Of a DNA stretch of 39,603 nt, positions 1 through 39,603 are shown in pieces. The translations under genes were made by a program, and so were the position numbers. Within the stretch, counting starts at the first letter, position 1, and the number at the start of each line of letters is the position of its first letter. Below the pieces are notes generated by a model that made no database searches, was not told the DNA's origin, and saw only the letters and a list, made by a program, of their open reading frames with translations. The DNA is from Gemmatimonadaceae bacterium. GTDB lineage: Bacteria > Gemmatimonadota > Gemmatimonadetes > Gemmatimonadales > Gemmatimonadaceae. The stretch is taken from NCBI GenBank assembly GCA_013360595.1, contig JABWBJ010000002.1, positions 1 to 39,603 of the forward strand, given 5' to 3'.

Positions 1-2
1 TC

Positions 3-701
3 GCGGCCACGCGCGACCTCGAGGACACGCGGGTGGTCGCGCCCACCACCGGCGTGGTGTCCGTGCGCGGCGTGGAGACAGGGGAACATGTGTCCCGCGG
101 CGCGTCGCTGTTCACGGTCGTCCGGAACGACGTGCTGGAACTGGAGGCGGCCGTGCCGGCGCGCTTCGCCGGCGACGTGCGTCCCAACATGTCCGTGCGC
201 TTCAGCGCCGGCGGCCGGGATCTCCTGGGCCGCGTGGCGCGAGTGAGCCCGACGATCAATCCTGCCAATCGCTCGGTGACGATCTACCTCCAGCTCCCCA
301 ACCCCGGCGGCGAGCTCAAGGGGAACACCTTCGCCACGGGCCGCATCGTGGCGCGCACGCTCAACGGCACGATCGTGGTGCCGTCGTCGGCGATCCGGTA
401 CGGCCAGGCGCAGTCCGCGCCGTTCGTGTACCGCCTGGCGAACGAGGTGATCGAGCACCAGCCCGTGCAGCTGGGCGTCGTGGACGAGGCCGGCGGCATC
501 GTGCAGGTCACGTCGGGCATCGAACCCGGGGACCGGATCATCGTCGGGAACGTCGGCGCGGTGGGGCGCGGCGTGCGCGTGCGGATCGCCGGCGGGGCGG
601 GCGACCGGAGTGGTGGTGGCTCCGAAGGCCGCCGCGGCGGCGGTCGTCGCGGCCGGCCGGACTCAGCGGCCCTCAGGGATTCCAGTGCGGGGAAGAAGTA
701 A
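3..701 (+). CDS. RND efflux periplasmic adaptor (membrane fusion protein), C-terminal part
   Basis: The reading frame is open from the first codons of the window (ATRDLEDTRVVAPTTGVV...), so the N-terminus lies outside. The TRVVAPTTGVV segment with the following GETGEHVSRG-like turn is the second half of the biotinyl-lipoyl hairpin of HlyD/AcrA-type adaptors. It is followed by beta-barrel and membrane-proximal domains (VPARFAGDVRPNMSVRF, TGRIVARTLNGTIVVPSSAI, VTSGIEPGDRIIVGNVG). The last 35 or so residues are Gly/Arg-rich and look like a flexible tail. The role in the family is to bridge an inner-membrane RND pump to an outer-membrane channel. The pump gene follows 109 bp downstream on the same strand, so the two probably form one operon. 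The substrate cannot be read from the sequence. Confidence 0.9.
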   Translation, partial: AATRDLEDTRVVAPTTGVVSVRGVETGEHVSRGASLFTVVRNDVLELEAAVPARFAGDVRPNMSVRFSAGGRDLLGRVARVSPTINPANRSVTIYLQLPNPGGELKGNTFATGRIVARTLNGTIVVPSSAIRYGQAQSAPFVYRLANEVIEHQPVQLGVVDEAGGIVQVTSGIEPGDRIIVGNVGAVGRGVRVRIAGGAGDRSGGGSEGRRGGGRRGRPDSAALRDSSAGKK

Positions 702-703
702 TC

Positions 704-801
704 CGCAACTCGCAACCAGCACCTCGCACCTCGCAACTCGCAACTCGCAACTCAGTTCTCGTGCCCCTCTCCGCATCGCTCATCGCTCATCGCTCATCGC
801 T
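704..801 (+). repeat. Two blocks of 7-bp tandem repeats between adaptor and pump genes
   Basis: Positions 704-752 hold seven consecutive heptamers of the form CGCAACT, with variants CGCAACC, AGCACCT and CGCACCT. Positions 774-801 hold four perfect copies of CATCGCT. Both blocks fill the intergenic gap just upstream of the pump start codon at 811, and no clear Shine-Dalgarno sequence is visible there. Copy-number changes could alter spacing or mRNA structure, but that is inference. Confidence 0.85.
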
Positions 802-810
802 CTCCCAACC

Positions 811-3800
811 ATGTTTCTGAGCGACGTCTCCATCAAACGCCCCGTCTTCGCGACCATGATGATGGTTGCGCTGCTCGTCTTCGGGCTCGTGTCGTACACG
901 CGGCTCGCGATCGACGAGTACCCCGACGTCACCTATCCCACGATCAGCGTCAACACGAGCTACCCGGGGGCGTCGCCGGAGGTCATGGAGCGCGACGTCT
1001 CGCGCCCCATCGAGGAGGCGCTGAACACCGTGCAGGGGATCCGCGAGGTCACGTCCACCTCGCAGGAGGGGAATTCGAGCGTTCGCGTGAACATGCAGCT
1101 CGGCGTGAACGTGATGGAGGCGCAGCAGGACGTCGTGGCCAAGGTGGCGCGCATCCGCCGCCAGCTCCCGCCCGACGTCCAGGACCCCGTGATCATCCGG
1201 TTCGACCCCAACGACCGGCCGATCATGTCGATTTCCATCCAGTCGGCCGACCGGTCGATCCGCGACCTGACCGACCTGGCTGACCAGGTGATCGCGAACC
1301 GGCTGGAGTCGATCCCGGGCGTCGGCGGCGTGAACGTGAACGGTGGAACGCCGCGCGAGATCCGCGTGCTGCTCAACCCCGAGGCGCTCAACGCCTACCA
1401 GGTGAGTCCGCAACAGGTGTCGCAGGCGCTGGCGCGCGAGAACATGGAGGTGCCGGCCGGACGCATCTACCTGCCGGAGCAGGAGAAGCTCGTGCGCGTC
1501 ACCGGGCGCATCCGCGACCCGATGGCCTTCCACGACGTGGTGGTGGCGACGCGGCAGGGGGTGCCGGTGCGCGTGCGCGACGTGGCCACGGTGGTCGACG
1601 GGGCCGCCGAGCGGCGTTCGTCGGCGTATCTGGGGACTCGTGAGGCGGGCGAGACGCGCGCCGTGTCGGTGGAGGTGCTCAAGATCTCCGGCTCGAACAC
1701 GGTGGAGGTGGCGGACGCCGTCCGGTCCAGAATCGACGAGCTGGCGCAGTCGCTCCCGACCGACATCGAGATGCGTGTGATCCGTGACGACAGCGTGAAG
1801 ATCCGTCACGCGCTGTCGGACGTGCAGATCACGATCATGCTCGGCGCCGTCCTGACGATCCTGATCATCTACCTGTTCCTGAACTCGTGGCGCTCGACCG
1901 TGATCACGGGGCTCACGCTTCCCATCTCGGTGATCTCGGCGTTCTTCGCGATGTACATGTTCAACTTCACGATCAACACCATGACGCTGCTGGCGCTGTC
2001 GCTGGCCATCGGGTTGTTGATCGACGACGCGATTGTCGTGCGCGAGAACATCGTCCGGCATATCGAGATGGGAAAGGACCACGTCCGGGCGTCCAAGGAG
2101 GGGACCGACGAGATCGGCCTCGCCGTGCTGTCCACGACGCTGGCGGTGGTGGCGGTGTTCATTCCCGTCGCGTTCATGGGCGGGCAGATCGGCAAGATCT
2201 TCTTCCAGTTCGGCGTGACGGTGGCCTTCGCGGTGCTGGTGTCGCTCTTCGTGTCGTTCACGCTCGACCCGATGTTGTCGTCGGTCTGGCCCGATCCCGA
2301 ACTGGAGCATGGCGGCCACGCCGAGACGCGGAAGCGGACGCGGAATCCCATCCGCAAGTTCGCCTTTGCGTTCGATGACGCGTTCGAGCGCACGGCCGAC
2401 CGGTACAGGGGGTGGCTGGCGGCGGCGCTGAACCGGCGGGTGCTGGTGCTGGGGGTGGCGCTGGCGTCCATCGCCGCAGCCGGCGCGCTGTACCCGAGCC
2501 TCGGCTTCACCTGGCTCCCGGACTACGACGCCGGCGAGTTCGACGTGAGCTTCCGCGCCCCGCCGGGGTCGCGGGTGGAGTACACCACGGCGAAGGGGCA
2601 CGAGATCGCCGCCCTCGTCAGGCAGATCCCGGAGGTGGAGTTCACGTACATGACGGTGGGCGGGGGCGGCGGCTTCGGCCGCGGCTCGAACAGCGGGCAG
2701 GTGTACGTGCGGCTCGCCGACAAGCGCGATCGGCCGCGCAGCCAGGCCGAGATCCAGGCGGCGCTCCGCCAGCAGTTCAGCCAGGTGACCGGGGTGCGGC
2801 CCTCGATCGGGCAGTCGCGGTCCATCTTCGGCGGCATGGGGCAGCCGATCCGGATCTTCGTGCAGGGGCCGGAAGTCACGCGGCTCAAGCTGGCGGCGGA
2901 GCAGGTGATGGAGGCGGTGCGCGAGGTGCCCGGCGTGGCGGAGCCGACGTCGAGCGACGAGGGGGAGATTCCCCAGCTCGACGTGCGCGTGGACCGGCAG
3001 CAGGCCTGGGCAGCCGGGCTCGGGATCAACGCGATCGGAACGACGCTGCAGCCGCTGTTCCAGGGACAGCGGGCGACACGGTGGGAGGATCCCAACGGGT
3101 ACTCGCACGACGTGATCGTCGTCTATCCGGACTCGATGCGGCTCTCGCCCGACGACGTGGCGCGGATTCCGGTGCTGAGCCAGAACATCGATCCGCGCAC
3201 GGGGCAGCCGGCGACGGTGCCGCTGGCGCAGGTGGCGTCGATCCAGGCGGGGGTGGGGCCGCAGCAGATCGAGCGTCGGTCGCTGGAGCGGCAGGTATCG
3301 ATCGGGGCCGGCGTGCTGGGCGGCTACAACATGGGCGACGTGGCCGACGCGGCGAAGGCCGCCATCACGCGGATCGGGTTGCCGGCCGGGTATCACACCG
3401 TGTTCGGCGGGGACGTGCAGAATCTGGAGGAGACCAAGGGGTACGTGCTCGAGGCGATCCTGCTGGCCGTGGTGTTCATCTACCTGATTCTGGCCTCGCT
3501 CTTCGGGAGTTTTCTGCAGCCGCTGGCGATCATGCTGTCGCTGCCGCTGTCGTTCCTGGGGGTGGCGCTGGCGCTCTGGGTGACCGGCGGAACGCTCAAC
3601 GTGATGTCGATGATCGGGATCATCATGCTGATGGGGCTGGTGACGAAGAACGGGATTCTGCTGATCGACTTCGTGAACAAGGAGCGTGAGGCGGGGGCGG
3701 ACCGGGTGACGGCGATCCTGAATTCGGCGCGGGTGCGGTTGCGTCCGATCATCATGACGACGTTCGCGATGATCTTCGGCATGTTGCCGCTGGCGCTGGC

Positions 3801-3990
3801 GATCGGCGAGGGGGCGGAGCAGCGGGCCCCGATGGCGCACGCGGTGATCGGGGGGCTGATCACGAGCACGTTGCTGACGCTGTTCGTGGTGCCGGTGGTG
3901 TATACGCTGCTGGACGACCTGGCGGTGCGGGTGACGGGGCGGAAGGCGGCGGTGCACACGCCGGGGGCGGAGCACGCGTACGGGGATTGA
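811..3990 (+). CDS. RND multidrug efflux pump, HAE1/AcrB-like inner-membrane permease
   Basis: Protein of 1059 residues, normal for the HAE1 family, with the typical N-terminus MFLSDVSIKRPVFATMMMV. ATG at 811 is chosen although the frame is open further upstream, because family members begin at this motif and the upstream part covers the repeats. The proton-relay aspartates of TM4 are present in LALSLAIGLLIDDAIVV (Asp405, Asp406). The usual duplicated layout is seen: TM1, a porter loop (about 40-340), TM2-6 (about 345-560), a second porter loop, and TM8-12 from about 880. The pump uses the proton gradient to export substrates through the adaptor encoded just upstream. No outer-membrane channel gene is in the window. 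The C-terminus AEHAYGD lies in a sequence repeated after the next gene. Confidence 0.95.
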   Translation: MFLSDVSIKRPVFATMMMVALLVFGLVSYTRLAIDEYPDVTYPTISVNTSYPGASPEVMERDVSRPIEEALNTVQGIREVTSTSQEGNSSVRVNMQLGVNVMEAQQDVVAKVARIRRQLPPDVQDPVIIRFDPNDRPIMSISIQSADRSIRDLTDLADQVIANRLESIPGVGGVNVNGGTPREIRVLLNPEALNAYQVSPQQVSQALARENMEVPAGRIYLPEQEKLVRVTGRIRDPMAFHDVVVATRQGVPVRVRDVATVVDGAAERRSSAYLGTREAGETRAVSVEVLKISGSNTVEVADAVRSRIDELAQSLPTDIEMRVIRDDSVKIRHALSDVQITIMLGAVLTILIIYLFLNSWRSTVITGLTLPISVISAFFAMYMFNFTINTMTLLALSLAIGLLIDDAIVVRENIVRHIEMGKDHVRASKEGTDEIGLAVLSTTLAVVAVFIPVAFMGGQIGKIFFQFGVTVAFAVLVSLFVSFTLDPMLSSVWPDPELEHGGHAETRKRTRNPIRKFAFAFDDAFERTADRYRGWLAAALNRRVLVLGVALASIAAAGALYPSLGFTWLPDYDAGEFDVSFRAPPGSRVEYTTAKGHEIAALVRQIPEVEFTYMTVGGGGGFGRGSNSGQVYVRLADKRDRPRSQAEIQAALRQQFSQVTGVRPSIGQSRSIFGGMGQPIRIFVQGPEVTRLKLAAEQVMEAVREVPGVAEPTSSDEGEIPQLDVRVDRQQAWAAGLGINAIGTTLQPLFQGQRATRWEDPNGYSHDVIVVYPDSMRLSPDDVARIPVLSQNIDPRTGQPATVPLAQVASIQAGVGPQQIERRSLERQVSIGAGVLGGYNMGDVADAAKAAITRIGLPAGYHTVFGGDVQNLEETKGYVLEAILLAVVFIYLILASLFGSFLQPLAIMLSLPLSFLGVALALWVTGGTLNVMSMIGIIMLMGLVTKNGILLIDFVNKEREAGADRVTAILNSARVRLRPIIMTTFAMIFGMLPLALAIGEGAEQRAPMAHAVIGGLITSTLLTLFVVPVVYTLLDDLAVRVTGRKAAVHTPGAEHAYGD

Positions 3991-4019
3991 GTCACGCGGA
4001 GGCGCGGTGGGACGCGGAG
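3967..4019 (+). repeat. Direct repeat, left copy, flanking arr
   Basis: This 53-bp stretch covers the last codons and stop of the RND pump gene and the first codons of arr. It recurs at 4480-4531 with two mismatches and one missing base. The shared text begins GCGGAGCACGCGT and runs through GAGTCACGCGGAGGCGCGG. The extra T in this copy creates the GTG used as the arr start. Confidence 0.9.
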
Positions 4020-4465
4020 AGCCCAGCTGGAGCCCTGTTTCGCACGAGAACTGCCATGAGGTGCCTGGGCCCTTCTACCACGGCACCAGGGCTGAACTCC
4101 GTGTTGGTGACCTCATCACCACCGGGCATCGCTCTCACTTCGAGGGACGGGCCCTGAAGCACGTCTACTTCTCGGCCTTGGTCGAGCCCGCCATCTGGGG
4201 TGCCGAGCTGGCGATGTCGCTCTCGGGTCAGGTTGGCCGCGGGTTCATCTACATCGTCGACCCGACCGGGCCGTTCGAGGATGATCCAAACCTCACGAAC
4301 AAGCGATTTCCCGGGAATCCCACGCGGTCCTACCGCAGCACGGCACCGCTCCGGATCTGCGGGCCGGTGTCGGAGTGGGAGGGGCATTCGGCTGAGGTCC
4401 TGCAAGGCATGCTGGATGCCCTCGCGGACCTGAGGCGGAAGGGCATGGCGTTCGTGGACGAGTAG
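4007..4465 (+). CDS. arr: NAD(+)-rifampin ADP-ribosyltransferase (Arr)
   Basis: The 152-residue product closely follows Arr proteins along its whole length: GPFYHGTRAEL, GDLITTG, SHFE, LKHVYFSALVEPA, WGAELAMSLSG, GRGFIYIVDPTGPFEDDP and NLTNKRFPGNPT are hallmark segments. Arr transfers ADP-ribose from NAD+ to the C23 hydroxyl of rifamycins and so inactivates them. The His of FYHGT and the Asp-rich PTGPFEDDP loop, both important in the family, are intact. The best start is GTG at 4007, giving WSPVSHEN in register with the WIPISHDN-like N-terminus of Arr-2. No good ribosome binding site is seen. It sits 16 bp after the RND pump and is bracketed by a 52-53 bp direct repeat, which suggests insertion or duplication. 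Arr genes often occur as integron cassettes; here the attC array starts about 320 bp downstream but arr itself has no attC. Confidence 0.93.
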   Translation: MGRGEPSWSPVSHENCHEVPGPFYHGTRAELRVGDLITTGHRSHFEGRALKHVYFSALVEPAIWGAELAMSLSGQVGRGFIYIVDPTGPFEDDPNLTNKRFPGNPTRSYRSTAPLRICGPVSEWEGHSAEVLQGMLDALADLRRKGMAFVDE

Positions 4466-4479
4466 TGCGGTACGCGAAG

Positions 4480-4531
4480 GCGGAGCACGCGTTCGGGGAG
4501 TGAGTCACGCGGAGGCGCGGGGGACGCGGAG
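4480..4531 (+). repeat. Direct repeat, right copy, flanking arr
   Basis: Second copy of the repeat at 3967-4019. It lies just after the arr stop codon and again encodes an AEHA(F)GE-stop-like tail in the corresponding frame, mirroring the pump C-terminus. The offset between copies is 513 bp, so one unit holds exactly the arr gene. Confidence 0.9.
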
Positions 4532-4787
4532 TCCAGGTTCACGGGGAGACGCGAGGATCGGGGGTGTGTGGCCGAGTGGCTGCGCGCCCCTGGTCTATCG
4601 GTGGCTGGCTGGCGGACAAAGGGTCGCCGCCACCGCGGGGCGCGACGAGCCCATTTCTGGTAACGGCGTGGGGTTTCGAGGTCTTGCGGGGTGGTCGGGT
4701 CCGCCGAATAATCCTGACCAGGACTAAGTCGGATACCGTCGGTCTGGGATAACGGGTATCCGTCTATTCGGGACTCGCGTACACAGC
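4532..4787 (+). other. Non-coding gap upstream of the cassette array
   Basis: No gene is supported here. I looked on both strands for the conserved C-terminal or patch motifs of an integron integrase and saw none. The only clear structure is an inverted repeat, GGATACC (4731-4737) with GGTATCC (4755-4761), about 30 bp before the first core site. It may belong to a degenerate attI or to a decayed attC. Confidence 0.5.
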
Positions 4788-4794
4788 GTTAGAC
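4788..4794 (+). other. Integron core site GTTAGAC, left end of cassette A (attI or attC-derived)
   Basis: The heptamer GTTAGAC fits the GTTRRRY integron core consensus. Strand exchange takes place between G and TT. Its reverse complement GTCTAAC is exactly the R'' box of the attC at 9770, as required if 4789-9862 is one cassette. No clear R'' partner is found just upstream, so this could be the core of an attI or of a decayed attC. Confidence 0.7.
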
Positions 4795-4893
4795 GGCGGC
4801 GTCCCGACTGGAGCTTAGCTTGGCCTCACCGATTAACCTTGGAATGCCTGCGGGAGTGTTCGGGAAAAGCCCACGACTGCCCCTTTCTCCAAG

Positions 4894-5742
4894 ATGCATT
4901 CAGAATCTTCGGCGCCTCGACCAATCTTGCGTTGGGCGGGAAGCAAGCGTCGCCTCGCGCGAATCCTGTCGCCACACCTGCGTGCGCTCGGCTCGAACAC
5001 GTACTTCGAGCCGTTTGCTGGCTCTGCGTCACTCTTCCTGGCACTCGCGCCCAGCAAGGCGGTCCTGGGCGACATCAACTGCGAGCTCATTAATGCGTAC
5101 CGGATACTTCGCTCTGACCCGGTGGCACTTTGGTTGGCCGTGCGCAGTATCCCAAAGACCTCGCGCGAGTATTATGCCCTCCGCGCTCAAACGCCGGATG
5201 CGCTGCGGGCGTTTGACCGAGCCGCTCGTTTCATATATCTCAACAGGTGGTCATTCAACGGCGTTTATCGCACAGACCGTGCGGGGAGATTCAACGTGCC
5301 ACGCGGGAGCAGGACGGGCGCGATACCAGAACCGGAGGTGTTCGCAGCGGTTTCGGCTCTTCTCGGTAAAGCGGAGCTACAGTCGGCTGACTTTGCACAC
5401 ACGGTGAAGGCCGCAGGGCACGGCGACCTTGTGTACCTCGACCCGCCCTATCATTCGCCGACAAGAATGGCCCGGGGTGAGTATGGATACGATGCATTTC
5501 GAGTCGAAGACATGTCACGTCTTATCAAGCTCGCTCGGTCGCTGGATGGACGCGGCGTAAAGGTGTTGATCTCTTACCGATCCGCCGCCCCACTACGCCA
5601 ATTCCTCGGAGGATGGTACTTCCGCCGGGTCCCCGTGCGTCGCCAAGTATCCGGCAAGACAACAGCGCGCGTGTCGACAAGTGAGATCTTGGTCTCAAAC
5701 TGGCATCTGCCTCCGCTCCGATCGAACCGCGCCTACGCATGA
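4894..5742 (+). CDS. D12-class DNA N6-adenine methyltransferase (Dam-like)
   Basis: The 282-residue protein has the motif order of Dam/DpnM-type enzymes. ILRWAGSKRRL (residues 11-21) and YFEPFAGSASLF (37-48) form the S-adenosylmethionine site, LGDINCELINAY (58-69) follows, and the catalytic DPPY is in DLVYLDPPYHS (Asp183-Tyr186). It should transfer a methyl group to N6 of adenine in a short DNA target. The target sequence is unknown. It is the first gene of a four-gene operon and its stop overlaps the next start by 4 bp (ATGA). In that context it is more likely a self-marking or modification subunit than a housekeeping Dam. ATG 4894 is the start that keeps the full N-terminal motif; no strong ribosome binding site precedes it. 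No restriction endonuclease of a known family follows. Confidence 0.9.
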   Translation: MHSESSAPRPILRWAGSKRRLARILSPHLRALGSNTYFEPFAGSASLFLALAPSKAVLGDINCELINAYRILRSDPVALWLAVRSIPKTSREYYALRAQTPDALRAFDRAARFIYLNRWSFNGVYRTDRAGRFNVPRGSRTGAIPEPEVFAAVSALLGKAELQSADFAHTVKAAGHGDLVYLDPPYHSPTRMARGEYGYDAFRVEDMSRLIKLARSLDGRGVKVLISYRSAAPLRQFLGGWYFRRVPVRRQVSGKTTARVSTSEILVSNWHLPPLRSNRAYA

Positions 5743-6929
5743 TATCGATCGCGGTTGTAAGCGATCTTCACGCTGACCGGCGCGAGCATGCGGCCGCGGG
5801 CACGGTGCCAGTTGAGTCGCACCTAGATGTATCGATGCCTGAATCTCACGTGTCCCAACACCCGATTGCGGCATTGGAGAAGCTCATTGGGCAGGAAGGC
5901 CTCAGGGCGGACCTCCTGCTTTGCCCCGGAGACATCACTAATCGTGCCAAGCCCGATCCGCTGCAATACGCATGGCGACGCCTCCATGACATTGGTCGTG
6001 CACTCGGGGCACACCTCGTTGCAGGAACAGCTGGCAATCATGATCTGGATTCGAGATTCAACTACAACGATCATGACGCGAAGGGCATGGTTCAGGGACT
6101 TGTGCCTCTATTCCCCGTCGCCGATGAGACCCTCACCGACCGCTACTGGTCACGGCACTATGCGATCATTGAGCGACCAGATTATCGGCTTGTCCTGCTC
6201 AATTCAGCGGCGTACCACGGCGGCAACCCGGAGGAGATAGTGCACGGCCGCGTCTCACGCCGGACGCTCGACGGCCTCAGCGGGGCGCTCAGAACTTCAG
6301 GCGACGTTGCTGGGCGCATCAACATCCTTCTTTGTCACCATCACCCTGAGCGCCATCCTGCATTGGCATTGCCTGACTATGACGCCATGACGTTAGGTCC
6401 CGACTTACTCGCCCTCCTCGGTTCAGGAGAGTTCGGGCAGTGGCTGATCATTCACGGACACAAGCACAATCCCAGATTGACATACGCAGGGGGGACGGCG
6501 TCGGCGCCGGTCGTCTTTTCTGCGGGCAGCTTCTCAGCTGTTCTCTACCCGGAGTTGCAGAACCGAGTCCGTAATCAGTTCTACCTCCTTCATATCGACG
6601 CAAGGCACGTAGCGCAGTTTGGCCTTGTCGGTTCGGGTCAAGCTTGGGACTACGTCCCTGGGAATGGCTGGGTACCCGCCGGACAAGACTCCGGAATGCC
6701 CGACTCCTTTGGCTTCGGGTGCCGAATTGAACCTGCCTTATGGACTGAGCGACTTGCGGCTGCCGGTTCGAGCCTGCGCTCGTGGCAAGATGTGCTTAGA
6801 GACTATCCGGAGCTGGCCTTCGTGCTACCAGCTGATTTCGCGATGATCGAACGGCGTCTGTCAGAACGACATGGCGTGCTGATTACCAGAGTGAAGGGAC
6901 GTCCCCATCAGATTGGAAAGACACCATGA
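5739..6929 (+). CDS. Calcineurin-like metallophosphoesterase
   Basis: All metal-binding motifs of the calcineurin-like phosphoesterase superfamily are visible: SDLH (Asp9, His11), GD (Gly64-Asp65), GNHD (99-102), a His cluster in LLCHHHPERHP (200-202) and GHKH (240-243). The fold therefore covers about residues 1-280. Residues 280-396 are an additional C-terminal region that I do not recognise; it includes VLRDYPELAFVLPADF. Enzymes of this superfamily hydrolyse phosphomono- or diesters, including nucleic acids (Mre11/SbcD) and cyclic nucleotides, so a nuclease or signalling role is possible. The gene overlaps both neighbours by 4 bp (ATGA), which points to translational coupling with the methylase and the ATPase. 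The actual substrate is unknown. Confidence 0.88.
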   Translation: MISIAVVSDLHADRREHAAAGTVPVESHLDVSMPESHVSQHPIAALEKLIGQEGLRADLLLCPGDITNRAKPDPLQYAWRRLHDIGRALGAHLVAGTAGNHDLDSRFNYNDHDAKGMVQGLVPLFPVADETLTDRYWSRHYAIIERPDYRLVLLNSAAYHGGNPEEIVHGRVSRRTLDGLSGALRTSGDVAGRINILLCHHHPERHPALALPDYDAMTLGPDLLALLGSGEFGQWLIIHGHKHNPRLTYAGGTASAPVVFSAGSFSAVLYPELQNRVRNQFYLLHIDARHVAQFGLVGSGQAWDYVPGNGWVPAGQDSGMPDSFGFGCRIEPALWTERLAAAGSSLRSWQDVLRDYPELAFVLPADFAMIERRLSERHGVLITRVKGRPHQIGKTP

Positions 6930-8791
6930 GCTCTGCCGACGCCACTGATTCATTTAATGCGCGGAACCTGAGTCCGGCTGAAGTGGCGCGCACGTTCGTA
7001 CCGCCCGCAGAGTTTACCAGCCTTGTTCAGCAGGCCAACGCAATTGTGGTTGGACCGCGAGGGAGCGGCAAAACTACGCTTCTGAAGATGCTGCTGCAGG
7101 AGGCACTTGAGACTTGGGATCACGCGCTCGCCGATACCTTGGCTTCACGCGTGACGTACACCACGGCATTTGTAGGGACGGATCGGCGATGGAGTGCGCA
7201 GTTGGCCAGTCTGGGAGAAAGTCGTTTGACCAGCGAGAGCCGCGCCCGCTATGCATTGGCCGCCTACACGACGCAAGTACTTCGTTCTGTTACGAACGCG
7301 ATGATCGGTCGTACCGGTCTGGCACCTGGCAACTCAAGTCCGGTGAACAGAGAGGTCGGTCGGGTATCTTTGAGTGTCGATGCCGAAGCCGACCTGACCG
7401 GACTTCTCTCGAGCGCGTGGGGGCTGAAGCCGCGACTCCCAAGTCTGATAGCTGTACGGCAAGCCCTCACCCTACGGCTGCTAGAAATAAAGTGGCTCGC
7501 CAGTCAAGCCCCGCTAGAAGATCTGGACCCAACCAGGCGAGCGTGGTTAACGCTTCCCTTCTTGGACGCCGTTGTCACGGCCGTTGAAGGTTTCAATGAC
7601 TTGGTGGGCGAGCCGCAGCGCCGGTGGGCACTTGCGCTTGATGAGCTCGAGATCGCACCCCCAGCAGTGCTCGATGAGCTCGCCACTGCAATCCGCGCAT
7701 CGGACGAGATCATCTTGTTCAAGCTGGCGTTGAGTCCCGGGCGACACCTCGGAGGTCACCTCGCGACGGACCTCGCCGCATCACCTGGTCACGACTACTC
7801 CGAAATCCGCCTGTGGTATCCAGACCGGCGCGACGGAGAGGCATTCTGCCGTGATCTTTGGCGCGCCGCTCTCGCTCGCCGCGGACTGCCGGATTTGGAT
7901 CCCAGATCAGTGCTAGGACCATCGTACTTTGAAGGTGCTCCCGGACCTAACGGAAATGAATATGAGCCAGGTTCGAAGTGGGCCATACAGTTTCAGGAAC
8001 TCGCGGCAGATGACCAGACATTTCGTGAGTATTTGAGGAATAAGCGGATTGATGTCACGAAGCTGGATGCCATGCGCGACCCGGAGAGAGCCGCAGATGT
8101 TAGGAAGATCGCGCCACTGCTACCATTGCGTGCGTTTTATCGTCAACCAGATCGCGACAGGCGTCGGGGCCGGTTGCGCAGCCGCAAGTCGCCTGCCCTC
8201 TACACGGGTGCAGCGTGCATGTTTGCGATAACAGAGGCCAACCCCCGTTGGTTCAAGAACCTGTTCGATGGGCTCCTCGACGTGATTGTAGACAGCCGGA
8301 TCGATGCTGAAGTGCAGGCTAGGTCTATAGGAGTAACATCGCAGCGTTTCGCGGCGCTTCTTAACACCGTGCCCGCGCCAACAATCCACCACCGAGGTAC
8401 CGCGCGTGGCGTGCTCGGTGTCATCCGCGAGATAGCCCGAAGCATTCAGGCCGAACATGTGACAGACGCCTTCAAGCCAGAACCCCGTGCCACGTTCACC
8501 GTGCCGGCCGATGCGGACCAGACGCTGGTCGACATTCTTCAGGAAGCCGCAAACTGGGGCGGCATCATCTTCATTCCCGATACTCAGGACCAAGGGCTCA
8601 TTGGCAGTCTGCGAAAGAAGCGCTTTCGCATTTCATACTTGCTCGCTCCCCTGTACGGGCTGCCAGTGCGACTGGGAAAACCACTAAGCCTTAAACCGAT
8701 TTTCTCGCGCCGTTCGGCAGAGGTCCCGACTCTATTCGAGGGTCAGCAACATGATCAGACTGATCCGGCCAACGATAACGCATCGTCCTGA
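6926..8791 (+). CDS. P-loop ATPase, possibly ORC/Cdc6-like AAA, of the four-gene operon
   Basis: The 621-residue protein begins NARNLSPAEVARTFVPPAEF, followed by a Walker A motif GPRGSGKT (43-50) and a Walker B motif LALDELE (Asp239, Glu240). The layout, with the P-loop close to the N-terminus and a stretch of about 190 residues before Walker B, fits ATPases described as ORC/Cdc6-like in accessory operons; that family name is from memory and not certain. The C-terminal half (350-621) has no motif I recognise, but contains a basic segment (RQPDRDRRRGRLRSRKS) that could contact nucleic acid. It probably senses or remodels DNA and controls the partner proteins. The start overlaps the phosphoesterase stop by 4 bp and the end overlaps the next gene by 41 bp. 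Confidence 0.8.
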   Translation: MSSADATDSFNARNLSPAEVARTFVPPAEFTSLVQQANAIVVGPRGSGKTTLLKMLLQEALETWDHALADTLASRVTYTTAFVGTDRRWSAQLASLGESRLTSESRARYALAAYTTQVLRSVTNAMIGRTGLAPGNSSPVNREVGRVSLSVDAEADLTGLLSSAWGLKPRLPSLIAVRQALTLRLLEIKWLASQAPLEDLDPTRRAWLTLPFLDAVVTAVEGFNDLVGEPQRRWALALDELEIAPPAVLDELATAIRASDEIILFKLALSPGRHLGGHLATDLAASPGHDYSEIRLWYPDRRDGEAFCRDLWRAALARRGLPDLDPRSVLGPSYFEGAPGPNGNEYEPGSKWAIQFQELAADDQTFREYLRNKRIDVTKLDAMRDPERAADVRKIAPLLPLRAFYRQPDRDRRRGRLRSRKSPALYTGAACMFAITEANPRWFKNLFDGLLDVIVDSRIDAEVQARSIGVTSQRFAALLNTVPAPTIHHRGTARGVLGVIREIARSIQAEHVTDAFKPEPRATFTVPADADQTLVDILQEAANWGGIIFIPDTQDQGLIGSLRKKRFRISYLLAPLYGLPVRLGKPLSLKPIFSRRSAEVPTLFEGQQHDQTDPANDNASS

Positions 8792-9743
8792 AGCGGAGGA
8801 TCGTTCCTACGACCTCATGATTTGCGCCCTTGGCTACGAGCGCCGCTCTCGAGCAGCAGCTGAGCGTCTCCGCCCAGGAGTCGTTCGTGGTGTCGCACCG
8901 GCGTTCGACGCGCAACAAGTCCTGAGTTTCGAGGAGAACAAGAACTGGTTTGCATCGGCAGGTTTCGAAACACCGACTGTGACTGACGCAGATTTCCACG
9001 CGTGGGTCACCGCTCTCGTTCACTCGGTCGGCGACGATCGTTCAGGCGCCCTTCGCCTTGTGGTTGATATCTCGAGTTTCTCGCGGTACCGCATTGCTTG
9101 CCTCGTTGACGTCCTGCGACGGCACCCCCTGGAAACGCCAATTGTAGTTGACTTCATCTACAGCCTTGCGGAGTACACCGCGCCGACCGAGGAGGATAGT
9201 CCAAACGTCCACGTCGGGCCGGTATTGGATTCTTTCGCGGGATGGAGTCGTGACCCAGACGATAGGGTGAGCGCCATTGTCGGCCTTGGTTACGAAACAG
9301 ATCGGGCGGTCGGCGCCGTGGAGCATGTCCAAGCGTCTGAAGTTTGGGTATTGTCGCCACTCTCACCGATAGCGGAGTACCTAACACCGCTTGACGAGGC
9401 CAACCGCAGCTTGCTCGACATAACGGCAGACAGCCACCTGCTTCGCTACCCCGTTCTTGATCCGTTGTACACGCTTTCGATAGTCGAAGGACTCGCTGCT
9501 CGATCCTTGTTGTCGGGCAATGCAGTAGTCTTCCCGTTTGGGCCCAAAATCTTTGCACTTGTCAGTCTACTATCCGCCACGGTACATCCAGATCTAGCTG
9601 TCTGGCGAATAAGCCCGGGTGTGCACGCACCTCCGGTCGAGCGCGCGCCTTCGGAATACTGGTGCGAGCTTCGCGCCGTCTGGGACCCCGTTACGGCTAT
9701 CGATTGGGAGGCCGAGGCAGCTGCCATCGCCTCTTGGTACTGA
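8751..9743 (+). CDS. Unknown protein with two GYExxR-type repeats, last gene of the operon
   Basis: I do not recognise this 330-residue family. Two similar segments are visible: YDLMICALGYERRSRAAAERL near residue 20 and SAIVGLGYETDRAVGAVEHV near residue 180. Each has a hydrophobic strand, a GYE turn and a helix with Arg, suggesting duplicated Rossmann-like domains. Between them lies LRLVVDISSFSRYRIACLVDVL. No signal peptide or membrane segment is evident, so it is probably cytoplasmic. The start ATG 8751 lies 41 bp inside the ATPase gene, which implies coupled translation. As the last and least typical gene of a methylase-phosphoesterase-ATPase operon it could be a sensor or an effector. The attC of the cassette begins 27 bp after the stop codon. 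Confidence 0.75.
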   Translation: MIRLIRPTITHRPEAEDRSYDLMICALGYERRSRAAAERLRPGVVRGVAPAFDAQQVLSFEENKNWFASAGFETPTVTDADFHAWVTALVHSVGDDRSGALRLVVDISSFSRYRIACLVDVLRRHPLETPIVVDFIYSLAEYTAPTEEDSPNVHVGPVLDSFAGWSRDPDDRVSAIVGLGYETDRAVGAVEHVQASEVWVLSPLSPIAEYLTPLDEANRSLLDITADSHLLRYPVLDPLYTLSIVEGLAARSLLSGNAVVFPFGPKIFALVSLLSATVHPDLAVWRISPGVHAPPVERAPSEYWCELRAVWDPVTAIDWEAEAAAIASWY

Positions 9744-9769
9744 ATGCAGCGCGGCGCGATGTCCTCGCC

Positions 9770-9868
9770 GTCTAACGATGCGATGAAGCTGACGAGCGGG
9801 CTTCGACATGCCTCGCCTGCGGCTCGGCTTCTTTTTGATCCGCTCGCAGCTTATCGCCGGCGTTAGGC
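9770..9868 (+). other. attC site 1 (end of cassette A)
   Basis: R'' is GTCTAAC (9770-9776) and R' is GTTAGGC (9862-9868). The L'' segment GATGAAGCTGACGAGCGG pairs with CCGCTCGCAGCTTATC, leaving two unpaired bases on one strand, the extrahelical bases typical of attC. The site is 99 bp long. R'' is complementary to the core at 4788, which ties this attC to the cassette starting there. Confidence 0.93.
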
Positions 9869-9905
9869 AGTAACGCACTGCCCTTGTCTGCAATCCCCCT
9901 GCGAC

Positions 9906-10163
9906 ATGAAGCGACGGCCCGAGTGGTGGGAGTGGGAGCTCGAAATCAGTCCTCATCTCCTGAAGCGAATGGCTGATCGCGACTTCACAGAACTGGATGT
10001 TCGCAGTATGCTCCAAAGGGCCGTACGGGTCCGACCCGACGTCGAGCCCGGCCGGTGGATCGTCGGAACGCACCGTCGCCGCCGGCGTTGGGAAGTCATC
10101 GTAGAGCCCGATCCGGACGCCCGCGTTCTGACTGTCATCACAGCTTACCCCGTGTCACCATGA
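9906..10163 (+). CDS. DUF4258-type small protein (toxin-like)
   Basis: The 85-residue product has the pattern of DUF4258 proteins: a helix SPHLLKRMADRDFTELDVRSML near the N-terminus followed by strands ending in WEVIVEPDPDARVLTVITAYPV. DUF4258 members are small proteins, often compared with RelE/HicA-like toxins, and usually paired with a DUF2283 protein. That is the case here: the stop codon overlaps the next start by 4 bp (ATGA). It is the first gene of cassette B, 37 bp downstream of attC 1. Function as a toxin is inferred, not shown. Confidence 0.75.
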   Translation: MKRRPEWWEWELEISPHLLKRMADRDFTELDVRSMLQRAVRVRPDVEPGRWIVGTHRRRRRWEVIVEPDPDARVLTVITAYPVSP

Positions 10164-10438
10164 CCGCCGCGAATGGGCCGTATCTCGAGGTCACCTACCG
10201 TCAGGGACGGCCGCTGGCGGCGTACCTGTATCTGCCCCGCCGGGCGACGGACCGGAGTGCGCGTACGCGCCGGATAGCCCCAGGCCTGGTCATCGACCTG
10301 ACGGCTAGAGGCCGGGCCATCGGGATCGAGATTACGGCTCCGTCCAAAGTGACGATTACGGCGTTGAACCGTGCGTTGCGTAGCGTGGGTGCCGCGCCGA
10401 TGACGCGAGCCGATCTTGCCCCGCTCAGGGCGGCGTAG
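10160..10438 (+). CDS. DUF2283-type small protein, partner of the DUF4258 gene
   Basis: The 92-residue product begins MTAANGPYLEVTYRQGRPLA. It has the DUF2283 pattern: a short strand pair, then APGLVIDLTARGRAIGIEITAPSKVT, in which a protein of this family usually reads as pG-hxhDhxxxGxhhGIEI. It is placed in tandem with the DUF4258 gene with a 4-bp overlap, a common pairing thought to be a toxin-antitoxin or regulatory module. ATG 10160 is preferred over upstream in-frame codons, which lie inside the DUF4258 gene. The cassette's attC R'' box starts 10 bp after the stop. Confidence 0.72.
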   Translation: MTAANGPYLEVTYRQGRPLAAYLYLPRRATDRSARTRRIAPGLVIDLTARGRAIGIEITAPSKVTITALNRALRSVGAAPMTRADLAPLRAA

Positions 10439-10448
10439 TGGGCGTTCT

Positions 10449-10468
10449 GCCTAACAGCGTTTGCAGCT
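10449..10468 (+). other. attC site 2, left half (interrupted by IS)
   Basis: The R'' box GCCTAAC (10449-10455) and the outer part of L'' (TTTGCAGCT) are here; the rest of the attC lies at 12025-12112. Joining 10468 to 12025 restores TTTGCAGCT+GTCGGCGAC, which pairs with GTCGCCGCAGCTGAAA with two extrahelical bases (G and T). The rebuilt site is 108 bp, the same length as attC 3. Confidence 0.9.
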
Positions 10469-10796
10469 TCTATGAGGCTGATCTTGTCAAGAGCGGAGTA
10501 ATATGCGTACGGAAGGGACACGGCGGCGAGCCGCGTTCGTGATTGCACTGAAATCACCCGGTGCTTCGCGCGCACTCGGTCGAGAACGGGCTGGACGCTG
10601 AGCGTCCGCCACCAGCTTCTATCCGTGTCGAACCATTCGGTTCGAGGCACCAGAGACGACAGACGCGGGAGCGCGATGAGCCGTGGTGCGCGCGGCCCCT
10701 TCTGACCAGGCGGTCCGTGCTCCAGGAAAGCCGAGCACGCGACCCGCTGCAAACGCGGGCACAACGCGACATCACGGGGTGACGACGGACCCGGCG
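10469..10796 (-). ncRNA. Candidate seekRNA/bridge-RNA region of the IS
   Basis: This is the non-coding end downstream of the transposase. It has two good hairpins: GGACGC/GCGTCC at 10593-10607 and TCGAACC-ATTC-GGTTCGA at 10628-10645. It also holds GCTGCAAACGC at 10746-10756, the reverse complement of the target at 10457-10467, which ends one base before the insertion junction. A second match, CAGCTTCTAT at 10613-10622, copies the left target-IS junction at 10464-10473. Both are expected of guide segments in an RNA read on the minus strand. RNA ends cannot be placed from the sequence. Confidence 0.6.
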
Positions 10797-11951
10797 TCAG
10801 GTCGCCGCGCCGGGCTTGAGTTGCGCGCCGGTCGGGACCAACCCGGTCTCGAGGTAGCGCCAGAGTGCGATCAAGAGTTTGCGCGCCAGCGCGACAATCC
10901 CGAGCCGCCGCTGCCGGCTCCCGCCGGCGGCGAATCGCTCGGTGAACCAGCGGCTGAGGGCGCTGTCCGGTTGGTGATGGAGCCAGCTCCAAGCGAGTTC
11001 GATGGCGAGACCGCGGACGTGCACATTGCCAGCCTTGCTGATGCCGAGGTCCCGCGTCAGGCGACCGCTAAGCTGGCGGGTGGCCGTGAGGCCGGCCAAG
11101 GCCCCCACTTCGCGACGGTTCCGGAAGCCGCGCCAAGCGAAGAACTCCATGGTATAGAGCCAAGCGCTCACTTCGCCGATGCCGCGCAGCGCGAGGAGTT
11201 GCCGCACTTGGCGCACGGCGGGATCGGGCGACGTAGCGAGGAGGGTGCGGCGTTCGGCGACCAGGCTGCGCTGTTGCTGCAGCACGGTCGCGAGGCGATC
11301 CCACTCGCGGTCCAGCCGAGCGCGGAGGTACGGCGGTAGTGGCGTGCCATCCCAGCGACGCAGCCGGACGAGCTGCGTCGGCAGGTGGCGCATTGTCGTC
11401 AGGCGGATGCCCTGGGCGACGAGGAGCGCCTTGATCCGGCTCCGGTGCCGGGTGCGCTCTCGGGTGAGGAGGGCGAGTTCCCGGTGGAGGTGGCGCCAGT
11501 CCTCGGCGGTCTCGCTGGGGACGTTGACTGGGTGCCAGCTGCGGCGATCGCCAGCGACGGCGCGGAGCTGGAGGCTCAGGAGCGCGGTCGCGTCGAGGCG
11601 ATCGGACTTTGCGCGCCGATGCCGGCGATCGACTTCAATGCTGGCGGAGTCGATGATGGTGTTCGTGATGCCGCGCGCGGTGAGCGCGCGATGGAGCCAG
11701 AAGCCGTCGCGGCCAGCTTCGTAACAGCTTACGACGAGCGCGTTCGGCTCGAGATTGAAGTGGGCCTTGGCGCGGGCGATCTCCTGATCGAGCGTGGTGA
11801 GGTCGCGCGCGGGGCACATGCGGAGGCGTGGCGGCGCCCCGGTGGTGGTCGTGAAGGCGAGAGCCCAGCGGAGGTTGCCGAGGTCGAAGGCGAGATGTAG
11901 CGTGGGGACAGCCACGGGCGCGAGCACGGAACGGGTCGTCATGGTAGGCAT
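10797..11951 (-). CDS. IS110/IS1111-family DEDD transposase
   Basis: Protein of 384 residues with the two domains of IS110 transposases. The N-terminal RuvC-like DEDD domain shows LAFDLGN (first Asp), VVSCYEAGRDGFW (Glu) and RRAKSDRLDATALL (paired Asp). A central coiled region follows (HRELALLTRERTRHRSRIKALL). The C-terminal Transposase_20 domain shows LLALRGIGEVSAW, FRNRREVGALAGLTATRQLSG and RDLGISKAGNVHVRGL, where the Ser of ISKAGN fits the active serine. ATG at 11951 is preferred because AGGAGA lies about 6 bases upstream; an in-frame GTG at 11954 and ATG at 11942 are alternatives. The gene is intact and opposite in direction to the cassette genes. Confidence 0.93.
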   Translation of the reverse strand: MPTMTTRSVLAPVAVPTLHLAFDLGNLRWALAFTTTTGAPPRLRMCPARDLTTLDQEIARAKAHFNLEPNALVVSCYEAGRDGFWLHRALTARGITNTIIDSASIEVDRRHRRAKSDRLDATALLSLQLRAVAGDRRSWHPVNVPSETAEDWRHLHRELALLTRERTRHRSRIKALLVAQGIRLTTMRHLPTQLVRLRRWDGTPLPPYLRARLDREWDRLATVLQQQRSLVAERRTLLATSPDPAVRQVRQLLALRGIGEVSAWLYTMEFFAWRGFRNRREVGALAGLTATRQLSGRLTRDLGISKAGNVHVRGLAIELAWSWLHHQPDSALSRWFTERFAAGGSRQRRLGIVALARKLLIALWRYLETGLVPTGAQLKPGAAT

Positions 11952-11983
11952 CACTTCTCCTGGAAGAGAGAGTGTATACAGTG

Positions 11984-12005
11984 GCGGCCCGTTCTTCCGG
12001 GCCGC
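11984..12005 (-). promoter_or_regulatory. Strong hairpin upstream of the transposase gene
   Basis: Perfect 8-bp stem GCGGCCCG / CGGGCCGC with a 6-base loop, located 30-55 bp upstream of the transposase start inside the IS. It could block read-in transcription or translation of the transposase from outside, or form part of the end recognised by the transposase. No U-tract follows on the minus strand, so it is not a typical terminator in that direction. Confidence 0.5.
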
Positions 12006-12024
12006 GAGTGCCTACATAGTTTCT

Positions 12025-12112
12025 GTCGGCGACAGTGGATGCGCCGAGGCGCGCTACGCGCGTCCACGGCGCGAAGTGTTAGAGTCGCCGCAGCTGAAAC
12101 CAGGCGTTAGGC
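12025..12112 (+). other. attC site 2, right half (end of cassette B)
   Basis: This contains the inner part of L'' (GTCGGCGAC), the GC-rich variable loop, L' (GTCGCCGCAGCTGAAA) and the R' core GTTAGGC (12106-12112). It is the partner of the left half at 10449-10468. R'' GCCTAAC is complementary to GTTAGGC at the start of cassette B. Confidence 0.9.
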
Positions 12113-12369
12113 CGCAGTTCTGCCCCGACGTCGTGACGAAACAGAGGTAGCCCACCGGATTCGGGAAGCACGTCCGACTTCTCCACTGCCTGCTAGGCCA
12201 GGTTTGGCAAGGACTTATGTGATGTGGGCGTCCACAAGCGACGCCGGAACCACTTGCCCGGCACGCGCTTGCGCTGCCGTTCGCCTAACGCCCCTACGAG
12301 CGCCGCTTGCGCGCCGACTTGGTCAGTCTTACCTTGGCGCTTTCATACAAACGCTGCTGGGGACTCAGT
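12113..12369 (+). other. Gap with a vestigial attC R'' box
   Basis: No gene is supported in this stretch between the attC 2 core and the subtilisin gene. GCCTAAC at 12283-12289 is a full R'' box, complementary to the core at 12106, but no L'/R' partner follows within the usual attC length. It may be the left remnant of an attC lost in a deletion that fused a small empty cassette of about 180 bp to the next one. Confidence 0.5.
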
Positions 12370-14031
12370 ATGGCCGCTCGCCTCTCACTGTCCAGCCTCG
12401 TCGTACTCATCTCCGTCCTTTCGTCTTGCGTCGATCGGTCCGAGATAGTCGCCCCGAACCCGGCGTCGAAAGTCGACGCAGCGGTGAGCGAAGCGCGAGG
12501 ACTTCAGGAACGGCGCCGCGACGACAACATAGTCCCCGGATCATACATCGTCCTTCTTAAGCGTCGTGCAGGGCCCGCACGGGCGCTTATTCAGAGGTTG
12601 GCAACGCGCCACGGTGGGACGATCGGGAGCCGCTGGGAGAATGGACGGATGCGCGGCTTCACAATTCACAACATTGCCAAGGCGACCTATTTGGCGATTG
12701 CGCGTGAACCTGACGTCCTAGTCATTGAACCTGAACGTCGTGTAGCGTTCACAAGCGTGCAGTCGTTGCCGTCTGCTTCGGCACCAAATGATACGCTCTG
12801 GTACTTGGATCGCATCGACAAGTACGGGGCTGCAGAATACGACGCCCAGTACGACTATGGGAGCAGCGGCAACACTGGAAACGGCGTGCACATCTACATT
12901 GTCGACTCCGGCATTCGCGGTGGTCACGCTGAGTTCACGGGGCGCATTGGGAATGGCTATTGCCACGTGTCTCACTATTGGGGCTGGCTATTGCTCTACA
13001 CGGACACAGGATGCAGCCCGACCAATGACCCCATTGACGAGGGGCACGGCACGGGAATGGCAGGGCTCGCCGCCGGAACTACGCTAGGAGTCGCTAAGCA
13101 CGCCACAATTCACTCGGTCAGGATCAACGATGACCAAGGAGGGAGTTATTGCGGAGACGTGGCCGCAGGCCTAGTCTGGGTTAGGCAGAACGCGATATTG
13201 CCGGCCGTGGTGAATCTCAGCATCGATGCCGACTGCGCTAGCGTCCGTGGAGCAGCACAGGATCTGATTACTTCCGGAATACAGCTCGTTAAAGCGGCTG
13301 GCAATCTTGAGGTCAATGCGAACACAAGAATCATCAACCAGATTCCTGGTCTCATCGTAGTCGGAGGCACGAGCCGCAGTGATGCTCGGTGGAGCGCGGA
13401 GGGAAACGTGGGAAGCTCTTGGGGGAGTCTTGTCAACATCTCTGCCCCCGGCGATGGGATGTTCATGGCGACCGGCCAGAGCAACAGCGGGGTTACAGCC
13501 TACATGTATGAGGGCACGTCGAACTCGGCCGCGCTGGTTACGGGGGTTGTGGCGCGTTTGCTACAGCTGAAACCGAGCCTAACACTTGCCACGCTGCAGA
13601 CCGCTCTCTACACGCAAGCAAGTGCCGTCACCATTACGGACGGCAACGGAATGGCAAACCGCATCTTGTTTTCGGGCGCTTCAGTCTCGCCGGATTCATA
13701 CGTACCGAGCCTGCCAGGAGCACCGAATCTCTCTCTGCAGATTGAGGGATACAGTCAAGTTCGGCCCAGCGCCGGCTGCTACTTCTATGCGAATGCGTCT
13801 GGTGGAGCCGGTACCTATTCCTACGTCTGGAAGGTTGGTGACACCGAGATCGGAGGGGACGACGAGTATCTCTACTATCAGAACGCCCTAGCTTCTGGAT
13901 CTTCGTTCACCGTGAGCGTTCGTATCTTCGACGGGGTTTCGAGCAAAGAAGCGACCTTCGATGTCGCGGTGTCGTCAAGTTCTGGTGAGTGCTACGCGGC
14001 GGATGAGGACTTCGCATTAGAGCGGTTCTGA
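12370..14031 (+). CDS. Subtilisin-like serine protease (peptidase S8), lipoprotein
   Basis: The 553-residue product starts MAARLSLSSLVVLISVLSSC; Cys20 after LSS is a lipobox, so it should be a secreted, lipid-anchored protein. An inhibitor-I9-type propeptide follows (VPGSYIVLLKRRAGPA to VLVIEPERRVAF, about residues 55-130). The S8 domain resembles the proteinase-K branch and has an intact catalytic triad: Asp179 in YIVDSGIR, His226 in EGHGTGMAG, Ser384 in GTSNSAALVTG. The oxyanion Asn is in AAGN. A C-terminal Ig/PKD-like region (about 445-545, SGGAGTYSYVWKVGDTEI) precedes an acidic tail. It probably degrades extracellular or periplasmic protein. It lies in cassette C; large exported enzymes are unusual cassette cargo. 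ATG 12370 is chosen for the signal peptide. Confidence 0.9.
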   Translation: MAARLSLSSLVVLISVLSSCVDRSEIVAPNPASKVDAAVSEARGLQERRRDDNIVPGSYIVLLKRRAGPARALIQRLATRHGGTIGSRWENGRMRGFTIHNIAKATYLAIAREPDVLVIEPERRVAFTSVQSLPSASAPNDTLWYLDRIDKYGAAEYDAQYDYGSSGNTGNGVHIYIVDSGIRGGHAEFTGRIGNGYCHVSHYWGWLLLYTDTGCSPTNDPIDEGHGTGMAGLAAGTTLGVAKHATIHSVRINDDQGGSYCGDVAAGLVWVRQNAILPAVVNLSIDADCASVRGAAQDLITSGIQLVKAAGNLEVNANTRIINQIPGLIVVGGTSRSDARWSAEGNVGSSWGSLVNISAPGDGMFMATGQSNSGVTAYMYEGTSNSAALVTGVVARLLQLKPSLTLATLQTALYTQASAVTITDGNGMANRILFSGASVSPDSYVPSLPGAPNLSLQIEGYSQVRPSAGCYFYANASGGAGTYSYVWKVGDTEIGGDDEYLYYQNALASGSSFTVSVRIFDGVSSKEATFDVAVSSSSGECYAADEDFALERF

Positions 14032-14042
14032 ACGCCCGAGAA

Positions 14043-14663
14043 ATGAGAGTGCTCAAGTACGAGCACATAGGAGCGGTTCTGAATCGTGCGAGGAATGTCG
14101 TGGTTCAGGGGCGGAACATCGGCGCTTGTCGTCTAGCCAGGCGTCTCTGTGCCACCGCGATCGCCGCGGTGTGTGCGTCGTGTGGCCCGGAAGAGTTCGG
14201 CCCATGTCCAGTCGTCAAGCACGAGCCATTGTTCAGGGTCGTTGTCGTGCGTGATTCCGCCAGTGGCGCCCCATTGGCCGACGTTCGAATTGACAACATC
14301 GCTGCCAACGGGCGGCCCTTCGCCACGGAGATGAACCGCTTGGTGGGAGGACCCCAGAGCGCAGTCGTGGTGGGAGCCGCTCTGCTGTGTACTCCAGAAT
14401 GCACCTTCGGCTTCGAAACTGGTCCTTGGCAAATGACCTTCGGGCGTACGGGCTATAGGAATCTGACGTTGTATGTCAATGCCAACTATTCTAAGACCGA
14501 GGTCAGGCGGGACTGTTCGACCCACTATTCCGGACCTGTCCGACTGGACATCACTTTGAGGCCGGAGGTACATCAGCCATCGAACGCCGCGGTTCGGGAA
14601 GTGCACTCCGGTCAGCGGCTCACCATGCTCTCGCCCAGCGAAGGTCAACGCTGGCTTCGATAA
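14043..14663 (+). CDS. Putative lipoprotein of unknown function
   Basis: The 206-residue product contains LARRLCATAIAAVCASCG, a hydrophobic segment ending in a possible lipobox at Cys47, so the real signal peptide may start at a codon downstream of ATG 14043. The rest, LFRVVVVRDSASGAPLADVRIDN to VRLDITLRP, has the strand pattern of a carboxypeptidase-regulatory-like or transthyretin-like beta domain, with four further Cys residues. It follows the protease gene by 11 bp and belongs to the same cassette, so it may be a surface partner of the protease. A short direct repeat (AGCGGTTCTGAA) occurs at the end of the protease gene and again about 50 bp later inside this gene. Confidence 0.65.
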   Translation: MRVLKYEHIGAVLNRARNVVVQGRNIGACRLARRLCATAIAAVCASCGPEEFGPCPVVKHEPLFRVVVVRDSASGAPLADVRIDNIAANGRPFATEMNRLVGGPQSAVVVGAALLCTPECTFGFETGPWQMTFGRTGYRNLTLYVNANYSKTEVRRDCSTHYSGPVRLDITLRPEVHQPSNAAVREVHSGQRLTMLSPSEGQRWLR

Positions 14664-14683
14664 GAGGCGACCAAGGAGCCCGC

Positions 14684-14779
14684 CTGATTCGCAGTCAATT
14701 CACCACCGAACACAGCATCGCGATCCTCCAGGAAGACCGGGCCGGGGCCAAGCCCGAGGACATCGGAGGGAACCCGTGA
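14684..14779 (+). pseudogene. Remnant of an IS3-type transposase OrfA (N-terminal end)
   Basis: A short frame reads LIRSQFTTEHSIAILQEDRAG followed by AKPEDIGGNP and a stop. It resembles the start of IS3-family OrfA proteins (RSRFTEEQIIAILKEHEAGAKTADLC). No start codon, no helix-turn-helix end and no OrfB follow. It lies between the lipoprotein gene and attC 3, so an old insertion in cassette C has decayed. The similarity is from memory of the family and covers only about 30 residues. Confidence 0.5.
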
Positions 14780-14835
14780 CTGTCCGAAGCGAGGAAGAAC
14801 CGCGTCGACCGTGTCGCGTCGCACCCTGACATGCG

Positions 14836-14943
14836 GCCTAACGACAATTGCTGCTGACGGCGCTTGACGGAAGCGGCTGGGCTCGCTGCGCTCGCCTGTC
14901 GCACAAGTCGTGATGCGCCGCAGCAGAATGACACGCGTTAGGC
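14836..14943 (+). other. attC site 3 (end of cassette C)
   Basis: R'' is GCCTAAC (14836-14842) and R' is GTTAGGC (14937-14943). ATTGCTGCTGACGGCGC pairs with GCGCCGCAGCAGAAT, leaving G and A extrahelical. The loop has the direct repeat GCTCGC-TGC-GCTCGC, which also occurs in attC 4. Length 108 bp. Confidence 0.93.
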
Positions 14944-14972
14944 AGCTCGGTGTGTCGCTGGTGCGCCCGTGA

Positions 14973-17900
14973 ATGAGTATCCATTGCCTCTCTATGCTTT
15001 CAAGGCTAACGCGATTCAACAAGACAACGACTTTCGCCCGCGGCGCCATCACCGTGCTAGGTAGCATGCTTCTGTTTCCTATCGCGCTTGCTGCCCAGAG
15101 CAAGCCATCGGGTAACAGTCGCATCGTACCCGTTCGTACTGGAACAGATCTGGCGTCATTCGCGTCCCCTGATGGACGGTTCATCGCAATCATTCTGATG
15201 GGTCAGACGTGGCTTGTGCCCAGCACGGGCGGAACCGCCCGAGCCCTCACGGACGTCATCAGCGAACCCCGTGTTGACGTAGCATTGGCTTGGGCACCCG
15301 ACGGAAGGCGACTGTCAGTCCTGTCGAATACGACGATGTTCGGCCCGCGAACCGCGCTCGACGTCGTCGACGTGGAGACGGGCACGTCGATGCGAGTGGC
15401 GTCGGCACCGAATATCGTCTCAGCAATGTGGTCGCACGACGGCAGCCGGCTCTTGGTGAGTCTTTTCGAAGAGGACAGCATCAGCTTGACTGCGTATCGG
15501 CCTGTACCGAACGCGCGCGGCGAGCGTCTGTCTCGCTTGCCGGGTGCGCCGGTGTCCCTGCGCAGGTCGGCAACTGGCGAAATGGCCTACGCTACGGTCG
15601 ATGGACGACGTACGCTAGGGTCGCTCGGTGGACTCCGAGAGTACCTGACAGCATCAGGGCAGGTTCGGCCATTGTCCAGTGACTCCATCACCGCCAGTCT
15701 GCCCGCCTATAGCCCAGATGGGGAGCTGGTCGCGTTCATCGCGGAGGCCTCCGGAGAGCGAGAGGTCTGGGTGCGGTCGCTTCGGACCGGAGCGGAACGG
15801 CCCGTCACCTCCGGAGTGGACGAGATCTACCTCGCACCGGTCAGTTGGCTTAGCCCATCGCGCGTCTTGTTCACAGCCCACGGCCAGCTGCAAGTCGCAT
15901 CGCTCGATCGTTCAGTCATTGACACCATTCCGTTCGTCGCAAATGTCCCGGTGACGCGCGCTGAGAACCTGCGCGCACTGCGGCTTCCCACACCCGGCGA
16001 TCGCAGGAAAGTACAGGCCCTCGTTGATCCTCAGCTGTCTCCAGACGGTCGGACCGTCGTCTTCGCTGCCCTCGGTGACCTCTGGTGTGCGCCGGTAGAC
16101 GGAGGCGCCGTTCGACGACTCACGAACTCTCCTATCGATGAGCGCCGTCCGGTGTGGTCTCCGGATGGCGCGCGTATCGCTTACTACGCCACGCGCGAGA
16201 ACGGAGGCACGCAGTTGCGAGTGCTCTCGCTGGCGCACCCGGATAGCAGTCGCGCGATCCCGGTCGATTCGTCGGTTGCCTTTGCTCGCCCTCGGATCGT
16301 CTGGTCACCGGATAGCAGGGCGATTGCGTTTGCCAATGGACGACTGATCCAGCGCCTGGACCTGGATGATGGCGCAACCCGAACGATCGCCGTCTCACCC
16401 GTCCCATACGTCGAGGCCGTCGTTGCGTGGAGTCCGCAGGACTCCGTCGCCTACATAGCTTCGCGATTGACCGGAAGCACCCTGAACCCAGGCGGCTGGC
16501 AGAATGTTCTATGGGTCGTATCGTCAGACAGCGGCGTCGCGCGGACTCTCGACGTCCCGAGGGAACGATTGTCGCGTGCGGGTATTTCCGGCCAGCTTCG
16601 ACGCGTTGCGTACAACTACCGCGATATTGGACATCACGCGCTCCTCGCCGATACCACGACTGCGAACCGCATCGCCGATCCATCGCCGCGTTCATTCTCG
16701 TGGTCAGCGGATGGCAGTCGGCTCCTCTACAGCTCCAATGGACGTCTTCGCCTACTCGAAGTCCATCGTGGCCGCGCTCAGGATGTCAGGATTGATCTCG
16801 ATTATCGTGTATCACCGGCCCCGAGGCCGATTCAGATACGCAACGTCCGAATCATCGATGGAACGGGAAGGCAGCGCTCAGCGCCTAGCGACGTGCTAAT
16901 CGCGAACGGTCGCATCAGGTCGATGTCGCTCACGGGACGCCGACCCGTAGCTCCTGATGTCGACGTCATTGACGGGACAGGGCTGACTTTGTTACCGGGA
17001 TTGATCGACAGTCACGTCCACTCCTTCGGCTGGAGTGGATTCGCGTCGAGCGTCTACTTTGGTGTGCTCGCGGCGCGTGATCCTGGCGACGTGACCGAGT
17101 GGCTCCGGAGTCAGCGTGAGCGAGCGGCGGCCGGGCTCTCACTGGCGCCCCGCCTCTTCTATGCCGGTCGCGTCATGGACGACTGGGGCCAGCCCTTCGC
17201 AGACGGACGATTTGTTGATGTCCGCAGCGCTGAGCGGGTTGATGAGGCGGTGGGATCCATCGCGGCCGACGAGGCCGATTTCATCAAGCCGTACTTCTGG
17301 GATCCGGTCCAGGATGCACATGTGATTGACGCTGCTCATCGCCGCGGCATCCGAGTCGGCTCGCACTTCTCGTTGCTCAGTTCACTCGCGCGCGGTTTGG
17401 ATTACAAGGAGCACGCGACCACCTACAGTCTGGATTGGACAAGCACCTATCAGGACGATTTGATCGCAACTCTGCGAGCAGCGAACACCTGTGTGGTACC
17501 CACGCTTCAGCTCTATGCCACGAGTCGAGGCCAGACCTCGACCGTTGTACCTCACGATCCCTCCATCTTCGCCGACACGCTGCTTGCCGAGTTGTACCGG
17601 CCAAGGGATCTCGCGCTCGCCCGAGCCCTTGCGCAAGCAAACATGACCGAAGCGATGCGAGCGCTTTGGATGCCGCGAGAACGGCGCGACTACGAGAGCA
17701 TGCGACGGCTCGCCGCGGCGGGAGTAAGGGTGACCATCGGCACCGACGCTACGGAAACATCGGGGCCGTGGCGAGACATGGGAGTACATCTGGAGATGGA
17801 GCGTTTCGTTCGCGGTGTCGGGATGACCCCGCTCGAGGCGATTCGCGCGGCGACACTGATCGCCGCACAATGCCTCGGCGTAGATGGCGACCTGGGATCG

Positions 17901-18053
17901 GTGGAAGTTGGGAAAGTGGCGGACCTGCTGTTGGTCGAAGGTGATCCATCATCCGAAATCCGAGACACGCGTCGCATCCGAAGCGTTATCCTGGGTGGGG
18001 CAGTTTGGGAGCGAGCCGAGATTCTCGCTGCCATCCGCGGGGAGCGCCCGTGA
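14973..18053 (+). CDS. Secreted amidohydrolase with N-terminal beta-propeller
   Basis: The 1026-residue product has a signal peptide (ITVLGSMLLFPIALAAQ). A long region of TolB/PD40-type beta-propeller repeats covers about residues 60-610: SPDGRFIAI, WAPDGRRL, SPDGRTVVFAA, WSPDGARIAYY, WSPDSRAIAF, WSADGSRLLY. A metal-dependent amidohydrolase domain follows from about 615 (VLIANGRIRSM, LPGLIDSHVHS). Metal ligands are visible: His681 and His683 (HVH), a Lys in DFIKPYFWD, a His in VGSHFSL, and Asp in TIGTDAT. It should hydrolyse amide or peptide-like bonds outside the cytoplasm; the substrate is unknown. Such propeller-amidohydrolase fusions are common in Gemmatimonadota-like genomes. Here the gene alone forms cassette D (3.25 kb). 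ATG 14973 or 14994 is the start; both keep the signal peptide. Confidence 0.9.
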   Translation: MSIHCLSMLSRLTRFNKTTTFARGAITVLGSMLLFPIALAAQSKPSGNSRIVPVRTGTDLASFASPDGRFIAIILMGQTWLVPSTGGTARALTDVISEPRVDVALAWAPDGRRLSVLSNTTMFGPRTALDVVDVETGTSMRVASAPNIVSAMWSHDGSRLLVSLFEEDSISLTAYRPVPNARGERLSRLPGAPVSLRRSATGEMAYATVDGRRTLGSLGGLREYLTASGQVRPLSSDSITASLPAYSPDGELVAFIAEASGEREVWVRSLRTGAERPVTSGVDEIYLAPVSWLSPSRVLFTAHGQLQVASLDRSVIDTIPFVANVPVTRAENLRALRLPTPGDRRKVQALVDPQLSPDGRTVVFAALGDLWCAPVDGGAVRRLTNSPIDERRPVWSPDGARIAYYATRENGGTQLRVLSLAHPDSSRAIPVDSSVAFARPRIVWSPDSRAIAFANGRLIQRLDLDDGATRTIAVSPVPYVEAVVAWSPQDSVAYIASRLTGSTLNPGGWQNVLWVVSSDSGVARTLDVPRERLSRAGISGQLRRVAYNYRDIGHHALLADTTTANRIADPSPRSFSWSADGSRLLYSSNGRLRLLEVHRGRAQDVRIDLDYRVSPAPRPIQIRNVRIIDGTGRQRSAPSDVLIANGRIRSMSLTGRRPVAPDVDVIDGTGLTLLPGLIDSHVHSFGWSGFASSVYFGVLAARDPGDVTEWLRSQRERAAAGLSLAPRLFYAGRVMDDWGQPFADGRFVDVRSAERVDEAVGSIAADEADFIKPYFWDPVQDAHVIDAAHRRGIRVGSHFSLLSSLARGLDYKEHATTYSLDWTSTYQDDLIATLRAANTCVVPTLQLYATSRGQTSTVVPHDPSIFADTLLAELYRPRDLALARALAQANMTEAMRALWMPRERRDYESMRRLAAAGVRVTIGTDATETSGPWRDMGVHLEMERFVRGVGMTPLEAIRAATLIAAQCLGVDGDLGSVEVGKVADLLLVEGDPSSEIRDTRRIRSVILGGAVWERAEILAAIRGERP

Positions 18054-18100
18054 TCGTCGGCTGCGCTAAACGCCTGCTTACGCGTCGGGCGAACCGGCGT

Positions 18101-18196
18101 GCCTAACGAGGCACTGAAGCTGCCGAGCGGTATGCGGTGCGCTCGCTGCGCTCGCGATTGGTTTGGTCCGCTCGGAGCTTATTGCGGGCGTTATGC
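18101..18196 (+). other. attC site 4 (end of cassette D)
   Basis: R'' is GCCTAAC (18101-18107) and R' is GTTATGC (18190-18196), a variant core. TGAAGCTGCCGAGCGG pairs with CCGCTCGGAGCTTA, with two G bases extrahelical. R'' matches the start of cassette D (GTTAGGC at 14937) while R' belongs to the following cassette. Confidence 0.93.
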
Positions 18197-18259
18197 AACC
18201 GCCAAGGCTTCCTTGTGGCCACCCGACGACCGGGATGCCGCTTCGCTGGACCGTTCCGG

Positions 18260-18288
18260 TTGACAGTGTATACGTAATCTTGTATATT
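18260..18288 (+). promoter_or_regulatory. Sigma-70 promoter of the toxin-antitoxin cassette, with operator-like repeat
   Basis: A perfect -35 box TTGACA (18260-18265) is followed by 17 bp and the -10 box TATATT (18283-18288). The spacer and -10 contain an inverted repeat TATAC-N8-GTATA (18269-18286), a likely operator for the encoded antitoxin. Transcription should start around 18295, only a base or so before the toxin GTG. Confidence 0.8.
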
Positions 18289-18295
18289 GGGTGGC

Positions 18296-18628
18296 GTGGC
18301 CAAGGACGTGAGGTGGGTCGGCTCCTCGCTCGACGATCAGCGGGCGCTCCCGCCTGCGGTGCGGCGGGAACTCGGGTTTGACCTGCGGCGCGTCCAACAG
18401 GGCACGCTGCCTCGTGACTGGAAGCCGATCAGGGCGGTCGGCCCGGGCGTGATGGAGATACGCGTCCATCTCGGCGGAGCTTTCCGGCTGATGTACGTCG
18501 CGAAGTTCGCCGAGGCCGTCTACGTGCTACACGTGTTTCAGAAGAAGACGCAGAAGACATCAGAGCTCGATCTCGCCGTTGCCCGCCGACGCCTCGCGCT
18601 CGTTCGTCGCACTCGGGAGGAGAAGTAG
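18296..18628 (+). CDS. higB: HigB/RelE-like toxin (phage Gp49-like family)
   Basis: About 110 residues beginning MAKDVRWVGSSLDDQRALPP. The fold signature of the Gp49-like/HigB group is seen: PAVRRELGFDLRRVQQG, WKPIRAVGPGVMEIRV, FRLMYVAKFAEAVYVLHVFQKKTQKT, then a basic helix (LAVARRRLALVRR). Such toxins are usually ribosome-dependent mRNA interferases. The upstream in-frame TTG at 18287 overlaps the -10 box and cannot be used, so GTG 18296 is the best start; the transcript would then be leaderless or nearly so. The antitoxin gene follows after 2 bp. It is the first gene of cassette E, and stabilising toxin-antitoxin cassettes of this kind are common in integrons. Confidence 0.88.
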   Translation: MAKDVRWVGSSLDDQRALPPAVRRELGFDLRRVQQGTLPRDWKPIRAVGPGVMEIRVHLGGAFRLMYVAKFAEAVYVLHVFQKKTQKTSELDLAVARRRLALVRRTREEK

Positions 18629-18630
18629 CC

Positions 18631-18954
18631 ATGGCCAAGCGCGCCGCACGCCCAAAGGAGGAACGCATCCACCGGTCTTCCGGTAACGTGTTCACCGATC
18701 TCGGCTTCCCGCCGGAAGAAGCCGCGCATCTCCTGATTCGCTCGGATTTGCTGATCCAGATCGAGCGCCTTCTGAAGGAGCGCGGGCTGACGCAGGCCAA
18801 GGCGGCCAAACTGCTGGGGGTCTCGCAGCCGCGCGTGAGCGATCTTGTGAGAGGTCGCATCGAATTGTTTAGCATCGACACCCTCGTGGATATGCTGGCC
18901 CGCCTCGGCGTTTCGGTGACGCTCCGAACGAGGCGGTCGCGCCGCGTTGCATAA
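18631..18954 (+). CDS. higA: HigA/XRE-type antitoxin
   Basis: The 107-residue product has a helix-turn-helix domain of the XRE type: LLIQIERLLKERGLTQAKAA, KLLGVSQPRVSDLVRGRIE, then FSIDTLVDMLARLGVSVT. The N-terminal part (HRSSGNVFTDLGFPPEEA) is the usual feature of antitoxins paired with Gp49-like toxins. It should neutralise the toxin and repress the promoter at 18260 through the inverted repeat there. A GGAGGAGAAG-type ribosome binding site lies at the end of the toxin gene just before ATG 18631. The TAA stop codon (18952-18954) lies inside the R'' box of the cassette's attC, so gene and recombination site overlap. Confidence 0.9.
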   Translation: MAKRAARPKEERIHRSSGNVFTDLGFPPEEAAHLLIRSDLLIQIERLLKERGLTQAKAAKLLGVSQPRVSDLVRGRIELFSIDTLVDMLARLGVSVTLRTRRSRRVA

Positions 18955-19044
18955 CGTTGCTTGCTGCAGCCGGGCGAGCTATGGTAGGCGCGCGCTGCGC
19001 GCGCGCACGGTTGGATTCGCCCGCAGCAGAAGCTGGCGTTAGCT
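18949..19044 (+). other. attC site 5 (end of cassette E)
   Basis: R'' is GCATAAC (18949-18955), the exact complement of the GTTATGC core at 18190 that opens this cassette. R' is GTTAGCT (19038-19044). GCTTGCTGCAGCCGGGCGA pairs with TCGCCCGCAGCAGAAGC with unpaired bases, somewhat less regular than the other sites. The loop is an alternating GC run (GCGCGCGCTGCGCGCGCGC). Confidence 0.88.
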
Positions 19045-19061
19045 CGACCTGTGACTCCCGC

Positions 19062-19115
19062 GCCACCCCAGACGCCGCGGGTCGGGACGCCTACGATGTC
19101 GAATTCTGCGACTAG
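19062..19115 (+). pseudogene. C-terminal remnant of a second HigB toxin
   Basis: A frame just after attC 5 ends GRDAYDVEFCD-stop (19080-19115). This resembles the extreme C-terminus of HigB toxins (G-x-AYDVEIVDYH) and stands 12 bp before a HigA-type antitoxin start, the normal HigB-HigA spacing. The rest of the toxin is missing; the fragment is cut off by the attC core at 19038. The match is short, so confidence is moderate. Confidence 0.55.
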
Positions 19116-19127
19116 CTGGAGGGTGTC

Positions 19128-19442
19128 ATGAGCATTCCCAGCACCCGGCCGCTCGAGCGGCGCCCCATCCATCCGGGCGAGATCCTGCGCGAGGATTGCC
19201 TTCCCGAGTACGGGCTCTCGGTCACGGCGCTCGCCGAGGCCCTCGGCGTGTCGCGGCAGTCGGTCAATGAGCTGCTGCGCGAGCGGTGCGCGGTGAGCCC
19301 GGAGATGGCGCTCCGGTTGGGCAAGCTGTTCGGTCCGTCGCCGGAGTTCTGGCTCAATCTCCAGTGGAATGTCGACCTCTGGGACGCGGCCCGCGGGCTC
19401 AAGCGCGAGATCGCGCACATTCATCCCCTGGAAGTCGCATAA
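19128..19442 (+). CDS. higA: HigA-family antitoxin, orphan
   Basis: The 104-residue product is a standard HigA/VapI-type antitoxin: RRPIHPGEILREDCLPEYGL, then the helix-turn-helix LSVTALAEALGVSRQSVNEL, then SPEMALRLGKLFGPSPEFWL and NLQWNVDLWDA. ATG 19128 follows a GGAGGG ribosome binding site. Its cognate toxin is reduced to a fragment, so this antitoxin is probably an orphan that may still bind DNA or protect from related toxins. It is the first intact gene after the last recognised attC; the core there (GTTAGCT) would require an AGCTAAC R'' box downstream, which I do not find, so the cassette end is lost. Confidence 0.9.
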   Translation: MSIPSTRPLERRPIHPGEILREDCLPEYGLSVTALAEALGVSRQSVNELLRERCAVSPEMALRLGKLFGPSPEFWLNLQWNVDLWDAARGLKREIAHIHPLEVA

Positions 19443-19597
19443 GGTCGCATGCTGCCGACGAGCGCAGATGCCGTAGCGGTTGCGGGACCTCGGCCTCATC
19501 TTCTGGCCCAGTCTGCCGAGGCCCCACGCCGCATCATATGGGAGCGCTCGCCGCAGACGGACACGTCAGACCACATTCCCCGCACTCCGAGGCTCGA

Positions 19598-19954
19598 ATG
19601 CACTGGCTTCTATTTGTCGCAGCGCTGGCCGTTGGAGTCGCGGCCGTCGGCCACGCCATCACCGGCGAACGGGACACACTGAAGATTGTTGCCGCGGGGT
19701 CGCCCGGTGCCATTGATCACGTCCGTACAGCCTGGCACCTGCTGACCGTCCTGCTCATGGCCACGGCCGTTGTGCTCGCGGGCCTGGGGCACCATGGCCA
19801 TGATGCGGGTGCCTCCCTGGCGGGAACCCATATCGCTGGTGGACTCGGCCTGGGCGGGCTGTTCGTCACGTGGCGGACGCGCGGACGCAATCCCACGGGC
19901 TTCCTGCTGGTTGTGGCGTGTCTTGCGGCGTGGTTGGGTGCAACGGCACATTAG
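19598..19954 (+). CDS. Small integral membrane protein, uncharacterised
   Basis: The 118-residue product has about four hydrophobic segments: WLLFVAALAVGVAAVGHAI, AWHLLTVLLMATAVVLAGLG, IAGGLGLGGLFVTW, and FLLVVACLAAWLGATAH. The GHAITGERDTL turn after the first segment resembles a family of small membrane proteins with an H-S-x-x-GE-R motif whose function is unknown to me. ATG 19598 is selected because the hydrophobic N-terminus starts there; the frame stays open upstream through the antitoxin gene but out of its frame. Confidence 0.65.
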   Translation: MHWLLFVAALAVGVAAVGHAITGERDTLKIVAAGSPGAIDHVRTAWHLLTVLLMATAVVLAGLGHHGHDAGASLAGTHIAGGLGLGGLFVTWRTRGRNPTGFLLVVACLAAWLGATAH

Positions 19955-20052
19955 GCGCGACCTTGGCACCGCGACCCTTGCGTTACGCGGACGAGCGTCG
20001 CTTGCGCGAAATGCGTCCTGGGCGGCCCACTTGATCGTCAAGGAGAATCGAC

Positions 20053-20523
20053 ATGGCCACGACCGCGCTGAGGTACCTACCGGATGAAGAGGATCGCAAT
20101 GAGTTCCGCGTGGGTAGCCAGAGATTCAAGCTGACAACCCGACGACTCTTTTCCGACGGAGAGAGTAAGCGGCTGTTGATCATCCCCGGCGGGCGCGTTC
20201 TTTCCGTGGCCATGCTGGAAGATGTCGACCTCGCATTCCTCGGCCGGACGCATGTGTTACCGACTTGGGTCGGATTGCTCGGAGCCGTTGCCGCGGTGGC
20301 GGCCCTCGCGGCTCAGAGCGGAATAGGTTTCGTTCTCAGCGCCGCGCTGGTTGCGGCGTGGTACTTTCTGGGCGCCACGGTTCTCGAGTTTCGCGTCGAT
20401 GGCAGTTCGCTCGGGACGGTTAGCGTCGTCAGTGCCGGAGGTCTTGATCAGGAGCTCGTTGCCGCACGCGCGTTTGTGGAGGCATTCTTCGAGGCCAAGG
20501 CGCACTCGCGTCACGTCGCATGA
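20053..20523 (+). CDS. Uncharacterised protein with two membrane segments
   Basis: The 156-residue product has a charged N-terminal region (residues 1-70, RYLPDEEDRNEFRVGSQRF), two hydrophobic segments (about 73-110, WVGLLGAVAAVAALAAQ and GFVLSAALVAAWYFLGATVL), and a C-terminal soluble part ending AFVEAFFEAKAHSRHVA. The alternating pattern LLIIPGGRVLSVAML and VLEFRVDGSSLGTVSVV could be a PH-like beta fold split by the membrane hairpin. A good AAGGAGA ribosome binding site precedes ATG 20053. No function can be assigned. Confidence 0.7.
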   Translation: MATTALRYLPDEEDRNEFRVGSQRFKLTTRRLFSDGESKRLLIIPGGRVLSVAMLEDVDLAFLGRTHVLPTWVGLLGAVAAVAALAAQSGIGFVLSAALVAAWYFLGATVLEFRVDGSSLGTVSVVSAGGLDQELVAARAFVEAFFEAKAHSRHVA

Positions 20524-20728
20524 GTCGGCCAGCCGCTTCCACTCCGCTCATGTGACGGCGTCCTTGTGTACGTCGACGCCAGGTGCGATCAAGGGGAAGA
20601 CCGGCTGTCGGCTGACAGTACGTTGGAGCAGGCAAGGGCTGGCGATGAGCGGCCACGCCCGCACTGTTGAGAAGCCCTTGCTGCTCAACTCTGGTCGCTA
20701 TGCGGATACGTAGGCGATTACTCCCAGC
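20524..20728 (+). other. Gap without a recognised feature
   Basis: No coding signal, attC site or strong hairpin was seen here. The stretch lies between two genes on the + strand that are less GC-rich than the surrounding chromosome. Confidence 0.4.
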
Positions 20729-21256
20729 ATGACCGACACCTTCCGACTTCGCTTTCCCGAGCGCGAGCTCAGGAAGTGGGCCGGCCAGTATGACTACCCT
20801 GGTGAGGCGAAACTGATGGCTGGTCCGGTAGCGTCAGCGCGCAAGCAGGGCTACCTCGACATGCCCACGTTCATGAGGATCGGTGACTGGAAGAGCCCGC
20901 GTTCTCGGGCTCGCCGCGCTGCCAATCCCGCACCGTTCGTCGAGGAAGTAACCCGCGTTGCTCTCGATCGCTCCACGTCACCGCGACTTGCGATTGAAGC
21001 GCTTACGCTCCTTTCCGGCGTCAGCTGGCCCACCGCGTCGGTGATTCTTCACTTCTCCCACTCCGAGCCCTATCCGATCGTAGACTTCCGCACGCTCTGG
21101 AGCCTCTCATGCGAGGTGCCGCGGCAGTACGACTACCGGTTCTGGGAGCCGTACACACGCTTCACAAGGTCCCTGGCGGCGCGGCTCAAGCTTGACATGC
21201 GCACGCTCGATCGCGGCCTCTGGAAATGCTCCGAGCTCCATCAAGGTGCTGCATGA
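20729..21256 (+). CDS. Uncharacterised protein with a helix-hairpin-helix-like segment
   Basis: The 175-residue product is not assigned to a family. Residues about 90-120 read ALTLLSGVSWPTASVILHFS followed by YPIVDFRTLWSL. This resembles the helix-hairpin-helix and following Asp of HhH-GPD DNA glycosylases (L-x-G-V-G-x-x-T-A ... P-x-x-D), though the second Gly of the hairpin is replaced. The protein is shorter than most glycosylases, and the N-terminal part is rich in Arg and Lys (KSPRSRARRAANP). A DNA-binding or lesion-recognition role is possible but inferred. It is the last gene of the accessory region before the housekeeping block. Confidence 0.65.
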   Translation: MTDTFRLRFPERELRKWAGQYDYPGEAKLMAGPVASARKQGYLDMPTFMRIGDWKSPRSRARRAANPAPFVEEVTRVALDRSTSPRLAIEALTLLSGVSWPTASVILHFSHSEPYPIVDFRTLWSLSCEVPRQYDYRFWEPYTRFTRSLAARLKLDMRTLDRGLWKCSELHQGAA

Positions 21257-21742
21257 CGAGGAGATGAAGTCGGCCGTCGGGTGTCGGGCGCGGCTCGCTT
21301 GCAGAGACTAGCGAGCCGGATGGTATCAGTTCCGCCGGCGCCTTGACTCCGGCGCTTTCATTGCGCACACACCGCCGATTGCGGCATGGGTCGAACGCTG
21401 AGCGCGTTACTCTGTACTGACTCAGATCCTCCAATCCTCCAACCATCCGATCGGGATTTCGGTCGGGTTGAACGGCGGGCCGGCTGACTGACGACGCACA
21501 TTCCCGCTGCCCAACAACGACTGGTCCGTCGGGCCGTGCGTCGCGTCCACCAGGACGCGGCCACAGCCGGGGAGGAGTGGCGCATGCCGAAGGCCGGCCG
21601 CCACCTGCTGTTCTCGGGCGAGTTCCGGTCCGTGAACTGACAGGTACGAAGGCTGTTACGCCTGCGCGCCCACAATGGTATCGTTCATGACCCGCCGGTG
21701 ACCGTGACGCGCGGGGGACTGCCACCAATCCAGGGGACTGCC
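21257..21742 (+). other. Gap at the right border of the accessory region
   Basis: No gene is supported. A short frame ending MPKAGRHLLFSGEFRSVN-stop near 21640 looks protein-like but has no start signal or family match. GCCCAAC at 21509 and GTTACGC near 21652 resemble integron boxes but do not pair with each other. Transition to high-GC chromosomal sequence occurs in this stretch. Confidence 0.4.
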
Positions 21743-24736
21743 GTGAAGGCCTTCATTTCATCACTGAGCCTTGGCTTGCTGTTGTCCGCGGGCGCGAGCG
21801 CCCAGCAAGCCATTCGCACCGAGCCAGTCGAGGGCATCCGCGACAACGGGACCGGGTACCATGCGCTCGTGGGCGCCCGCGTCGTGACCGCGCCGGGCCG
21901 GACGCTGGACAACGCGACCATCATCATCCGGAACGGCCTCATTCAGTCCGTCCAGCCGGGCGGCACGCCGCCGGCGGGCGCTCGCGTCTGGGACCTGTCG
22001 GGACACACCGTGTACCCGGGGTTCATCGACGCCCACGCCGACCTGGGACGGGACAGCGTGCCCCGGGGCGGCGACGTGGGGCCGACGCACTGGAATCCCC
22101 AGGTACGCGCCTGGTTCAGCACGACCGCCAACCTGCAGGATGATGCGAACCGGCGGCGCGGGCTTCGCTCGCAGGGCTTCGGCGCGGCGCTCGTCGTCCC
22201 GAAGCGGGGCATCTTCCGCGGCAGCGCCGCCGTGGTGAGCCTGGGCGACGCCGGCGTGCGCGACCGCGTCCTCCGTCCGGACGTTGCCCATTCGATCGGC
22301 TTCCAGGCCTCCGCAGAACTCGGGGGCCGCTACCCCAACTCGGCCATGGGCACGATCGCGCTCATGAAGCAGACCTTCATGGACGCAGATTGGTACAAGC
22401 GCGCCTGGACGGCCTACGAAACGGGCGGCCGCGCGTTCCTGCCGCCGGAAACCAGCGAGGCGCTCAAGGCGCTCGAGGCGGCGGTCGCCGGCACGCAGCC
22501 GGTCATCTTCGAGACCCGCAGCGAGGAAGAGATCCTCCGCGGCCAGGCGCTCGCGAAACAGTTCAAGCTGAACGCCTGGTACCGTGGCAACGGCCAGGAG
22601 TATCGGATCATCGACGTGCTGCGGGGCAGCAAGGCCCCGCTCTTCATTCCGCTCAACTTCCCGGATGCACCGAACGTGGGCGACCCGGAAGCGGCGATGA
22701 ATGCGTCGCTGGGCGAGCTGCGTCACTGGTACCTGGCGCCGACGAACGCCGGCCAGCTGGCGAACGCCGGCATCGAGTTCAGCATCACGTCGGACGGCCT
22801 CACGTCGCTGAACAACTTCCTGCCGAACCTGCGTACCGCCGTCGCGAGGGGGCTGCCGGCCGATGCGGCGCTGGCCGCGCTCACCACGACGCCGGCCCGC
22901 TACCTGGGCATCGATCGCACGCACGGAACGATCGCCGCCGGCAAGGTCGCAAACCTGGTCGTGGCGAAAGGCGACCTCTTCACGCGCGACGCCGACATCC
23001 GCGACGTCTGGGTGCACGGCGTCGTGTATGGCGTGACGCGCCCCGCGCAGATCGATCCACGCGGCACCTGGTCGGTCGCGTCGAGCGATCAGTGGGGCTT
23101 CGAGGCCAGCCTCGTGCTCGAGGGCACCATCAATCGGTTGCGCGGCTATCTGGACGTGGCCCCCGGCCGGGACAACGCCCAGGGCGCCCGGATCGACCTG
23201 GAGTCCGCCACGGTCAACGCCGAAACGGGCCGGCTCGAGGTCCGCTTCAATGGCGAGCGGCTCGGCTACGAAGGCCGAGCCCTGCTGGCGGGTTCGGTGG
23301 CAGGCGACCAGTTCTTCGGCTGGACGTCGCTCCCGAACGGAGCGAGCCCGTCGTTCCGCGGCACGCGCACCGCTCCATTCCAGGGAGACGCGGTCGGCAC
23401 CGTCGCCGTCAACGTGCCCAGGCTCGACCTGCCGTTCATCCGGCCCATGATGGACTACGGCGTGACCGCGCCGCCGCAGCAGCCCGCGGCCGTCTTCGTC
23501 CGGAACGCGACGGTCTGGACGCAGGGGCCGCAGGGTCGCCTCGAAGGCGCCGATGTGCTGATCCGCGCGGGCAAGATCGCCGAGGTGGGCAAGGGTCTGC
23601 GCGCGCCGGCCGGGGCCCTCGTGATCGATGGCACGGGCAAACACGTGACCCCCGGCCTGATCGATCCGCATATCCATTCCGGCGTCAGCGACGTGAATGA
23701 GACCGGGGCCACGATCGTGCCCGAGGTCTACATGGGCGACGTGATCACCCACAACAACATCGCGATGTACCGGCAGCTCGCCGGCGGCCTGACCACGGCG
23801 ATGATCAAGCACGGCTCCGCCAACCCGATCGGCGGCGAGAACGTGATCGTCAAGATGCGATGGGGCAGCCTGCCGGAAGACCTGAAACTGGAAGGCGGGA
23901 CGCGCACGGTGAAGTTCGCCCTGGGCGAGAATCCCAAGCGCTGCTGCTACGAAGGACGTTATCCCAGGTCGCGCATGGGCACGCAGGAGATCATCCGCGA
24001 CCATTTCCTGGCGGCGCGCGATTACCGGCGCGAGTGGCAGGAATGGGAGAAGACGAAGCAGGGGCTGCCGCCGCGCCGCGATCTGCGCATGGACGCAATT
24101 CTCGACATCCTCGACCGGAAGCTGCTGATCTCGTCGCACGGGTATCGCGCTGACGAGTTTCTCGCCCTCATTCGCCTTGCCGAAGAGTTCGGCTTCAAGG
24201 TCCAGACGCTCCAGCACGGCGTGGAAGCGTACAAGATCGCCTCCGAGTTGGCGGCGTCCGGCGTGGCCGTCGCGGTCTGGAGCGATTGGGGCGCGTTCAA
24301 GATGGAAGCGTACGACGCCACGAAGTACAACGTGCGCATCCTGATGGAGGCGGGCGTGACCGTGTCGCTGCACTCGGACAACGAGCAGATCGCCAGCCGC
24401 ATGAACTGGGAAGCGGGCAAGCTGCTGCGCACCGGACTGACCGAGGAACAGGCGCTCACCACGGTGACCCTCAACGCGGCCAAGGTCCTGGCGATCCAGG
24501 ATCGTGTGGGATCGCTCGAGCCGGGCAAGGACGCCGACTTCGTGGTGTGGAGCGGCAATCCGCTCTCGCAGTTCACGAAGGCGGAGCAGACGTGGGTCGA
24601 CGGCCGGCGCTACTTCTCGCTGGACGAGGACGCGGCTCGCCGCGCCCAGGTCGACCAGGAGCGCCGGCAACTGATCCAGGCGGTCCTCGCCGCATCGGCC
24701 AGCCAGCAACGGGCCGCGACCAGCGGGAGGAACTGA
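21743..24736 (+). CDS. Secreted tandem amidohydrolase (two amidohydrolase domains)
   Basis: The 997-residue product starts at GTG 21743 (KAFISSLSLGLLLSAGASA-QQ), a clear signal peptide; codons upstream would precede it. The N-terminal domain (about 40-430) has the composite-domain start GARVVTAPGRTLDNATIIIR, but its metal motif is degenerate (FIDAHADLG, His98-Asp100 instead of HxH). A middle beta-rich region (430-600) connects to a second domain with VLIRAGKIAEVG, TPGLIDPHIHSG (His643, His645), VSLHSDNEQ and GSLEPGKDADFVVWSG. Only the second domain looks catalytically complete. It probably hydrolyses peptide-like or cyclic amides outside the cytoplasm. The next amidohydrolase gene begins 2 bp after its stop, so the two form an operon and may act together. 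Confidence 0.9.
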   Translation: MKAFISSLSLGLLLSAGASAQQAIRTEPVEGIRDNGTGYHALVGARVVTAPGRTLDNATIIIRNGLIQSVQPGGTPPAGARVWDLSGHTVYPGFIDAHADLGRDSVPRGGDVGPTHWNPQVRAWFSTTANLQDDANRRRGLRSQGFGAALVVPKRGIFRGSAAVVSLGDAGVRDRVLRPDVAHSIGFQASAELGGRYPNSAMGTIALMKQTFMDADWYKRAWTAYETGGRAFLPPETSEALKALEAAVAGTQPVIFETRSEEEILRGQALAKQFKLNAWYRGNGQEYRIIDVLRGSKAPLFIPLNFPDAPNVGDPEAAMNASLGELRHWYLAPTNAGQLANAGIEFSITSDGLTSLNNFLPNLRTAVARGLPADAALAALTTTPARYLGIDRTHGTIAAGKVANLVVAKGDLFTRDADIRDVWVHGVVYGVTRPAQIDPRGTWSVASSDQWGFEASLVLEGTINRLRGYLDVAPGRDNAQGARIDLESATVNAETGRLEVRFNGERLGYEGRALLAGSVAGDQFFGWTSLPNGASPSFRGTRTAPFQGDAVGTVAVNVPRLDLPFIRPMMDYGVTAPPQQPAAVFVRNATVWTQGPQGRLEGADVLIRAGKIAEVGKGLRAPAGALVIDGTGKHVTPGLIDPHIHSGVSDVNETGATIVPEVYMGDVITHNNIAMYRQLAGGLTTAMIKHGSANPIGGENVIVKMRWGSLPEDLKLEGGTRTVKFALGENPKRCCYEGRYPRSRMGTQEIIRDHFLAARDYRREWQEWEKTKQGLPPRRDLRMDAILDILDRKLLISSHGYRADEFLALIRLAEEFGFKVQTLQHGVEAYKIASELAASGVAVAVWSDWGAFKMEAYDATKYNVRILMEAGVTVSLHSDNEQIASRMNWEAGKLLRTGLTEEQALTTVTLNAAKVLAIQDRVGSLEPGKDADFVVWSGNPLSQFTKAEQTWVDGRRYFSLDEDAARRAQVDQERRQLIQAVLAASASQQRAATSGRN

Positions 24737-24738
24737 CC

Positions 24739-26115
24739 ATGCACGCCAACCAGCAGAGGGCCATGACGACCACGACCGCGCCGTACTTCAGCCGCCTGCT
24801 CGCCGCCGCGGCGATGTGCATGGCCGCGACGCCTCTCGCGCTTGCGGCGCAGGAGCGGATGACGGTCCCGCCGCAGAGCGAGCGCATCGCGCTGCGCGGA
24901 GCCACGATCCACACCGTGACGAAGGGGGTCATCCCGAACGGCACGATCATCTTCGAGGGCGGGAAGATCATCGCCGTCGGGGCCAACATCGAGATCCCGG
25001 CTGGAACGAAGATCGTCGACGTCACCGGCAAGCACATCTATCCGGGCCTGATCGACGCCTATTCGACGGTCGGCATTGCCGAGATCGGCGCGGTCGACAT
25101 GTCGAACGACGTGAACGAGGTCGGCGACTTCAACCCGAACGTGCGCACGGACGTCGCGGTGAACGCGGAGAGCCGTCACATCGGGACGTCGCGCTCGCAG
25201 GGCGTCCTCACCACCCTCACGACACCGGGCGGCGGGCTCATCTCCGGCATGTCATCGGCGATGGCGCTCGAGGGCTGGACCTGGGAGGAGATGTCGCTCG
25301 AGTCGGCGGCAGCCCTCAACGTCAACTGGCCGGACCCCACGCAACGCCGGGGAGGCCGTGGCGGCGGTGGCGGTTTCGGCGGGCAGGAAGGCGGTAACCG
25401 CGCGACGTACGAAGAGCGCGTGCAGCAGCTGAAGAACTACTTCGCCGAGGCGCGCGCCTATCGTGACGCGGTGGCCGCGGGCGAACGGGTCCGCACCGAT
25501 GCGCGCTACATGGCGATGATCCCGGCACTGGACCGGAAGATTCCGGTCGTCGTCTCCGCGAACGGCGCGTCGCAGATCAATGACGCCATCACCTGGGCGA
25601 AACAGGAGAATCTGAGGCTCATCATCCGCGGCGGCGACGACGCCATCCATGTGGCCGCCCGGCTGCGTGCCGAGAACATCCCGGTGATCCTGACGTCCAC
25701 CATGGACGCGCCGAGTCGGGATCACGAGGGCTACGACGCCGCGTACAGCCGGGCCGCGCAACTGCACACGGCGGGCGTCAGGTTCGCCATCTCCGGCGGC
25801 GCGGGCTCGCTGTACACCGATCGGCTGCCGTACGAGGCCGGCGTCGCCGTTGCGTTCGGCCTGCCGGAGGAGGAGGCGATCAAGGCCGTCACCATCAACG
25901 CCGCGGAGTTCATGGGGTTGTCCGACCGGCTCGGCTCACTCGAGCCAGGCAAGCAGGCCACGTTGCTCATCACGACGGGTACGCCGATCGACACGAGGAG
26001 CGAGATCCTGCAGGCGTACATCCAGGGACGTGAGCTCGACATGAACGACATCCAGAAGCACTTCTTCGAGAAGTACATGGAGAAGGTGCGGCAGAAGATG
26101 AAGATCATCTCGTAG
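24739..26115 (+). CDS. Secreted amidohydrolase-family protein, atypical metal site
   Basis: The 458-residue product begins at ATG 24739 after GGGAGG. It has a signal peptide (FSRLLAAAAMCMAATPLALA-AQE) and the amidohydrolase composite-domain features ALRGATIHTVTKGVIPNGTI, YPGLIDAYSTVGIAE and LGSLEPGKQATLLIT. The HxH metal motif expected after GLID is replaced by AYST, so it lacks the first two metal ligands and may be inactive or use another site. A Gly-rich linker (RRGGRGGGGGFGGQEGG) lies near residue 215. It is coupled to the preceding tandem amidohydrolase and is perhaps its structural partner. Confidence 0.88.
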   Translation: MHANQQRAMTTTTAPYFSRLLAAAAMCMAATPLALAAQERMTVPPQSERIALRGATIHTVTKGVIPNGTIIFEGGKIIAVGANIEIPAGTKIVDVTGKHIYPGLIDAYSTVGIAEIGAVDMSNDVNEVGDFNPNVRTDVAVNAESRHIGTSRSQGVLTTLTTPGGGLISGMSSAMALEGWTWEEMSLESAAALNVNWPDPTQRRGGRGGGGGFGGQEGGNRATYEERVQQLKNYFAEARAYRDAVAAGERVRTDARYMAMIPALDRKIPVVVSANGASQINDAITWAKQENLRLIIRGGDDAIHVAARLRAENIPVILTSTMDAPSRDHEGYDAAYSRAAQLHTAGVRFAISGGAGSLYTDRLPYEAGVAVAFGLPEEEAIKAVTINAAEFMGLSDRLGSLEPGKQATLLITTGTPIDTRSEILQAYIQGRELDMNDIQKHFFEKYMEKVRQKMKIIS

Positions 26116-26133
26116 CAGCTCCAGGAGGCGGCG

Positions 26134-27459
26134 ATGTCAACGGCCGCCAGCGGTCGCCCTCCGGCCGCGCGCCGGACCAACCCGGTGGCCGAGGAAGAAA
26201 TGGGAGCCTTTGCGTTGTGCGGCATCCGGTCGCAGCCGATGTGCGGTTGCGGCAGGCGCCGATCGCGCGTCGCGATCGTCCTGGCCCTCACCGCGGCATG
26301 CGCTGTCGGCGACCCTGGTGCGACCACGAGCCGGGTCACCGACTCCGCGGGGGTCAGCATCGTCACGAGCACCGGAAGCGTGTGGGGTGAAGGTCGAGCG
26401 CACGTCGATTCCACGCCGGTGCTCCGGATCGGAGCAGAGCCGTCGGGACCATACCAGTTCAGCTTCATCTCGTCCGCGCTTCTGCTCGAGGGAGGCGGCG
26501 TCGCCGTGGTGGAGCTGTCAGCGAACGAGATCCGCCTCTTCGACGCCGAGGGCCGGCATGTCCGGTCGGTGGGCCGTCGCGGCCGGGGACCGGGCGAGTT
26601 CCAGGTGATCTCCGGGTTGTTCCGCCGATCAGACGATTCCCTGGTCGCCTACGATCAGATCGAGAGACGGCTGACGGTCTGGCCGCTGGCGGGCGGCGAG
26701 CCGCGCGTGGTGCGCTCCCAGCCGGTCCCGCGGGTCCGTGGCAGCTTCAGCGCCTTCGGCACGTTAGGCGACGGCCGTCTCGTGCTGTACAATCCGGGCA
26801 GCGGCTTCCGGCCCGATCTCGCGCCGGGGCTCCAGTGGGATACGACCGACGTGGTGGTCCTGGACCCTGCCGACGGCACGGGGCGAACAATCGCGCGGCT
26901 CCCGTCGCGCCAGCAGTGGATCCTCCCGGGCGGCGATACGAGGGTGCTGGCGCCGGCGCACATGGCCGTGATGGCGGCGACGTCCGACGGATTCTACTGG
27001 GCGACATCGGATCGCTACGAGGTCCGGTTCTTCGACCCGGACGGCGATCTCCGGAGGATTCTGCGGAGACCGGTCGAGGCGCGCCGCGTGGAACCGGGCA
27101 TGATCGAAACGTGGATCACCGCCAACCTCGATGAGGCGCGGCGGAACGAGGGCGAAGCAGCGGTGCCGAGGTATCGGCGGCTCTACGAGGAAGGAGCGTT
27201 CGGAGACCGGGTCCCGCTGTTCGACCGGGCATTCGTGGATAGCGACGGCCGGCTCTGGATCGCGTCGTCACGCTGGCCGGAGCCGGAGGCGGCCCCCCGT
27301 CGCTGGAGCGTCTTCGCCCCGAGCGGCGCGTGGCTCGGTGACCTGGACGCTCCGGCACGGCTGCGCATCGTCGACAGCCGGGATGATCTCGTGCTCGGGA
27401 TCTGGCAGGCGGAAGGCGATGCCCCCTACGTGCAGGTACATCGCCTGCGGCACCCGTAG
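26134..27459 (+). CDS. 6-bladed beta-propeller lipoprotein
   Basis: The 441-residue product contains RRRSRVAIVLALTAAC, a signal segment ending in a lipobox. Repeats of the 6-bladed beta-propeller type follow: NEIRLFDAEGRHVRSVGRRGRGPGEF is the typical blade of this group, then GFYWATSDRYEVRFFDPDGDL and VDSDGRLWIASSRW. ATG 26134 has a good AGGAGG ribosome binding site but leaves a long N-region before the hydrophobic stretch, so an internal start (for instance ATG 26239) is possible. The protein is expected at the outer face of a membrane; ligand unknown. It starts 18 bp after the amidohydrolase gene and could share its transcript. Confidence 0.82.
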   Translation: MSTAASGRPPAARRTNPVAEEEMGAFALCGIRSQPMCGCGRRRSRVAIVLALTAACAVGDPGATTSRVTDSAGVSIVTSTGSVWGEGRAHVDSTPVLRIGAEPSGPYQFSFISSALLLEGGGVAVVELSANEIRLFDAEGRHVRSVGRRGRGPGEFQVISGLFRRSDDSLVAYDQIERRLTVWPLAGGEPRVVRSQPVPRVRGSFSAFGTLGDGRLVLYNPGSGFRPDLAPGLQWDTTDVVVLDPADGTGRTIARLPSRQQWILPGGDTRVLAPAHMAVMAATSDGFYWATSDRYEVRFFDPDGDLRRILRRPVEARRVEPGMIETWITANLDEARRNEGEAAVPRYRRLYEEGAFGDRVPLFDRAFVDSDGRLWIASSRWPEPEAAPRRWSVFAPSGAWLGDLDAPARLRIVDSRDDLVLGIWQAEGDAPYVQVHRLRHP

Positions 27460-27517
27460 ACCGGCAAATGGCCAGCGCGGTCCGGCGGCACGATGCGGCA
27501 GGAACCGCCGTGGTGAC

Positions 27518-28294
27518 ATGAAGCTCGTCGTCATCGGCGGGAGTGGTCTCATCGGCAGAAAAGCCGTGGCTGTCCTGCGCCGGCGCGGCTATGAGGTCCT
27601 GTCGGCGTCACCCTCGTCAGGCGTCGACACCGTGAGCGGCGAAGGGGTGGCCGAAGCGCTGGCCGGCGCCCGCGTCGTCGTCGATGCCACCAACGCGGCC
27701 TCCGCGGACGATGGCGCCACCCTCGCGTTCTTCGAGACGTCGACCCGGAACCTCCTGGCCGCGGAGCGGGCCGCGAACGTCGGCCACCACGTCGTGCTGT
27801 CGATCGTCGGCACCGAACGGCTCATCGCGAGCGGCTACTTCCGCGCCAAGCTGGCCCAGGAGACGCTCGTCCGGGCGGCGCCGATTCCGTGGACGATCGT
27901 GCGCGCCACGCAGTTCTTCGAGTTCGTGGAGGGCATTGCCCGGGCGGCGACCGAGGGAGGATCAGTCCGGGTCCCGCCGGTCCTGATGCAGCCCGTCGCG
28001 GCGGACGACGTGGCCGAACGCATCGCCGACATCGCCCTTGCCGAGCCGCTCCGCGCCACGGTCGAAGTGGCCGGCCCCGAGCGCATCAGGCAGGACGACC
28101 TCGTGCGACGCTTTCTCGACGCCGCCCGGGACTCGCGCCGGGTCGTCGCCGATCCGGCGGCGCGCTACTTCGGCGCCGCGGTGGACGACCGAAGCCTCGT
28201 CCCCGGTGCCCTCGCTCGGCTCGGCGCCACCCGGTTCGACGACTGGCTCGAGCGACAGTTCGTTCCGGGAAAGGGACCGCCGCGGGCCGGCTGA
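27518..28294 (+). CDS. NmrA-like NAD(P)-binding oxidoreductase
   Basis: The 258-residue product starts MKLVVIGGSGLIGRKAVAVL, a Rossmann dinucleotide-binding motif (GGSGLIG, residues 7-13). It then has VVVDATNAA, HHVVLSIVGTERL, YFRAKLAQETLVRAAPIPWT and VRATQFFEF, which match atypical short-chain dehydrogenases of the NmrA/quinone-reductase-like type. YFRAKLAQE is in the position of the YxxxK motif, where Tyr and Lys are four residues apart. It should bind NAD(P)H; substrate unknown, and some members only sense redox state. ATG 27518 is selected as the Rossmann strand begins there. Confidence 0.88.
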   Translation: MKLVVIGGSGLIGRKAVAVLRRRGYEVLSASPSSGVDTVSGEGVAEALAGARVVVDATNAASADDGATLAFFETSTRNLLAAERAANVGHHVVLSIVGTERLIASGYFRAKLAQETLVRAAPIPWTIVRATQFFEFVEGIARAATEGGSVRVPPVLMQPVAADDVAERIADIALAEPLRATVEVAGPERIRQDDLVRRFLDAARDSRRVVADPAARYFGAAVDDRSLVPGALARLGATRFDDWLERQFVPGKGPPRAG

Positions 28295-28336
28295 GATCCA
28301 GGCGCGGATCACAGCCGGCCGCGTGAGTGCCGTGGC

Positions 28337-28837
28337 TCAACCGGTCGCGTACACATGAATGAGGCGCCCGCCGAAACGCGCCAGCAGGTTCTGCCCGATG
28401 TCCGACAGCGCGTCGTGGTAGTGCGCCCTGGTCGCGTCCAGATGCTGCGCCTGGTAGTGGGAGTCCCACGTGAGCAGGGTCCCCTCGCGGGAAGGCTCGA
28501 CGGTCAGCACGTGCAGGTCGTCCGAGAGGCCGAACAGCTCGGGCCGGTCACTCCGCGACGCCCAACCGCGGCCGGGCTCGTACCACACCATCGTGTCGTG
28601 CGCCACGATGCCGGGTTCGCCGGGCTGCATGGGCCTGAAGTGCAACGTGTACCCGGTGATCGCGCCGAGCGGGTCCGTCCGCACCTCGGCGCGCTCGACC
28701 CCGGCGCTGTACTCGCTCATGCGCGCCGGGTTGCCCACCAGCGCCCATACGTCCGCCACGGACGCCGCCAGGTCCGTCCGAAGCCGGTTGCGCAGCGGCG
28801 CCCTGATGAGGCCGAGAGATTCGGTGATCGTGTCCAT
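28337..28837 (-). CDS. SRPBCC-family protein (polyketide cyclase/START-like)
   Basis: The 166-residue product (MDTITESLG...) has the START/SRPBCC pattern: LRTDLAASVADVWALVGNPARM, EVRTDPLGAITGYTLHFRP, then HDTMVWYEPGRGWASRSDRPEL and TVEPSREGTLLTWDSHYQAQ, and a C-terminal long helix (AHYHDALSDIGQNLLARFGGRL). It binds a hydrophobic ligand in related proteins. ATG 28837 is preferred over the upstream GTG/ATG because AGGAGA lies 6 bases before it. It is divergent from the WYL regulator gene and shares its control region, so it is a likely target of that regulator. Confidence 0.85.
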   Translation of the reverse strand: MDTITESLGLIRAPLRNRLRTDLAASVADVWALVGNPARMSEYSAGVERAEVRTDPLGAITGYTLHFRPMQPGEPGIVAHDTMVWYEPGRGWASRSDRPELFGLSDDLHVLTVEPSREGTLLTWDSHYQAQHLDATRAHYHDALSDIGQNLLARFGGRLIHVYATG

Positions 28838-28876
28838 GGCATCTCCTGGTGTCATTGGGAGACGGAGTCTACTGTC

Positions 28877-28901
28877 AAATATGCCGAGTTACGGCATATT
28901 T
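28877..28901. promoter_or_regulatory. Operator-like palindrome between SRPBCC and WYL regulator genes
   Basis: Perfect inverted repeat of 10-bp arms, AAATATGCCG and CGGCATATTT, around AGTTA. It lies in the control region of two divergent genes, 7 bp before the regulator's ATG at 28908. On the minus strand TTGACA at about 28872-28877 overlaps its edge and could be a -35 box for the SRPBCC gene. The likely ligand is the regulator encoded next to it, giving autoregulation and control of the neighbour. Confidence 0.82.
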
Positions 28902-28907
28902 CTGACC

Positions 28908-29639
28908 ATGGGCAGGCGGCCGGCGGCGTCCCGACTGGAGCGGCTCGAGGAGCTCAAGGGGCTCCTGCGGTCACGCGACCATGTGACGGTCGCGGCCCTC
29001 GCCGATGAACTGGGCGTGAGCCTCCGAACCCTGCACCGCGACCTCGATGTGCTCCGCGGTCAGGGGGTTCCGATCGAGTCGGACCGGGGGCGCGGCGGCG
29101 GCCTGCGGCTGCATCGCGCCTGGTCGCTCGGGCGCCTTCACCTGAGCGCCGAAGAGGCCATCGACGTGCTGATCAGCATCGCGGTCGCCGAGCGTATGAA
29201 CTCTCCGCTCCTGCTGCAGCGACTGGGCGCGATCCGGCGGAAGATCGTGGCCGCGTTCAGCGAGGGCTATCAGACGAGGATCCGCGAGCTGCGAAAGCGC
29301 ATCCTCGTCGGCCGGCCGGCCTCGGCGAAGGTGCTGGCGTCCTTCGTGCCGCCACCGCGCGCCTTCCCCGGCCTCGCCGATGCGTTCTTCCACCAGAAGT
29401 GCGTCCGCATCACGTATGCCGACCAGCGGGGCGCTACGACGGAGCGGGAGATCGAACCGCAGTTCCTCTACCTGAGCGTCCCGGTCTGGTACCTGCTGGC
29501 GTGGGATCGCCTGCGGCAGGACATCCGGACGTTCCGGGTCGACCGGATCCGGGACGTCGCCCCTCTCGCCGCCACCTTCCGGCTGGCCGCCCCCGAGCCG
29601 TTTCTCGCTCAGGCCGAACGGGACGTGCAACGTCTGTAG
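28908..29639 (+). CDS. YafY/WYL-type transcriptional regulator
   Basis: The 243-residue product has an N-terminal winged helix (SRLERLEELKGLLRSRDHVT, VAALADELGVSLRTLHRDLDVL, GLRLHRAW) and a C-terminal WYL domain (IEPQFLYLSVPVWYLLAWDR, IRTFRVDRI). In this family the WYL domain senses a ligand, sometimes a nucleic acid or nucleotide. ATG 28908 keeps the normal family N-terminus; an upstream ATG at 28881 lies inside the operator palindrome and is less likely. It probably binds the palindrome at 28877-28901 and controls itself and the SRPBCC gene. Confidence 0.9.
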   Translation: MGRRPAASRLERLEELKGLLRSRDHVTVAALADELGVSLRTLHRDLDVLRGQGVPIESDRGRGGGLRLHRAWSLGRLHLSAEEAIDVLISIAVAERMNSPLLLQRLGAIRRKIVAAFSEGYQTRIRELRKRILVGRPASAKVLASFVPPPRAFPGLADAFFHQKCVRITYADQRGATTEREIEPQFLYLSVPVWYLLAWDRLRQDIRTFRVDRIRDVAPLAATFRLAAPEPFLAQAERDVQRL

Positions 29640-29760
29640 GCCGTCCGCCGAGTTTCGGTCGCGCGGCGGCCGGAAGGGCAGGACGCGGGGCCGCGGGAGT
29701 CGACAGTCGCGATCGGGCCTGTTAGTCTGGGAGGCAGACCCCTTCCGGGCCGCCGGACAC

Positions 29761-30486
29761 ATGCGGATCCATCACCAGCCCCTTCTCGCCGCCGCGATCG
29801 GCAGCGTCCTGTTCGTGCTGCCACGCCCGGCAGCGAGCCAGTTCCGGGACTCCGTCTGGGTCAACTCCCGCTCTGGCGTCTATCACTGTCCCGGCACGCA
29901 GTACTATGGCCGCACGACGAGCGGCGAGTACCTGAGCGAGGGAGTCGCGCGCGAGCGTGGATTCCGGGCCAATGGCGGACGTCTCTGCCATCCGGGAACG
30001 GCGGCTCCGTCCGGCGCCGGCGGCCCCGGCTCGCCACTGCCTGACGAGCCGCGCCTCACGCGCGAGGCGCGGGAGTGCGTGCTCACGCGGATCATCGACG
30101 GCGACTCGATCGAGTGCTCGCCCCTGGGCCCCGTTCGGTTGATCGGGACCGACAGTCCGGAGGCGGACCAGCCGCCGTTCGGCACCGCCGCGACGGCGGG
30201 ACTGGCGTCGCTCGTCCCGTCCGGCGCAACGCTGCGGCTGGAACTGGACGCCGAGGAGCGCGACCAGTACGGCCGCGTGCTGGCCTACGCCTGGTACGAC
30301 GCGCGCATGATCAACTGGCTGATGGTCCGGCACGGCTGGAGCGTGAGCTACCGCTATCCGCCGAACGTCCGGTACGCCGCGGTCCTCGACAGCGCCGAGG
30401 CCGCCGCGCGTCGCGAGGCGCGCGGTCTGTGGCTGGTGGACGGCTTTCGCTGCCGGCCGGCGGAACGGCGGCAGCGAGTCTGCTGA
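29761..30486 (+). CDS. Secreted thermonuclease-like (SNase) protein
   Basis: The 241-residue product has a signal peptide (LLAAAIGSVLFVLPRPAAS-QF). A small Cys-containing domain follows (residues 30-76, VWVNSRSGVYHCPGTQYYG), which often accompanies secreted proteins of this kind. The SNase fold spans about 105-230: TRIIDGDSIEC, VRLIGTDSPEAD, EERDQYGRVLAYAWY, LMVRHGWS. The catalytic residues of staphylococcal nuclease have counterparts: Arg126, Asp131, Glu134 and Arg172. It should cut single-stranded or double-stranded nucleic acid with calcium, outside the cytoplasm. Ending FRCRPAERRQRVC gives two further Cys. Possible roles are nutrient scavenging or degradation of extracellular DNA. Confidence 0.9.
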   Translation: MRIHHQPLLAAAIGSVLFVLPRPAASQFRDSVWVNSRSGVYHCPGTQYYGRTTSGEYLSEGVARERGFRANGGRLCHPGTAAPSGAGGPGSPLPDEPRLTREARECVLTRIIDGDSIECSPLGPVRLIGTDSPEADQPPFGTAATAGLASLVPSGATLRLELDAEERDQYGRVLAYAWYDARMINWLMVRHGWSVSYRYPPNVRYAAVLDSAEAAARREARGLWLVDGFRCRPAERRQRVC

Positions 30487-31057
30487 CTCGGCGCGTCGCG
30501 GCGAGTCGTTTCCATGTCGCGATCGCCATGGCGGGGGGGGCGCTCCTCGCGCCCTTCGGTGCCAGCGGCCGCCGAGTCCAACGGCATGAGCTCGGCCGGG
30601 CGCCGGGTCGCCGGAAGATGGCGATCACCGCTTCACAGGACTTTCCACCACGGAGCGGCGAGACCATCCGGCGCCAGCCACTCGAGCGTGCTTCCGCCGT
30701 GCAGCAGCAGTCCCGACGTCGCGGTCTCGTTGGCGTGGATGATAATCATTCACGCCGTGAATAGAAGGACGTCGCCTTGGCGTGTCGGCCCGGGTCCTGC
30801 GCTGGTGAGGCAACGATCCGACGATCGTCCGGGATACTCCGACCAGCAGGCAGTGCTGCGCCGACTGTGCTGGTCCGTGCTCGCCGTCAGCTTGCCAACC
30901 AACCGACGCCGTGGATGGGCGCCTCAGAGCATGCGGCGCAGTACGCCACCCACCTCTGGTACGCCGTCCTCCCGCTGATGCTGCTCCGCCGGCCGGGCGC
31001 CTCGGGTGCGCCCCGAGACCGGATGGGGCGGTCGCCGACCCGACGTCCTGTCTTGCG
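30487..31057. other. Gap of 570 bp with a near-perfect 25-bp palindrome
   Basis: No convincing gene is seen between the SNase and PIG-L genes. At 30732-30756 there is an inverted repeat with 12-bp arms (GGCGTGGATGAT and ATCATTCACGCC, one mismatch) around one A. Its centre, GATAATCATT, resembles a Fur half-site. On the minus strand a 38-codon frame from 30749 to 30633 reads MIIIHANETATSGLLLHGGS and ends PWWKVL; it has protein-like composition but no ribosome binding site, so it may be a gene remnant. Confidence 0.45.
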
Positions 31058-33745
31058 CTAGCGCCCGGGAGACTGGCGCCCGGGGCCTGCCACCGGCTCC
31101 AGCCCCGCGCTCATCAGGTTGACGAACAGCCGCGCCGCGCCGGGCACGGCGGCCGGCAGCTGTTGCACCAGGGCAAGGGTCGTGAAGATGTACGTCCCCC
31201 TTCCCAGCGGGGCGACCAGCAGGGCGCCTGTCGACTCCGGCTGCTCCGGGTCGTTCATTCCGAGCGGCGCCGCATAACGCGAGTCGATCGCCCTCGGCAT
31301 GTCACTCGCCCGCTCCGACGCCCAGCCGCCCCAGTCGGCCTCGACGATCCGGTTCGGCCACGCCAGCAGGCGCGACTGCGGCAGGAGCACCCGCACCGGG
31401 GCATTCTCCATCGTCACGCGGTCCGTGGCGCCGTCCGGCGACGGGCCGAGGGGATACGGAAAGACACCGTACCCGTACGTCGCCGCTGTGCCGCCCAGCA
31501 CCAGCAGCGTGCCGCCGCGACGCGCAAAGTCGAGCAGCCGGCCATTCGACGCCACGAGCTCCGGATGCGCCTCGTACGCGCGCGGCCCCACCACCACCGT
31601 CGTGTACCGCGAGAGGTCGGCATTCAACAGTTCGTCGTACCCGAGCACGGCCAGCCGCACGCCGAGCTGGCGCAGGTAGGGCGTGATGAGGTCGCCGACG
31701 CCTTGCAGGTACGCCACGTTCAACCGGCTCGGGACCGTGATCTCCACGCCCTGCAACCAGAGCCCCGCGCCGCGGCTCATCGTGATCGGACGGAGATGCG
31801 GGTACCGGACCGTGCGCAACCCGCGATCGTACTCGGCGCTGTCGGCGTCACGAGCATACAGCCCGAACGGAACGCGGCCGGGTGCCAGCGTACCGCGGAG
31901 GCGCAGCAGCAGCTCGGTGCCCTGGCGCGGCGCCAGCGTGATGGTCCTGGGCAGCGAGTCCACCCGCAGGCCCGCCGGCGCCACGAGGTGCAGCGAGAGC
32001 GTGCGTGCGCTGTCGGTGTGCGATTCCACCGAAAACCGCAATAGCCGGTCCACCGGCCTGCCGGCCGGGATCCATTCGAGGCTGTGGTCGAAGCCAAGGG
32101 TGAACGCGGGCACGCCACTCACCACGCGATCCTGGACGCCGGATGCCGCGTCCGCCGAACGGTGAAGGATCGGCCCGGTGCTCATCGTGATCAGCTGTCC
32201 ATCGATACGCACCGTCACGGTCACGTCGCTGGGGCGACGGATGGCCTCGGGGATGGCGACCGCGGGGATGGTGATCACGCCGCGCGCCGCGGCGGGGCGA
32301 GCGAGTCCGTCGAGCGCCGACGCGAACGGTTCGTAGAGATCCAGCACGCGCGGGCCGAGCCACCAGGGCACCGCGCTCCCCTGGACCCGCACCGGCAACG
32401 CCCATCGCGCGGCGCTGTCGGGCGGAATCACCACGGGCTGCACCCGCCGGTCCCAAACGCCGGAGATCGCGAGCGTGACGAACTGGACCGGCCCGCGGCC
32501 GTGGTTCGACACGGTGAGCGTCGCGGGCACGGAATCGCCGTACGCGACCTGCTCGCGATCGGCATACAATGTGACGTGAACGCCGGAAGCGATGAAGGCG
32601 GCCTCGGCGGCTCGTCGTGCAACGAGGTCAATGGCGGCATCGGCGTCGAGTCGATCAGGACGGCTGCATGACGCGGCGAACGAGACGATCAGTGACGCAT
32701 CCTGCGCGGGGTGCAGGCAGCGCGGCGTTCGCCCGCGCACCCACGCGGCGAGCCGGGCCGCCCGCGCGAGGTAGCTCACCACACCGTCCGGGTTCCGAAG
32801 GTCCACGCGGTGGCGCGCCGTGTCGGCGAGGGCCACGATCGCCGCGAGGACGCGCCTGACGGTGTCGGCCGAACCGGCGCCCAGTCGCGCAAAGGTCGTG
32901 TCGATCCCATCGAACAGCGACGGTTCTGCGAACGCGGTCGTGGTGTCGCTCGCCCGCGTGGCGATGCGTGCAAGGGTCAGTTCGCCGCTGAGGCCCCGGC
33001 TGCCGCGGAGCAACGAATCCGGATACCCCTGGGTCCGGTGCACGGCCCGGGCCTCCACGGCCAGCGCAAGCCAGGTACGCCCGCTGACCGGGTCGAAGCC
33101 GCTCACGTCGATGTGGGTGCCAGTGCCGGGGCCGAAGAGCGACAGGGGATTCCAGGGGAATCCGTGCCTGGCGACCGGGAATCTCGCGGTGTCGCCGCCG
33201 ACCTCGAACGCTTCGCGGGCCAGGAGCGCCGAGGCTTCGTGGTGGCCGTCCCCGTCGGAGGACGTGCCCGTGTACCGTGCGATGACCACCTGCGGGCGGA
33301 AGGCGCGGATGATCGTGACCATGTCGCCCAGTACTGCCTCACGCGGCCAGTGCTGGAACGTCTCGTCCGCGTTCCTCGAGTACCCGAAGTCGTAGGCGCG
33401 AGTGAAGAACTGCCGGGCCCCGTCCAGTCGGCGCGCCTCGAGCACCTCGGCGGTACGCACGGCGCCGAGCCCGTCGCCGACCTCGTAGCCGGCGAGATTG
33501 AGCCCGTTCTCGCCACGGGTGAGGGAGAGGTACCCGGTCTCGACGCCGCGGGCCCGGGAGAGCCAGGTGGTGAGCCGATGGTCCTCGTCGTCGGGGTGGG
33601 CGCCGATGATCAGGACGCGCGCGGTCACGGTGAGTTCGCGAAGGCGCTGGTCGAGCGTAACGGCGTCCGGTTCCTGCGCGGCGAGGGCCACGACAGGGAC
33701 CGCGAGCGACAGGACCGCGGTGCGGAGCGCAACCGCACGGGGCAT
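31058..33745 (-). CDS. Secreted PIG-L/LmbE-like deacetylase with long C-terminal region
   Basis: The 895-residue product has a signal peptide ([19 protein letters not shown]) and a PIG-L domain with the zinc motif AHPDDE (49-54), a second His pair in DGDGHHEAS (168-169) and [11 protein letters not shown]. Enzymes of this family remove N-acetyl groups from sugars or similar compounds. From about residue 380 a region of beta-sandwich character follows ([35 protein letters not shown]), and the last 200 residues include a Rossmann-like segment ([26 protein letters not shown]) of a glutamine-amidotransferase-like type. This three-part layout is frequent in Gemmatimonadota-like and Bacteroidota genomes. 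ATG 33745 starts directly at the signal peptide. Confidence 0.9.
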
Positions 33746-33978
33746 TACGGTGAGCCCTCGAGGGGCATGCGTTCTCCGGGGCGGATGGCGAATCCGGCGA
33801 TCGATGCTGCCGTTCGCCTCGTGGCTAACCTACTAACCTAATCGGAATGCCGACGGGCTCGCTCGTGACCCTCCGTGGCACGCCGTGGCAGCGGTGCCAT
33901 CGTGTCCAGAAACGGTGGCGCCGTCGAGGAGTACGCTGCCGCGGGGAAGGTGGCCTGGAGGCTGTCGGGCACCCCGGG

Positions 33979-34398
33979 CTACGTCTTCGCGCCCAGCGTA
34001 TTCGATCGCTCGCCCACCCCGGTGCCGGGTATCGGCCGGCGCCAGAGGGCGCGGGCCGCGAGAATCGCCGCGAAGGCGCCGACGGTCCCCACCGCGAACA
34101 GCGTCCACACGAAGAAGAACCCGCCGCCGGACTGGACGATCGCCGGATATCGCGATCCCGTCATGTGCAGCACCGGCATCGCCGCCCCGAAGATCCCGCC
34201 GAGGAACATGATGACGTACCCCGCCGGCCTCCCGGCCAGGAGCAGCGTCCCGGTGAGCCAGACCAGGAAGATGGCGACCCCGCCGATGTTGTCCGCGCCG
34301 GGCGGCGAGATGCCACGCCGGATGTCGTCCGACACGTGGACGGTCATCAGCAGGATGGCGAGCAGGGACGCGACGGTCAGCTGGCGGTCGTGTGTCAT
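33979..34398 (-). CDS. Small integral membrane protein
   Basis: The 139-residue product has about four hydrophobic segments: LTVASLLAILLMTVHV, GGVAIFLVWLTGTLLLAG, YVIMFLGGIFGAAMPVLHM, and FFFVWTLFAVGTVGAFAAIL. Conserved-looking polar residues include HVSDDIRRG between the first two segments and VLHMTGSRY after the third. No family is recognised. It is 77 bp downstream of the DinB gene on the same strand and may be co-transcribed. Confidence 0.72.
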   Translation of the reverse strand: MTHDRQLTVASLLAILLMTVHVSDDIRRGISPPGADNIGGVAIFLVWLTGTLLLAGRPAGYVIMFLGGIFGAAMPVLHMTGSRYPAIVQSGGGFFFVWTLFAVGTVGAFAAILAARALWRRPIPGTGVGERSNTLGAKT

Positions 34399-34475
34399 GG
34401 CCGGTGCGGGTTAGACCTTGTATGGCTAACCCATACGACGATCGCCGGCCGGAGTTTCGCCCGTCCGCTTCGCGC

Positions 34476-34997
34476 CTAGAAGAACGTGAACGCGGGCGGC
34501 GCCATGCCGTGCTTGCGGAAGTTCGCCACCACCTGTCCGGCCGTCCACACCGTGTGCATGTGGATCTCGTCCCAGACCTGCCACCGGGGCATCTGCTGCC
34601 CGAACAGGTTCACGCTTTCGGCGCGCGCGGCGTCCGTCTGCGTGCGGAGCAGGCCGACGGCGTAGTCGTAGGCGGCGCTCACGAAGGCCCGCAGGCCGGC
34701 GCGGGTGTTGAACGCGGTCGCGGTATCCGGCAGGGTGAGCGCCGGGCCGTTCATGATGGAGCGCGCGATCCCGGCCGCCGAGCCCGCGGCATGGTGGATC
34801 TGGTTGGCGAAGTCGCGCTGCGTTGGCGTCGCACGATCGCGGTACAGCCGCTCGGGCATGGAGTCCACCATCTGCAGGAGCACCTTGCGCTGATGCTCCA
34901 GCATCCTGAGCTGGACTTCACGAGGCGTGCCGTTGGACTGTGCACCGGCCGTGATGGCCATTGGGAGCGCAGCCAGGATGATGAGTGGCTTCAGCAT
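34476..34997 (-). CDS. DinB-like four-helix protein with signal peptide
   Basis: The 173-residue product starts MLKPLIILAALPMAITAGAQ, a signal peptide, which is why ATG 34997 is chosen over the upstream start at 35036. The mature part is a helical bundle of the DinB/YfiT superfamily: MLEHQRKVLLQMVDSMPERL, FANQIHHAAGSAAGIARSIM, and WDEIHMHTVWTAGQVVANFRKHG. His residues in IHH and MHTVW fit the metal-binding triad of the family. The function is unknown, though some relatives are thiol transferases or metal-dependent hydrolases. Secreted DinB-like proteins are common in this bacterial group. Confidence 0.85.
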   Translation of the reverse strand: MLKPLIILAALPMAITAGAQSNGTPREVQLRMLEHQRKVLLQMVDSMPERLYRDRATPTQRDFANQIHHAAGSAAGIARSIMNGPALTLPDTATAFNTRAGLRAFVSAAYDYAVGLLRTQTDAARAESVNLFGQQMPRWQVWDEIHMHTVWTAGQVVANFRKHGMAPPAFTFF

Positions 34998-35365
34998 GGG
35001 ATTGGGATGGAAGCGTGTTGGGTTCTGCCGCACCACGTGGCGCGGCTCGCGTCATGGCGTCCAGCTCACGCGGGAATGGCGAAGGTCATCGAACCACGGG
35101 AAGTCGCCAGGGCGCCTACGCTTTTCCCTCGAGCCGCTCGGCGTCGGCGATGTCCTGCGACCGTCACGTGGCGCGCCTGGCCCGAATCAGGTCATCGCGG
35201 GAATGGGCTGGAAACTACACTGCGACGGACGATACGGCAGACGGGATGCAGGAGGCGGTCAGGACGGGTCGGGAAGACAGAACGCTGGGAGCCCCCGGCC
35301 CGCCTGCGCTGGCCGCGAGCACGGCACGCCCCTATTCTCCGCCAGGCACCCTGCTCCCACCACGC
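34998..35365. other. Gap between divergent DinB and DUF885 genes
   Basis: Control region for two divergent genes. I find no strong promoter boxes, hairpin or repeat. The frame of the downstream gene is open through this stretch but the coding start is placed at the signal peptide (35366). Confidence 0.4.
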
Positions 35366-37189
35366 ATGCCTTCCCGTCGTGAAGTCGTCGCGGCCCTCGC
35401 GTCCACGGCCGTCCTGCCGCTTCTTTCCGCCTGCATGAAGGCCGGCGAATCCGCCGCTGGCGCCAACGAGGGCGCCGCCCTCGCCCTGCTCGACGAGTGC
35501 GCCGACCACCTGCTGGCGCTCTTCCCCGAGACCGCCACGTCCCTGGGGCTCGACACGGGAGACCGCGCCCCGCTCCGGTCGCAGCTCACCGATCGCTCCG
35601 AAGCCGGGAAACGGCGCATCGCGGAGCAGGTTCGCGCCGACCTCGAGCGGGTCACCGCGTTCGACGCCACCGGCCTGTCGGACCGGACGCGAACGAGCCT
35701 CGCGGTGGTGAAGAGCGCGTACACGACCGCGCTCGAAGGCTTCGCGCTGCCGTACGGCGACATCACCGTCGGGAGCTGGCGGAACACGCCGTATGTCGTC
35801 ATCCAGAACGTGGGCGCGTACCTCGACATTCCGCGCTTCCTGGACAGCGACCACCGCATCGAGAACGCCGCCGACGCCGAGGCCTACCTCGCGAGGCTCC
35901 AGTCGTACGCGCGGCAGCTCGACGGTGAACTCGGCCGCATCCAGGCGGCGCGGGAGACGGGACTGGTGCCTCCCTCGTTCCTCCTCGACAAGGCGACCGC
36001 GCAGCTGGCGCTCTCGATCCAGGGCGCGCGCCAGGGCGGATCACTGGTGGAGTCAATCGATCGGAGGACGAAGGCCATTCCCGGGGACTGGGCGTCGAGG
36101 GCTCGTGCGATTGCGGCGCAGGAGATCGCCCCGGCGCTCGAGCGCCAGCTGGCCGACCTGCAGGCCCAGCGCCGCGTCGCGACCGGCGACCCCGGCATCG
36201 CGGCGCGCCCGCAGGGCGAAGCGTTCTATCGGTGGGCTCTCAAGGCGTCGACGACCACGACGATGACGCCTGACGAGATCCACGAGCTCGGCCGCAGCGA
36301 GCTGCGCGACCTTCATGCGCAGATGGACGCGATCCTGAGGGAGATCGGCTACACGACGGGCTCGGTGGGCGAGCGGATGAAGGCGCTGGCCGAGGATCCG
36401 CGCTACCAGTTCGCGGACGGGGACGAGGGGCGCGCCGAGATCATGGCGTTCATCGACGAGCGCCTGACGTGGATCAGGGCGCAGATGCCGCGTGCGTTCA
36501 ACACGGTGGTGAATCCGAACATGGAAGTGCGCCGCCTCCCACCCGAGGAGGAGCCGGGCGCGCCGGGCGCCTACGGCGGGGCGGGGTCGATCGACGGGAC
36601 GATTCCGGGACGCTACTGGATCAACCTCCGCACGACGAAGCTGCACAGCAGGTACAGCCTCGCCGACCTCTCGTTTCACGAGGCGATCCCGGGGCACATC
36701 TGGGAGGGCGAATACTCGCGGTCGATGCCGAAGATCCGGACCATGCTGGCCTTCAACGCGTTCTCGGAGGGTTGGGCGCTGTACGCCGAGCAGCTCGCCG
36801 ACGAGCTGGGCGCCTACGAGACCGATCGCGTCGGCCGGCTCGGCTATCTCCAGTCCCTCGCGTTCCGCGCCTGCCGTCTGGTGGTGGACACCGGACTGCA
36901 CGCCAAGGGCTGGTCGCGCGAACAGGGCGTCCGTTTCTTCGTGGATGAGAACGGGTCCAACCCGCTCGAGGTGGCGAGCGAGGTGGACCGGTATTGCTCG
37001 TGGCCGGGCCAGGCCTGCGGCTACAAGGTGGGCCACACCGAAATCAACCGGCAGCGGCAGAGGGCACAGCAGGCGCTCGGCGCGCGTTACGATCTCAAGG
37101 CGTTCAACGACACGGTGGTGCTGGGCGGCAACGTGCCACTGGACGTGCTGGGACAGAACGTGGAGGCGTACATCCGCTCGGCGAAGTAG
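35366..37189 (+). CDS. DUF885-family lipoprotein (putative metallopeptidase)
   Basis: The 607-residue product begins MPSRREVVAALASTAVLPLLSAC, a Tat-like or Sec signal with a lipobox (LLSAC). It is DUF885 along its length: LFPETATSLGLDTGDR, RFLDSDHRIENAADAEAYL, ESIDRRT, then the characteristic HEAIPGH motif (His438-His444), EGWALYAEQLADELG, and WPGQACGYKVG near the C-terminus. HExxxGH with a downstream Glu is a zinc-binding arrangement proposed to make DUF885 proteins peptidases or carboxyl hydrolases. Cellular location is the periplasm or outer surface. ATG 35366 is the only start that keeps the signal. Confidence 0.92.
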   Translation: MPSRREVVAALASTAVLPLLSACMKAGESAAGANEGAALALLDECADHLLALFPETATSLGLDTGDRAPLRSQLTDRSEAGKRRIAEQVRADLERVTAFDATGLSDRTRTSLAVVKSAYTTALEGFALPYGDITVGSWRNTPYVVIQNVGAYLDIPRFLDSDHRIENAADAEAYLARLQSYARQLDGELGRIQAARETGLVPPSFLLDKATAQLALSIQGARQGGSLVESIDRRTKAIPGDWASRARAIAAQEIAPALERQLADLQAQRRVATGDPGIAARPQGEAFYRWALKASTTTTMTPDEIHELGRSELRDLHAQMDAILREIGYTTGSVGERMKALAEDPRYQFADGDEGRAEIMAFIDERLTWIRAQMPRAFNTVVNPNMEVRRLPPEEEPGAPGAYGGAGSIDGTIPGRYWINLRTTKLHSRYSLADLSFHEAIPGHIWEGEYSRSMPKIRTMLAFNAFSEGWALYAEQLADELGAYETDRVGRLGYLQSLAFRACRLVVDTGLHAKGWSREQGVRFFVDENGSNPLEVASEVDRYCSWPGQACGYKVGHTEINRQRQRAQQALGARYDLKAFNDTVVLGGNVPLDVLGQNVEAYIRSAK

Positions 37190-37201
37190 GCCCGCCGGCG
37201 C

Positions 37202-38473
37202 TCATGGTCTTCCCCGGACCGCCGGCAGCGGACCGGGCGGCGGCGCCAGCTGGTAGACCAGCTCCACTTCCGGCGACGCGGCCACGTAGCGCTGCCTGAC
37301 GAGCAGCCCCTGCCCCTGGCCGGTGATTCCCACCTCGAAGGCCGGGCTGCCGTTCTCCGGGTGCAACCGCCGGCGCCCGGTGAACCAGTCGTGTTCCACG
37401 ATCCCGGTCGTGATCCGGGTCAGGTGAATCACCGGCACGCCTTCGCGATGAATCCGGAAGTGGAACGCCTGCTCGTACCGGTCGGTGTTCTCCAGAAAGC
37501 GCAGGCTCCCCGCGACGGCCTCATACGTGACCGACGAGGTCACGCCCGGCTCGCCGGGGATGGTGAACATCGTCGCCGGCGGCGGCGTCCCGGCCACCTG
37601 CGTCAGGACGTACTCCGTCCAGGTCGACACGATGACGAGCGCCGATCCGACCTTGCCCTGGGCCGTGGCGGTGATCCACGTCCAGCCCGGCCTCACGCCG
37701 CGGACCCGTCCGGTCAGTCCCACAGTGGCGATGGTCGGGTCCAGGCTCTCCCACGTGATGGGCGTGTTGATGACGTGCCCGCCGTGGCCGCGCGCGAGGG
37801 CCGTGAGCTGGCCGACGTCGTTCACGGCGATGGCGAGCGTCGGCGGATCCATCTCGATCACGACCACATCCGCCAGGACGCTGATCCGGATGACCGCCGA
37901 CTTCCCCTCGATCGTGACCGTGACGGACGCCTCGCCGGCGGCCAGCGCGGTCACCGCTCCGGTGCCGGACACGGACACCACGCCGGGATCGCTGCTCGAC
38001 CACGACTGCGGCCGGCCCGGGAGCAGGACCCCGGCGGCGGACCGTGCCTCGGCGTGCAGCTGCTGCGCGCTTCCGCGCGGCATGACGAGCGTGGCCCCCT
38101 CCACGATGGCCACGTGCGCGACCGGCTCCACGGCGGGAACGACCCGCAGCACGGTCTGCGCCACACGACCCTCGCTCGTTGCGGAGATGGTCGTCAGGCC
38201 GAGGTCGATCGCCACGACGCGTCCGGACTGATCGGTCCATGCCACCTCGGGCCGGGTACTGTGCCAGCGGATCGTGCGCCCGGAGAGCGGAGCACCGGAG
38301 GCGTTCCGGGGGATGGCGGTGAGGTGCGCCATCTGTCCAACCGTCAGCTGCGCCGGGGGCGCGACCAACTCGACACTGGCCACCGGCTCGGGGGCCGGTT
38401 CAGACGGACCGCCATCGGCGCAGGCCACGACGGCGAGGCTCATGGCCACCCACAACAAGCGACGCGCACGCAT
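37202..38473 (-). CDS. Lipoprotein with bacterial Ig-like (BIG2) domains
   Basis: The 423-residue product starts MRARRLLWVAMSLAVVACAD, a lipoprotein signal peptide, after GGAGGAG. At least three BIG2-type repeats follow (about 30-280): SVELVAPPAQLTVGQMAHL with ATSEGRVAQTVLRV, SSSDPGVVSVSGTGAVTALA, and ITWESLDPTIATVGLTGRVR. The last 130 residues form another beta-rich region (VTYEAVAGSLRFLENTDRYE, HFRIHREGVPVIHLT). Such proteins are exposed on the cell surface and mediate adhesion or structural roles. It is convergent with the DUF885 gene, their stops being 12 bp apart. Confidence 0.85.
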   Translation of the reverse strand: MRARRLLWVAMSLAVVACADGGPSEPAPEPVASVELVAPPAQLTVGQMAHLTAIPRNASGAPLSGRTIRWHSTRPEVAWTDQSGRVVAIDLGLTTISATSEGRVAQTVLRVVPAVEPVAHVAIVEGATLVMPRGSAQQLHAEARSAAGVLLPGRPQSWSSSDPGVVSVSGTGAVTALAAGEASVTVTIEGKSAVIRISVLADVVVIEMDPPTLAIAVNDVGQLTALARGHGGHVINTPITWESLDPTIATVGLTGRVRGVRPGWTWITATAQGKVGSALVIVSTWTEYVLTQVAGTPPPATMFTIPGEPGVTSSVTYEAVAGSLRFLENTDRYEQAFHFRIHREGVPVIHLTRITTGIVEHDWFTGRRRLHPENGSPAFEVGITGQGQGLLVRQRYVAASPEVELVYQLAPPPGPLPAVRGRP

Positions 38474-38551
38474 ACGACTCCTCCATTCTCGATGCCGACG
38501 CCGCCCCGATGGCGGCGAAACCCGCCGGGAAAGTGCGCGACCAGCGGCTCC

Positions 38552-38627
38552 GGCGAATGGGTCGATTGACCCAAGTCGTTAGGTACGCGATGCTCGCAGG
38601 CTGGATGGGTCATCCGACCCATTCGCC
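38552..38627. promoter_or_regulatory. Paired palindromes TGGGTC-N4-GACCCA between divergent genes
   Basis: Two similar palindromes are found at 38558-38573 (TGGGTC-GATT-GACCCA) and 38605-38622 (ATGGGTC-ATCC-GACCCAT), centres 48 bp apart. In addition GGCGAATGGGTC (38552-38563) is the exact reverse complement of GACCCATTCGCC (38616-38627), so the pair can also form one large hairpin. They lie between the Ig-like lipoprotein gene and a small secreted-protein gene, where an operator for two divergent promoters would be expected. Confidence 0.75.
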
Positions 38628-38693
38628 GCCGGCCCGGCGCCGCTAGCGTGGTGGCGCGGTTGACTCATCACGCCATTTCCAGGAGGACACGCC

Positions 38694-39146
38694 ATGTCAC
38701 CCATCTTCCGCCGGCGCCCGCTGGCCACGCTGTCTGTCGCGCTCGTCGCTCTGGTGTCCGCGGCCGCCATCCGCGGCGCGGAATCGCCGGCGTCCGTACG
38801 CCTCAGCTACGGCCCGGTGCAGTCGCTCGGTCAGGGGAGCGCCCGGACGTACCTCGAGCGCGACGCCAACGGCGAACCCGAGGCCACGCCGTTGTATGAT
38901 GCCGGGCTCCCACTCGAGGAGAAAGTCGAGCGCATCGCCCGGGAGGGGGAGGCGCGACGGCCACGGAGGGCAAGTGCCGGCGCCGCCGGAGGATCGTCGG
39001 CGGCGGCGGAGTCGCGGGGGGCGTGGCACACCGGTTGCCATGCTCCGGGTCAGGCTGGACCTTCACCATCGGCGCGATCAGCGCCGCATCACCCCCACAC
39101 GGGAGGAGCACGAAGATGTTCAAGTCGCAGAAGGGCTTCACGCTGA
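38694..39146 (+). CDS. Small secreted protein, C-terminal part possibly degenerate
   Basis: The 150-residue product starts after a strong AGGAGG site with MSPIFRRRPLATLSVALVAL and a signal peptide ending near AAIRGAES. Residues 35-75 (VRLSYGPVQSLGQGSARTYL, ANGEPEATPLYDAGLP) resemble the first part of a group of periplasmic proteins with a G-x-ARTY motif. From about residue 85 on it becomes Arg/Ser/Ala-rich and looks like translation of a frame that is not selected. The end overlaps the pilin gene by 31 bp in a different frame. A frameshift or truncation near 38945 is therefore likely. Confidence 0.55.
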   Translation: MSPIFRRRPLATLSVALVALVSAAAIRGAESPASVRLSYGPVQSLGQGSARTYLERDANGEPEATPLYDAGLPLEEKVERIAREGEARRPRRASAGAAGGSSAAAESRGAWHTGCHAPGQAGPSPSARSAPHHPHTGGARRCSSRRRASR

Positions 39147-39559
39147 TCGAGCTGATGATCGTGGTCGTCATCATCGGTATCCTCGCGGCCATCGCGATCC
39201 CGAACTTCATCGCGATGCAGAACCGCGCGAAGGAAGGCTCGACGAAGGCGAACATGCACACGTTCCAGCTGTCGGCCGAGGACTACGGCGTGCAGAACGA
39301 CGGCGCCTACGCGGCGACGGCGGCCGAGGTCGCGGCGCTCCTGCCGTCGGCCGGCGCGAACTTCAAGAACCCGTTCGACCGCACGGTCGGCACCGGCAAC
39401 GCGTGGGTGGACCAGGCGACGTTCGCGGCCGCCGCGACGACGACGGGCTCGACGAAGCAGGGCATCACGGCGTACGCCGACTCGGTGAACATGAAGTACG
39501 CGGTCGCGGGTCGCGGCGTCGCCGGCGACCTGACGCTCGTCCTCACCAGCGGCCAGTAA
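39116..39559 (+). CDS. Type IV pilin-like protein with class III signal peptide
   Basis: The 147-residue product starts MFKSQKG|FTLIELMIVVVI; the prepilin peptidase cleaves after Gly7 and Phe8 is methylated, with the required Glu at position 5 of the mature protein. The N-terminal hydrophobic helix (FTLIELMIVVVIIGILAAIA) is typical of pilins and major pseudopilins. The globular part is short and Ala/Thr-rich (VDQATFAAAATTTG, QGITAYADSVNMKY). No Cys pair is present. ATG 39116 follows GGGAGGAG. It may be the major pilin for twitching or DNA uptake or a pseudopilin; neighbouring assembly genes are not in the window. Confidence 0.92.
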   Translation: MFKSQKGFTLIELMIVVVIIGILAAIAIPNFIAMQNRAKEGSTKANMHTFQLSAEDYGVQNDGAYAATAAEVAALLPSAGANFKNPFDRTVGTGNAWVDQATFAAAATTTGSTKQGITAYADSVNMKYAVAGRGVAGDLTLVLTSGQ

Positions 39560-39583
39560 CCGTCCTTCGGCATCCTCCGGCGG

Positions 39584-39603
39584 GGCGCGACGCGAGTCGC
39601 GCC
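39584..39603 (+). terminator. Hairpin after the pilin gene, probable terminator
   Basis: A perfect 8-bp stem GGCGCGAC / GTCGCGCC with a GCGA tetraloop lies 25 bp after the pilin stop. A following T-tract cannot be checked because the window ends at the last base of the stem. Confidence 0.65.

Follow-up and report, generated by a model that had tools for sequence, protein, structure and literature searches.

A four-gene set encoding a Dam-family adenine methylase (g1), a calcineurin-like phosphoesterase (g2), an ORC/CDC6-like ATPase (g3) and a double-CARF protein (g4) is a conserved, widespread system and not a local assembly. An adenine methylase accompanies its g2-g3-g4 triad, and the E. coli-type Dam of the host can stand in for g1. 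The set was found in a window (the whole stretch of DNA analysed) of 39,603 nt from a Gemmatimonadaceae bacterium MAG (Gemmatimonadota; assembly GCA_013360595.1, contig JABWBJ010000002.1). We favour, with some reserve, the reading that the operon, carried as one integron cassette, is a methylation-gated defence system driven by ATP and regulated by CARF domains, with a phosphodiesterase as its effector. The narrower proposal is more tentative and falls a little short of an even chance: an immune system that borrows the Dam marks of its host, brings its own GATC methylase only into Dam-less hosts, and passes from an ORC-like reader through a CARF switch to the phosphodiesterase.

The operon and its cassette

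Four intact open reading frames run along the + strand from 4894 to 9743; an integron core site precedes them at 4788, and a full attC follows at 9770-9868. The features are as follows.

4789-9862, + strand: integron gene cassette, from recombination point to recombination point (G/TTAGAC at 4788, G/TTAGGC at 9862)
4788-4794, + strand: 5' core site GTTAGAC, left cassette boundary, without an attC hairpin to its left
4894-5742, + strand: g1, Dam-family (D12) N6-adenine DNA methylase, 282 aa (PF02086, 133.6 bits; TIGR00571, 180.5 bits)
5739-6929, + strand: g2, calcineurin-like phosphoesterase with a C-terminal winged helix-turn-helix (wHTH), 396 aa, proposed effector (PF00149, Metallophos, 37.7 bits)
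6926-8791, + strand: g3, ORC/CDC6-like P-loop ATPase, 621 aa (PF24389, 332 bits)
8751-9743, + strand: g4, two CARF-like Rossmann domains, 330 aa, proposed ligand sensor or switch (PADLOC CARF6, 220 bits)
9770-9868, + strand: attC of the cassette, with complementary boxes R'' GTCTAAC and R' GTTAGGC and a hairpin

The original prediction had described four + strand genes overlapping by 4, 4 and 41 bp, which the coordinates reproduce exactly, and had assigned the start and the end to a single cassette. The R'' box at 9770 and the 5' core at 4788 are indeed exactly complementary; the chance of such an exact 7-mer match is about 0.03, and this core is the sole + strand GTTRRRY within a 430-bp intergenic stretch. 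The bottom-strand hairpin of the attC was calculated at -26.2 kcal/mol (z = -3.85), and none of 200 shuffles was as good. Both hallmarks of an integron gene cassette, a 3' attC with a hairpin and a 5' core matching its own R'', are present, and the assignment to one cassette holds.

Two other attC sites were located in the window (14836-14943 and 18101-18196), and one further attC is interrupted by an IS110-family element (R'' at 10449, R' at 12106), while the sequence left of 4788 yielded no attC. A search of the 72%-complete assembly for an integron integrase gave only Xer-like matches below the family cut-off, the best of them resembling XerD. The several attC sites make the locus a cassette array, in which no integrase was detected. 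It is not a complete integron, which has the integrase in the same element, but an array without one still counts as a cassette array. The congener G140 has no counterpart of the stretch 3991-31098 and so offers no clean empty site for comparison.

Distribution of the four-gene set

Scanning 84,980 species genomes with a profile of the ATPase yielded 78 loci, about 75 of them true relatives. All loci of sufficient length had g2, g3 and g4 next to each other in the same order, and this held in Pseudomonadota, Bacteroidota, Actinomycetota, Acidobacteriota, Planctomycetota, Verrucomicrobiota and Gemmatimonadota. A Dam-family methylase was directly upstream of the triad in most loci. At the g2/g3 and g3/g4 junctions, 75/76 were within 60 bp, with the same 4-bp overlap in 40 and 25, respectively. 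The distance matrices of the four proteins correlated at 0.55-0.75, compared with at most 0.16 in the permutation null, and among 395 Vibrio-order genomes g3 and g4 were present in the same six, never apart. Three plasmids, from Cupriavidus, Sinorhizobium and Methylobacterium, carried the four-gene set, and a Pseudoalteromonas plasmid carried g2-g4 with a different first gene. No constant fifth gene was seen among the loci, and no relatives were found in IMG/VR viral contigs or in phage records.

Conserved co-occurrence of the genes in defence islands had been proposed as support for the defence reading. The co-occurrence was confirmed, since the presence of g2-g3-g4 together in about 75 loci, across many phyla and on plasmids, excludes that the genes are rarely found together. 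The fit to defence islands is weak, because the immediate neighbours were defence genes in only some of the loci.

The encoded proteins

The methylase g1 belongs to the Dam family of D12 methylases, scoring above the cut-off for both TIGR00571 and PF02086, with an intact DPPY motif that is conserved across the g1 family. Its nearest solved relatives are DpnM (2dpm) and E. coli Dam. Among the g1 homologues, the residues at the positions of EcoDam N120 and R124 were kept in 61/61 and that of P134 in 60/61; these three positions are DNA contacts in E. coli Dam. The position of K9 is occupied by Arg in 53/61 and that of Y138 is variable, so the specificity of g1 may differ from exact GATC. We infer that g1 methylates adenine at Dam-type GATC sites, for which the exchange with host Dam described below argues indirectly.

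In g2, the metal-ligand set D9, H11, D65, N100, H241 and H243 was kept in 76/76 homologues. The C-terminal domain family PF24408 (wHTH-Calcineurin_assc) was matched by 60 of 68 homologues, although the g2 of the window itself scored 23.5 against a gathering score of 27, i.e. below it. As a family, g2 combines complete metal ligands with a C-terminal wHTH. The PF24389 (ORC-CDC6-like) profile aligned with g3 over its full length (positions 4-571 of 571). The Walker A residues G43, R45, G46, G48, K49 and T50 of g3 were conserved in 78/78 relatives, and the Walker B residues D239 and E240 were present in all 77 alignment rows with letters at these positions. The D12, phosphoesterase and Walker A and B motifs had all been reported as intact in the prediction, and the homologues bear this out for each of the three proteins. 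The objection that the methylase and ATPase are pseudogenes fails, because the reading frames are open and intact and the catalytic motifs are near-invariant.

The fourth protein, originally described as being of no known family, turned out to be a CARF-domain protein. The PADLOC CARF6 models matched 69/69 g4 homologues, and the AlphaFold2 model of g4 (pLDDT 92.1) consisted of two Rossmann-type halves. The CARF signature is [DN]x[ST]xxx[RK] after strand 4 of the Rossmann fold (PMC4012209). The first half of g4 has D106-x-S108-x-x-x-R112 directly after strand 4 (residues 101-106), and among 76 relatives D106 and S108 were conserved throughout and R112 in 72. Structural matches to the solved CARF proteins Cam1 and Csm6 covered a single domain only, with probabilities up to 1.0; the TMt with Cam1 was 0.54-0.60 at a large rmsd. 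A profile search of PDB sequences with g4 gave no match. Identities as a transporter or a dehydrogenase were rejected, because the full-length Foldseek matches to these proteins had TM values <0.3, a generic Rossmann likeness. As for the source of a CARF ligand, the 25 best PADLOC matches for flanking genes included neither a cyclase nor a CRISPR component.

The structure model of g2 (pLDDT 94.4) places its fold nearest to Lmo2642, Rv0805, GpdQ and SMPDL3A-type phosphodiesterases, with Mre11 at rank 27 and below. In predicted fold, g2 is closer to phosphodiesterases acting on nucleotides or other substrates than to the nuclease Mre11, a ranking compatible with both DNA cleavage and nucleotide depletion. 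The proteins could accordingly be read as nucleotide-targeting (abortive) immunity, an alternative that we regard as rather unlikely. In such a system the ATPase complex would sense infection via modified or unmodified DNA and g2 would hydrolyse nucleotides or a signalling nucleotide, resulting in growth arrest rather than the cutting of phage DNA, with methylation merely licensing self DNA. The predicted likeness to Rv0805 and SMPDL3A, i.e. to cyclic-nucleotide and other phosphodiesterases, is in line with this alternative, as are the CARF nature of g4 and the relation of the C-terminal domain of g2 to Pfam's calcineurin-associated wHTH family. The Aravind group, in a survey in NAR in 2023, reportedly proposed nucleotide-degrading calcineurin effectors in immune systems. 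However, a DNA-binding-type wHTH on g2 and an ORC-like ATPase as its partner suit a DNA substrate, and calcineurin-like enzymes are promiscuous, so the rank of the fold does not fix the substrate.

Comparison with known systems

The operon resembles type II restriction-modification systems (DpnII; DpnM, 2dpm) in having a Dam-family adenine methylase beside genes that need the mark, and in that the mark could come from another GATC methylase. It differs from a classical restriction-modification system, which has a cognate restriction endonuclease: no restriction-endonuclease-family domain was found in g1-g4 with Pfam and NCBIfam, and a phosphoesterase, an ORC/CDC6-like ATPase and a double-CARF protein are encoded instead. 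With calcineurin-type nucleotide-targeting conflict systems it shares the PF24408 family of g2 and the PF24389 family of g3, and the Aravind-group survey of calcineurin-type effectors may already list this gene set. The g4 homologues fall in the CARF6 clade (PADLOC-DB PDLC01915/01918), carrying its CARF signature, but g4 is encoded apart from CRISPR, in a methylase-phosphoesterase-ATPase operon and without a fused effector. The operons of MADS, BREX and DISARM likewise combine a methylase and an ATPase with effector genes; none of their proteins was matched over its full length, and the matches of g3 to PADLOC mad8 and NCBIfam MAD3 span the P-loop only.

The original prediction had called the operon a new defence system or a new variant of one. 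In agreement with this, no multi-gene system defined in PADLOC or NCBIfam was matched in full; g2 had no PADLOC match, matches to DS9 and DS41 were far below the cut-off, and in the literature searched we came upon neither a description nor a test of the complete four-gene operon. The components are already catalogued in Pfam and PADLOC as conflict-system families, and the system is therefore not wholly new in kind. Dependence on host Dam is, to our knowledge, unreported, and we file the Dam exchange as the new, testable part within methylation-gated defence.

Exchange of g1 for the Dam of the host

All 11 methylase-less triads with room upstream were in hosts whose chromosome encodes a true Dam (NF008152, 333-447 bits), compared with none of the 28 hosts with g1 directly upstream having an E. 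coli-type Dam (Fisher P 6e-10, before allowing for kinship). In genomes bearing g1, the Dam match was g1 itself (about 80-155 bits), any other match being weaker, and the window's own genome showed no Dam besides g1 in its 72%-complete assembly. Loci with a contig end upstream (L016, L056, L059, L061, L062 and L078) were left out of the count.

The first eight methylase-less loci were all in Gammaproteobacteria with a true Dam. After the hypothesis had been formed, 395 Vibrio-order and 392 Halomonas-order genomes were sampled. The Vibrio-order sample gave three new triads (G579, G654 and G668), all without g1 and all in Dam+ hosts, and the Halomonas-order sample gave one (G946), with g1 present and Dam absent, so all four genomes drawn after the hypothesis fit it. 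The supported branches of the g3 tree force four independent changes. Close contrasts are Teredinibacter, Zhongshania and Halomonas with g1 beside Vibrio and Pseudoalteromonas without it, and Cellvibrio with g1 beside Aliivibrio and Pseudoalteromonas rubra without it. Since the Dam hosts belong mostly to one order, the independent contrasts number about four.

Other loci deviate in the methylase or its place. A different D12 methylase takes the place of g1, again in hosts with no Dam, in L022-L024 (Sphingomonadaceae/Phyllobacteriaceae). In L043, L068, L085 and L088, whose hosts have no E. coli-type Dam, a D12 methylase is nearby at another position in the locus. The exception is L019 (Pyrinomonadaceae), which lacks both g1 and a close Dam and has another Dam-family methylase elsewhere (190 bits).

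E. coli-type Dam is a GATC methylase. The replaceability of g1 by host Dam suggests that the system reads GATC N6-adenine methylation as "self", and from the sequence comparisons this is the most likely self mark. The view that the methylase marks self DNA is strengthened accordingly, since g1 is missing from hosts with Dam and was swapped once for another adenine methylase. The mechanism that we propose is that g1 would methylate host DNA adenine at GATC, and g3 together with the winged-helix part of g2 would act on DNA without the mark. A nucleotide-type ligand bound by g4 would switch the complex, and g2, then released, would cleave phosphodiester bonds of invader DNA or of nucleotides. In a host that is already Dam+, g1 would be unnecessary and lost. 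Gene types and context suggest defence activity, including phage protection.

A likely recognition mark can thus be named from sequence alone for an uncharacterised cross-phylum operon, and the mark hypothesis is testable in E. coli by comparing dam+ and dam- strains. If the hypothesis is true, self recognition by methylation would be tied to an ATPase of the origin-recognition type and to a CARF sensor, and the locus would be an example of a whole four-gene defence module travelling in one integron cassette.

The same presence and absence pattern is predicted if the methylase is an accessory and Dam+ hosts lack g1 because of the harm that a second GATC methylase would do to them (mismatch repair, replication control). 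We consider this improbable, because Dam-less hosts retain an adenine methylase in the locus, whether directly upstream (28 loci), elsewhere in it (L043, L068, L085 and L088) or in the form that replaces g1 (L022-L024). With L019 as the sole exception found, the mark seems to be required and not merely tolerated. Least probable is a plasmid- or element-maintenance module that kills after loss of the methylase instead of defending against phage: its occurrence on plasmids and in an integron would fit, and a methylase with a methylation-sensitive killer would be addictive, but most of the loci found are on chromosomal contigs, and Dam+ hosts can do without the methylase, so that addiction via g1 would be impossible in them.

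Variable stretch and contents of the array

Both flanks of 3991-31098 were kept in the congener genome G140 with unrelated DNA between them, and therefore the whole 27-kb stretch is variable.

Features of the array and its edges
4007-4465, gene for an Arr-type rifampin ADP-ribosyltransferase, immediately left of the array
9863-10438, cassette next after the four-gene cassette (4789-9862), encoding a DUF4258 and a DUF2283 protein
10449, R'' half of the split attC (GCCTAAC)
10797-11954, minus strand, IS110-family transposase gene
12106, R' half of the split attC (GTTAGGC)
12307-14031, S8 subtilase gene
14973-18053, gene for a 1026-aa beta-propeller amidohydrolase
18287-18954, short ORF, then an HTH_37 regulator, directly after the last attC of the array

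No attC belonging to the Arr-type gene was found. The DUF4258/DUF2283 pair is toxin-antitoxin-like, and the short ORF with its regulator resembles a HigBA toxin-antitoxin pair. The transposase gene splits the attC at 10449-12112 in two, and IS1111-attC elements are likewise situated within attC. The subtilase and amidohydrolase genes are unusually large for cassette cargo.

Homologous loci

In a Pseudoalteromonas plasmid locus of the operon, a 614-aa protein (L007:4889-6733) occupies the methylase place directly upstream of the phosphoesterase gene. It matches no Pfam family, and judged by eye its C-terminal stretch resembles a PD-(D/E)XK nuclease. At L012:186-8549 the Gemmatimonadota relative adjoins an apparent second defence operon, also judged by eye, of a GHKL/MORC-like ATPase, a Z1-type protein and a cytosine methylase.

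Follow-up and report, generated by a model that had tools for sequence, protein, structure and literature searches.

A putative bridge RNA encoded 3′ of an IS110-superfamily transposase matches both the integron attC site that the element interrupts and the element's own ends

In the 39,603-nucleotide stretch of Gemmatimonadaceae DNA analysed here (the window; assembly GCA_013360595.1, contig JABWBJ010000002.1, positions 1–39,603, forward strand), the L″ box of an attC site is split by an intact IS110-superfamily element. We interpret the element as an IS110/IS1111-type insertion sequence (IS) that encodes a bridge RNA (seekRNA) in its 3′ non-coding region, with guides that would define both the attC target and the ends of the element itself. 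We assign a probability of roughly 0.93 to this reading, including the order and use of the guides and the mechanism of insertion that they imply. The principal evidence is comparative: in related elements, the segments that correspond to the proposed guides change together with the sequences that flank each insertion.

Results

An intact element within an attC site

The IS lies on the minus strand between positions 10467 and 12024, with a copy of the core dinucleotide CT at each end (10467–10468 and 12023–12024), and it measures 1,556 bp, to which one further copy of this 2-bp core is added. A single copy is present in the metagenome-assembled genome (MAG), which is 72% complete, and no DNA match was found among phages. 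The transposase gene (10797–11954, minus strand) is intact and encodes 385 residues, and the RNA region is located 3′ of it. The protein scores 161.6 bits against the NCBIfam model NF033542, 'IS110 family RNA-guided transposase' (cut-off 140), exceeds the cut-off for Transposase_20 (PF02371) and falls just under that for PF01548. An AlphaFold model (mean pLDDT 84.9) found its best structural matches in IS621 (8wt9, E 6e-12) and ISCro4 (9t56). Residues E79, D118, D121 and S296 are invariant among relatives, S296-G297 forming the SG motif. The first catalytic residue of the query is D23; E replaces this first DEDD residue (xFELG / xMELS) in nearly all relatives, and D is restricted to the query, L004 and L036. 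On the strength of NF033542, PF02371, the IS621 fold and the four conserved residues, the recombinase belongs to the IS110/IS1111 superfamily of RNA-guided DEDD recombinases.

Genome searches identified relatives with 50–62% identity in the same phylum, Gemmatimonadota. Single-protein scans of a species-genome collection detected none, but an alignment query of that collection recovered 80 loci from Gemmatimonadota, Chloroflexota, Acidobacteriota, Planctomycetota, Burkholderiales and others, with matched stretches mostly of about 360–380 residues. Read in the transposase sense, the non-coding ends of the relatives share a layout in which CCCG, a variable 9-nt segment and GGGT are followed by ACCG, a second variable segment and AGA(A/T)GGGG ... 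CACGGATAGAAGN. Two groups of Burkholderiales loci (L075, L079, L080 and L088, L089, L091, L092) have right flanks (AGCGTGTTAGGCACTTT; TCTTACTGTGTCA) that are conserved far past the guide described below, as if these elements were sited in repeated elements.

The site interrupted by the IS is an attC. Its 5′ arm (10449–10468, plus strand) consists of R″ GCCTAAC (10449–10455), a spacer, L″ GTTTGCAG and the core CT, and the remainder (12023–12112, plus strand) consists of the core CT, a central stem, L′ AGCTGAAAC (12092–12100) and R′ GTTAGGC (12106–12112). Two other attC sites are present in the window, at 9770–9868 and 14836–14943. The cassette of the interrupted attC carries an overlapping DUF4258 and DUF2283 gene pair (9906–10438) that is toxin-antitoxin-like. 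Beside the array, four genes at 4894–9743 encode a D12-class adenine methyltransferase, a phosphoesterase-like protein, an ORC-CDC6-like ATPase (PF24389) and, at PADLOC E 9e-66, a CARF6-like protein; together they resemble a defence-type operon, which stops just before the attC at 9770. A search of the MAG (72% complete) for an integron integrase gave no hit above the cut-off.

Ends and core of the element

We first applied the 7/3 end rule of IS1111 and rejected it, as the rejoined sites came out wrong. Rejoining flanks with a single AG gave coherent sites. The rejoined L082 and L071 sites align gaplessly with intact plasmid-borne ISNCY and TnpB-type genes (202/202 and 200/200 positions), and the flanks of L031 and L033 rejoin to the canonical attC R′ box GTTAGGC. 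For the query, the attC rejoined with one core, GCCTAACAGCGTTTGCAGCTGTCGGCGAC, folds better (-61 kcal/mol) than the site produced by the 7/3 rule (-54), and comparison of its junctions with uninterrupted attC of other genomes (GCCTAAC..GCGTTTGCAGCTGGCGGGCG in two from the same order) places 3/3 ends around one AG core. Because the uninterrupted or rejoined sites of relatives and the homologous attC all fit one AG, the core is AG in the transposase sense and CT on the other strand.

At the ends of the element lie sub-terminal inverted repeats, GCCTCATAG at the right end (10470–10478) and CTATGTAGGC at the left end (12010–12019), both on the minus strand and given in the transposase sense. The pair CTATGTAGGC / CTATG-AGGC extends over about 9–10 bp with one gap; in L018 the match is 10/11. 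The right end also contains a -35 box, TTGACA (10485–10490, minus strand), and TTGACx is found 16 nt before the core in 49/61 relatives. If the ends were joined in a circle, TTGACA would stand 17 bp from a -10-like GAAACT, and in relatives TTGACx would be placed 17 bp from GAT(A/G/C)CT or GAAACT; a junction promoter would therefore be predicted in the circular form.

These features bear on the idea that the element simply belongs to the described IS1111-attC group (ISPst6, ISKpn4, ISPa21, ISPa25), which we consider unlikely. Guide RNAs of IS1111/IS110 elements and attC-targeting IS1111 members are already known (PMC11187229, PMC11208160), and in the IS1111 family the transposase is followed by a long non-coding region, with a top-strand match ahead of a bottom-strand match (PMC11187229). 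The query has this layout, with its RNA region 3′ of the gene and the top-strand match first, and it resembles the group further in having sub-terminal repeats and an attC target (PMC11187229). However, IS1111 elements have terminal extensions of 7 bp on the left and 3 bp on the right, near-perfect sub-terminal inverted repeats of 11–13 bp and transposases of 330–350 aa (PMC11187229), whereas the query has 3/3 ends around an AG core, a repeat that appears short and imperfect, and 385 residues, and its nearest relatives target many non-attC sites.

Guides that covary with the target site

The sequence GCGTTTGCAGC at 10457–10467 has its reverse complement, GCTGCAAACGC, at 10746–10756 within the non-coding end, exactly where the first-pass annotation had placed an 11-nt, guide-like match to the target. 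That annotation had judged the match unlikely to arise by chance, and we agree: when dinucleotide-preserving shuffles of the non-coding end were scored for complementarity to the 22-nt junction, matches of at least 11 were obtained in 10/20,000 (p about 5e-4). The match to attC stands; the accompanying statement that it ends one base before the junction does not, since 10467 is the first core base. The 11-mer thus comprises 10 target bases and one base of the core CT (10467–10468).

Alignment of the non-coding ends of relatives with their insertion sites, the comparison suggested in the first-pass annotation, showed covariation. Across 46 non-redundant elements, agreement between the variable 9-nt segment and the reverse-complemented right flank of the same element averages 6.52/8, compared with 4.98 (sd 0.11) for permuted pairs (z 13.7; 0/10,000 permutations as high). 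The score was highest with the target unslid and lower when it was slid, and a same-strand control was null. Representative guide/flank pairs are CGTTGGAG / CTCCAACG (L004), AGTATTGC / GCAATACT (L022) and ACAATGAGCC / GGCTCATTGT (L065). The transposases of L070 and L079 are 91% identical and their guides differ, each matching its own site at 8/8 positions and the other's at 6/8. Relatives at unrelated sites do not, then, retain one 11-mer; with few exceptions, the guide changes along with the flank. No clear match to their own flank was seen in L023, L048, L049, L072 and L096, in which the mismatch is explained by decay, by ends wrongly called or by old guides that were retained. Because the homologous segment covaries with the right flank in relatives, we interpret the query 11-mer as the right-target guide (RTG; RNA GCGUUUGCAGC, 10746–10756, minus strand), which is predicted to pair with 10 right-flank bases and 1 core base on the transposase-sense (top) strand of attC.

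A candidate left-target guide (LTG) occupies 10702–10708 on the minus strand, with a core-matching AG at 10702–10703, and was also identified by covariation in relatives. The bases that precede AGA(A/T)GGGG equal the left flank in 31/32 elements at position -1, 27 at -2, 19 at both -3 and -4, and 15 at -5, where permutation predicts 8 to 13. The match between the LTG of the query and its own site is partial, with C at -1 and G at -3.

Protein contacts might instead recognize the folded attC or its DNA, in which case the RNA segment would be a by-product, for example a captured attC. An attC is a folded recombination site, and the close relatives L003, L004, L018/L031 and L033 are also inserted in attC. 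We regard this explanation as very improbable, given that near-identical recombinases occupy unrelated sites that match their own RNA, that most other relatives lie at non-attC sites, some of them in other transposase genes, and that one clade enters attC at two sub-sites. Together with the query, five attC-sited elements were found among those examined, and four of the five cluster in the tree. The query and L004 are inserted in the L box, and L018/L031, L003 and L033 in the R′ box, which implies that the guide has moved within attC; capture of an attC may have been the first origin of the guide. The notion that the 11-mer arose by chance, or is a structural repeat with no guiding role, to which the GC-rich composition of the element and a possible CCCGC/GCGGG fold around the segment could lend some credence, is refuted by the shuffles and by the flank covariation in relatives (0/10,000 permutations), this comparative evidence making chance untenable.

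From sequence comparison, then, the RNA very probably selects the landing site of the element. The proposal that the element is programmed to recognize the attC L″ box gains support from two further genomes of the order, where attC with GCGTTTGCAGCT are uninterrupted. One genome, G257 (L130, L132, L133; L026), has three uninterrupted attC with GCGTTTGCAGCT, and it also contains a recombinase of the same family that is cut by a contig end.

Donor and handshake guides

The sequence CAGCTTCTAT is present at both 10464–10473 and 10613–10622, as the first-pass annotation reported. The latter copy is not a second match to the target: we rejected this 10-mer as a target guide, and it corresponds instead to a conserved donor guide (ATAGA) followed by the core (AG) and a handshake base (C). 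The segment is conserved as CGGATAGAAGN in relatives, and CGGATAGAAG is conserved in the family. On this basis the left-donor guide (LDG) is predicted to be AUAGA plus the core AG (10616–10622, minus strand), equal to the right end ATAGA-AG. In relatives, identity between this segment and the right end beside the core holds in 33 or 34/34 at each position, and L003 has one A-to-G change that is common to both.

The handshake in IS621 is a pairing between donor-loop position 166 and target position 7 (PMC11208158). The predicted donor-loop handshake base of the query is the C at 10615 (minus strand), which would pair with the first attC base beside the core. In relatives, the N after the core in CGGATAGAAGN equals the first right-flank base in 25/34 and forms a wobble in 8 more, so that 33/34 are compatible; the permutation mean was 13.5 and the observed value was never reached in 10,000 trials. 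The putative target-loop handshake bases, AA at 10700–10701 (minus strand), equal the first two left-end bases after the core, and in relatives AGA(A/T) tracks the left end at the first base in 34/34 and at the second in 28/34 (p 0.002). Finally, a candidate right-donor guide (RDG), RNA GUCU at 10654–10657 (minus strand), is predicted to pair with the left end of the element, at 3/4 positions here. In relatives, covariation between a GNAT segment ahead of the donor stem and the left end falls on a single diagonal (z 7.6, 5.0 and 2.9); the unanchored form of this test was weak (z up to 3.9), while the anchored version was clear.

Structure of the predicted RNA

The predicted core region of the bridge RNA spans 10609–10766 on the minus strand, with a target-binding loop followed by a donor-binding loop. 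A covariance model built from 30 relatives, with the query left out, matches the query over its full length (1–146 of 146; 44.3 bits, E 4e-11). The consensus structure contains 22 pairs, 16 of them with both sides changed, arranged as a stem P1, a distal hairpin P2 and a donor stem, and a similar structure was obtained with 41 sequences. P2 (10711–10745, minus strand; compensatory pairs in columns 26–52) is positioned between the two target guides, and RTG and LTG form the two sides of the P1–P2 internal loop. The first-pass annotation had raised the possibility that the guide lies in a perfect stem, where it could not act; it occupies the 5′ side of that loop, with a covarying stem on either side. 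This answer comes from the consensus, as folding the query alone was uninformative (z -0.24). No Rfam family matches the RNA. Covarying target guides for both strands, donor guides and handshake guides, the hallmarks of a bridge RNA or seekRNA, are all found in this region. A remnant of the same RNA (E 3.9e-12), lacking a full recombinase, was detected at 1440–1680 of L126; about 0.9 kb away lies an attC with an L″ box, GCGTTTGCTGC, similar to the query target.

Discussion

The guides are arranged in the RNA in the order RTG, LTG, RDG, LDG, with two handshake guides, and every guide overlaps the AG core. We propose that the recombinase and its RNA would engage the attC L″ box as double-stranded DNA, RTG and LTG pairing with its two strands, while RDG and LDG would pair with the joined ends of a circular form, the junction of which would read TTGACAAGATCAGCCTCATAGA-AG-AAACTATG. 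Cleavage beside the core and strand exchange at the core, helped by handshake pairing, would then insert the element and duplicate only the shared core. The insertion divides the attC stem. The split L″ box should prevent the attC from folding, and the upstream DUF4258/DUF2283 cassette is probably frozen in place as a result.

If this reading is correct, the aim at attC makes the effect of such an IS on integron cassette mobility testable. The element would also provide a full guide map of a 3′-encoded bridge RNA, with four guides, two handshakes and the core; earlier reports on such RNAs dealt mainly with target matches. The comparison shows handshake pairing to be under selection beyond IS621-type elements, with retargeting tied to one donor-loop base. 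The natural guide-target pairs could serve as a reference set for reprogramming such recombinases.

Two things are new: a clade with an AG/CT core, 3/3 ends, a 385-aa transposase and, usually, E in place of the first catalytic D; and handshake covariation in what appears to be a 3′-encoded, mirrored bridge RNA. We give about even odds to the broader view that these elements form a distinct 3′-encoded clade (AG/CT, 3/3, E/DEDD), with an RNA that mirrors that of IS621 and shows handshake covariation, and with one branch aimed at the conserved attC L and R boxes, which could thus find and disable integron cassettes in Gemmatimonadota-type genomes.

Like the IS1111-attC elements ISPst6, ISKpn4 and ISPa25, the query has a predicted 3′ guide RNA in which the complement of the top strand lies 5′ of that of the bottom strand, and it is inserted in attC, apparently in one orientation and without target duplication (PMC11187229). 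It differs from their published descriptions in being inserted inside the L box, in its 3/3 ends around a 2-bp core, in its longer recombinase and in the visibility of donor guides and handshake bases. For ISKpn4/ISPst6, entry at one end of certain attC has been reported (PMC11187229). Natural retargeting, in which close relatives carry different guides and have correspondingly different targets, has been described for ISEc11/ISXne4 (PMC11187229); here, unlike in that case, it extends across dozens of elements and occurs within one attC-targeting clade.

The resemblance to IS621/ISCro4 (PMC11208160, PMC11208158) includes the recombinase fold and, in the predicted RNA, target and donor loops with four guides, a core in each and handshakes beside the core. 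The agreement of the CT core with that of IS621, noted in the first-pass annotation, is confirmed, the core reading AG in the transposase sense and CT on the strand matched by the 5′ guide. The query is unlike IS621/ISCro4 in that its RNA lies 3′ of the gene and not in the left end, its sub-terminal repeats are longer, and identity in structural alignment is about 20%. In the transposase sense, the order RTG-LTG-RDG-LDG is the mirror of that in IS621. Viewed from the CT strand, the 5′ guide would correspond to the left target plus core, and the 3′ guide would be followed by the handshake base, exactly the geometry of IS621 (PMC11208158); the transcription unit would accordingly appear inverted relative to the ends of the element.
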